Shown here one piece after another: positions 1-40,172 of a stretch of DNA of 40,172 bases. The translations under genes were made by a program, and so were the position numbers. The notes beneath the pieces are model-generated. The model saw only the letters and a list, made by a program, of their open reading frames with translations. It was not told where the DNA came from and did no database searches. The stretch comes from a virus: the IMG/VR virus record IMGVR_UViG_3300028423_001158, positions 1 through 40,172 of that record, one strand, 5' to 3'. Each line of letters opens with the position of its first letter. The first letter of the stretch is position 1.

Positions 1-1
1 T

Positions 2-436
2 GCTCAGCGTACACGTCGTGGCGCTGGTAACTGGGCTGTTGTTTCACCGTTCGCTCTTACAATTCTACAGAGCGCAACAACTTCAGCTTTTGCACGTACT
101 ACGGAAGGTACATTCGAAGCACCAACAAATACCAAGATGGTTGGCACACTAAACAATGCAATGAGTGTTTATGTAAACACTTATGCAAGTGACAGCTCTC
201 CGGTTCTTGTTGGTTATAAAGGTTCAAGCGAAAGTGATGCGGCAGCATTCTATTGCCCATACATTCCGCTAATGAGCTCAGGAGTTGTATTGGATCCAAG
301 CACATTCGAACCAGTCGTATCATTCATGACACGTTATGGTTACGTTGAGCTTTCCAACACAGCTTCGTCTCTAGGTAACGCAGCAGACTACCTAGGCAAA
401 GTTGCTATTTCTAACACAGACGTTAGCTTTAGCTAA
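2..436 (+). CDS. 23: Major capsid protein gp23, C-terminal part (5' truncated)
   Basis: The open frame runs in from the window edge and ends with TAA at 434-436, giving about 144 C-terminal residues. The text RGAGNWAVVSPFALTILQSA, followed by VGYKG, CPYIPLM and a run about position, tyrosine and serine near the end, matches the C-terminal part of T4-type gp23, which forms the hexamers of the prohead and mature head. An internal ATG at 137 would give a 99-residue product, but the conserved text starts well upstream of it, so the gene simply begins outside the window. A strong terminator follows 24 nt after the stop, closing the head gene cluster. Family assignment is by recognition of conserved text; the N-terminal two thirds cannot be judged. 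Confidence 0.85.
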   Translation, partial: AQRTRRGAGNWAVVSPFALTILQSATTSAFARTTEGTFEAPTNTKMVGTLNNAMSVYVNTYASDSSPVLVGYKGSSESDAAAFYCPYIPLMSSGVVLDPSTFEPVVSFMTRYGYVELSNTASSLGNAADYLGKVAISNTDVSFS

Positions 437-459
437 TTTGTTTACACAATGCTGTAATA

Positions 460-487
460 GAAAGGGGCTTAGGCCCCTTTCTTTTTA
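460..487 (+). terminator. Rho-independent terminator after gp23
   Basis: A 9-bp perfect stem (GAAAGGGGC at 460-468 pairing with GCCCCTTTC at 473-481), loop TTAG, then TTTTT at 482-486. It lies directly after the capsid gene and separates the head cluster from the next unit. Confidence 0.9.
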
Positions 488-490
488 AAC

Positions 491-500
491 GAATAAATAA
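491..500 (+). promoter_or_regulatory. T4-type late promoter for the MetF-like gene
   Basis: GAATAAATAA contains the core ATAAATA of the T4 late promoter (TATAAATA in T4). It lies just after the terminator and about 20 nt before the ATG at 521. A ribosome binding site, AAAGGA, is at 509-514. Confidence 0.6.
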
Positions 501-520
501 AGGTTTACAAAGGAAATTCC

Positions 521-1225
521 ATGTTTGTTAGTGTTGAACAAACTGTAGACCAAAAACTTTCTTCAGATATTTTGCGGAAAGTTAATCAGGTAACAATCAC
601 GCATTTGAATGACAAATCACTATTACAGTCAGTTGATGCAGTAAAAAGAATAAATGATCAAACAGGTTTTTCTAAAGCAGTACCCCATATTGCAGCAAGA
701 AACATCAAATCAGAAGCAGAACTAATAAACTCCTGTACTGCGTTTTTGAACGAAGGAGTAAACACGGTACTAATTATAGGTGGCAATCAAAAGCAAGGAT
801 TGCAATATTCATCAGTTTACGAAATATGCTCTTTGATTGATGAATTTAAATTTACAAAGCTTTGTGGAGTTTATCCGCAAATAGAAAGTTTCGAACAAGT
901 TAAAAAGAAAAAATATTCTAGCTTCCAGGAAGGAATTACACAGTTTTGTTTAAAACCAAATTTACTTAATCAATTTTGTAAAAATACTAGAATCGGAATC
1001 CCTTCAAAATGTTCTGTAAAAAGTTTATTAAAATTTACAAAACTTTGCGGAATAAACAAAACTATAAAAACAAGCTTGCAGAATCTAGAAGGTTTGTTTT
1101 TTGTGACACCGAGCGGGTTCGACACTTTGAGTTTTATAAAAAAAATCAATTTTACACGTTTTCATATCTATAATTTTGGAAAACTAGAGCAAACTGTACA
1201 AGATCTCTTAGAATTTTCTAATTGA
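521..1225 (+). CDS. Methylenetetrahydrofolate reductase (MetF)-like protein
   Basis: A 234-residue protein that lines up along its length with bacterial MetF (about 296 residues), the FAD enzyme reducing 5,10-methylene-THF to 5-methyl-THF for methionine synthesis. Landmarks seen are PHIAARN (55-61, MetF PHLTC), NTVLIIGGNQ (81-90, where MetF has LRGD), GVYPQ (116-120, MetF AYPE), ITQFCLK (139-145, MetF ITQFFFD with the folate-contacting Gln, here Q141) and FHIYNFG (214-220, MetF FHFYTLN). The short N-terminus VSVE (3-6) may correspond to VSFE, carrying the catalytic Glu. The Asp of RGD is Asn (N89) here, and the protein is about 60 residues shorter than MetF, so full activity is uncertain. It has its own late promoter and a clear ribosome binding site. 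Function is inferred from family resemblance only. Confidence 0.7.
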   Translation: MFVSVEQTVDQKLSSDILRKVNQVTITHLNDKSLLQSVDAVKRINDQTGFSKAVPHIAARNIKSEAELINSCTAFLNEGVNTVLIIGGNQKQGLQYSSVYEICSLIDEFKFTKLCGVYPQIESFEQVKKKKYSSFQEGITQFCLKPNLLNQFCKNTRIGIPSKCSVKSLLKFTKLCGINKTIKTSLQNLEGLFFVTPSGFDTLSFIKKINFTRFHIYNFGKLEQTVQDLLEFSN

Positions 1226-1232
1226 TAAATAC
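1223..1232 (+). promoter_or_regulatory. T4-type late promoter upstream of the structured leader
   Basis: TGATAAATAC overlaps the stop codon of the MetF-like gene. The same GATAAATAC string occurs at 27089, 31109 and 36368, each time before a structural gene. Here the start codon is about 98 nt away, against 19-43 nt for nearly all other units. Confidence 0.65.
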
Positions 1233-1240
1233 ATTTGTCT

Positions 1241-1322
1241 ATAAGTGTACCCTGGTAAGGTGTACTTATGCTGTACCCACAGCGTAGCGGCTAGAACCCG
1301 CATCGGACTTCTAACACAGGAG
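1241..1322 (+). promoter_or_regulatory. Structured 5' leader with three consecutive hairpins
   Basis: Downstream of the late promoter three hairpins lie almost end to end. Hairpin 1 pairs 1241-1251 with 1259-1269 (11 bp, two G-U wobbles, loop CTGGTAA). Hairpin 2 pairs 1270-1274 GCTGT with 1279-1283 ACAGC (loop ACCC). Hairpin 3 pairs 1287-1290 GCGG with 1298-1301 CCGC. The ribosome binding site AGGAG is at 1318-1322 and the ATG at 1330. No uridine tract follows any stem, so these are not ordinary terminators. A role in translational control or RNA stability is inference. Confidence 0.5.
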
Positions 1323-1329
1323 AAATCAA

Positions 1330-1806
1330 ATGGGAAGACCACTTTCAAGAAGAATGTTTGGACCAATCAATAGTTCAGAAGCTCCAGACGTAAATACTCC
1401 GCCTTCGAAAGACGGAGAAGATCAGCACGGGAACGATTTAACAGGTAATACACAAGAGTATCGACAAGGGTATAACATGCCAGTTGATGCGGCAAGAATT
1501 GTTGGTGGCAATACTGACTCGGCTGATGCAGACGGAAAGCCGTATATAATTGCTCAACGAGCTGCTAGACGCTTTATTGTTAGCACTGCTGACGGAAACG
1601 GAACTTGCAAACTAGTAGACGGAGAATCATCGCTAGAAGGCGGAGAAATGATTCTTAAAGGCTATGTTAACGACGCCGGCGATGGGGTTGCAATTAGAAA
1701 AATATCAGGAAGAAAAGCATATGATTTTGATTCTAATGCATATGTTTGGTATGTTGCAGCCGACGGTAGTTCTCTAGAAAATAGGATTATATTAAATTCT
1801 CTTTGA
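1330..1806 (+). CDS. Small virion structural protein
   Basis: A 158-residue protein of a family found in structural clusters of marine T4-like phages; I recognise the MGRPLSRRMFG start and the segment RRFIVSTADGNGTCKLVDG. The first ~60 residues are polar and rich in Gly, Asn and Asp, probably flexible. The second half looks like a small beta-rich domain (RFIVST, GEMILKGYV, AIRKISGRKAYDF, YVWYVA). No signal peptide or membrane segment is seen. It opens a run of tightly spaced virion genes (14 nt to the next). Start at 1330 is supported by AGGAG 8 nt upstream. A precise place in the virion cannot be assigned. Confidence 0.65.
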   Translation: MGRPLSRRMFGPINSSEAPDVNTPPSKDGEDQHGNDLTGNTQEYRQGYNMPVDAARIVGGNTDSADADGKPYIIAQRAARRFIVSTADGNGTCKLVDGESSLEGGEMILKGYVNDAGDGVAIRKISGRKAYDFDSNAYVWYVAADGSSLENRIILNSL

Positions 1807-1820
1807 GTTTAGGACGTTAA

Positions 1821-3125
1821 ATGTCTAGAGTCTTAAAACTATATAACTCTGATTATCGAGTTGCTGTACAGCAAGGCGGAGAAATTACGCTTGACACCGG
1901 CGAAAATGCCGGTAAGGTACTTATTACTGGAAATTTAGAAGTGTTAGGAGAAACTACAACAGTTTCGTCTGAAAACACAGTTCTTAAAGACAATGTCTTA
2001 GTTCTAAATGAAGGTAACGATGGAAACGGAATTTCTCCGCTTGTTGATAGCATTTCTGGTTTAGAACTAGAAAGAGGTAATTGGAATAATGTTAGATGGA
2101 TTTATGACGAAACAGTTTCTTGGAGTTTGGGAGATCTGGATAGTACCGATCTCCCAAACGGACAAGAAGCAGGAACATTTTATGCAGAAATTGACGGCCA
2201 AAAATTACCTCTTAACACACCTGGTGTGTTAGCTGAAGGTACTTTTTATATTGACGTTTCGTCGGGTGTTGTCACTTTACAGGCCGACGGTTATTACGAA
2301 AAAAGAATTTTTTATTATTCTAATGGAAGTATTCTTCCTAATACAGAAAACGAAGTTGTTATTAATGATAACAACATACCCAATGCTCGAGCATTAGTTG
2401 ATTATGTAGATTTTAGATTTAGTAGGTTTACAGAAGCCGAAGCTAACAAAATTTCTCAAGGCGATACAGTAGTTCAGACAATAGACGAAAAACATTTTAT
2501 TGCAGAGATTTTAAATGTGTCTAACACAGGATCAGGAACTACAATATTTCGAACAAATGGTAATCACGGATTCGAAGCCGGTGACTTTGTTAATATAAGT
2601 GATATTAACGCAAGCGGTGACCCAATCGAAGGCCTTAATGCTAATTTTGTGCAAATTGTAAACATTCTTACAAACGACGAATTAGTAGTTGATGTCGATG
2701 TTACTAACGGAATCTTATCAAATTATGTTCCAAATAGTGGAATTATTGAAAAAGTTGTTAGCACCGAAAGTCGAATAATTTTCGATGTTGATCAAACAAA
2801 CGTTGCAACTTTCTTTCAAGATAACATACAGTTTAATGATATTAATATTAAGCTGAATGAAATCACAACAACATCTACAAACTCAGATTTGGTATTTTCT
2901 GCAAACGGAACTGGACACATAAAAATAGATGATGTTTTGCATTTAACTAAAACACCTCATAGCGGGGATATTGCTATCGATCCTCTTGCACCTGTTGACG
3001 GTGTTAAACTATACGCAAAAACACAAGATACAGGACAAGTAGGTTTATATTTTGTAAATGAAGATTCAAAATCGGGCGAATTAATAAGTAAAAATAGATC
3101 ATTATTATTTAGTATGATATTTTAA
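1821..3125 (+). CDS. Fibre-like virion structural protein
   Basis: 434 residues. The N-terminal text SRVLKLYNSDYRVAVQ followed by GEITLDTG, GKVLITGNLEVLGETTTV and LKDNVLVLNEG is a recurrent attachment module of marine T4-like phage fibre and baseplate proteins. The C-terminal text HIKIDDVLHL ... GQVGLYFVNE ... ELISKNRSLLFSMIF is also a known ending of such proteins. The middle is beta-rich and acidic. It is preceded by an AGGA ribosome binding site and followed after 11 nt by the next gene. It probably forms a short trimeric fibre or fibre base; whether it binds baseplate or another fibre is not visible. Confidence 0.65.
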   Translation: MSRVLKLYNSDYRVAVQQGGEITLDTGENAGKVLITGNLEVLGETTTVSSENTVLKDNVLVLNEGNDGNGISPLVDSISGLELERGNWNNVRWIYDETVSWSLGDLDSTDLPNGQEAGTFYAEIDGQKLPLNTPGVLAEGTFYIDVSSGVVTLQADGYYEKRIFYYSNGSILPNTENEVVINDNNIPNARALVDYVDFRFSRFTEAEANKISQGDTVVQTIDEKHFIAEILNVSNTGSGTTIFRTNGNHGFEAGDFVNISDINASGDPIEGLNANFVQIVNILTNDELVVDVDVTNGILSNYVPNSGIIEKVVSTESRIIFDVDQTNVATFFQDNIQFNDINIKLNEITTTSTNSDLVFSANGTGHIKIDDVLHLTKTPHSGDIAIDPLAPVDGVKLYAKTQDTGQVGLYFVNEDSKSGELISKNRSLLFSMIF

Positions 3126-3136
3126 AGGTAAAAACA

Positions 3137-3493
3137 ATGGCTTTAGAAAATGCACAATTAAAAACAACTACAACAGATCTGCTAGTTGTTCCTTCGGGAA
3201 AAAGTTTTGCAATTACAACAATTTTGGTCTGCAACACATATAGTGTAAATGACCCGAATCCCGAAAGCAGATCTGCATCTTTTGATTTGCATTTAATTAA
3301 AAACGGCCAGGCACTTAATAACAAGGTTACAGTTATTGTAAGAGACCTAGAACTGCCGGCAGGAGAAACTTTTACTTTCGATTCAGAAAAAATAATTTTA
3401 GACGAAGGTGATAAAATTTCATTTGTTGCAGAGCCAGACATCGGAAGCAGCTTAACTGATTTAGCAGCAACCATAAGTTATTTGGAAGTTTAA
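3137..3493 (+). CDS. Small beta-sandwich fibre-associated protein
   Basis: 118 residues, no Cys pairs beyond one Cys, alternating hydrophobic strands (LLVVPSGKSFAITTILVCNT, FDLHLIKNG, KVTVIVRDLELPAGETFTF, EGDKISFVAE) that suggest a compact beta-sandwich. The 112-residue product at 6696 has the same layout (a short N-terminus, a central ILV strand, a PAG/EAGD turn) and also sits between fibre genes, so the two look like distant relatives. The stop overlaps the next start by one base (TTTAATGAG), which suggests translational coupling with the fibre gene. Exact function unknown; a fibre cap or trimerisation partner is possible. Confidence 0.5.
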   Translation: MALENAQLKTTTTDLLVVPSGKSFAITTILVCNTYSVNDPNPESRSASFDLHLIKNGQALNNKVTVIVRDLELPAGETFTFDSEKIILDEGDKISFVAEPDIGSSLTDLAATISYLEV

Positions 3494-6400
3494 TGAGATT
3501 AATAAAAGCGCAAACAACTAACCTTCGAAGTATAACAGGACGCGGCGTAAAATATCTCGACGACGAAAAAGTTGTAATTGATAGCACAAATGCGCTAACT
3601 CTTCCTAGAGGAACTTCTGGTCAACGTCCTGAAAATCCTTTATTAGGAGATGCTAGATTTAATACCACTGAAGGTAATTTAGAATTTTATTTAGGCGGCG
3701 AATGGCAGAAAGGGCTAGAAGGCGAAGCAGATAATGTGTTTTACGTTTCAAAAAACGGTTCAGACAATAATTCGGGCAAAACAATCTCAGAATCTTTTCA
3801 AACAATTGATTATGCATTGTCTGTAATTCCAGAATTTTCAACACTTTATGTAAAAACAGGCGATTATACACTTAACAATCCTGTTACAGTGCCTAAAAGA
3901 GTTGCAATAGTTGGCGACAGTTTAAGAACAACCACAGTTAGAGCTGGCAACCCAACCCAAGACATGTTCTATGTTAATAATGGTTCTTACTTAACTCAAT
4001 TAACATTTAAAGATCATATTTCGCCAGCCGCTGCAATTGCATTTAATCCCGATGGTTCTGCCGGAGAAATTTTTCAATCTCCGTATGTGCAAAATTGTAC
4101 ATCTTTAACAACAACAGGCACAGGAATGAGAGTTGACGGAAGACATGCAGAAGGCTTAAAATCAATGGTTGTTGATGCCTTTACGCAATACAATCAAGGC
4201 GGAATAGGAATTCATATGCTGTTCCTTGGCAACACTCAGCTTGTTTCTGTTTTTACAATTTGTTGCGACATTGCAATTCTTTGCGAAGACGGCGGCTTTT
4301 GTTCCTTAACAAACTCTAATTCGTCCTTTGGTAATTTTGGGTTAAAAGCAGACGGAGTAAGCCAACCAAAATACACAGGAACAGTTGCACAAAACATTTC
4401 AGCACCAACGTTTGCAGGCGAACCAATACTGATAAACAATTTAGTAAACAGACCTAATTCAGGCGATGCAGTAACATTTAATCAAGAAGAATATTACACT
4501 ATTAGCACAACTACGGCCCTTAAAGTTGGTAAAACCGAAATAGAAAATCCAGATTTTACAACAGAATCAAATGAATTACAAGATGCAAGAACAGCAGTTT
4601 TAAACGAAAAAGACGTAATCAAATATAGTGTAATCGAGTTTATTAACACAACATATCCAACTCTTGATTATAATCAATCAAAATTTGCGAGAGATGTTGG
4701 ACTAATTATCGATGCTGCTATTGACGATATGGTCTTTAACACCAATTACAAAACTACTGTGGCAGCAAGAAGCTATTACAATAATTCAGCAAGTTTAGTT
4801 CTGTCAGACCAAAAAATAGAAACAGTTGCAGCAATCGAAGAAGCAAAAAATCTAGTACTAGCAGAAATTACAGATAGTCAAATTGCAAGCGACAGAGTCG
4901 AATATAATTTTGATTTAATAATCGATGTAATTAATAATGGAACCGAAGAGCTACCGACTCTAAGTTTACCTCTTCCTACTAATGCTAGCACTGCAGTTAC
5001 TAGAGCAAAAACGATATTAGAAAAAAATAGAGATTTCATAATCGAAGAAGGCATTGCTTTTATCGATGAGAATTATACAGATCTATTTTATAGCGAAGCA
5101 ACATTCAGGAGAGATATTAGTTATATTATTGATGCTATAATTTATGATATAATTTATCAAGGTAACAGTCAGGTTTTTACTGCTGGTCGTTTCTATTATC
5201 TAAACGGAGTTCTTCAAGTAGGCTCTGGCGAAAAACAAGCTACAATTGATACCTTTAATTATTTACGAACTGTTGTAACTAGATTATTATTAAACATAGT
5301 TGTGTCTCCTTTAAACGAAAGTTTAAGCCAAGATACATCGACAGTTGCAACAACAACAGCTCAGCAACGAGAAGTTTTATCCTTTTTTGATATAATAATC
5401 GGTTACCTTGAATCAGGATATTATGTAACAGGATTAATTGATATCGAACCTCCGAATTTCTCATCTCAAGCCGAAGATGCACGAACCGCTAGGAATTTGA
5501 TACTAGGAGCAAGAAGTAAAATTCAAGTTGACACAATTACCTATTTAAATGAAAATTATTTAGATTTTGACTTCGACCGCACAAAATGCTCTAGAGACAT
5601 CGGACTTATAATTGATGCAGTTGTAGACGATATGGTTTTTGATACAAACTATAAATCTATACTTGCAGGAAAGAGCTATTTACGAGCAAGCGCTTCTGAA
5701 GTAATCAACAGTCAGTTAACAGAAACAGTCGATGCGATAAACTATGCAAAAAACGAAGTCCTTGCTTTGATTAGTGTAGACTCAACAACTGAACAACCAG
5801 AATATCAAAGAATTTCAAGTAACTTTGACATTATCATTGATATTCTTCAAAATGGGGAATCTGCGGCGCCCGAAATTGATTTTAATAATCCAAATAATAT
5901 AAACAGTAACACATTAAAAGCAAAAAATATTCTACTAGAAAATACACAATTTTATATTGAAGAAGGAATTGCGTATATTTCAGAATATTTTCCTTCATTA
6001 ACTTATAGCGAATCAGCATGCAGAAAAGATTTGCGTTTTATTATAGATGCAGTAATTTATGATTTAGTTTATGGCGGGAACAGCCAAACTATTGATGCAG
6101 CTAATGAATATTATAGCGGCGGCAATTTGCAAATACCAAGCAGTCAGAAAGATGCAACAATTGAAGTTTACGAAAGAATAAGAAATATCGTAAGTGATTC
6201 TGTTACAAATATAGAAGTAAATCGTCTAAATACCGAAGAAGATCAAAATGATAGATTATTACCTGCAACTTCAACCGAAGCCGAACAGTTAGAAAAATTA
6301 CTGAATATTGTTATAAGACTTTTACAGAATGGTTATATTGCAGAAGTATCATTTGACGAGCCAATCGACGATAACTCTGTGCAAGCAGGAACACCATTAA

Positions 6401-6693
6401 CCTTCCATCAATACAGCTTAATAACAGCAAGCGGACACACCTTTGAATGGGTAGGTTCGGGCACTAATATAAACAGTGCATTGCCTTATGAAGGGGGTCT
6501 GCCGAAAACAGAAAATCAAGTTTTAGAAGAAAACGGCGGCGTTGTTTATTATACCGGCACAGACCAAGAAGGCGATTTTAGAATTGGTGGTCAGTTAACT
6601 ATTAATAGGACAAGCGGAACAATTGAAGGAGAAACCTTTGATAGGTCGTTGTTTGCTGTCTTGACACCATACATACTAGCAATTGAGGATTAA
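3493..6693 (+). CDS. Large tail fibre with beta-helix domain and duplicated helical modules
   Basis: 1066 residues. Residues ~50-75 hold the fibre motif GDARFNTTEGNLEFYLGGEW. Residues ~80-290 look like a right-handed parallel beta-helix of the pectate-lyase type (VFYVSKNGSDNNSGKT, SFQTIDYAL, LYVKTGDYTL, VAIVGDSLRTTTV), common in phage fibres and depolymerases. From ~375 to ~957 an A-B-A-B duplication follows, each unit carrying RD-x3-IIDA-x3-D. The C-terminus has GDFRIGGQLTINRTSGTIEG, seen in other phage fibres. No catalytic residues for polysaccharide cleavage can be named. It follows a one-base overlap with the preceding small gene and precedes another small beta-protein, so the trio may assemble together. 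Confidence 0.7.
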   Translation: MRLIKAQTTNLRSITGRGVKYLDDEKVVIDSTNALTLPRGTSGQRPENPLLGDARFNTTEGNLEFYLGGEWQKGLEGEADNVFYVSKNGSDNNSGKTISESFQTIDYALSVIPEFSTLYVKTGDYTLNNPVTVPKRVAIVGDSLRTTTVRAGNPTQDMFYVNNGSYLTQLTFKDHISPAAAIAFNPDGSAGEIFQSPYVQNCTSLTTTGTGMRVDGRHAEGLKSMVVDAFTQYNQGGIGIHMLFLGNTQLVSVFTICCDIAILCEDGGFCSLTNSNSSFGNFGLKADGVSQPKYTGTVAQNISAPTFAGEPILINNLVNRPNSGDAVTFNQEEYYTISTTTALKVGKTEIENPDFTTESNELQDARTAVLNEKDVIKYSVIEFINTTYPTLDYNQSKFARDVGLIIDAAIDDMVFNTNYKTTVAARSYYNNSASLVLSDQKIETVAAIEEAKNLVLAEITDSQIASDRVEYNFDLIIDVINNGTEELPTLSLPLPTNASTAVTRAKTILEKNRDFIIEEGIAFIDENYTDLFYSEATFRRDISYIIDAIIYDIIYQGNSQVFTAGRFYYLNGVLQVGSGEKQATIDTFNYLRTVVTRLLLNIVVSPLNESLSQDTSTVATTTAQQREVLSFFDIIIGYLESGYYVTGLIDIEPPNFSSQAEDARTARNLILGARSKIQVDTITYLNENYLDFDFDRTKCSRDIGLIIDAVVDDMVFDTNYKSILAGKSYLRASASEVINSQLTETVDAINYAKNEVLALISVDSTTEQPEYQRISSNFDIIIDILQNGESAAPEIDFNNPNNINSNTLKAKNILLENTQFYIEEGIAYISEYFPSLTYSESACRKDLRFIIDAVIYDLVYGGNSQTIDAANEYYSGGNLQIPSSQKDATIEVYERIRNIVSDSVTNIEVNRLNTEEDQNDRLLPATSTEAEQLEKLLNIVIRLLQNGYIAEVSFDEPIDDNSVQAGTPLTFHQYSLITASGHTFEWVGSGTNINSALPYEGGLPKTENQVLEENGGVVYYTGTDQEGDFRIGGQLTINRTSGTIEGETFDRSLFAVLTPYILAIED

Positions 6694-6695
6694 AC

Positions 6696-7034
6696 ATGGC
6701 ATCTCCATTAAACGTATTTAGAACTATTACAGCAGATTTATTAGACGAGCCAGATACAATATATACAGCACCAGTAGGGAATACCGGCATTGTTTTAATG
6801 GCGCAAGCGGCTAATATTATTCAAAATAGTAGTGATATCTATTTTAGTCATTTTAGAGCTGCCACTAATACAGAAACAAGCCTTTTATATGGATTTACAA
6901 TACCAGGAAATGATTCAACAAGCTGTATTACAGGAAAACTAATAATCGAAGCAGGCGACAGTATTCGAGCTTATTCATCTGATCCAAACAGTATTCAAAT
7001 AACACTTAGCATATTGGAGTCTCTGAATGCGTGA
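6696..7034 (+). CDS. Small beta-sandwich fibre-associated protein
   Basis: 112 residues preceded by a GAGGA ribosome binding site. The layout (FRTITADLLDEPDTIYTAP, TGIVLMAQAANI, LLYGFTIPGND, GKLIIEAGDSIRAYS) resembles the 118-residue product at 3137, and both flank the 1066-residue fibre. The 3' end overlaps the next fibre start by 8 nt (ATGCGTGA), indicating coupled translation. Function unknown; a fibre-associated structural role is inferred from position and size. Confidence 0.5.
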   Translation: MASPLNVFRTITADLLDEPDTIYTAPVGNTGIVLMAQAANIIQNSSDIYFSHFRAATNTETSLLYGFTIPGNDSTSCITGKLIIEAGDSIRAYSSDPNSIQITLSILESLNA

Positions 7035-10000
7035 TATAAGATTACTTAGTAATCGAGTAAAAAAGAACCCAAGCACCGACGTTGATCCCGGTAGATACGA
7101 ATTTTTAAATCTGGAAAATGCAGAACCAGATTTTGGTATTCCTACTGAGGATAACGGAGTACCGGCTTCAGATGTTCAAGGTAATCGTAAATGGCTAGTA
7201 TGGGACGACGGAATTGTTATAGAATCTGATGACAAAATCAGTGTAGATGCAACGGTTCTTAGAACTTTCGGAGATCAGTCGATCGACGGTCTTAAAACTT
7301 TTAATGATCAACTTGAAATAAAAAATGACCTTTCTGTTACAGGAACAATACTAGACGCAACTTGGCAAGCAAAAGTTATTGACACTCAGTACGGAGGAAC
7401 AGGACAAAGTTCTTACGACAATGGCGAAATTTTAGTCGGAAATTCAGTAGGAAACACATTAACTAAAACTTATCTAACAGATGGCCGAAATATCACAATA
7501 ACTAATGCACCAGGAAGCATTACTATTCAGGCAGCAGATACAAATTTATTTTTAGGAATTTCTAACACAGACGAATTACGAATCGATTCTTCTACCGGAA
7601 ATAATGTTGTAATACCGATTGCTTCTAATACACAAGCAGGAATAATCACAGCGAATCAACAGGTTATTTACGGACAAAAAACCTTTAATAATCAGTTAGT
7701 AGCAGATAACACACTGCGAGTAAATGACACTGCAAATTTTCAAGGGATTGCTAACTTTAATAGCAATGTAAACATATCCGGAACAGCAGATATTAGCTTG
7801 TTAACTGTTACAACAAATGCTACAGTCTCAGGCAGTTTAATTGTTGAAGGAAACGACAGTTTACTTTTTACAAATAGATTACAGATTTCGGACAACAATA
7901 TCGAAATCGGAAAACAAAATGACTCAACTGTTGAAAGCAACGACACTGCTGATGCGGGGGGTATTACCCTACTTGCAGGCCTAGACGGCGACAAAACACT
8001 TACCTGGTCAAAAACAAGCGAAAGCTGGACAAGTTCTGAACATTTTAATCTTGCAGAAAACAAAGAGTATAGAATTAACGAATCAAAAGTAATTGGCGCA
8101 ACAAGTTTAGGTTCTGTAATTACCGATTCTTCTCTAAACAGTGTAGCAACACTTACTTCAGGTACTTGGGAAGCTGATATTATTCAACCTCAATACGGTG
8201 GAACAGGAGTTAATAACGGAACTTCCACAATCACAATAGCAAGTGATCTTTCTGTTACAGGTGGCAACCCTTTATCAATTGAAGTTACAGATGTGTCAAG
8301 CGTTACAATGCCGCTATCTGGAACTTTAGCCACATTAGCCGAGACAGAAACTTTTACAAATAAAACAATAAACGCTGATAATAATAATATTATTAATCTA
8401 GCAGATGCTAACTTTTCTGCAACTGCTAATATTGCCAACGATAAATTAGAAAATTCTTCGATTACTTTAGGAACTACTGAAATTGAGTTAGGTGACACAT
8501 TTAGCACCTTAGATGGTATTATTATTAATGCTACTGCTGTTTCAGTTGATAACATTTCAATTGACGGAAATACTATTTCTAGTACAAACACCGACGGTAA
8601 TATTGTTCTTGATCCTAACGGAGAAGGGAATATAAGCGCATCCTTTTCTAGAATAATTGCTCTAGAAGATCCTATTGCGTCGAGTGATGCTGCAACTAAA
8701 GCGTATGTTGACGGAGTAGCACAAGGAATTATAACTAGACCCGCAGCAAAAGTAGCAACTACTCAGTCTCTAGATGCTGTGTTTTCTGCTGCAAACGGTA
8801 CTCTTACTATAGAAGCAGACGGATCTACTACAGATTTAGAAATTGACGGTGTGATTCTCGACTCAATAGGCGACGAAGTTCTTGTAAAGGATCAAATTAA
8901 TCAAGAAGAAAACGGTATCTATATTCTCACAAGTATTGGTAGTCAAACTTCTGATTGGGTACTCGAAAGATGTGATTTTTGTAACGAATCTCAAGAAATA
9001 CCAGGATCGTTTGTTTTTGTTACTCAAGGTATAGTAAATGCATCTACTGGTTATATATTAACTGTCGAAGACAGAGAAACATTTACTTTAAATGTAGATC
9101 CGATTATTGTTGTACAATTTTCTGGCGCAGGCACATTTGAAGCCGGACAAGGCCTAACACTAACCGGCAATGTGTTTAGTGTTAACGAAAATTTATCACA
9201 CGTTACTGGACTAGGCACAATTACTTCAGGAACATGGCAAAGTGATCTAGGAACAATAACAGTAGGAATTTGGAATGCTAGTACAATTGGCACAGCATAC
9301 GGAGGCACTGGACTAACAAGCTATAATGCAGGAGAATTGCTAATAGGTAATTCTAGCGGAACTCTTACTAGAAATACCCTTACACAATCTACCGGAATAG
9401 CTATTACTAGTAACTCTGGTAGTATCTCTATAGAAAATACGGACCTAGGATCGTCGCAAGAAATTTTTAAAAATATTGCAAATGCATCTGGCATTGTTCA
9501 ATTTTCAGCAGGAAGCAATAACGATACTGTAAGATTCGAAGGCGGCGACGCACTAAACTTAACGTTTGACGATATTACAAATAAAGTTAAATTTGATCAT
9601 GCTAATACTTCTAGCCAATCTAGCTCGGACAATAATAACGGTAGTGTAATACAAGATATTTTCCTAGATCAATTCGGGCATGTTACAAGTATAGGTGTTA
9701 CTGATCTTGATAATAGATACTTTACAGAATCAGAAGCTACTGCAAAGTTTGTAGATGTCACCGGCGATACTATGACAGGATTTCTTACACTTAGCGATCA
9801 GCCTGTCCAAGCAGATCATGCTGCAACAAAACAGTATGTTGATTTGGCAATCGACGGATATTTGCAAAGCGGTCCTGAAGTAAAAGTAGCTACTACACAG
9901 AATCTTGATGCAACCTACAATAACGGTAGCTCAGGAATAGGAGCAACTTTAACAGCCACAAACGCAAGCGAAATATTAGATGTTGACGGCAAAACAGATT

Positions 10001-11112
10001 GGCAAATAGGCGACGGCATACTAGTTAAAGATCAAACCAACCAAGAAGAAAACGGTAGATACGACGTCTCGATAATCGGCGACTCTGTAACAGCTTGGGT
10101 CTTAACACGATCAGAATCGTCAGACGAAGCAGATGAACTTTCTGGACAGTATGTATTTGTTGTAGGAGGAAATACAAACGAAGCAACTGGGTTTGTTGCT
10201 GACATAGGATTTGCAGAGGACTTTGTGTTCGGAACAGATCCGATAACCTACAATCAATTTTCTGGTATAGGAACTCTAACTGCTGGCGACGGAATTGAAA
10301 TCTCCGGAACCGAATTTAGACATGCTGACACAAGCACAGTGGCTAATCTTGCATCTACAGATAAATTTTTTGTAGATTCTCTAAGTTTTGATGATTTTGG
10401 ACATGTTACAAATTACAGCGTTGCAGAAGAAACGTATGTTTCGGCAATTTCTTTTGATTCTTCAACAGGTATATTAACTCTTACAAGGAACGACGCCGTA
10501 AGTTTAACCGACAGTCTCGACGGTCGCTATCTACTTAATACCGCAACAACAGATGATGTTTCAGAAGGAACCAACAACAAATACTATACTGACCAAAGAG
10601 TAGAAACTGTTATACAAGACACAGTTGACAAAACATTTGTTGATAATCTAAATGTAGACGCTGATACACTAGACGGAGAAGAAGGTTCTTATTATCTTGA
10701 CTGGAACAACACAACTAATAAACCTTCAATTTTGCCAGAGCTAATCGAAATAACAAAATCAATAACAGTGTCTTCAACTTGGATCGATACTGGAATAAAA
10801 AATAACGATATCGAAACTGGAACATATGTTATACAATTATTTGCAAACGACCTAGCAAGCGGCGGCGCAAACAGCAACGAATATTATTCAGGAACAATGA
10901 GTTGGTATGCTGGAGCAACCAACGATGCAGGAACTGAGGTTACTGACGAAATTGTATTGCACAGAGCCGGCGGAAGTGCAACACCAACTTTATTTTTAAG
11001 AACATTACGCTCACCGTCGAGCGATGTTGACGATCTTAAGTTGCAAATTTATTCTACTGTAGATAACTCTAGCGCATCAGATTATGTTTTTAAATTCAAA
11101 AAAATTATATAA
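7027..11112 (+). CDS. Giant tail fibre, 1361 residues
   Basis: The N-terminus (MRDIRLLSNRVKKNP...PGRYEFLNLENAEPDFG) is a recognisable fibre attachment module. The shaft is Thr/Ser/Asn/Gly-rich with the beta-repeat text typical of phage fibres (YGGTGQSSYDNGEILVGNS, NGNISASFSRIIAL). Two copies of a ~165-residue domain lie at ~553-720 and ~929-1098; each begins AATK-x-YVD, contains VLVKDQ or ILVKDQ then NQEENG, a W-x-LxR segment and QFSG(A/I)GT. The first copy has a CDFC pair. The C-terminal ~125 residues form a different beta-domain. Codon use and AT content match the surrounding phage genes. It probably folds as a trimer and contacts the host surface or links to the tip proteins. Receptor unknown. 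Confidence 0.8.
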   Translation: MRDIRLLSNRVKKNPSTDVDPGRYEFLNLENAEPDFGIPTEDNGVPASDVQGNRKWLVWDDGIVIESDDKISVDATVLRTFGDQSIDGLKTFNDQLEIKNDLSVTGTILDATWQAKVIDTQYGGTGQSSYDNGEILVGNSVGNTLTKTYLTDGRNITITNAPGSITIQAADTNLFLGISNTDELRIDSSTGNNVVIPIASNTQAGIITANQQVIYGQKTFNNQLVADNTLRVNDTANFQGIANFNSNVNISGTADISLLTVTTNATVSGSLIVEGNDSLLFTNRLQISDNNIEIGKQNDSTVESNDTADAGGITLLAGLDGDKTLTWSKTSESWTSSEHFNLAENKEYRINESKVIGATSLGSVITDSSLNSVATLTSGTWEADIIQPQYGGTGVNNGTSTITIASDLSVTGGNPLSIEVTDVSSVTMPLSGTLATLAETETFTNKTINADNNNIINLADANFSATANIANDKLENSSITLGTTEIELGDTFSTLDGIIINATAVSVDNISIDGNTISSTNTDGNIVLDPNGEGNISASFSRIIALEDPIASSDAATKAYVDGVAQGIITRPAAKVATTQSLDAVFSAANGTLTIEADGSTTDLEIDGVILDSIGDEVLVKDQINQEENGIYILTSIGSQTSDWVLERCDFCNESQEIPGSFVFVTQGIVNASTGYILTVEDRETFTLNVDPIIVVQFSGAGTFEAGQGLTLTGNVFSVNENLSHVTGLGTITSGTWQSDLGTITVGIWNASTIGTAYGGTGLTSYNAGELLIGNSSGTLTRNTLTQSTGIAITSNSGSISIENTDLGSSQEIFKNIANASGIVQFSAGSNNDTVRFEGGDALNLTFDDITNKVKFDHANTSSQSSSDNNNGSVIQDIFLDQFGHVTSIGVTDLDNRYFTESEATAKFVDVTGDTMTGFLTLSDQPVQADHAATKQYVDLAIDGYLQSGPEVKVATTQNLDATYNNGSSGIGATLTATNASEILDVDGKTDWQIGDGILVKDQTNQEENGRYDVSIIGDSVTAWVLTRSESSDEADELSGQYVFVVGGNTNEATGFVADIGFAEDFVFGTDPITYNQFSGIGTLTAGDGIEISGTEFRHADTSTVANLASTDKFFVDSLSFDDFGHVTNYSVAEETYVSAISFDSSTGILTLTRNDAVSLTDSLDGRYLLNTATTDDVSEGTNNKYYTDQRVETVIQDTVDKTFVDNLNVDADTLDGEEGSYYLDWNNTTNKPSILPELIEITKSITVSSTWIDTGIKNNDIETGTYVIQLFANDLASGGANSNEYYSGTMSWYAGATNDAGTEVTDEIVLHRAGGSATPTLFLRTLRSPSSDVDDLKLQIYSTVDNSSASDYVFKFKKII

Positions 11113-11119
11113 AAAATTG

Positions 11120-11130
11120 GAAATAAATAC
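11120..11130 (+). promoter_or_regulatory. T4-type late promoter
   Basis: GAAATAAATAC at 11120-11130, with core ATAAATAC, lies 27 nt before the ATG at 11157. A GGAGA ribosome binding site is at 11145-11149. Confidence 0.65.
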
Positions 11131-11156
11131 ACTAGCCCTTAATTGGAGAAACAAGA

Positions 11157-14100
11157 ATGCCCTTTAAATTAGGAGATGGGATACGTATCGGAACTATTGA
11201 TATTTTTAATAGCGAAAGCGAATTATTAGTCAATGCTCCGACCGCAACAGCTCTCCAAACGGCAAGAACGATTGCTCTTGATTCAGATCTAGCAGGTTCG
11301 GCATCATTTGACGGAACTAGCGATGTTGTTCTTTCTGCAACTATTGCAAATAATGCAGTTGTATTAGGAACAAAAACAAGCGGGGATTATGTAGAGAGTT
11401 TGATCCAAGGCACCGGCGTTATACTTACAAATAACACAGGCGAAGGATCGACTCCTACTATAGAAATAGGACAGGATGTTGGTACAACTTCCAGTGTTAC
11501 ATTTGACACTGTCACAGCAAACAGTTTTTCGGGACCAATTTCTGGAAATGCAAATACTGCTGATAAATGGAGCACACCTCGTACTGTAACATTTTCTACC
11601 GGTGATGTTACTGGAAGTTTTACCATAGACGGATCGTCAGATGTTTCGAACATTGGTCTAACTATTGAACCCGATTCTGTTGCCTTAGGAACAGACACTA
11701 CTGGAAATTATGTAGACTCTCTTTCAGAAGGAACCGGAGTTATTATTTCTAACGGCGTTGGAGAAGGCGTTACTTCTACAATTGCAATTGGACAATCTGT
11801 AGGAATATCTGATAATGTAGAATTCGGTAGTGTAACAACAACTCAAATAAGCGCAACTAGGCTAGTTGGAGATATAGTCGCCGATAATGAAACTTCGATT
11901 GTTTTAGAAAATGGAACAAATGGTGCAGATGCTGTTTTTTACGGCAGTGTTGTTGGAAATGCCGATACGGCAGATTCTTGGAGTAGCGCACGCTTAATAT
12001 CTTTATCTAATGACCTGAGCGGCTCGGTATCCATTGATGGATCGACAAATGTAACTCTCGAAGCTAGCATAGTAGCAAATTCTGTTGAACTAGGAGTAGC
12101 AACTACAGGAAATTATGTAGAATCAGTCTCAGACGGTGTAAGTGGAACTGAAACAGGAACAAGCGGCTTAACTATCACAGGAACCGGAGAAGGCGCATCG
12201 GTAGAACTTGCGCATGCTAACACTAGTTCGATCACAGACATAAACAATACAAACGGCACAGTTGTTCAAGACTTAACCTTTGATGTCTTTGGTCATGTAC
12301 TAACGGCAAATAGCATAGATTTAGATAATCGATATTATACAGAAACAGAAGCTGATTTAACATTCGTTAATAGATCAGGCGATTCGATGTCTGGTTTTTT
12401 AACACTGCATGCGGACCCTACAACAAATTTGCATGCAGCAACAAAAAGATACGTAGACGAAACTGCTCAAGGACTACGAGCTCGTCCCTCAGCCGACGTC
12501 TCGACAACAACAAACCTTTCTGCAACATATAACAACGGGACAAACGGTGTCGGAGCAACACTAACTTCGTCGTCTAATGGAGTTTTAATCGTAGACGGTT
12601 ATACTCCTTCATTAGGCGAAGAAGTGCTTGTTAAAGATCAAACAAACGGTTTTGAAAACGGAATTTATAATGTAACTCAGCAAGGAGATGCAAGTAACTC
12701 TTGGATACTCACAAGAGAAGAATTCGAAGATGAATCTGATGAAATACCAGGTAGTTTCGTATTTGTTATTAATGGAAATACTCTAGCAAATACCGGTTGG
12801 GTAGCAACTGTTGATCAACCAGAAACTTTTGAAATCGGCACAGACGATATAACATTTGTGCAATTTTCAGGCGCAGGTGCATTTACTGCTGGAAGAGGAT
12901 TAACACTAGACGGAAATGAATTTAATGTTGATACAAGTTTGCCATTTGTAACCGAACTTGGCACTATCACAGCCGGGACCTGGGACTCAGCATTAGGAAC
13001 TATCACAGTTGGAACTTGGAACGCAGATACTATTGAAACAGAATACGGAGGAACTGGTCAGACTACGTATACTGACGGTCAGCTTTTGATAGGCAATACT
13101 GCAACTAGCAGTCTTTCTAAATCAACACTTACTGCCGGAACCGCAATTACTATCGACAATACAAACGGAACTATAACTGTTAATGCAACAACTGACCTTT
13201 TTGATGAAATATCTGAAGCTGAAGTTATAGACAACACCCACTCAATAGAAAGAGTAATTACAGGTAGAAGAATTGCATATGCGTTTGATAATATCAAAGC
13301 AACAACTGCTGCAACTGCTGATCAAACAGGAAATTCTTTAACAATCGATGCTAATGGAACCGGGTCAGCATCTGGTAGTATTTTTGACGGCTCGTCAGAT
13401 ATTACAATATCTTACAATACACTAGGAGCAGTTCCGTCTACAAGAACGCTTACTTTTACAACTAACAACGGGATAACCGGAGGAAACGGAGTTGCCCAAA
13501 CGCTGTCTAATAATCGAAGTTTTACTTTTGGACTGACTGGACAAGCTCTAGCATTACACGATTTATCTACTGATGGATTTTTTGTAAGAACCGGAGTAGA
13601 ATCAGTTGCTGCAAGAACAATTCAAAGCGGAGACGGAGTTAACGTAACAAACGGAGACGGTGTTACAGATAACCCTTCTATTGCGGTAGACGGCACTGTT
13701 GTTAGAACATCCGGAGCCCAGTCAATTTCTGGAAGTAAAACATTTAGCAGTATAACAAATTTTTCAGATACTACTGAAACAACAGGTAGTTCAACTGGGT
13801 CAGTTCAAATTTCAGGAGGATTAGCTGTAGCAAAAAGTCTTTATGTAGGAGACGAAATTTTCGACGGTGTTTCGTCTACTAAATCGTCGACTAGCACAGT
13901 GTCAACTACAACTACAACATCGATTGATGAATTTGCAGCAGACACTTATCGATCTGCAAGATATTTGATTCAAATAACTCAAGGAAGTAATTATCAAATG
14001 TCTGAACTAAGACTATTGCACGATGGAACAACAACATATATTACTGAATATACAGTGATAGAAACTTCAGGCAAACTTGCAACAATCACTTCTGATATTG

Positions 14101-14186
14101 ACAGTGGAAATGTGAGAATATTAGTTGACATGACATCGGCAACTTCGGCAGAAATACAGCTTAACAGAACATTACTTGTAATTTAG
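11157..14186 (+). CDS. Giant tail fibre, 1009 residues
   Basis: The first ~330 residues hold three tandem repeats, each with a TAR or STPR entry, D-x-(S/T)GS-x-(S/T)-(F/I)DG(T/S)(S/T), a VALGT or VVLGT strand, and GxYV(E/D)S. The shared domain with AATKRYVD, EEVLVKDQTN, WILTREEF and FVQFSGAGAF is at ~425-593. A shaft with YGGTGQTTYTDGQLLIGN and GSGSASGSIFDGSSDITI follows. The last ~105 residues (TSTVSTTTTTSIDEF ... MSELRLLHDGTT ... NVRILVDMT) match the C-termini of the products at 14212 and 19343. It has its own late promoter and is followed by the next fibre after 25 nt. A shaft and receptor-binding fibre is the likely role. Confidence 0.8.
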   Translation: MPFKLGDGIRIGTIDIFNSESELLVNAPTATALQTARTIALDSDLAGSASFDGTSDVVLSATIANNAVVLGTKTSGDYVESLIQGTGVILTNNTGEGSTPTIEIGQDVGTTSSVTFDTVTANSFSGPISGNANTADKWSTPRTVTFSTGDVTGSFTIDGSSDVSNIGLTIEPDSVALGTDTTGNYVDSLSEGTGVIISNGVGEGVTSTIAIGQSVGISDNVEFGSVTTTQISATRLVGDIVADNETSIVLENGTNGADAVFYGSVVGNADTADSWSSARLISLSNDLSGSVSIDGSTNVTLEASIVANSVELGVATTGNYVESVSDGVSGTETGTSGLTITGTGEGASVELAHANTSSITDINNTNGTVVQDLTFDVFGHVLTANSIDLDNRYYTETEADLTFVNRSGDSMSGFLTLHADPTTNLHAATKRYVDETAQGLRARPSADVSTTTNLSATYNNGTNGVGATLTSSSNGVLIVDGYTPSLGEEVLVKDQTNGFENGIYNVTQQGDASNSWILTREEFEDESDEIPGSFVFVINGNTLANTGWVATVDQPETFEIGTDDITFVQFSGAGAFTAGRGLTLDGNEFNVDTSLPFVTELGTITAGTWDSALGTITVGTWNADTIETEYGGTGQTTYTDGQLLIGNTATSSLSKSTLTAGTAITIDNTNGTITVNATTDLFDEISEAEVIDNTHSIERVITGRRIAYAFDNIKATTAATADQTGNSLTIDANGTGSASGSIFDGSSDITISYNTLGAVPSTRTLTFTTNNGITGGNGVAQTLSNNRSFTFGLTGQALALHDLSTDGFFVRTGVESVAARTIQSGDGVNVTNGDGVTDNPSIAVDGTVVRTSGAQSISGSKTFSSITNFSDTTETTGSSTGSVQISGGLAVAKSLYVGDEIFDGVSSTKSSTSTVSTTTTTSIDEFAADTYRSARYLIQITQGSNYQMSELRLLHDGTTTYITEYTVIETSGKLATITSDIDSGNVRILVDMTSATSAEIQLNRTLLVI

Positions 14187-14211
14187 TAAACAAAAGAGGG
14201 GATAGGGAACC

Positions 14212-17200
14212 TTGGCACAAACAGAAAAATTTGTCGCACGACACGGCATACTTACACAGAATATAGATTTTAGAAGCTCTGACAGATCTGATATTATTAC
14301 TGCTGAAATTTCAAATTCAGATGAATTATCTTTCACAGGCGACAACGGACTTTTATTTTCTCTTACTGACAATTCTAATAAAGTAGCAGCATTTCCTGGA
14401 AATTTACTTGTAGGAACGACATCGGATAATGGTTCAGATGCATTACAAGTTGCTGGAACAATAACTGCAACATCAATTTCTGCAGACCTAGATTACAACG
14501 ATATAACAAATGCGCCTACTTTTGACAATTATGTAGGATGGGAACTAAAAACAGAAGGATCAAGCAGAGGCACAATTTCGTCCGGAGAAGCCGTAGATTT
14601 TCAAGGCGGTGTAGGTATAGCTCTTTCGTATGATGCCAATGATAATACTGTAATTATAAATTCGACATCTTTAGGATCTAGTGAAGACATTTTTAAAAAT
14701 ATTGCAGTGTCGGGTCAAACAACCATAGAAGCAGATTCAAATAACGATACGCTTACGTTCGAAGGAGGATCTAATGTAACAATTACTACAGATGCTGCTA
14801 CAGACACTGTTACTATTAATGCTGCAAATACCGATATTACTATATCAGCCGGATCTACCAATGGCCCTACGATAAATTCTTCTACAGGATCAGGCGCAGT
14901 AATACCAACTGCTGATATTTCAGAGTCGGGTGTTGTATCAACAGCTTCTCAAACCTTTGCTGGCGAAAAAACATTTAACGATGATGTTTCAATTAATTCA
15001 ACCGGCGCAATTAAAATACCAGTCGGAGCGCAGAATCAGCGTCCAACCGCTGCTCAAGGTCAAATAAGATTTAACAGTGACCTTACAGCTCTAGAATTTT
15101 ACAATGGAACTAACTGGATTGAATTAGGATGGAATCTTGAAACTGACGGTGTTGATCGAGGCACAATAAGTTTGGGAGAAACTGTAAACTTTATAGGCGG
15201 TACTAATACTACATTATCATACAATAGCGCAGATAATGCAATCACAATTGAGTCAGAAGATACTACTTTCTCTGCAGGAAACGGTATTAGCCTTAACGGT
15301 ACAGTATTTTCTGTTGCTGCAAATACAGGACTTTTTCAAGATTCCGACGGCTTGTCAATTGCAGAAAACGGAGTTACTACTACTGAATTAGCAGTTACTG
15401 GCACAGGCGTTTCTAATCAATTTTTAAAATCAAACGGAGACGGAACCTTTGCATGGGCAACTCCTGTTGATACGCAACCTAGCAATGCAACAATTACAAT
15501 TTCAGCAGGTGATGCACTAGCAACCGGCGGCAGTTTTACACTCAATCAGTCAACAGATTCGACTATCACACTTGATCACGCAGATACGTCTTCACAAGTT
15601 TCGGTCAACAACAGTGGCGGCAATGTTATTCAAGATGTTACACTAGACGATTACGGACATGTTACCAGCCTAACTAGTTTAGATCTTGATAATAGATTTG
15701 TTGATTTAGTGTCTAATCAAGAGATCGACGGCGTAAAGACCTTTAACGCAACAGTAAATGCTACAATTTCAGGGTCAGCTGCGTCTTGGACCACAAGTAG
15801 AACTGTGAGCTTTTCTGGAGGGGATGTTACTGGTAATTTTACAATAGACGGCTCTGCAGATGTTTCAAATGTAAGTTTGTCTATTGTGAATGATGCTATT
15901 GCACTAGGAACGCAAACCATCGGCGATTATGTACAGACAGTGTCAGCAACATCAGCAACAGGAATTTCAGTATCTGGGTCAGGAGAATCTGCCGATGTTG
16001 TAATAACTGGCATAAATGCAGGAACAACCACAAAAGGTGTTGCAAGCTTCGATTCGAATAATTTCAGTGTAACTAGCGGAGTAGTTAGCACAAAAGATTT
16101 TTCATTAGGTTCTACTTCGTTAACTTTAGGCGAATCAACTACAGTTATTGACGGGTTGAATCAACTTTCGATTGATAATATAACGTTCGACGATAATACA
16201 ATTTCTTCAACTAACACAAACGGCGACATAATCCTAGATCCAAACGGCTTTGGTCGAATTGATGCAAGTACAGCAAGAATAATAAATGTTGGAGCACCTT
16301 CGCAAAGCACAGATGCAGCTACTAAATTCTATGTCGACGAAGTTGCGCAAGGACTTAATGTATTACCTTCAGCAAAAGCAGCAACAACAAGCGACCTTGG
16401 CGCAACATATGATAACGGAACAAACGGAATAGGAGCAACACTTACTATTGGTCCGTCTGCTTCTATATCGATAGACGGAATAAGTGATTGGAGCATTGGC
16501 GATAATGTTCTGGTTAAAGATCAAAACAATGAAGTAGAAAACGGTTCTTATGTGTTTACTCAATTAAGCAACGGCTCGACCACAAGCTGGATATTAACTC
16601 GCTGCGGTTTTTGTGATGAACCAGAAGAAGTAATAGGTGCATTTGAATTTGTGCAGGAAGGTACACAAAACGGCGGTACCGGATGGACTATTATTATAGA
16701 TGATGTAGATACTTTTGCAATCGGAACAGACAATATTATTTGGTATCAATTCAGCGGCGCGGGAACATACACAGCCGGAGCTGGTTTAGTACTAAACGGA
16801 ACCGAATTTGCACACGGCGACACTAGTTCTGTTGCAGACCTTACGTCAGCTACTTTAACATATGTAGACGGGTTAACATTTGACGAGTTTGGACACGTAA
16901 CCGATTACAGTGTAAGCGAAGTTACTGGAACAGAAGATAACTATGTAGACAACGGAACTTTTAATACCAGCAACGGCGATCTTACACTTGACAGAACAGG
17001 CGGTCTTGCGTCAGTAGTAGTTAATCTTGACGGAAGATATATTACACAAGAAAACGACAACCTTAACACAGTTACAAATAGAGGCTCCACAACAACAAAT
17101 AGTATAACTGTGGGATCTATCACGGCAAATGCAGGTGCTACAGTAACAGGACTGGTTGATATTAGTGGACAGCTAGAAATCGACAGTCGAATACAGTTCG

Positions 17201-17520
17201 ACACCGACGCTAGCAGTATAACAACTACAACCGAAACTGCTGTTTATACTTTTAGCACAAGTGACGCAACCAGTGCAAAATTTATGGTAGAAATTACAGA
17301 TAATGTTACAAGTGAGCGACAGCTTTCAGAATTAATTGTGGTTTACGATAGCAGCCAGGCTAATGCATTTGCTACAGAATATGGTGTTGTTTATAGCGGT
17401 ACTTCGGCTCTTGCAACTTTTAACGTAGATGTTTCTTCCGGTGATGTAAGACTTCTTGCTACAAGTGCTTCAACAAACTCAACAACATATAAGATACACA
17501 GTCAACAGTTTTTAGTTTGA
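14212..17520 (+). CDS. Giant tail fibre, 1102 residues (TTG start)
   Basis: The start is TTG at 14212; no ATG fits, and the text from there (AQTEKFVARHGILTQNIDF) matches the N-termini of the product at 17580 and of the pseudogene at 24637, so the unusual start is well supported. A purine-rich GAGGGGATAGGG lies upstream. The order is attachment module (1-60), beta-shaft, the RPTAAQGQIRFNSDLTALEF motif (~275-300), shaft repeats (LDHADTSSQVS, DDYGHVTSL), the shared ~165-residue domain (~700-868, with a CGFC pair and NVLVKDQ), and a ~100-residue C-terminal domain (KFMVEITDN, RQLSELIVVYD, DVRLLATSA) also found at 11157 and 19343. Likely host-contacting fibre. Confidence 0.8.
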   Translation: MAQTEKFVARHGILTQNIDFRSSDRSDIITAEISNSDELSFTGDNGLLFSLTDNSNKVAAFPGNLLVGTTSDNGSDALQVAGTITATSISADLDYNDITNAPTFDNYVGWELKTEGSSRGTISSGEAVDFQGGVGIALSYDANDNTVIINSTSLGSSEDIFKNIAVSGQTTIEADSNNDTLTFEGGSNVTITTDAATDTVTINAANTDITISAGSTNGPTINSSTGSGAVIPTADISESGVVSTASQTFAGEKTFNDDVSINSTGAIKIPVGAQNQRPTAAQGQIRFNSDLTALEFYNGTNWIELGWNLETDGVDRGTISLGETVNFIGGTNTTLSYNSADNAITIESEDTTFSAGNGISLNGTVFSVAANTGLFQDSDGLSIAENGVTTTELAVTGTGVSNQFLKSNGDGTFAWATPVDTQPSNATITISAGDALATGGSFTLNQSTDSTITLDHADTSSQVSVNNSGGNVIQDVTLDDYGHVTSLTSLDLDNRFVDLVSNQEIDGVKTFNATVNATISGSAASWTTSRTVSFSGGDVTGNFTIDGSADVSNVSLSIVNDAIALGTQTIGDYVQTVSATSATGISVSGSGESADVVITGINAGTTTKGVASFDSNNFSVTSGVVSTKDFSLGSTSLTLGESTTVIDGLNQLSIDNITFDDNTISSTNTNGDIILDPNGFGRIDASTARIINVGAPSQSTDAATKFYVDEVAQGLNVLPSAKAATTSDLGATYDNGTNGIGATLTIGPSASISIDGISDWSIGDNVLVKDQNNEVENGSYVFTQLSNGSTTSWILTRCGFCDEPEEVIGAFEFVQEGTQNGGTGWTIIIDDVDTFAIGTDNIIWYQFSGAGTYTAGAGLVLNGTEFAHGDTSSVADLTSATLTYVDGLTFDEFGHVTDYSVSEVTGTEDNYVDNGTFNTSNGDLTLDRTGGLASVVVNLDGRYITQENDNLNTVTNRGSTTTNSITVGSITANAGATVTGLVDISGQLEIDSRIQFDTDASSITTTTETAVYTFSTSDATSAKFMVEITDNVTSERQLSELIVVYDSSQANAFATEYGVVYSGTSALATFNVDVSSGDVRLLATSASTNSTTYKIHSQQFLV

Positions 17521-17541
17521 TATTGCGGCATAATCAGATAT

Positions 17542-17551
17542 GAATAAATAC
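17542..17551 (+). promoter_or_regulatory. T4-type late promoter for the fibre and LamG operon
   Basis: GAATAAATAC lies 29 nt before the ATG at 17580, with AGAAGGA at 17562-17568 as ribosome binding site. No further late-promoter core or terminator is seen until 24588, so this promoter probably drives the eight tightly packed genes from 17580 to 24592. Confidence 0.65.
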
Positions 17552-17579
17552 AGTAACATTAAAGAAGGATCAGTTTAGC

Positions 17580-19343
17580 ATGGCTAATGATAGAGAGTTC
17601 ATTGTAAAAAACGGATTACAGGCCGAAAATATAGAGTTTGTAAGTTCTGATGAAACTCGTAATATAACAGTTGAAATGCTAAACAACGGTTCTCTGTCGT
17701 TTGAAGGCACTTCTGGACAATTATTTTCAATCACCGATTCCCTCACTGGCACGATCTTCTCGGTCAATGATATCTCTGGTATCCCGTCCATCGAGGTGGA
17801 TGACGACGGGACGATTCGTCTTGCAGAATTTGACGGGAATATTCTAGTAGGAACCGACACCGATGACGGAAGCAGCAAACTACAAGTTTCAGGCACAGTA
17901 AAAGCTGATGCATTTATTGGGTCGTTTGACGGAACAGTGTCCGGTAATGCTGCAACTGCGTCTAAGCTGGAAACAGCAAGAACAATTACACTGTCTGGTG
18001 CAGTAACTGGTTCTACCAGTTTTGACGGTTCGTCAAATGTAACTATCAGTACCACCGCAACAAGCGATCCTACTCTAACACTAACAGGCGATGCAACCGG
18101 ATCGGCTACATTTACTGATCTTGGAAATGCAACGCTATCTGTAACAGTCGACGGAGGTAATGCAAGTACACTTAACAGCCAACCTGCTTCTTATTATCTA
18201 GATTATGTTAATTTTACTAACACCCCTACAATAGGTGATGCAACTTTTACAGTTACGCCCGGCAGCGGCCTAAGCGGAACAACTACAACCTTTACAGCAA
18301 ACCAAACACAAGATGCATCAATAACACTCGAACACGCAGACACATCTAGCCAAAGTTCGGTTGATAATTCTGCCGGCACAGTAATACAAGATATCACAGT
18401 TGATACATATGGGCATATCACATCGTTGGGGTCTGTTGATCTAGACGGAAGATATTTAACACCAACTACCGACTCCCCACCAGGTTCTCCGATTGATGGA
18501 CAATTTTGGTGGGATTCTTTTGATGGCAATTTGTACATTTATTATGAAGATGGAGATTCTGGACAATGGGTTTCTGCAACCGCAGTGACAAACGGCGAAG
18601 ATGGTGTAGACGGCGTAGATGGAGTAGGAGTGCCAACCGGTGGTACAACTGATCAAATTCTTGCAAAAAATTCTGCGACAGATTATGATACTGCTTGGGT
18701 AGACAATGTTTCTGAGAATTCTCTCCTATTAAATAATCAAAGCCCTGCATATTACCTAGATTATAACAATTTTACGAATACTCCTGTTATTCCCACAGTG
18801 AACGATTCTAGTATAACAATAAGTGCCGGCCCAGGTATAGACGCCGGGGGAACTTTTACTACAAATCAGGGATCAAACAGCACAATTTTTATTAATCACG
18901 AAGCAACTTCTACGGCATCTTCGTTGAGTGTTATCGGAGCAATAGACGAAATACAAATAGATAATTTTGGGCATGTTACTGGAATATTTTCATCCGGAAC
19001 TATTAATGATACAGTGATAGGTAATGGCACTCCGGCAGCCGGAACTTTTACTGACTTAAACGCTACAAATATTACTGAAACCTCATCTATTATATTAAAA
19101 GAAAATATTACTCCGATATCAAACGCAATTGATATAATAACATTGTTGGAAGGAGTTGAATATACACGAAAATCAACTGGCAAAAAAGAAGCAGGATTAA
19201 TAGCAGAAGAAGTGAAAAAAGTATTGCCAGAGTTGGTGGATTCAGCAGGCGAATACAAGAGCATAAGTTACTCACGTCTCACAGCCTATCTAATTGAAGC
19301 GGTTAAATCTTTGAAAACAGAATTGGACGAGATTCAGAAGTAA
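17580..19343 (+). CDS. Tail fibre with C-terminal S74-type intramolecular chaperone
   Basis: 587 residues. The N-terminal module (ANDREFIVKNGLQAENIEF) is shared with the products at 14212 and 24637. The shaft carries SGNAATASKLETARTITL and a DGQFWWDSFDGNLYIYYEDG motif followed by a short collagen-like NGEDGVDGVDGVG run. The last ~90 residues (from 497: SSIILKENI, GVEYTRK, KEAGLIAEEV, VLPELV, YSRLTAYLIEAVKSL) are the Peptidase_S74 chaperone of endosialidases and phage fibres, which trimerises the fibre and then cleaves itself off at a Ser; S501 or S502 before IILKENI is the candidate. A higher-GC stretch at about 17731-17830 stands out from its AT-rich flanks and suggests imported DNA. The stop overlaps the next ATG by one base. 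Confidence 0.8.
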   Translation: MANDREFIVKNGLQAENIEFVSSDETRNITVEMLNNGSLSFEGTSGQLFSITDSLTGTIFSVNDISGIPSIEVDDDGTIRLAEFDGNILVGTDTDDGSSKLQVSGTVKADAFIGSFDGTVSGNAATASKLETARTITLSGAVTGSTSFDGSSNVTISTTATSDPTLTLTGDATGSATFTDLGNATLSVTVDGGNASTLNSQPASYYLDYVNFTNTPTIGDATFTVTPGSGLSGTTTTFTANQTQDASITLEHADTSSQSSVDNSAGTVIQDITVDTYGHITSLGSVDLDGRYLTPTTDSPPGSPIDGQFWWDSFDGNLYIYYEDGDSGQWVSATAVTNGEDGVDGVDGVGVPTGGTTDQILAKNSATDYDTAWVDNVSENSLLLNNQSPAYYLDYNNFTNTPVIPTVNDSSITISAGPGIDAGGTFTTNQGSNSTIFINHEATSTASSLSVIGAIDEIQIDNFGHVTGIFSSGTINDTVIGNGTPAAGTFTDLNATNITETSSIILKENITPISNAIDIITLLEGVEYTRKSTGKKEAGLIAEEVKKVLPELVDSAGEYKSISYSRLTAYLIEAVKSLKTELDEIQK

Positions 19344-20116
19344 TGGCAACTCTTAAGAATACACGAATCAACGACGCCGGATTTTTACAGTTACTAAAAG
19401 GAACTGAGACTCAGAGGACAGTTACTCCTCAACAAGGAATGATAAGATTTAATACTGATTTGGGAGAAATTGAATGGTATAATCCTAATTTTAATGAATG
19501 GCAAGAAATAAGAAAACCTGCAAGAATTATAGCCACAGGCGGTACAGTTACCGATATCACACAAGACGGTAAGCAATACCGTGTTCATACATTTACCTCT
19601 GACGGTACGCTTGAAGTCACTCGAGAAGGCGAGGTTGAGTATCTGACTGTTGATCTTGATGGCAGATTCCTTCTCCAAGGTGCAAAGGCAGCAGACGCAG
19701 ATCTTCTTGACGGACTGGATTCAACGCAGTTCCTGCGGTCGGATACGTCAGATACCTTTACGACTTTGTCTGGTAACAGTCTTGATATTGGATCAACCAC
19801 ATATAGTAGCGATACCACATCAACTACATCAACTACACAAACACAGATCACTTTATTTTCAGCAACAGCTTTTAGTGGCGCTAAATTAATTGTCCAGATG
19901 ACTGATAATTCTACGAACGAACGACACATTTCCGAGCTTCTTGTGACGCATGATGGCACAACCGCCTTTGCAACTGAGTATGGTGTGGTTCATACCGGAA
20001 CGGATCTTCTTGCCTCGTTCGATGCGGACATCTCGTCGGGTAACGTGAGACTTCTCGCGACTGCGGCTTCGGGCAACTCGACATCGTATACCGTTTCAGA
20101 AACATTGATGGTGTAG
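19343..20116 (+). CDS. Small mosaic tail fibre protein
   Basis: 257 residues, translationally coupled (TAATG) to the fibre before it. Pieces in order: MATLKNTRINDAGFLQLLKG (1-20, the same start style as the proteins at 24916-27060), the GMIRFNTDLGEIEWYNP motif (~33-49), the entry strands of a glycine-rich tip domain (TGGTVTDI ... YRVHTFTSDGTLEV ... GEVEYL, ~65-102), then an abrupt switch to VDLDGRFLLQG and LLDGLDSTQFLRSD, and a C-terminal ~100-residue domain shared with 11157 and 14212 (LIVQMTDNS, HISELLVTHDGTT, NVRLLATAAS). From ~19540 the DNA becomes clearly richer in GC, so the gene looks like a recent chimera. Adhesin or fibre tip is the inferred role. Confidence 0.65.
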   Translation: MATLKNTRINDAGFLQLLKGTETQRTVTPQQGMIRFNTDLGEIEWYNPNFNEWQEIRKPARIIATGGTVTDITQDGKQYRVHTFTSDGTLEVTREGEVEYLTVDLDGRFLLQGAKAADADLLDGLDSTQFLRSDTSDTFTTLSGNSLDIGSTTYSSDTTSTTSTTQTQITLFSATAFSGAKLIVQMTDNSTNERHISELLVTHDGTTAFATEYGVVHTGTDLLASFDADISSGNVRLLATAASGNSTSYTVSETLMV

Positions 20117-20120
20117 TGCT

Positions 20121-21476
20121 ATGGGCGCGGCAGCAGGACCTAAAATCGTAAATGATAATTTGATATTATCGTTAGATCCAGCGAACAGTAAATCATATCG
20201 CGTTGATAAAAATCTTCTGAATCCATCTGAATGGACTGTCGGTACTGGCTCGACACCTAATTTTAATGATAATGGTCGTGCTGATGAAAACGTCCGAATT
20301 ATCGACAAAGACCCTTTTGGTAATGATGCAGTTATCTGGGAATGTAGACCAAGTGATTCGTCGAGTAATTCTGACGGTGGTTGGAATTCTAGTATTGTGC
20401 CTGTAGATGAAAATTTTATGTATAGATTTTCTGTATGGGTGAAAAGAGATGTTCTAGGTGATGGACATTTTTATCTTGGTAACGACGGTTATGACGATTC
20501 TAGCGAAATAGGAGTCCTTAGGAGATCAAGCGGATCAGGTACTACTAATTATTACTTTGAAGTAAATACTGACTGGAATGATTGGAGTGAGAACGAACTA
20601 AATAAATGGTATCTTGCAGTTGCCCATCAATGGCCATCCGGGTCTGGCACAGGAGCAGATCATCCTGATACTGGTATATATGATCTGAATGGAAATAAGA
20701 TATCAAATGATCCCAGTGATTCAATATGGAAAGCCGGTACAACGAGGACTCGACATCGATGTTATCTTTATTACTCGGTGGTTAATACAACTCGCCAACA
20801 GATGGTATATCCTCGGATTGATAAAATTGATGGATCCGAACCATCAGTTGAGGATCTCATTAATAATAAAATAAATGATTCTTATCTCTTTGATATAAGT
20901 GGTAATGGTAGTAATGGAACATTAATAAATGATCTAGAATTTAACCCTGATAATAATGGGAATATAAACTTCAACGGTACAAATGGCAAATATATCGATC
21001 TTCCAGTTATAAATTTAACTGATTTTATAACAGTTTTTATATGGGTAAATCTAAATTCGGTACGATCTCATTGTATGGTAAATACCTATGGAGGCGGAGG
21101 TAGTAGTAATCACTGGATCCTAGAAACCACAACTGGTAATGAATTGAGAGTATTTTTAGATGATGGGTCCTCAGGAAATTGGACAGAATCTGGATTTACT
21201 CTTAATACAAATCAATGGTATCAAGTAGGATTTACTTATGACAACAATGGAAAAATATTGAATCAGTACGTAAATGGTGAAAAGGTTTCTTCAAATTCAA
21301 TAACAAAGAATAATATAGATTTATCACAAAGAAATCCTAGAATTGGCGCAAGAAGAGACGACGGTGATACTCCTACAGATGGTGTAATATCAAACTGTAG
21401 TATATATGATAATTTATTAACTGATGAAGAAATAAAACAAAATTTTCAAGCACTTCGTGGACGTTATGGTATCTGA
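20121..21476 (+). CDS. LamG/jelly-roll adhesin with an extra inserted domain
   Basis: 451 residues, about twice the size of its four paralogues. It begins with the family start (KIVNDNLILSLDPANSKSY, ~8-26) but then departs into ~220 residues that the paralogues lack (NLLNPSEWTVG ... FMYRFSVWVKRDVLGDGHFYLG ... ELNKWYLAVAH), text like a carbohydrate-binding jelly-roll module. The family text resumes at ~258 (SYLFDISGNGSNGTL) and goes through LamG-like strands (YIDLPVINLTDFITVFIWVN, NQWYQVGFTYDNNGKI) to the family ending EEIKQNFQALRGRYGI. LamG/concanavalin-like domains commonly bind sugars, so a receptor-binding role on glycans is likely but not shown. The next gene starts 2 nt after the stop. 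Confidence 0.65.
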   Translation: MGAAAGPKIVNDNLILSLDPANSKSYRVDKNLLNPSEWTVGTGSTPNFNDNGRADENVRIIDKDPFGNDAVIWECRPSDSSSNSDGGWNSSIVPVDENFMYRFSVWVKRDVLGDGHFYLGNDGYDDSSEIGVLRRSSGSGTTNYYFEVNTDWNDWSENELNKWYLAVAHQWPSGSGTGADHPDTGIYDLNGNKISNDPSDSIWKAGTTRTRHRCYLYYSVVNTTRQQMVYPRIDKIDGSEPSVEDLINNKINDSYLFDISGNGSNGTLINDLEFNPDNNGNINFNGTNGKYIDLPVINLTDFITVFIWVNLNSVRSHCMVNTYGGGGSSNHWILETTTGNELRVFLDDGSSGNWTESGFTLNTNQWYQVGFTYDNNGKILNQYVNGEKVSSNSITKNNIDLSQRNPRIGARRDDGDTPTDGVISNCSIYDNLLTDEEIKQNFQALRGRYGI

Positions 21477-21478
21477 TT

Positions 21479-22189
21479 ATGGCGACTAATTATTCACCAA
21501 AGATTTCTACTGATGGTCTTATTCTCTGCCTCGACGCAGCGAATCCGAAATCATATCCGGGGTCTGGAACGACGTGGTTTGATTTAAGTAAAAATGGTAA
21601 TCATGCTTATGGCCAGGATGACGGTGGAGCTTCAATAGATAGTTTAAATTTTCCTATTTACGAAACTGAAAATAACGGAAGATTTTTATTTGATGGGTCA
21701 AGATCGTTAATTATACCGACTAATATGGGCGACCATACCACTGGTGCTCATGAAATGTGGTTTTACAGAAATACTTCTAATGCAAATGATTATATTGCGG
21801 ATGCTAGAAATGGAACGGGAAGTTGGTGGTTAACCAATTACCAAAGTAATGATAATATTGATATACACGGTAGACTAGAAGCCGATGATCCTCTTCCTCA
21901 CACCGATAATTCAAATTGGTGGTTTCGTTGGTTACACGTTGTTATTATGAGCACGGATGGATCTAATAGTAGATTATTCATAAACGGGGAAGAGATATTA
22001 TCGCCTAATATAAAGGATAATCAGTCTCTTAATATGAATCTTGGTTCGAATTTTATAATAGGAGGTAGATATACTGCTAGTGGAAGATGGATAGGCTATT
22101 TTTCCTTATATAAAATATATAGTAGAGAATTGACACCAGACGAAATCAAACAGAACTTTAATGCCCTTCGAAATAGGTATGGTTTATAA
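21479..22189 (+). CDS. LamG/jelly-roll adhesin, paralogue 2
   Basis: 236 residues. The N-terminal cap is NYSPKISTDGLILCLDAANP, then SYPGSGTTWFDLSKNGNHA; the variable middle has GRFLFDGSRSLIIPTNMGDH, EMWFYRNTSNANDYIAD and RWLHVVIMSTDGSNSRLFINGE; the ending is LTPDEIKQNFNALRNRYGL. This is the concanavalin A-like LamG layout used by many phage and bacterial adhesins. Its N-terminus and middle are closest to the product at 23145 (DYxxDARN-GxWxLxNY). It ends in a one-base TAATG overlap with paralogue 3. No signal peptide, as expected for a virion part. A sugar-binding role is inferred from the fold only. Confidence 0.65.
   Translation: MATNYSPKISTDGLILCLDAANPKSYPGSGTTWFDLSKNGNHAYGQDDGGASIDSLNFPIYETENNGRFLFDGSRSLIIPTNMGDHTTGAHEMWFYRNTSNANDYIADARNGTGSWWLTNYQSNDNIDIHGRLEADDPLPHTDNSNWWFRWLHVVIMSTDGSNSRLFINGEEILSPNIKDNQSLNMNLGSNFIIGGRYTASGRWIGYFSLYKIYSRELTPDEIKQNFNALRNRYGL
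21524..21549 (+). repeat. 26-bp direct repeat, copy 1
   Basis: A perfect 26-bp string starting CTCTGCCTCGACGCAGCG inside the 5' cap of a LamG gene, present again at 22234-22259 and 23924-23949. It encodes LCLDAANPK and is richer in GC than its surroundings. Confidence 0.85.
22154..22170 (+). repeat. 17-bp direct repeat in LamG 3' cap, copy 1
   Basis: AACTTTAATGCCCTTCG at the 3' end of the gene, encoding NFNALR. Identical copies lie at 22849-22865 and 24557-24573, always about 15-20 nt before the stop codon. Confidence 0.85.
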
Positions 22190-22884
22190 TGGCACTCTCA
22201 CATAATCCGCGTCTAGTAACCGACGCCCTTGTTCTCTGCCTCGACGCAGCGAATCCGAAGTCGTATCCGGGAAGTGGGACGACGTGGAAAGATTTGAGTG
22301 GGAATGGCAATGACGGATTTTTTGTTAGTAACCCTCTTTTCAATGAATTTCCTAAAAGCTATTTTACTTTTGACGGAGTAGATGACAGAATAGAAGGCAA
22401 TTTAGATTATAATGAAAGTCCTCCAGGCTGGACTGGTATTTTATGGGCAAAACAAAATGCATCGATATTAACAAATGGTTCGGGGAGACAAGGATTAGAG
22501 TTGGGTTTCAATTTCAACACTAACATAGTAGGCGGAAACGTAGAAGATACCTCTGGAGGAGATGTTTCAACAAACTTTGATGTGCCAGAAAACTTAATTT
22601 CAGAGTGGAATATGATTGTAGGCACATACGACCAAAATAATCTTTCATTTTATATCAATGGCAAATTTGTTAATGAGAATACCGTCGGTTCAAGAACAAT
22701 TGCAACTTTTAATGAGTTTTATATCAATGATACACTAGCTAGCGTTATGGACACTGGAGTGTTCGGAAGTAGCAATGCGCACGTTGCAGGTGATGTTGCT
22801 ATTGCACAAATATACACTCGCGCTCTCACCGAAGCAGAAATAAAACAAAACTTTAATGCCCTTCGTGGTAGGTATGGTATATAA
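22189..22884 (+). CDS. LamG/jelly-roll adhesin, paralogue 3
   Basis: 231 residues. N-terminal cap MALSHNPRLVTDALVLCLDA, then SYPGSGTTWKDLSGNGNDG; LamG-like strands YFTFDGVDDRIEG, WTGILWAKQN, EWNMIVGTYDQNNLSFYING; ending LTEAEIKQNFNALRGRYGI. Its cap is nearly identical in DNA to that of the product at 23879 (from about 22206, with only scattered changes to about 22270), while the middles are unrelated beyond the fold. ATG overlaps the previous stop by one base, so translation is coupled. Carbohydrate-binding adhesin by fold; the ligand is unknown. Confidence 0.65.
   Translation: MALSHNPRLVTDALVLCLDAANPKSYPGSGTTWKDLSGNGNDGFFVSNPLFNEFPKSYFTFDGVDDRIEGNLDYNESPPGWTGILWAKQNASILTNGSGRQGLELGFNFNTNIVGGNVEDTSGGDVSTNFDVPENLISEWNMIVGTYDQNNLSFYINGKFVNENTVGSRTIATFNEFYINDTLASVMDTGVFGSSNAHVAGDVAIAQIYTRALTEAEIKQNFNALRGRYGI
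22234..22259 (+). repeat. 26-bp direct repeat, copy 2
   Basis: Identical to 21524-21549 and 23924-23949. In this copy the match with 23924 continues further downstream (GAAGTCGTATCCGGG). Confidence 0.85.
22849..22865 (+). repeat. 17-bp direct repeat in LamG 3' cap, copy 2
   Basis: Identical to 22154-22170 and 24557-24573. Confidence 0.85.
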
Positions 22885-22888
22885 TATT

Positions 22889-23143
22889 ATGTTCGAAACA
22901 AGAAAATATGCAATAATACACACATCACAAATTGACTCCGTCAACTTCTCTGATGTACTTGAGACCTCCGCAGACACCTGCCGATACTCGGTCGACGGGA
23001 CAAAAACATTCGTGAAGTGGGAGGGCGAAATGCCAGAGTGCGTTGCTGTGCTAGTTACCGCCGAAGGGCCGTACACTCACGACGAGATTCTTGAGGTACT
23101 GAGTTCTGACGAGTGGACTCCGCAAGAGGAAGAGGTGGTTTAG
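22889..23143 (+). CDS. Small conserved protein of unknown function inside the LamG array
   Basis: 84 residues from ATG at 22889, 4 nt after the previous stop; an upstream in-frame ATG at 22856 lies inside the preceding gene's conserved end and is rejected. The text (KYAIIHTSQIDSVNFSDVLE, TSADTCRYSVDGTKTFVKWE, GPYTHDEILEVLSSDEWT) is one I recognise from fibre regions of marine T4-like phages, where its function is not known. It is acidic, with no membrane segment. From about 22915 the DNA is clearly richer in GC than the phage background. It may be a small adaptor or chaperone for the neighbouring adhesins, or simply a passenger moved with the cassette. Confidence 0.65.
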   Translation: MFETRKYAIIHTSQIDSVNFSDVLETSADTCRYSVDGTKTFVKWEGEMPECVAVLVTAEGPYTHDEILEVLSSDEWTPQEEEVV

Positions 23144-23144
23144 G

Positions 23145-23879
23145 GTGGCGACTAACTATTCGCCTAAGATTTCCACCGATGGTCTTGCTCTTTGTCTTGA
23201 TCCAGCTAATCCAAAGTGTTTTACTCCCGGAGAAACTACCTGTAGGAATCTTGTGACAGAAGGTGTTGTTACCGGAGCGAGTGGTACTCCAGGATCTGGT
23301 TCACATTCGCCTAATTCATCCAATTTTCCATCATTCAGTTCACAAAATGTCGGTGTATTTGATTTTGCTGGTGGAAAGGGAATGAATTGCGAAGAAGACC
23401 TTGGCGGATCAACCGGTGAACTTACATTGATTTTGTGTTTTTATAGGTCAAATTCTAGTGGAACAGATTATTTTACTGATGCGCGTAACGACGGCGGACA
23501 ATGGTTTCTATCAAATTATTCGGGTGAGAATATCAACTATACCAATGATCTGAGATATAACTTTGATGCAAGTTACAATCCAGCCTCGTCAGATTTTATT
23601 AATCACTGGTTTCACATGGCAGTAACATCCGACGGTAACGGATCTTTGTTATACCTAAATGGTTATGAGATTTCATCGCATCCAAAGTATAGAAATAGTT
23701 ACGTGTCGACAACAAGTCTTGATGAAGCACTTGGTAGAAACTTTCGTATCGGTACAAGATACACAACTTCTGGTCAATGGGTTGGGCTAATGGGTCCAAT
23801 CTATGCTTATAAGCGAAAGATGTCCGCGGAAGAAATCTATCAAAACTTCAGCGGTCTTAGAAACAGGTATGGTATATAA
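23145..23879 (+). CDS. LamG/jelly-roll adhesin, paralogue 4 (GTG start)
   Basis: 244 residues, starting with GTG one base after the previous stop (TAGGGTG). The cap TNYSPKISTDGLALCLDPAN matches paralogue 2, but SYPGSGTTW is replaced by CFTPGETTCRNLV. The middle has VGVFDFAGGKGMNCEEDL, YFTDARNDGGQWFLSNYSG, HWFHMAVTSDGNGSLLYLNG and NFRIGTRYTTSGQWVG; the ending MSAEEIYQNFSGLRNRYGI is the most divergent of the set. LamG fold by pattern; glycan binding inferred. It is coupled to paralogue 5 by a TAATG overlap. Confidence 0.65.
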   Translation: MATNYSPKISTDGLALCLDPANPKCFTPGETTCRNLVTEGVVTGASGTPGSGSHSPNSSNFPSFSSQNVGVFDFAGGKGMNCEEDLGGSTGELTLILCFYRSNSSGTDYFTDARNDGGQWFLSNYSGENINYTNDLRYNFDASYNPASSDFINHWFHMAVTSDGNGSLLYLNGYEISSHPKYRNSYVSTTSLDEALGRNFRIGTRYTTSGQWVGLMGPIYAYKRKMSAEEIYQNFSGLRNRYGI

Positions 23880-24592
23880 TGGCGCTCTCTCATAACCCTC
23901 GTCTAGTAACCGACGGTCTTGTCCTCTGCCTCGACGCAGCGAATCCGAAGTCGTATCCGGGCGAAGGAAACGAATGGTACGATTTATCAGGCAATAACTT
24001 TCATATGGGTCTCAAAAATTCTCCCACATTTAATGCCACTGATCGAGTTTTTGAACTGGACGGATCAAATCAATATGGAGCATGCGATGGTAGTGTCAGT
24101 GGATCGACCCCTGCTACCGTAAGCAACCTTGGTGTTGAACAAGATAATCCCAAAACGGTGGTAGCCGTTTGCCAAATAAGAGAAATTGGCTCTACTAATC
24201 AAGGTTTATTTGATTTAGGAGATTCGGGTTCTACAGGTAGACATTACTGTCTTCGTCTTAACGGCTCATACACAAGCTGGAGAGCACAATTTTGGTCAAC
24301 TCCAGACTATGATTTTCTCTATGATGGAAGAAATAATTTTACTTTTTACAATATTGTTTATGGCGCTGATCAAATCGGTAGAACATATGGTAACAATGCT
24401 GAATTGTTAGGTCAAGACGGTGGATCATTTTCTCTTAACACTGCGGGAAGTAGACCATTTGAAATGGGCAGATACACCGGCGCAAGTTATGGTGGATTCA
24501 GAGTGCAAATGTATATAGTCTACAACCGCGCCCTCTCAGAAGCCGAAATCAAACAGAACTTTAATGCCCTTCGCGGTCGTTATGGGATATAA
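23879..24592 (+). CDS. LamG/jelly-roll adhesin, paralogue 5
   Basis: 237 residues. The cap MALSHNPRLVTDGLVLCLDA and NPKSYPGEGNEWYDLSGNNF is nearly identical to paralogue 3. The middle differs (RVFELDGSNQYGACDGSVSG, KTVVAVCQIREIG, GLFDLGDSGSTGRHYCLRLN). The ending LSEAEIKQNFNALRGRYGI is again near-identical to paralogue 3. So the gene has a conserved 5' end, a private centre and a conserved 3' end. The stop codon overlaps a perfect T4 late promoter, TATAAATA, and no gene is coupled downstream, so it is the last member of the operon. Confidence 0.65.
   Translation: MALSHNPRLVTDGLVLCLDAANPKSYPGEGNEWYDLSGNNFHMGLKNSPTFNATDRVFELDGSNQYGACDGSVSGSTPATVSNLGVEQDNPKTVVAVCQIREIGSTNQGLFDLGDSGSTGRHYCLRLNGSYTSWRAQFWSTPDYDFLYDGRNNFTFYNIVYGADQIGRTYGNNAELLGQDGGSFSLNTAGSRPFEMGRYTGASYGGFRVQMYIVYNRALSEAEIKQNFNALRGRYGI
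23924..23949 (+). repeat. 26-bp direct repeat, copy 3
   Basis: Identical to 21524-21549 and 22234-22259, at the same codon positions of a paralogous LamG gene. Confidence 0.85.
24557..24573 (+). repeat. 17-bp direct repeat in LamG 3' cap, copy 3
   Basis: Identical to 22154-22170 and 22849-22865. Confidence 0.85.
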
Positions 24593-24595
24593 ATA
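24588..24595 (+). promoter_or_regulatory. Perfect T4 late promoter TATAAATA
   Basis: TATAAATA, the exact T4 late consensus, overlaps the stop of the last LamG gene and lies about 40 nt before the start of the broken fibre gene at 24637. Confidence 0.6.
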
Positions 24596-24636
24596 ACCAT
24601 ATCAAATCATACTAGGGGAAAGGGAACCTAGATCAT

Positions 24637-24915
24637 ATGGCTGGAAACGATAAGCTGTTCGTTGCTAAGAACGGACTACGCACACAGAACATCGAGTATC
24701 TCTCACCGGATCGGACGAACACGATCACTCAAGAGATGCTCGACTCCGACACGCTGTCATGGGAGGGTAATTCCGGAATGGAATTATGCCCGGATTGGTT
24801 AAATTAGATGAGGAAGGAAATCCCAATTCTGTGTATTACACAAGAATCATTGCATATCTTATAGAATAAATAAAAGAGCAACAAAAACAGGTCGATGAGG
24901 TGAGAAAATCAAATC
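24637..24915 (+). pseudogene. Collapsed fibre gene: N-terminal module joined to S74 chaperone remnant
   Basis: ATG at 24637 opens a 56-codon frame ending at 24807. Its first ~47 residues (AGNDKLFVAKNGLRTQNIEY, then ITQEMLDSDTLSWEGNSG) match the N-termini of the fibres at 14212 and 17580. Right after NSGM the match stops. In another frame, 24786-24866 reads MPGLVKLDEEGNPNSVYYTR and IIAYLIE, matching LPELV ... YSRLTAYLIEAVK at the end of the S74 chaperone of the 17580 product. That frame has TAA at 24867 and continues after it with IKEQQKQVDEVRKSN, like the usual chaperone tail. So the whole shaft and most of the chaperone are deleted, the join is out of frame, and a stop sits inside the remnant. 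The 5' part is richer in GC than its flanks. A short N-terminal peptide could still be made. Confidence 0.75.
24864..24873 (+). promoter_or_regulatory. T4-type late promoter formed within the decayed chaperone codons
   Basis: GAATAAATAA lies over the in-frame stop of the S74 remnant and 43 nt before the ATG at 24916. It is the only candidate promoter directly ahead of the second paralogue array. Confidence 0.55.
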
Positions 24916-25524
24916 ATGGCTAATTTAAAAAACACTACAATAGAAAACTCTGTAGAGATACAAACGTCACAAATTAAGAAAAAGTCTGCTAATAGTACTG
25001 CTCTAGATCTAAATGATATGCCATTAGATGCGATATATATTCGCAAATTTGTCACTCAACACGACCCCGCATCTAGATCCACTGGGACTTCTTGGACACT
25101 TGCTTATACATTCCCGACAATCACTGACTTTCAAAAAAATTCTAAGATATTATTTTTCTATTCAATACCTTTGCGAAACAATTCTACATCGTGGGGTGGT
25201 TGTTATCTTGAGCCACAAGTACAGTTTGATGGGGGTTCTTGGCAGAGCATGGGGAGTTCGGGGTATGATGCCGTGATGTATTTAGGATGTAGCTCAATTA
25301 GAACATATAGAAATAAGATATTATTAGAGCCGAATATTAATTCAAACTTTTCTGCTAGATTTCGAATTTATTATAGAAGTTATGACGGTACTATAGAATG
25401 GTCATCAGATGGTAGAGATAATGGAGAGGTAAGTGGGACTGCACCCTTATTAAATAGCTCAGTTAATAACTTTTTTTATGCAACTATACAAGTAAAAGAA
25501 TTAGCTAAGATTAATGGTGGATAA
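24916..25524 (+). CDS. Fibre-region protein, ~200-residue family, paralogue A
   Basis: 202 residues, start MANLKNTTIENS. The family core is RNNSTSWGGCYLEPQVQFDG followed by GSWQSMGSSGYDAVMYLG, then a beta-rich stretch (SARFRIYYRSYDGT) and an ending with YATIQVKELAKING. The products at 25874 and 26473 share all these landmarks. The MANLKNTT start resembles that of the fibre at 19343 (MATLKNTRINDAGF) and is common in marine T4-like phage fibre regions. The layout suggests a single beta-sandwich of tip or adhesin type. No enzymatic motif is seen. The upstream chaperone remnant supplies its promoter and leader. Confidence 0.6.
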   Translation: MANLKNTTIENSVEIQTSQIKKKSANSTALDLNDMPLDAIYIRKFVTQHDPASRSTGTSWTLAYTFPTITDFQKNSKILFFYSIPLRNNSTSWGGCYLEPQVQFDGGSWQSMGSSGYDAVMYLGCSSIRTYRNKILLEPNINSNFSARFRIYYRSYDGTIEWSSDGRDNGEVSGTAPLLNSSVNNFFYATIQVKELAKINGG

Positions 25525-25527
25525 AAA

Positions 25528-25881
25528 ATGAAAGTAAAATTTTTGAAAGTCAACTGCTCAAACAACTTTGAAATTGAAAACCAGTGGGAAATAGGCGATG
25601 GTATCAAGAGTAATCTTATTGATGAAGAATATTATAGTTATTTGACAGAAATGTCTGAGTATTACGGAACTGATAACTTGGATAATCATTATTACAAAGA
25701 TAACCTGACTGGTATAGTGTGCGGAGATAAGCATTACATCCTATGCGTGGATGAAACTGATGATATTTTTCATATTATAAAAGATGATATAGAAATTCTT
25801 GACAATCCATATACTGAGGAAGAATGGGAAAACTGGTTAAGTTATATTAAAAATATTTGGAATAACGCACAGAATGGCTAA
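25528..25881 (+). CDS. Small acidic protein of unknown function inside the second array
   Basis: 117 residues, strongly acidic, rich in Tyr, Asn and Asp (NLIDEEYYSYLTEMSEYYGT, DNLTGIVCGDKHYILCVDET, YTEEEWENWLSYIKNIW). I do not recognise the family. The ATG follows the previous stop by 3 nt and the 3' end overlaps the next start by 8 nt (ATGGCTAA), so it is translated as part of the array. Like the gene at 22889 it is a small acidic protein placed after the first members of a paralogue array, and its C-terminus (PYTEEEWENWL) weakly recalls GPYTHDEIL...EWT there. No membrane segment or signal peptide is visible. Confidence 0.55.
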   Translation: MKVKFLKVNCSNNFEIENQWEIGDGIKSNLIDEEYYSYLTEMSEYYGTDNLDNHYYKDNLTGIVCGDKHYILCVDETDDIFHIIKDDIEILDNPYTEEEWENWLSYIKNIWNNAQNG

Positions 25882-26473
25882 TCTTAAGAATACGACAGCG
25901 GATTCAGTAAAAACTTCTAAAGTGTTGGATTCTTCGTCAAATTTGACGATTGATTTAGATAATTTTGAATTAAATGGTTATTATACAAGAAAAATATATA
26001 ACCAAACTACATCATCAACTTACACAATTAACTCTGGTAGGCAGTCGTTTGAGCTTGGACCTACATTTTCAAATGTAAGTGGATTCAAACCCAGTTCATT
26101 AATTTATATTTATTATCATATACCAACAAGAAATGATAATGACCCAGCATGGGGAGGGATTTATGTTGAACCTCAGGTCAGATTTAATCTAGGCTCTTGG
26201 TATAGCCTTGGTGGCACTGGGTTTGATTTGATGTTTAATGATGGCAGACAGATAATGTCATATAATAACCAACATATTTTTGACCCTCAGCAAACATCTG
26301 GGTTTTCAATGCAATTCAGATTTTATTTTTCTGTTTATGATAATACAACGGACATAAACGGAAGTCATGATATTAATTCTCTAAGAGGAAATGGCTCTCT
26401 TATGAGCGGTGACAATGGTAGGCAGCATTATATGTCACTTAAGGTGGAAGAACTAGCAAAACTCAAAACATAA
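25874..26473 (+). CDS. Fibre-region protein, ~200-residue family, paralogue B
   Basis: 199 residues, start MANLKNTTADSVKTSKVLDS. The family core reads DPAWGGIYVEPQVRFNLGSW and YSLGGTGFDLMF, then FSMQFRFYFSVYDNTTDING, SHDINSLRGNGSLMSGDNGR and QHYMSLKVEELAKL. The last part is close to paralogue C (SHSINSRSGTAPLMSGNNGN). It overlaps the preceding gene by 8 nt and the next ATG by one base. Presumed small adhesin or fibre tip; the function is not established. Confidence 0.6.
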   Translation: MANLKNTTADSVKTSKVLDSSSNLTIDLDNFELNGYYTRKIYNQTTSSTYTINSGRQSFELGPTFSNVSGFKPSSLIYIYYHIPTRNDNDPAWGGIYVEPQVRFNLGSWYSLGGTGFDLMFNDGRQIMSYNNQHIFDPQQTSGFSMQFRFYFSVYDNTTDINGSHDINSLRGNGSLMSGDNGRQHYMSLKVEELAKLKT

Positions 26474-27060
26474 TGGCAAACTTAAAGCAAACAACAATAG
26501 ATGGCGATCTGGAAGTGGGCAAATTACTTGACACTTCAGGTAATGAAGTGGATATTGATGGTATTGACTCAGATAGTAGATATTTACGGCATATATATTC
26601 ACAATATAATTCAACATCGTATACTATGACTGGCTGGATAAATGGTCCTAGTTTCCCCGCAACACACACATTCAAAGGGAACTCTTTAATTCTTTTGTAT
26701 TATTACTCTCCTAATAGGAATAATATAAACAATTGGGGGGGTATGTATCTTGAACCACAGGTACAGTTTGATGGCGGTTCTTGGCAAAGTCTTGGTTCCT
26801 CGGGTTATGATGGTGCAATTATGATTTACGATCATGATGCTATTGCCAGTTATGATAATCATATTCTAATAAATCCTAATATTTCAACAAATTTTACAGC
26901 GGGGTTTAGATTCAATGCCAGGGATTATAATGGTACGTCATACATAAACGGAAGCCATTCTATTAATTCTAGAAGTGGTACTGCACCATTAATGAGTGGA
27001 AATAATGGCAATCAACATTATTTTCATATTATAGTAGAAGAATATGCTCTATTTAATTAA
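26473..27060 (+). CDS. Fibre-region protein, ~200-residue family, paralogue C
   Basis: 195 residues, start MANLKQTTIDGDLEVGKLLD. The core NNWGGMYLEPQVQFDGGSWQ and SLGSSGYDGAIM is almost the same as in paralogue A, also at DNA level (about 26751-26812 against 25210-25270). The ending SHSINSRSGTAPLMSG and QHYFHIIVEEYALF is closer to paralogue B. So paralogue C looks like a mosaic of A-like and B-like segments, in line with recombination in the array. No terminator is seen after it; the next late promoter is at 27089. Confidence 0.6.
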   Translation: MANLKQTTIDGDLEVGKLLDTSGNEVDIDGIDSDSRYLRHIYSQYNSTSYTMTGWINGPSFPATHTFKGNSLILLYYYSPNRNNINNWGGMYLEPQVQFDGGSWQSLGSSGYDGAIMIYDHDAIASYDNHILINPNISTNFTAGFRFNARDYNGTSYINGSHSINSRSGTAPLMSGNNGNQHYFHIIVEEYALFN

Positions 27061-27088
27061 TCTGCCAGTGAAGTTACGAACTTATTCG

Positions 27089-27097
27089 GATAAATAC
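27089..27097 (+). promoter_or_regulatory. T4-type late promoter
   Basis: GATAAATAC, identical to the strings at 1224, 31109 and 36368, lies 29 nt before the ATG at 27126. Confidence 0.65.
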
Positions 27098-27125
27098 GCA
27101 ATAATTAATCAACGGAATAACGCAA

Positions 27126-27779
27126 ATGGCAATTGATTTTCCAAATACTCCTACACTCGATGACGAATTTACAGTAGACGATAAAACCTATGTTTTTGAT
27201 GGTGCTAAGTGGAAAATAAAACTAGTAGCTACTGTAATATCAAATGCAGATCAACTAGACTTTCTTGACTCTACTCAATTTTTACGATCCGATGTTGGCA
27301 TAGATTCAAACATTCTGCCAGATGCAAACGCTAGTAGAAACATAGGATCATCTTCTACTAGATGGGACGTAGTTTATGCCAGTGTTTTTAATGGTGTAGC
27401 AACAGAAGCCAAATATGCTGACTTAGCAGAAATCTATACAGCTGACCAAAATTATATACCAGGAACAGTTGTTCAACTAGGCGGTGCTAGCGAAGTAACA
27501 CAAACTGATACTTATGCATCTGATAAAGTTTTAGGAGTTGTGTCGTCAAATCCAGCATATCTTATGAACTCTGACTGTAACGGAATTCCGGTTGCGCTAA
27601 AAGGGCGAGTGCCGTGCTTTGTTAACGGCCCAGTCAAAAAAGGAGACCTGTTAGTTTCGGGCACAGTGCCCGGAACTGCAGAAAAATCAGAATCTCTCAA
27701 AATTGGTACACTAATCGGAAAGGCAATAGAAAATAAAACCACAGACGATGTCTCACTGATAGAGATTTTTGTAGGTTAA
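27126..27779 (+). CDS. Short fibre protein with possible self-processing C-terminal domain
   Basis: 217 residues. The N-terminus has FPNTPTLDDEFTVDDKTYVF and DGAKWKIK (4-32), a common fibre entry motif, then LDSTQFLRSD shared with the product at 19343. Residues ~64-104 carry PDANASRNIGSSSTRWDVVY ASVFNG and KYADLAEIY, typical of the region just before C-terminal processing domains. Residues ~105-217 (YIPGTVVQLGG, KVLGVVSSNPAYLMNSD, PVALKGRVP, GPVKKGDLLVSG) resemble G2-type intramolecular chaperone domains of phage appendages. Autoproteolysis is therefore possible but no catalytic residues can be named with confidence. It is the last plus-strand gene before the convergent minus-strand unit, with only 4 nt between the stops. 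Confidence 0.6.
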   Translation: MAIDFPNTPTLDDEFTVDDKTYVFDGAKWKIKLVATVISNADQLDFLDSTQFLRSDVGIDSNILPDANASRNIGSSSTRWDVVYASVFNGVATEAKYADLAEIYTADQNYIPGTVVQLGGASEVTQTDTYASDKVLGVVSSNPAYLMNSDCNGIPVALKGRVPCFVNGPVKKGDLLVSGTVPGTAEKSESLKIGTLIGKAIENKTTDDVSLIEIFVG

Positions 27780-27783
27780 TTTT

Positions 27784-28218
27784 TCAATTATCCAGCAAAT
27801 CTAATATCTCAATCACAGTTTCTATCTTCTGTTTATTGTGTTTTTTGATCAGTGTATTTTTCAAACCAAAATGCAAAGGTCTTGGCCATTTTAGATATTT
27901 GACCCAGGCATATCCGTCGTGTTCGTGATTAAGATAAGGAATAAATTCCTTTTCGCATATACACAAATAGGTATGATATTTAAAAAGATTATTTTGAGCA
28001 ACAAATGTTTCTAAAGGAAGAATTTTTTTAATTTCAACTTTGCCTATTTCTTCAAAAATCTCTCTTTTTAATCCTTCCCAAGGAGTTTCCTGTTTTTCAT
28101 TTGTACCTCCAACAAGCCCCCACAGATTGGATTTTTTGCTCTGTGTTCTGTGTAGAAATAGGAATCTTTTATATTGAAGATTGTAAAATAAAGCACCGCT
28201 GCATATAGTACTTTTCAT
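27784..28218 (-). CDS. Nudix hydrolase
   Basis: 144 residues from ATG at 28218. A longer frame back to TTG at 28275 exists but runs inside the gp15 gene. The Nudix box fits GX5EX7REUXEEXGU: a Gly after LVG, TNEKQ, E, then TPWEGLK, REIFEEIG; only the last position, normally hydrophobic, is Lys. The box begins about 38 residues into the protein, as usual. Nudix enzymes cleave nucleoside diphosphates linked to another group; substrates in phages include dNTPs, ADP-ribose, Ap4A and capped RNA, and the sequence does not tell which. It is the last gene of the minus-strand unit gp14-gp15-nudix, 13 nt after gp15, with no clear ribosome binding site, which suggests coupling to gp15. Confidence 0.85.
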   Translation of the reverse strand: MKSTICSGALFYNLQYKRFLFLHRTQSKKSNLWGLVGGTNEKQETPWEGLKREIFEEIGKVEIKKILPLETFVAQNNLFKYHTYLCICEKEFIPYLNHEHDGYAWVKYLKWPRPLHFGLKNTLIKKHNKQKIETVIEILDLLDN

Positions 28219-28231
28219 ACAGTTAATTATA

Positions 28232-29701
28232 TTAAAAGTCCAAGGTCCAAGTTCCGTTTGGATATTCTCCTTCAACGGACAACAACCATGTACTGTTTTG
28301 AAATTTATATTGAATGCTAGTATTCAGATTTGTTGTATAATATGTTTCGTTTTCAGAAGCCTGAGAAGGATCAAATACCGTTTCCCAACTAGATCCGTTC
28401 CATTCTATAATGCTGTTTGCATCAGCAACAGCGTCACTACCGTCAAGGTTTTTCCAAGCATCTGCGCCGTCGGTGTTTTCTGCATTACCAATCGATGCTA
28501 GAATAAGAATTCTAGGATTTGCAGATAGGTCTAGGTCTTGCGGATTAGATTTTGTCGGATCAATAATATAATCGATTTTTGACCGCTCGCCTGTTGAACT
28601 TGCAAACACAGTGTCAGTTGGCAAAGAATCGATGTCCCAATTAATTACTGCTTCGTCGATATTTGTAGGAGAAACAGCAAATTCTCCCACAATATCATAG
28701 TTATAATCGGAACGACGCAGTCTTAGTTGGCTTATTCCTTCGTTGAATTTTCCCGGAAGAGCTTCGATTAGTTGCGGCCAATTCATCGCGCCTACAACAC
28801 CGTTCCTTACTAGTTTTGCAGTATTATTCATAACCAATAGATCTAGATTTTGATAAGTTGTTTTTAGTGTTGTAAAGATGCTTTCGTTTATTTCGTAATC
28901 AGCAAGCGCTCTGGCTCTTTCTAGATCGCCGTCGTTGTTAATAAAAATATTAGAATCAGTGACTGCATCTCCTTCTGCAAGCGTAAAGTCGATGTCAGTT
29001 GTAGCATCAACTAAATCTTGTTTAGAATTGTGTATTCGAGAAATAATATCAGTTATAACTCCCATTCGTTTAACTTTGGCAGGTGGCGCAATATATATTG
29101 GTGTAATAAAACTAAGTGTTGCTACGTCAATTTCAGACTCTGTTCCTTGAGGTATCGATCGGCTGCTCCAGGTTACGGTATCTAGCCTTACTGTGCTTAG
29201 ACTGGTCCAGTCAAGATAGTTGTCTGTTGTCTGTATTTCAAGGCTAGGATTAAACAGCATTAATAGTTGTTCTATAATCTGTAATTTTTGATCAGTGTTT
29301 GTGCTCCAAATATCCAACGAAACAGTAAGGTTATACGGAGTTGGCATGAGTCTTTCGACTGTGTAATTCTTTCCTTCGGTTTTGAGATATTCGTTACCTT
29401 CGAGATCAAATGCTCTTTCACGAATGTTAACACGATTTACATAAGATGAATCAGCCAATCTAGAACTGTCAAGTTCTAGTGCAGTTACATACACAGACAT
29501 GCGTGGTGCAGAGGGTATTTTGTTTTCTGAATTATCTCTAAGAATTGAGCCAATTTGACGAGTAATATCTCCGTACATTACTGGAACTGTTTTAATATTG
29601 CCCGAACTGTCTTTGTAGGAAAATCCACTCATCATGCGAATGATTTGAGTAAGATAACGTCTGAGCTGGCCGTCATAATAATGATCTAGTTGATTTGACA
29701 T
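28232..29701 (-). CDS. 15: Tail sheath stabiliser gp15
   Basis: 489 residues against 272 in T4. The N-terminal part follows T4 gp15: HYYDGQLRRYLTQIIRMMSG, KTVPVMYGDITRQIGS, SAPRMSVYVTALELD, then RLMPTPYNLTVSLDIWSTNT with QKLQIIEQLLMLFNPSLEI, which lines up with the T4 segment containing SPIKMIYELSIFTRY and FQIVEQILPYFQPHF. gp15 caps the top of the contractile tail and joins it to the neck. The extra ~200 C-terminal residues hold a tryptophan-rich decoration (NSIIEWNGSSWETVF, NTSIQYKFQNSTWLLSVEGE) like those in gp14 and gp18 here. The start overlaps the gp14 stop by one base. Order and pairing with gp14 support the call. Confidence 0.8.
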   Translation of the reverse strand: MSNQLDHYYDGQLRRYLTQIIRMMSGFSYKDSSGNIKTVPVMYGDITRQIGSILRDNSENKIPSAPRMSVYVTALELDSSRLADSSYVNRVNIRERAFDLEGNEYLKTEGKNYTVERLMPTPYNLTVSLDIWSTNTDQKLQIIEQLLMLFNPSLEIQTTDNYLDWTSLSTVRLDTVTWSSRSIPQGTESEIDVATLSFITPIYIAPPAKVKRMGVITDIISRIHNSKQDLVDATTDIDFTLAEGDAVTDSNIFINNDGDLERARALADYEINESIFTTLKTTYQNLDLLVMNNTAKLVRNGVVGAMNWPQLIEALPGKFNEGISQLRLRRSDYNYDIVGEFAVSPTNIDEAVINWDIDSLPTDTVFASSTGERSKIDYIIDPTKSNPQDLDLSANPRILILASIGNAENTDGADAWKNLDGSDAVADANSIIEWNGSSWETVFDPSQASENETYYTTNLNTSIQYKFQNSTWLLSVEGEYPNGTWTLDF

Positions 29702-31080
29702 TAGTTGTCTGACCTCGGTCTAAGTGCTTCTGACAGGCTCTGTCTTTCTGCTTCTCTGTTGTTGTAGAACTTGACTTCCCATACACCTGTGTAATCTATT
29801 GTGTCTTGAACACCGTTTTGAACAGGCAATTGAACAGTAATTCGTGAACTGTCTTGAGAAGTAATTAAAGACATATGATCTGCAATTACATAGTCTTTTT
29901 CAAGAATTTCATACTTTAGAACAAGATACAAAGCATTCGTATCCTGTGGTATGTCAGTATGTATTTCTGTGTCACCTTTTTCTAACTGAACTGAATCGCT
30001 CGCAACAAGTTCATTGTAGGTAAATGTCCGATTATTGATAAAGCCAGTTTTCTGAGTTCTTCTTTCAGACGAATTAGTCATGGTCATACGCACGTTATCA
30101 TGAACTCTGATCCATTTATTCCCATCAAACTGAAACAATCTTTTTGGAAGGAAATCGGTTCGAAGAAAATAATCTCCTTTTTCTGGTTCAAGAGGAAATT
30201 GTATACCGTGTCCAAAGTTGTTTCCGTTTGGAGCTTCGTCGCCTAGCATATATCCGCTATAGCCTTTAGCCGGCGGTGGCGCACTTGTATATTCTCCGTC
30301 TAGCTGTTGTATTTCTACATCAGAACGAACTTCGTCTGAATTTACCTTAACTGTATAATAATGACTAACATCGTATCCTGATTTAGGAGCATCGTTTTCT
30401 GCTTGGCCAATTACACCGTCATTGATTTGCATTTCTCGTTCATAAGTAGAAAGCATATCTCGCAGTGTATCGCCTCCGGGTGTGTCTTCTTCTGCAGGCA
30501 AATCAAGAATATCTCTATACTCTTGCGAATCCATAATCTGTTTTAGTTTCAACCGATATAAATGAGGATACCATGTTGGAGAGAACCCTTCTGATGCACG
30601 AGATACATCTTCTACCACGTAAAATCTCTTTAGTGCGTACGAAACATCTGACAAATTATACGGATCTTTTAGATGAGGTAATTCAACAACATCACCCGAA
30701 ATTATTTTTCGACCAATGGTTTTTACAGAAGAATTTATGTGTATAGTTAAAAATAAAGTGTCGTTGTCTAAAAAAAGTCCAAACTGAGATAAATTAAAAT
30801 CAATATCTTGGACATTATAGATGCCTCGAATCCTATAAATGTCAGGATCGTATTTTCTATCTCTGTTTTCTAAGAACAACAAGTCTTGTATATTTGTCGG
30901 ACCGATTTTATCGTAGCGTGGCTGGTCTGCTGTTGCATCATCTTCATCTGGATTATCCGGACCAAGATATTTGTGCAAAAGAACGTCAGTGCCTCCCACA
31001 GTAAATTGCTCCGCAATGACACGATCAAAAAAATCAAAATCATCGCTTTTTTCAGAACGATATAAACTTAGTCTTGGCAT
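29701..31080 (-). CDS. 14: Neck protein gp14
   Basis: 459 residues against 256 in T4. Landmarks of the family: GTDVLLHKYLG near the N-terminus, the long segment FNLSQFGLFLDNDTLFLTIH, SGDVVELPHLKD, ALKRFYVVEDVSRASEGFSP and WYPHLYRLKLKQIMDSQEYR. gp14 forms the neck collar with gp13, linking head and tail. Residues ~300-330 carry an insert with GDYFLRTD ... LFQFDGNKWIRV, the same Trp motif seen in fibres and in gp18. It is read divergently from gp13 across a shared palindromic late promoter; in T4 the genes 13, 14 and 15 run in one direction. A weak GAGA ribosome binding site precedes the ATG. Confidence 0.75.
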   Translation of the reverse strand: MPRLSLYRSEKSDDFDFFDRVIAEQFTVGGTDVLLHKYLGPDNPDEDDATADQPRYDKIGPTNIQDLLFLENRDRKYDPDIYRIRGIYNVQDIDFNLSQFGLFLDNDTLFLTIHINSSVKTIGRKIISGDVVELPHLKDPYNLSDVSYALKRFYVVEDVSRASEGFSPTWYPHLYRLKLKQIMDSQEYRDILDLPAEEDTPGGDTLRDMLSTYEREMQINDGVIGQAENDAPKSGYDVSHYYTVKVNSDEVRSDVEIQQLDGEYTSAPPPAKGYSGYMLGDEAPNGNNFGHGIQFPLEPEKGDYFLRTDFLPKRLFQFDGNKWIRVHDNVRMTMTNSSERRTQKTGFINNRTFTYNELVASDSVQLEKGDTEIHTDIPQDTNALYLVLKYEILEKDYVIADHMSLITSQDSSRITVQLPVQNGVQDTIDYTGVWEVKFYNNREAERQSLSEALRPRSDN

Positions 31081-31100
31081 ATTCTGTCTCTTGTTTTACA

Positions 31101-31117
31101 TATTTAGCGATAAATAC
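31101..31117. promoter_or_regulatory. Bidirectional palindromic late promoter between gp14 and gp13
   Basis: TATTTA-GCGA-TAAATA is a perfect inverted repeat at 31101-31116. The plus strand reads GATAAATAC towards gp13 (ATG 31134, ribosome binding site TAGGAG at 31121-31126). The minus strand reads GCTAAATATG towards gp14 (ATG 31080). Both strands therefore have a late-promoter core in a 16-bp element. Confidence 0.65.
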
Positions 31118-31133
31118 TGTTAGGAGAATATCA

Positions 31134-31802
31134 ATGTCAGAACTTGCAACGAAAAAACAAGAAGTATTTAACTATGTTTATAACATGCTAGGCGGCGGCA
31201 TGATAGATGTAGAACTAGATCCTTCGCACTACGAAACTGCTCTTGACAAAGCTTTAACTCGTTTTAGACAGCGTTCTGATAATTCTGTAGAAGAATCTTA
31301 TGTTTTTCTTCCCACAATAATCGATGAAAATGATTACATTTTACCAAACGAAATTATCGAAGTTAGAAAAATATTTAGAAGAACAATAGGATCACGAACC
31401 GGCGGCGGCGACGGAGGGACTCTTTTTGAACCTTTTAATCTTGCCTACACAAACACTTATCTACTGTCAAGTTCAAACATGGGCGGCTTGGCAACCTACG
31501 ATATGTTTTCTCAGCATCAAGAACTAGTAGGTAGGATGTTTGGCTCGTTTATCGAATTCAAATGGAACACTGTAACTAAAAAACTTACTCTCTTGCAGCG
31601 TCCAAGAGCAAGAGAAGATCTGCTATTGTACACATACAATTACAGACCAGATGTAAATCTATTAGATGATTATCTTGTGCGTCAGTGGCTTAAAGATTAT
31701 ACTCTTGCTTCCTGTAAATATCAACTGGGCGAAGCACGTTCGAAATTCTCTGTCATTGCTGGACCTCAGGGAGGCGGATCGCTAAACGTTTCGATAGGCT
31801 AA
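31134..31802 (+). CDS. 13: Neck protein gp13
   Basis: 222 residues from ATG at 31134, chosen over an upstream frame from 31074 because the upstream part covers the promoter and TAGGAG lies just before this ATG. The text LATKKQEVFNYVYNMLGGGM, IDVELDPSHYETALDKALTR and FRQRSDNSVEESYVFLP is typical of gp13 from T4-like phages, and DVNLLDDYLVRQWLKDYTLA, CKYQLGEARSKFSVIAGPQG is a conserved C-terminal segment. gp13 joins gp14 to build the neck that connects to the filled head. T4 gp13 is longer (309 residues). A sigma70-type promoter for the next gene lies after the stop. Confidence 0.8.
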   Translation: MSELATKKQEVFNYVYNMLGGGMIDVELDPSHYETALDKALTRFRQRSDNSVEESYVFLPTIIDENDYILPNEIIEVRKIFRRTIGSRTGGGDGGTLFEPFNLAYTNTYLLSSSNMGGLATYDMFSQHQELVGRMFGSFIEFKWNTVTKKLTLLQRPRAREDLLLYTYNYRPDVNLLDDYLVRQWLKDYTLASCKYQLGEARSKFSVIAGPQGGGSLNVSIG

Positions 31803-31820
31803 TTCACTATCGGGTAAGAC

Positions 31821-31848
31821 TTGACACAATAATATAAAATGTTATAAT
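31821..31848 (+). promoter_or_regulatory. Consensus sigma70-type promoter for the dNMP kinase
   Basis: TTGACA at 31821-31826, a 16-nt spacer, and TATAAT at 31843-31848. Both boxes are perfect. It is not a late promoter, so host sigma70 could read this gene early. The expected transcription start is about 31855, the A of the ATG. Confidence 0.75.
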
Positions 31849-31854
31849 TATAGC

Positions 31855-32466
31855 ATGATTATTGGAGTATGTGGTTTAATAGGTTCTGGAAAGGGCACCG
31901 TAGCAGACCTTCTTGTAGATTCTCACCGTTTTCATAAACTTGCCTTTGCGGACAGTCTCAAAGATGGCGTAGCAGCAATGTTTGATTGGCCTAGATCGAT
32001 GCTGGAGGGAGATACATCTGCTAGTAGAGAATGGCGCGAACAAGCAGATACATTTTGGAGCCAAGAAATTGGTCACACAATTACTCCTAGATTTGTGCTT
32101 CAAAAAGTGGGCACAGAATGTATGCGACACGGCCTATTTGACGGTATCTGGGTAAGCAGGACCAAACAGAAAATTCAACGTCAAAGTTATCTAGATTTTG
32201 TGATTCCTGATGTACGTTTTCCTAACGAAATCGAAATGATTCATTCGCAAGGCGGAATAGTTGTAGAAGTAAAACGAGGACCACAGCCTCAATGGGCTCA
32301 AGAATTTAGAACACTTGGTGCAGAACCCAAAGACGTACATCCTTCAGAATGGATGTGGATGAAGGAACGAATTGACCATGTAATTGAAAACAACGGCTCC
32401 TTGCTCGATCTTAAAAATCAGGTGTCAAATCTCCTTGACGCCATTTCACACCAGTCTTCTGAATGA
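31855..32466 (+). CDS. 1: Deoxynucleoside monophosphate kinase (T4 gp1-like)
   Basis: 203 residues. The P-loop GLIGSGKGT is at 7-15, at the very N-terminus as in T4 gp1 (SGVKRSGKDT). Later segments FHKLAFADSLKDGVAAMF, TPRFVLQKVGTECMRHGLFD, WVSRTKQKI and FVIPDVRFPNEIEMI fit the phage dNMP kinase family, which phosphorylates dTMP, dGMP and hydroxymethyl-dCMP for DNA synthesis. No later start is possible without losing the P-loop. There is no ribosome binding site because the sigma70 -10 box ends 6 nt before the ATG; a leaderless mRNA is likely. The last 56 nt overlap the antisense HNH gene. It is a nucleotide-metabolism gene inside the structural region. Confidence 0.85.
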   Translation: MIIGVCGLIGSGKGTVADLLVDSHRFHKLAFADSLKDGVAAMFDWPRSMLEGDTSASREWREQADTFWSQEIGHTITPRFVLQKVGTECMRHGLFDGIWVSRTKQKIQRQSYLDFVIPDVRFPNEIEMIHSQGGIVVEVKRGPQPQWAQEFRTLGAEPKDVHPSEWMWMKERIDHVIENNGSLLDLKNQVSNLLDAISHQSSE

Positions 32467-32749
32467 TTCTTTGGCAATTAGCACACACAGTTTTTAGATT
32501 CCTATAACGACAGTTTGTTAAATCACCGTCGATGTGATATACATTAAACTGTTCAGGATGATCCGACGAGAACCCACATTTCTCACACACAGATTTTTTC
32601 TTGTATCCTGCCTTGCACCAGTTAGGAATGCCTGCTCCTGTACGACCTGCTCTGTCACAAGGCCCACATTTTTTTCTATAAAAAGTTTTGCCATCTTTCT
32701 TGTAGTTTATTGCAGCTGGCCTAAAACCGCATTCGCAAAGTGGTCTCAT
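32411..32749 (-). CDS. HNH homing-type endonuclease with zinc-binding Cys pairs
   Basis: 112 residues on the opposite strand to its neighbours. Four Cys pairs: CEC (5-7), CGPC (28-31), CEKC (55-58) and CANC (89-92), the last two framing FNVYHIDGDLTNC (68-80) and NLKTVCANC (84-92), the HNH core with H72. Such small free-standing HNH nucleases are common in T4-like phages and usually nick DNA at neighbouring genes of related phages, spreading themselves. It overlaps the dNMP kinase 3' end by 56 nt and sits just before gp18. No clear promoter or ribosome binding site is seen. Confidence 0.8.
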   Translation of the reverse strand: MRPLCECGFRPAAINYKKDGKTFYRKKCGPCDRAGRTGAGIPNWCKAGYKKKSVCEKCGFSSDHPEQFNVYHIDGDLTNCRYRNLKTVCANCQRIIQKTGVKWRQGDLTPDF

Positions 32750-32769
32750 ACTGTATTTACAAATTCCGA

Positions 32770-32790
32770 CACCTTTTAGGTGCCTTTTTT
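32770..32790 (+). terminator. Weak rho-independent terminator before gp18
   Basis: CACCT (32770-32774), loop TTT, AGGTG (32778-32782), then CCTTTTTT. The stem is only 5 bp. It could end the plus-strand dNMP kinase transcript. Confidence 0.4.
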
Positions 32791-32824
32791 GCTGGTATTA
32801 ATACCCAAATTTTACGGTAACCTG

Positions 32825-32832
32825 CTAAATAC
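32825..32832 (+). promoter_or_regulatory. T4-type late promoter for gp18
   Basis: CTAAATAC lies 31 nt before the ATG at 32863, with AGGAGA at 32851-32856 as ribosome binding site. It lacks the first A of ATAAATA but keeps TAAATAC. Confidence 0.55.
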
Positions 32833-32862
32833 TGTCAATAGAGCTCTAATAGGAGAAATTCA

Positions 32863-35800
32863 ATGGCATTAGTCTCACCAGGAGTAGAAGTAAACGTAAT
32901 CGACGAAAGCTTTTACACACCAGGAACTGCAGGCACAACACCTATGATTTTTGTTGCCTCGGCAGAAAACAAACAAAATTCTTCAGGAACAGGTATTGCC
33001 CGCGGCACACTAAAAGAAAACGCAAGGCGACCTTTCTTAATGACGTCACAGAGAGATTTAGCAGATACTTTCGGAGATCCGCTATTCCAAACTGACGCAA
33101 ACAATAATCCAATTAACGGCGGCGAACTAAACGAGTATGGACTACAAACAGCATATTCGGTTTTAGGAGTTACCAACAGAGCATGGGTAGTCAGAAGTGA
33201 CATCGATCTTGCTGCACTACAACCAACACCAAATGAACCAGCTGGACCTCCCGCTGATGGAACATATTGGCTCGATACTGAAACTACAAGTTGGGGTATT
33301 TTTGAATGGAACGGTGCTGCACAAACTCAAGAAAACGGACAGACATTTGTGCGCAAAACACCTATTGTTATTACAAATGACAACGACCTAGTGTTTGGAA
33401 CATCAGGAACTAATGGCACCGATGGCAAAGTTCCTAAAGATTCGATTGGTTCAATCGGCGGATATGCTGTTGTTTTTGGTAGCACAGTTGCAAGAATTTT
33501 TTATAAATCGTTTGAAGGTATTTGGACATTGGTAGGAAGCGACAACTGGACTTCGGCCTGGCCAACCATCGTAGGAACCCAACCAAATCCAGAATTTGAT
33601 TTTACAGACCCAAGTGGTGAGGGAACTGTTTCGTCTAAAGAATTAGTAATAAATGGTGTCACAATTTCTGTAACATCAGGAATGGACTTGGAAGAAATTG
33701 TTGACGAGATTAACAGTAATCAAGGGCTAACAAATCAAGGTATTAGCGCTGATATACTCGATAGTCGTATAAACATATTCAGTAACGGAACAAGCACCTT
33801 GCCAGATTCGACAGCAACCGGTGCTGTTGATATTGGTGGATTTACATATGGCCTTGGCGTAGAACTTGGATTAACAGAAGGTGAATATTTTCCGCCTGCT
33901 CTTCGAATCAGTAAACACACTCAAATTCCAGAATTCAAAGCTTCCGACACACAGAGCAGACCAACTGGTTCTGTTTGGATAAAAACCACAGAACCTGGTG
34001 CAGGAGCTCGTTGGAGAATGAAAATCTATAACGACGATACTCAGCTATGGGAAGATGTAGATGCTCCTATATTTGCTTCTAACCAAGAAGCAATTTATGA
34101 ATTAGATAGAGCGGGCGGCGGCACAAACTTGCCGTCAGGTGCAGTTTATGTTCAGTTTAATGTAGCCGACGACACGCTTCCTCTTGCTACCTTTAAAGTC
34201 TATAGAAGAGACGGTGTATTACCAACTATAGTACGAGGGACCGAAATTACAGAAGCGCTCGATCAAGGTAATTCTTACTCGATTAGAGTATCTGCTACGC
34301 AGCCAGGAAATTTAGAATTTCAAACAGGAAATCAAATCAATATTAGTTTTGACAGCGTAGGAAGTATCGCAGACGATCTAGAAGAATTTGCTACAGAAAT
34401 TAATAACCTAGGTATTACAGGACTGTCTGCGCGTGTAGAAAACAATGTTCGAATAGTTCTAGAACATAGCACAGGCGGTGACATTAAACTAGTCGACGAT
34501 TCTTCAGATGCTGTGCTTTCTAAACTGGGATTGTCTGCATATTCAGTAAGCAAAGATCCGTCAACTGGAGCAGTTGTAACCTCAGGAGCAAAAAATCTTT
34601 ATTTTGCACCTGGTACAGACTCTAGTACCGATCCTATAGAATTAGTAGCAAGTCTTTGGAATCCTACAACAATCAGCAACGGAGATCAGGTTGCATTTTA
34701 TACTCCGAGTGCAACTGATCTTACATCATTAACAGACAATAACACTTTGTGGTATAATTCAATTATCGACGAAGTTGACTTAATGATACACGACGGAACA
34801 AGCTGGGTAGGTTACCAAAACGGACAATACAGTGATACAGATACAAATGGCCCTATAATATCTTCAACAGCACCTGAGCTACAAAGTAACGGATCTGTTT
34901 TAGTTGATGGTGATATTTGGATTGACACATCAAACCTAGCTGATTTCCCAAGAATTTATAGGTTTAATGCTAATTTGACAAATACACCTATCGTTAATAG
35001 ATGGGTTGAGCTAGATACCACTGATCAAACATCTGAAAACGGTGTTTTATTTGCTGATGCAAGATGGTCAACCACTGGAGGATCCAGCGACAGCACGAAC
35101 TTTGAACCAGCATCTATTAGAGAGCTATTACAAAGTGATTATCTTGACCCTGATGCACCTGATCCGTCATTATACCCAAGAGGAATGGTACTTTGGAATC
35201 TAAGACGCTCTGGGTTTAATGTAAAACGTTTTGTAAGAAATTACATCGACAGCACACAGGATAACATTAGGTTTAATGATGAATCTATGGAAAATTATTA
35301 TCCTCATCGCTGGGTAACTGAAAGTGCAAATCAGAACGACGGTTCTGGAAGTTTTGGGCAGCAAGCACAGCGAAAAGTTGTTATTCAAGCTCTGCAACAA
35401 GTTGTAAATTCAAATGACGAAATTCGAGACTCGGAATCGAGACAGTTTAACTTGCTTGCAACACCGGGATATCCAGAACTAATCGGTGAAATGATTACTC
35501 TAAACTTTGACAGAGGTGTAACTGCCTTTATAGTCGGAGACTCGCCAGTTAATCTAGAACCAAACGGTACGTCTCTTAATACATGGGCAACCAACCAAAA
35601 CCTCGCAGTCGAAGATAACGATCAAGGCCTAGTAAGTAGAGACGAATATCTTGGTATTTTTTATCCATGGGGCTTTACTTCAGATAACTTCGGAAATAAT
35701 GTAGTTGTTCCGCCAAGTCATATGGTGCTTAGAACAATTATACTTTCTGATCAAGTTTCTTTCCCTTGGTTTGCCCCTGCTGGCATAAGAAGAGGCGGCA

Positions 35801-36297
35801 TTACAAATGCAACAGCAGTTGGTTATGTCGATAGAGAAGGCGAATTTGTAAGTATTGCACTTAACGAAGGTCAAAGAGATATTCTCTATGAAAATAATGT
35901 TAATCCTCTTACTTTCCTAAGCGGCGCAGGTCTTGTAAACTATGGTCAAAAAACTCGTGCAAGAGGTGCAAGTGCATTAGACAGAATTAATGTAGCTAGA
36001 CTTGTGATCTTTTTAAGAAGTCAGCTTAGTCAACTTGCTAAACCTTATATTTTCGAGCAAAATGATAAAATTACTCGAGACGAAATTAAACAAGCAACTG
36101 AAAGTCTACTGCTTGAACTTGTAGGCCAAAGAGCTTTGTTTGACTTCTTGGTTGTTTGCGACGAAAGCAATAACACACCAGCAAGAATCGATCGTAACGA
36201 ACTGTATCTTGATATTGCAATAGAACCGGTAAAATCAATTGAATTTATCTACATTCCGTTGCGCCTCAAAAATACAGGCGAAATTGCAGCGTTATAA
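32863..36297 (+). CDS. 18: Tail sheath protein gp18, enlarged
   Basis: 1144 residues against 659 in T4. The N-terminus (LVSPGVEVNVIDESFYTPG ... MIFVASAENK) and the C-terminal domain (ARLVIFLRSQLSQLAKPYIF, TRDEIKQATESLLLELVGQR, FDFLVVCDESNNTPARIDRN, IEPVKSIEFIYIPLRLKNTG) are clear gp18 contractile sheath. The ~450 extra residues in the middle carry tryptophan-rich units: DGTYWLDTETTSWGIFEWNG (132-151), GSVWIKTTEP ... MKIYNDDTQLWEDVD (~365-400) and DGDIWIDTSN ... IYRFNANL ... RWVELD (~680-720). Middle domains of sheath proteins face outward, so these are probably surface decorations on every sheath ring. It has its own late promoter and a strong terminator. Confidence 0.9.
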   Translation: MALVSPGVEVNVIDESFYTPGTAGTTPMIFVASAENKQNSSGTGIARGTLKENARRPFLMTSQRDLADTFGDPLFQTDANNNPINGGELNEYGLQTAYSVLGVTNRAWVVRSDIDLAALQPTPNEPAGPPADGTYWLDTETTSWGIFEWNGAAQTQENGQTFVRKTPIVITNDNDLVFGTSGTNGTDGKVPKDSIGSIGGYAVVFGSTVARIFYKSFEGIWTLVGSDNWTSAWPTIVGTQPNPEFDFTDPSGEGTVSSKELVINGVTISVTSGMDLEEIVDEINSNQGLTNQGISADILDSRINIFSNGTSTLPDSTATGAVDIGGFTYGLGVELGLTEGEYFPPALRISKHTQIPEFKASDTQSRPTGSVWIKTTEPGAGARWRMKIYNDDTQLWEDVDAPIFASNQEAIYELDRAGGGTNLPSGAVYVQFNVADDTLPLATFKVYRRDGVLPTIVRGTEITEALDQGNSYSIRVSATQPGNLEFQTGNQINISFDSVGSIADDLEEFATEINNLGITGLSARVENNVRIVLEHSTGGDIKLVDDSSDAVLSKLGLSAYSVSKDPSTGAVVTSGAKNLYFAPGTDSSTDPIELVASLWNPTTISNGDQVAFYTPSATDLTSLTDNNTLWYNSIIDEVDLMIHDGTSWVGYQNGQYSDTDTNGPIISSTAPELQSNGSVLVDGDIWIDTSNLADFPRIYRFNANLTNTPIVNRWVELDTTDQTSENGVLFADARWSTTGGSSDSTNFEPASIRELLQSDYLDPDAPDPSLYPRGMVLWNLRRSGFNVKRFVRNYIDSTQDNIRFNDESMENYYPHRWVTESANQNDGSGSFGQQAQRKVVIQALQQVVNSNDEIRDSESRQFNLLATPGYPELIGEMITLNFDRGVTAFIVGDSPVNLEPNGTSLNTWATNQNLAVEDNDQGLVSRDEYLGIFYPWGFTSDNFGNNVVVPPSHMVLRTIILSDQVSFPWFAPAGIRRGGITNATAVGYVDREGEFVSIALNEGQRDILYENNVNPLTFLSGAGLVNYGQKTRARGASALDRINVARLVIFLRSQLSQLAKPYIFEQNDKITRDEIKQATESLLLELVGQRALFDFLVVCDESNNTPARIDRNELYLDIAIEPVKSIEFIYIPLRLKNTGEIAAL

Positions 36298-36313
36298 TAC
36301 TGCATTTAGTAAG

Positions 36314-36341
36314 AAAAAAGCAGCTTCGGCTGCTTTTTTTT
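36314..36341 (+). terminator. Rho-independent terminator after gp18
   Basis: AAAAAAGCAGC (36314-36324), tetraloop TTCG, GCTGCTTTTTT (36329-36339), with the T-run continuing to 36341. An 11-bp stem closed by the stable C(UUCG)G loop. Confidence 0.95.
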
Positions 36342-36367
36342 GACAAGAAAAAAATTTACAAAAAAAT

Positions 36368-36376
36368 GATAAATAC
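36368..36376 (+). promoter_or_regulatory. T4-type late promoter for gp19
   Basis: GATAAATAC lies 22 nt before the ATG at 36398, with AAGGAG at 36384-36389 as ribosome binding site. Confidence 0.7.
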
Positions 36377-36397
36377 TTTTGACAAGGAGTTATACAA

Positions 36398-37024
36398 ATG
36401 GCTATTTCAACATTATCAAAGATAACAGTGCCTCTAGATACAAACGATTCTGCAGCCTCTCAAGGCTTATTAATGCCCAAATTGCAGTATCGCTTTAGGG
36501 TTTCGTTAGAAAACTTTGGCGTATCTACACCGACTACAGAATTAACCAAACAGGTTATGAATATTACACGTCCTACTGTTTCATTCGAAGAGATGGAAAT
36601 TCCTGTGTATAACTCACGTGCATACCTAGCTGGTAGACATGCCTGGGAACCAATCGAACTAAATTTACGTGAAGATGTAAACAACAGAGTACAAAAACTT
36701 GTCGGAGAACAGCTACAGAAGCAATTCGACTTTTTCGAACAGAGTTCGGCCGCATCTGGTATTGATTATAAATTCACAACTAGAGTCGAAATACTTGACG
36801 GCGGAAATGGTGCTAACACTCCTAATGTCCTTGAAACTTTTGAATTGTACGGGTGTTTTATACAAAACGCAAATTACAATCAATTAGCTTACGATGCTAA
36901 CGAACCAGTAACAGTTACACTAAGCATTAGATATGATAATGCTATCCAAACACCAGAAAATACTGGAATTGGAACTCAGGTAGGCAGAACAACAGGCAGC
37001 TTGATTACAGGCGGCGGCATTTAA
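36398..37024 (+). CDS. 19: Tail tube protein gp19
   Basis: 208 residues (T4: 163). The core text LQYRFRVSLENFGV, TELTKQVMNITRPTVSFEEM, YNSRAYLAGRHAWEPIELNL, REDVNN and ETFELYGCFIQNANYNQLAY fits T4-like gp19, the hexameric inner tube through which DNA passes. The ending VGRTTGSLITGGGI is a flexible tail. It stands alone between its own late promoter and a strong terminator, so it can be made in the large amounts needed independent of the sheath. Confidence 0.9.
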   Translation: MAISTLSKITVPLDTNDSAASQGLLMPKLQYRFRVSLENFGVSTPTTELTKQVMNITRPTVSFEEMEIPVYNSRAYLAGRHAWEPIELNLREDVNNRVQKLVGEQLQKQFDFFEQSSAASGIDYKFTTRVEILDGGNGANTPNVLETFELYGCFIQNANYNQLAYDANEPVTVTLSIRYDNAIQTPENTGIGTQVGRTTGSLITGGGI

Positions 37025-37043
37025 AAAAACAAACCTAAAAAAC

Positions 37044-37068
37044 AAAAAAGGGCCTCGGGCCCTTTTTT
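37044..37068 (+). terminator. Rho-independent terminator after gp19
   Basis: AAAAAAGGGCC (37044-37054), loop TCG, GGCCCTTTTTT (37058-37068). An 11-bp perfect stem with an A-run and T-run, possibly working in both directions. Confidence 0.95.
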
Positions 37069-37091
37069 ATTAAGTGTATAGTTTATACCGA

Positions 37092-37100
37092 TAATAAATA
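37092..37100 (+). promoter_or_regulatory. Late-promoter-like sequence very close to the next start
   Basis: TAATAAATA ends only 5 nt before the ATG at 37106. A transcript from here would begin at about the start codon, so either the mRNA is leaderless or the match is fortuitous. Confidence 0.35.
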
Positions 37101-37105
37101 TTATT

Positions 37106-38392
37106 ATGTCAACATTCAATGGTTTTTTTGATAATCTTCAAAGTGGTGTTTTAAATCCGAAAGGAAATCTTGCTGACTGGCAACATGCTTCTAGACTGTT
37201 TGTTAACCAAACGCAGAAATTTGCTCCTAAGACTAAATTTCTTTATCATGTTTCGTTCTTTCTTACGCGCCAAGCTCAACAAACTATTCCGGAATTACAA
37301 TTTTATACCAACGAAATTGGCATGTTAGTTAATAGTGCTGATTTACCTTCGTACACAGCAAACGTAGAAACCAAGAACAAATATAATCGAAAAAAAAATA
37401 CACAAACTAATATCGAATACCAGCCTGTTTCTATAGACTTTTTTGATGATAATTATGGTGCTACAACAGCAATGTTAGAAGCATATTATAGATATTATTT
37501 TGCCGACGGTAATCAAAGTATAGAAAACGGAGCTTATGGAAAGAAGTTTTCAAACAGTGACGACTCGTGGGATACAACCTATAAAGGCACAATTGAAAAT
37601 TCTTTTAAGTTTGGTCTAGATAATAAAAATCATAAAGTTCCTTTTTTTGATCGAATCGAAATTTCTCAACTACACAGAAAAAACTACACAACATATACTT
37701 TGATAAATCCTATAATCACTAGCTGGAATCATGATAGTGTAGACAACAGTGACAACTCTTCGCCAATGAGAAACACAATACAGGTTGCCTACGAAGCTGT
37801 ACTATACGATCGAGGTCCTGTACGAGCAGGAGCAGAAGGAGAACCAACAGGATTTGGACAGGTGCATTATGATACAACTCCAAGTCCGTTAACTTTAGCT
37901 GGCGGCGGCACATCAGATGTTACTGGATTGCTAGCTAGTGCTGTTGATTTATATGGTTACATCACACAAGGTGCAAATTTTTCAAATCCATTTGAAGCTG
38001 CAATTACCGGAGTAAATTTATATCAAAATGTACAGTCTCTTAACTCGGAAGCGTTAAGAGAGCAAGGATTGAACCTTGCTGGAAATTTTTTAGGAAATCT
38101 AGCAACAGGAATTCCGCAAACAATATTTCCTAAATCAAGGGGAGAAGGCGGAACTTCAGGACCAGAAATAACCGAAGCAACTCCTTCAGTAGAAGTAACC
38201 CCGTTGCGTCCTTCTCCAGCAGAACCGCAACCTGCTCCAAATACAACTACCACTTTATCCCAGCAAGAACTTCCTGGTATAGAAAGCCCTCAGTCAAATT
38301 TTTCTGCAAGGCTAGAGCAGGCGCGTTCTAACGTAACAATTTCTCCTCAAGGCGAAGTTTTGGTAGATAATTTATCTAACGATGGAGAATAA
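37106..38392 (+). CDS. Tail-tube-like virion structural protein
   Basis: 428 residues. The first ~250 residues resemble the gp19/gp54-type tube fold of marine T4-like phages: APKTKFLYHVSFFLTRQAQ, SADLPSYTANVETKNKYNRK, KNTQTNIEYQPVSIDFFDDN and AMLEAYYRYYFADG. A C-terminal proline-rich stretch (EVTPLRPSPAEPQPAPNTTT, ~364-383) precedes a polar tail. Its position directly after gp19 is usual in such phages. It may form a tube-end or terminator ring rather than the main tube, since it is much larger than gp19. No ribosome binding site is visible between the late-promoter-like sequence and the ATG. Confidence 0.6.
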   Translation: MSTFNGFFDNLQSGVLNPKGNLADWQHASRLFVNQTQKFAPKTKFLYHVSFFLTRQAQQTIPELQFYTNEIGMLVNSADLPSYTANVETKNKYNRKKNTQTNIEYQPVSIDFFDDNYGATTAMLEAYYRYYFADGNQSIENGAYGKKFSNSDDSWDTTYKGTIENSFKFGLDNKNHKVPFFDRIEISQLHRKNYTTYTLINPIITSWNHDSVDNSDNSSPMRNTIQVAYEAVLYDRGPVRAGAEGEPTGFGQVHYDTTPSPLTLAGGGTSDVTGLLASAVDLYGYITQGANFSNPFEAAITGVNLYQNVQSLNSEALREQGLNLAGNFLGNLATGIPQTIFPKSRGEGGTSGPEITEATPSVEVTPLRPSPAEPQPAPNTTTTLSQQELPGIESPQSNFSARLEQARSNVTISPQGEVLVDNLSNDGE

Positions 38393-38398
38393 CTTACA

Positions 38399-38767
38399 AT
38401 GTCAAGCTTACCAAAAGAAAAAATAGAAAATTATTCAGATCGAGATGTAAGGCAATTTTTTGATCGATATTTTGTAAAACAGCTTTCATTTTCGGCAAAC
38501 GAAGTTGACACAGTTGTAGATTTTTTTAAAAAAAGAGGATTCGATGAAACTGCTGCTGTATCAACTACAATAATTTTGCTCGAACAAGCAAGGCTAGATA
38601 ATGTGTCTGTTTTTAAATTATTAGACACTTTACAAGGATTAACAGAAGTACAATTAAGTCAAGTTGTTACCGAAATTTTAAATTATAATAGGCCAAGAAC
38701 AAGCAGTATCGGATACAAAACACAAATAACCTCTGATAGATTTGAAAAAAGAAATATTAAACCATAA
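38399..38767 (+). CDS. Small alpha-helical protein of unknown function
   Basis: 122 residues, mostly helical by pattern (DRDVRQFFDRYFVKQLSFSA, EVDTVVDFFKKRGFDETAAV, VFKLLDTLQGLTEVQLSQVV), with a basic C-terminus ending KRNIKP. I recognise it as a frequent neighbour of the tube-like gene in marine T4-like phages but not as a named T4 gene. It starts 6 nt after the previous stop, and its own stop overlaps the next ATG by one base, so it is co-translated with the gp4-like nuclease. A head- or tail-assembly role is inferred only from context. Confidence 0.55.
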   Translation: MSSLPKEKIENYSDRDVRQFFDRYFVKQLSFSANEVDTVVDFFKKRGFDETAAVSTTIILLEQARLDNVSVFKLLDTLQGLTEVQLSQVVTEILNYNRPRTSSIGYKTQITSDRFEKRNIKP

Positions 38768-39216
38768 TGCCTAGATTTGCACAAGGTAAATTTAATCTGA
38801 AAAATCCCGAAAAATATATAGGAAATAAAACTCCTACCTATCGTTCAGGTTGGGAATTTGCATTCATGCGGTTCTGCGACGAACACCCTTCTGTGTTACA
38901 GTGGGCATCAGAAGCAATTAAAATTCCATACAGAAATCCTCTCACAGGAAAATACACTGTGTATGTGCCTGATTTTTTTATTGCTTACGCAAATAAATTA
39001 GGCAAGCAAAAAGTAGAACTTATAGAAGTTAAACCTGCAAGCCAGGCATTTAAAGAAAATCTTGGTAAGTCTAAGCATAATCAAGCCCATTATATTGTTA
39101 ATCAAGCAAAATGGGAAGCAGCTAGAGCATACTGTAAACAGAAAGGTATTATGTTTAGAATTGTAACAGAAAACGAAATCTTTTCGGGCACAAAAGGTAA
39201 TGCTCGAAGAAGATAA
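38767..39216 (+). CDS. 4: Head completion protein gp4-like (PD-(D/E)XK nuclease fold)
   Basis: 149 residues (T4 gp4: 150). The text YRSGWEFAFMRFCDEHPSVL, VYVPDFFI and ELIEVKPASQ carries the TnsA/PD-(D/E)XK signature: E30, D69 and E87-x-K89. In T4, gp4 acts after DNA packaging to complete the head so that tails can join, and the fold suggests trimming of DNA ends. The basic ending GTKGNARRR may bind DNA. Its start overlaps the previous stop by one base; a late promoter for the next gene overlaps its own end. Confidence 0.75.
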   Translation: MPRFAQGKFNLKNPEKYIGNKTPTYRSGWEFAFMRFCDEHPSVLQWASEAIKIPYRNPLTGKYTVYVPDFFIAYANKLGKQKVELIEVKPASQAFKENLGKSKHNQAHYIVNQAKWEAARAYCKQKGIMFRIVTENEIFSGTKGNARRR

Positions 39217-39220
39217 ATAT
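39212..39220 (+). promoter_or_regulatory. T4-type late promoter for gp16-like gene
   Basis: GATAAATAT overlaps the stop of the gp4-like gene and lies 27 nt before the ATG at 39247. Confidence 0.6.
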
Positions 39221-39246
39221 AAACTGAGCATATAATGGTGTAAACT

Positions 39247-39744
39247 ATGACAAAAAAACTTGAAGAGATTTTAGACATGTCTGCGGCAAAAGAAGTAGTC
39301 GAGCAGGATAAAAAGCAAGCAGAAAAAGAACAGAAGCAGGAAAAAAGAGAACACGAAAAAGAACTGCGCAATATCGAAGAACTTGACAAAATAAATTCTG
39401 CACTGCCTGCAGTGAAAGGCCTGGGCGAAATGGCGGATAAAGAGCTAAACGAAGTAGCAGAAAAGTCAATGGATGCCTATGAAGATTTAATGGATCTCGG
39501 CATGAATGTAGAAAGTCGTTACTCAGGCAGAGTGTTTGAAGTTGCTGCTACTATGCTGAAAACCAATCTAGAAGCAAAGAACGCGAAACTAGACAAAAAA
39601 CTAAAAACAGTTGAATTGCAGCTTAAGAAAGAAAAAATGGATAGAGATTCCTCAGGCAACGACGTAGATGTTGTGCAAGGCGAAGGATATGTGGTATCAG
39701 ACCGTAACAGTTTGATAGAAAAATTAAAAAACATGGATAAATAA
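39247..39744 (+). CDS. 16: Terminase small subunit gp16-like
   Basis: 165 residues (T4 gp16: 164). A long charged coiled coil (EQDKKQAEKEQKQEKREHEK, ~19-38) is followed by DAYEDLMDLGMNVESRYSGR, VFEVAATMLKTNLEAKNAKL and DKKLKTVELQLKKEKMD, which fit the helical core of T4 gp16 (MDAAKIFLETA ... HMEVFATLMGQM), and a tail with NSLIEKLKNM. gp16 recognises viral DNA and stimulates the large terminase gp17. In T4 gene 16 precedes 17 and 18; here it lies after 18 and 19, so the order is rearranged. gp17 is not in the window. Confidence 0.7.
   Translation: MTKKLEEILDMSAAKEVVEQDKKQAEKEQKQEKREHEKELRNIEELDKINSALPAVKGLGEMADKELNEVAEKSMDAYEDLMDLGMNVESRYSGRVFEVAATMLKTNLEAKNAKLDKKLKTVELQLKKEKMDRDSSGNDVDVVQGEGYVVSDRNSLIEKLKNMDK
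39736..39744 (+). promoter_or_regulatory. T4-type late promoter at the gp16-like stop
   Basis: GATAAATAA overlaps the stop codon of the gp16-like gene, 19 nt before the ATG at 39763. AGGAAAG at 39752-39758 serves as ribosome binding site. Confidence 0.55.
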
Positions 39745-39762
39745 TTTATACAGGAAAGCGAT

Positions 39763-40172
39763 ATGAAAACTTTTGCGGAATACTTGACAGAATCCAAAAA
39801 GACCTATGAATTCAAGATAGGCGTAGCCGGCGAGGTTCCAGAAGGATTTGAAGACAAACTGGAAACCGCCTTACAGAAATACTCGGTTCATAATATGAGT
39901 TCGGGTAAGAGAACACCTATTTCAGAAAGACCATTAGATTTTCCACAGCTCCAAAACGTAGAAGTAACATACTACGAAGTAGAATTACAGTATCCTACAA
40001 CAGTGCAGGTACTTCAAGAATATGTGGGTTATTGCTGCGGTGTTTCTCAAAGTCATATCATAGTAAGAAATCAGAACGAACCTCAAGAACGCTATCAAGA
40101 AGAGACCAGCGACGAACCATACGAATCTCTTCTTAACACAGAAGACATGGGCGGAGAATCTGCACAAGAATC
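39763..40172 (+). CDS. Conserved phage protein, N-terminal part (3' truncated)
   Basis: The frame from ATG at 39763 stays open to the window end (136 full codons). The text TYEFKIGVAGEVPEGFEDKL, GKRTPISERPLDFPQLQNVE, VTYYEVELQYPTTVQVLQEY and SQSHIIVRNQNEP is one I recognise from marine T4-like phages near the terminase and portal genes, where its role is unassigned; a prohead core component is possible. The end is acidic and disordered-looking (EETSDEPYESLL ... MGGESAQE). Start choice is supported by AGGAAAG 5 nt upstream. Confidence 0.65.
   Translation, partial: MKTFAEYLTESKKTYEFKIGVAGEVPEGFEDKLETALQKYSVHNMSSGKRTPISERPLDFPQLQNVEVTYYEVELQYPTTVQVLQEYVGYCCGVSQSHIIVRNQNEPQERYQEETSDEPYESLLNTEDMGGESAQE

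What the first reader, a model, noticed from the sequence alone, without database searches (positions are those of the whole stretch)
20121..24592. Array of five LamG adhesin genes with conserved ends and variable centres
Five tandem jelly-roll genes share 5' caps (26-bp perfect repeat at 21524, 22234 and 23924; longer near-identity between 22206 and 23896 onwards) and 3' caps (17-bp perfect repeat at 22154, 22849 and 24557), while the centres are hardly alike. Genes are joined by TAATG overlaps. Conserved borders around private centres are what is expected if centres are exchanged or genes gained and lost by homologous recombination at the caps. This looks like a cassette system for diversifying glycan-binding tips. 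No reverse transcriptase or integrase is in the window.
Basis: partly seen in the sequence, partly recalled or inferred. Interest (0 to 1): 0.7.

Follow-up and report, generated by a model that had tools for sequence, protein, structure and literature searches.

The report
Phage lectin genes with swappable centres
This virus of bacteria carries a row of five lectin-like genes whose ends stay fixed while their middles are exchanged with other viruses, probably so that it can change which cell-surface sugars it grips; the same arrangement occurs in hundreds of aquatic phage contigs.

Summary
Five tandem LamG_3 (ConA-like jelly-roll) genes sit in the tail-fibre region of a T4-like aquatic phage. 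Comparison with public phage contigs supports the cassette idea directly. Sibling phages with 80-100% identical flanks and caps carry unrelated centres (20-40% nt) in the same slot. Centres also turn up in other slots under other caps (L084 slot 2 and L155 slot 1: centre about 88-100% nt, 5' caps 72-75%). In the window, g5 is a three-part mosaic: its caps follow neighbour g3, its centre (residues 31-212, 83 of 92 informative sites) follows a gene of another phage, and the 5' switch lies just past the 26-bp repeat.

The caps are more than recombination sites: they are family-wide protein signatures with short N-terminal tags in non-random order. An overlooked 84-aa gene inside the array (22889-23143) belongs to an apparently virus-specific family that sits beside LamG genes in 93 of 96 cases.

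I read this as slot-bound scaffolds with exchangeable lectin centres plus a dedicated partner protein. It works like T-even gp38 adhesin swapping but uses a different protein and architecture. Glycan binding and the partner's role are inferred.

The parts
20121..21476 (+). g1, LamG protein, 451 aa, type C tag (MGAAAGPKIV), extra N-terminal insert before the LamG domain
   Evidence: PF13385 82.5 bits; caps shared only at protein level
21479..22189 (+). g2, LamG protein, 236 aa, type A tag (MATNYSPKIS)
   Evidence: PF13385 49.4 bits; DNA-level caps shared with g3 and g5
22189..22884 (+). g3, LamG protein, 231 aa, type B tag (MALSHNPRLV)
   Evidence: PF13385 42.5 bits; AF2 jelly roll, mean pLDDT 80.5
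22889..23143 (+). 84-aa companion gene, conserved partner of LamG arrays
   Evidence: 26-member alignment; 93 of 96 non-redundant copies adjoin a LamG gene; no Pfam, PHROG or PDB match
23145..23879 (+). g4, LamG protein, 244 aa, GTG start, type A tag (VATNYSPKIS)
   Evidence: PF13385 42.4 bits; 41% aa to g2 along its length
23879..24592 (+). g5, LamG protein, 237 aa, type B tag; mosaic gene
   Evidence: residues 1-30 and 218-237 follow g3, residues 31-212 follow L110; PF13385 23.1 bits, below cut-off
21524..21549 (+). 5' cap perfect 26-bp repeat, copy in g2
22234..22259 (+). 5' cap perfect 26-bp repeat, copy in g3
23924..23949 (+). 5' cap perfect 26-bp repeat, copy in g5
22154..22170 (+). 3' cap perfect 17-bp repeat, copy in g2
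22849..22865 (+). 3' cap perfect 17-bp repeat, copy in g3
24557..24573 (+). 3' cap perfect 17-bp repeat, copy in g5
23951..23980 (+). inferred 5' breakpoint interval of the g5 mosaic (between residues 24 and 34), just 3' of the 26-bp repeat
   Evidence: informative sites
24527..24532 (+). inferred 3' breakpoint interval of the g5 mosaic (between residues 216 and 218), inside the 72-nt 3' cap block
   Evidence: informative sites; block D1

Best explanation
The array is a set of lectin-fold virion genes in a T4-like phage. Each gene has a fixed, slot-specific frame: a short N-terminal tag, the first beta strand, and the last strand plus C-terminal helix. The frame encloses an exchangeable jelly-roll centre. 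Shown: within this gene family centres are replaced in place and moved between slots and between phages, with breakpoints in the conserved caps, and g5 of the window is such a mosaic. Inferred: exchange is by homologous or near-homologous recombination during mixed infection, the caps giving both enough identity and a foldable join; the tags dock each protein at its place in the virion; the centres bind surface glycans; and the 84-aa partner helps the LamG proteins fold or assemble.
For: In-place swaps: slots of L026, L031 and L046 with flanks and caps mostly 80-100% nt and centres 20-50% nt, while slot 1 of L031/L046 is 87-100% along its length; L084/L155/L136, L181/L185, L021/L033. Slot jumping: L084 slot 2 against L155 slot 1, centre about 88-100% nt, 5' cap 72-75%; L024 (A) against L135 (C), centre 84% aa, caps 64%. 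14 of 43 pairs with related centres have centres exceeding caps by 5 points or more, the reverse of the family norm (median cap 53%, centre 28%). Window: g5 informative sites 15:1, 9:83, 8:2 along the gene, 0 of 20,000 permutations as extreme; silent sites of the g2/g3/g5 caps above chance, centres at chance. Fold: confident jelly roll with most cap residues at pLDDT above 90, many lectin-fold matches. Tag order non-random in 42 arrays (permutation P 0.004). Partner family adjacent to LamG in 93/96, none confirmed in 84,980 bacterial and archaeal genomes by a single short-pattern scan.
Against: No close relative of the window's own array was found in IMG/VR or INPHARED, so its rate of change is unknown. 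The window caps are short (26 and 17 bp perfect), and no recombinase was examined. Glycan binding, virion location and the partner's function are untested here. Contigs are metagenomic and partly related, so counts are not independent events. Tag types were set by simple patterns, and some arrays break the A-B-C order.
Confidence: 0.85

Rival explanations
1. Duplication followed by point-mutation divergence under selection: the caps are conserved because they carry the fold, the centres diverged fast, and nothing was exchanged.
For: Caps are conserved at protein level across unrelated phages; g2/g4 are related along their whole length; g1 and g4 caps are at chance on silent sites.
Against: Cannot give centres more alike than caps (L084/L155, L024/L135), nor random-level centres between flanks 97-100% identical, nor the three-part g5 pattern. 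It probably explains why caps are conserved at protein level and the old g1 and g4 caps.
Confidence: 0.08
2. Assembly artefact: short cap repeats shared by co-occurring phages led to chimeric contigs that look like swaps.
For: Caps are short near-repeats; L031 and L046 come from the same sample.
Against: The L026 array recurs in contigs from four samples, compared at 100% over 12,992 nt for L026/L028. Old swaps such as g5/L110 (centre 62% aa) are too diverged to be assembly errors. Mosaic genes are open over their full length.
Confidence: 0.04
3. Targeted diversification by a dedicated element: a diversity-generating retroelement or an invertible or site-specific cassette system.
For: Conserved borders around variable centres resemble such systems in outline.
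Against: No reverse transcriptase or integrase among the window genes scanned with PHROGs; only two short inverted-repeat pairs, 21 nt at 81% and 16 nt at 94% complementarity; whole centres of about 480 nt differ rather than adenine-templated codons.
Confidence: 0.03

Closest known systems
T-even gp38 adhesin and gp37 tip swapping (Tetart et al. 1998, title and summary as cited in PMC3797505)
   Same: Recombination between conserved motifs exchanges adhesin specificity in T4-like phages.
   Different: Here the module is a ConA-like LamG domain, repeated as a multi-gene array with slot-specific N-terminal tags and a dedicated small partner gene. Comparison with gp38 motifs is from memory.
Host recognition cluster of pelagimyophages and cyanomyophages (PMC7029224)
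   Same: Hypervariable island of fibre genes in the structural region; concanavalin A domains listed among putative receptor-binding proteins.
   Different: That work describes island-level variation; no LamG arrays, cap and centre anatomy or partner gene were found in the passages read.
Metaviromic islands of marine phages (PMC3909814)
   Same: Under-recruiting regions rich in lectin-like and carbohydrate-binding proteins.
   Different: Variation by read recruitment; no within-gene centre exchange in the passages read.
Synechococcus phage S-SKS1 and Flavobacterium phage immuto LamG loci
   Same: Isolated phages with LamG genes and the same small partner gene; immuto LamG genes are annotated 'structural protein'.
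   Different: Annotated as hypothetical, structural or fibre proteins; no cassette behaviour noted in the records.

Membership tests
Laminin_G_3 / ConA-like lectin superfamily | Match to PF13385 above the curated cut-off | tested here: met
   g1-g4 above 27.6 bits; g5 at 23.1 bits, E 9e-5, so g5 alone does not reach the cut-off
Laminin_G_3 / ConA-like lectin superfamily | Beta jelly-roll fold | tested here: met
   AF2 model of g3, pLDDT 80.5, pTM 0.82; 494 PDB matches at E <= 0.001, best TMq about 0.7, all 50 listed ones lectin-like binding domains
Laminin_G_3 / ConA-like lectin superfamily | Carbohydrate binding | not testable with these tools
   needs glycan arrays
T-even gp38-type adhesin | gp38 homology or gp38-type fold | tested here: not met
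   PHROG matches are virion or unknown families, none named gp38 adhesin; fold is ConA-like
T-even gp38-type adhesin | Specificity module swapped by recombination at conserved flanking motifs (works like) | tested here: met
   module exchange shown; that the module sets specificity is not tested
Diversity-generating retroelement | Reverse transcriptase with template and variable repeats | tested here: not met
   no reverse transcriptase among the window genes scanned; the genome is a fragment, so absence elsewhere is not shown
Shufflon or invertible tail-fibre cassette | Inverted repeats at segment ends and a site-specific recombinase | tested here: not met
   caps are direct repeats; only two short inverted pairs; no recombinase among scanned genes
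Hypervariable host-recognition island of T4-like phages | Non-syntenic fibre region between conserved tail and neck genes in sister phages | tested here: met
   14 sister contigs with 62-75% aa flanking gene carry other genes there and no tandem LamG array; one has a single LamG protein

The most novel reading that the evidence does not exclude
A widespread, previously undescribed diversification system of aquatic T4-like phages: ordered slots, each defined by a short N-terminal address tag, hold interchangeable lectin centres that circulate among slots and phages, with a dedicated 84-aa assembly partner.
Probability: 0.5. Interest if true: 0.75.

Novelty: new variant of a known kind. Interest (0 to 1): 0.62.

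Why it matters
It shows at base resolution how marine and freshwater phages can change a putative receptor-binding protein without breaking its assembly. Swapping specificity at conserved borders is known from T-even adhesins; here the unit is a lectin domain in multi-gene arrays with ordered tags. The partner family gives a simple search handle: one scan hit 574 or more related loci in IMG/VR. It makes testable which centres match which host glycans.

Tried and rejected
Exact DNA caps searched across IMG/VR: none elsewhere, so the repeats are not a shared mobile site. Centre-only searches with g2 and g5: no confirmed relative; the g5 relative L110 came up through the partner-gene scan, which shows that short exact peptide patterns miss relatives at 60% identity. 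Megablast of the region against phage records: none. Silent-site test over all ten gene pairs: weak (P 0.03), because g1 and g4 caps are old; the signal is in g2, g3 and g5, a subset chosen after seeing the data. Partner protein against Pfam, PHROGs and PDB by sequence and fold: nothing. Conserved caps alone were rejected as proof of exchange, since the same protein caps occur throughout the family. The neurotoxin binding-domain hits were read as a shared lectin fold only.

Full report
What is there. The window is a 40,172-base stretch of a 40,745-base virus record with T4-like tail genes: sheath, tube, sheath stabiliser, head closure and several large fibre genes. The five reported genes are LamG_3 proteins. 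The reported repeats are exact.

Are the caps more than protein conservation? Partly. The same protein caps (about LVLCLDAANPKSYPGSGTTWxDLSGN at the start, ALSxxEIxQNFNALRGRYGI at the end) occur throughout the family in unrelated phages, so cap conservation alone proves nothing. But for g2, g3 and g5 silent sites in the caps agree at 60-69% against about 42% by chance, while centres are at chance (pooled P 0.0008; the subset was picked after seeing all ten pairs). The caps of g1 and g4 are at chance, hence old.

Relatives. Fourteen sister contigs of the same lineage carry other genes at the place and no tandem LamG array, though one has a single LamG protein. Searching with g3 and later with the partner protein gave arrays of up to 13 LamG genes. 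In three related phages (L026, L031, L046) three slots keep order, flanks and caps while centres differ completely; slot 1 of L031 and L046 is the same gene from end to end. Using the partner gene as a clock, pairs with at least 90% identical partner genes had 7 swapped, 9 conserved and 6 otherwise unrelated neighbouring slots by my thresholds. In 30-nt windows, identity is mostly 80-100% through the flank and first 100-150 nt, falls to 20-40% in the centre, and rises again in the last 60 nt.

Slot jumping. If caps were merely better conserved, centres should never clearly exceed them. Among 25,200 pairs the median is 53% for caps and 28% for centres, yet 14 of 43 pairs with related centres have centres ahead by at least 5 points. 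The clearest is L084 slot 2 against L155 slot 1: sibling phages, one centre at about 88-100% nt under two different tags.

The window itself. g5 shares 62% of its centre with a gene of L110, a contig whose partner gene is 94% identical in DNA to that of isolate S-SKS1. Informative sites run 15:1 for g3 in residues 1-30, 9:83 in 31-212 and 8:2 in 213-237, with none of 20,000 permutations as extreme. The 5' switch lies between residues 24 and 34, directly past the 26-bp repeat; the 3' switch lies between residues 216 and 218, inside the 72-nt 3' cap block. I take this as a centre replaced inside a g3-like frame.

Structure and likely function. The g3 model is a confident jelly roll. The cap parts (strand 14-19, strand 201-209, helix 215-229) lie in blocks with mean pLDDT of about 84 to 97, and parts of the centre fall to 40-68. 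Fold and profile matches are lectin-like domains: sialidase modules, an arabinanase module, pentraxins, toxin binding domains, and phage proteins named LamG or virion structural protein in S-SKS1 and S-PM2. Glycan binding by the centre is inference from the fold.

Tags and order. N-terminal tags fall into types A (YNP-like), B (HSP-like) and C (AGP-like). In 42 non-redundant arrays A-B (18) exceeds B-A (7) and B-C (16) exceeds C-B (9), permutation P 0.004. Types were set by simple patterns, and the window reads C-A-B-small-A-B. That tags are docking addresses is my proposal.

Partner gene. The 84-aa protein at 22889-23143 has relatives at 43-63% identity. In 93 of 96 non-redundant cases a LamG gene is a direct neighbour; part of that set was fetched through LamG, but the independently fetched loci L107-L186 show the same. 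It is in isolates S-SKS1 and immuto, was not confirmed in GTDB genomes (one short pattern only), and has a confident small alpha/beta model without a PDB match. An assembly helper is the likeliest role, not shown.

Literature. Recombination between conserved motifs swapping adhesin specificity is known for T-even phages (cited in PMC3797505), and fibre islands are known in marine T4-like phages (PMC7029224, PMC3909814). I found no description of LamG arrays with slot-bound caps or of the partner family, within an open-access library only.

Limits. Thresholds for 'swapped' are mine; related contigs are counted more than once in places; the recombination machinery was not examined; the window's own array has no close relative on record.

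Noticed in passing
window 22889-23143: 84-aa gene of an apparently virus-specific family tied to LamG genes, with no match in Pfam, PHROGs or PDB; taken into the main finding.
   Followed up: yes
window 24916-27060: Three further tandem paralogues (24916, 25874, 26473; 35-45% aa) with a shared N-terminus MANLK and an unrelated 117-aa ORF between the first two: the same 'array plus small gene' layout in another protein family.
   Followed up: no
L019 4988-14768: Thirteen LamG genes in a row, mixed tag types, with the partner gene inside the array.
   Followed up: partly
window 21479-24592: 5' caps of g3 and g5 (53-55% G+C) and the partner gene (49%) are richer in G+C than the window (38%) and the centres (35-41%), as if caps and centres had different sources.
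   Followed up: partly
L001 2204-7090 and L013 1866-6752: In sister contigs the syntenic place holds a block of non-fibre genes, including a 503-aa ORF that looks like a flavin-dependent halogenase by its N-terminus (from memory, not tested).
   Followed up: no
window 27784-28275: Minus-strand gene next to the variable region is kept at 58-69% aa in most sister contigs, marking the edge of the island.
   Followed up: no
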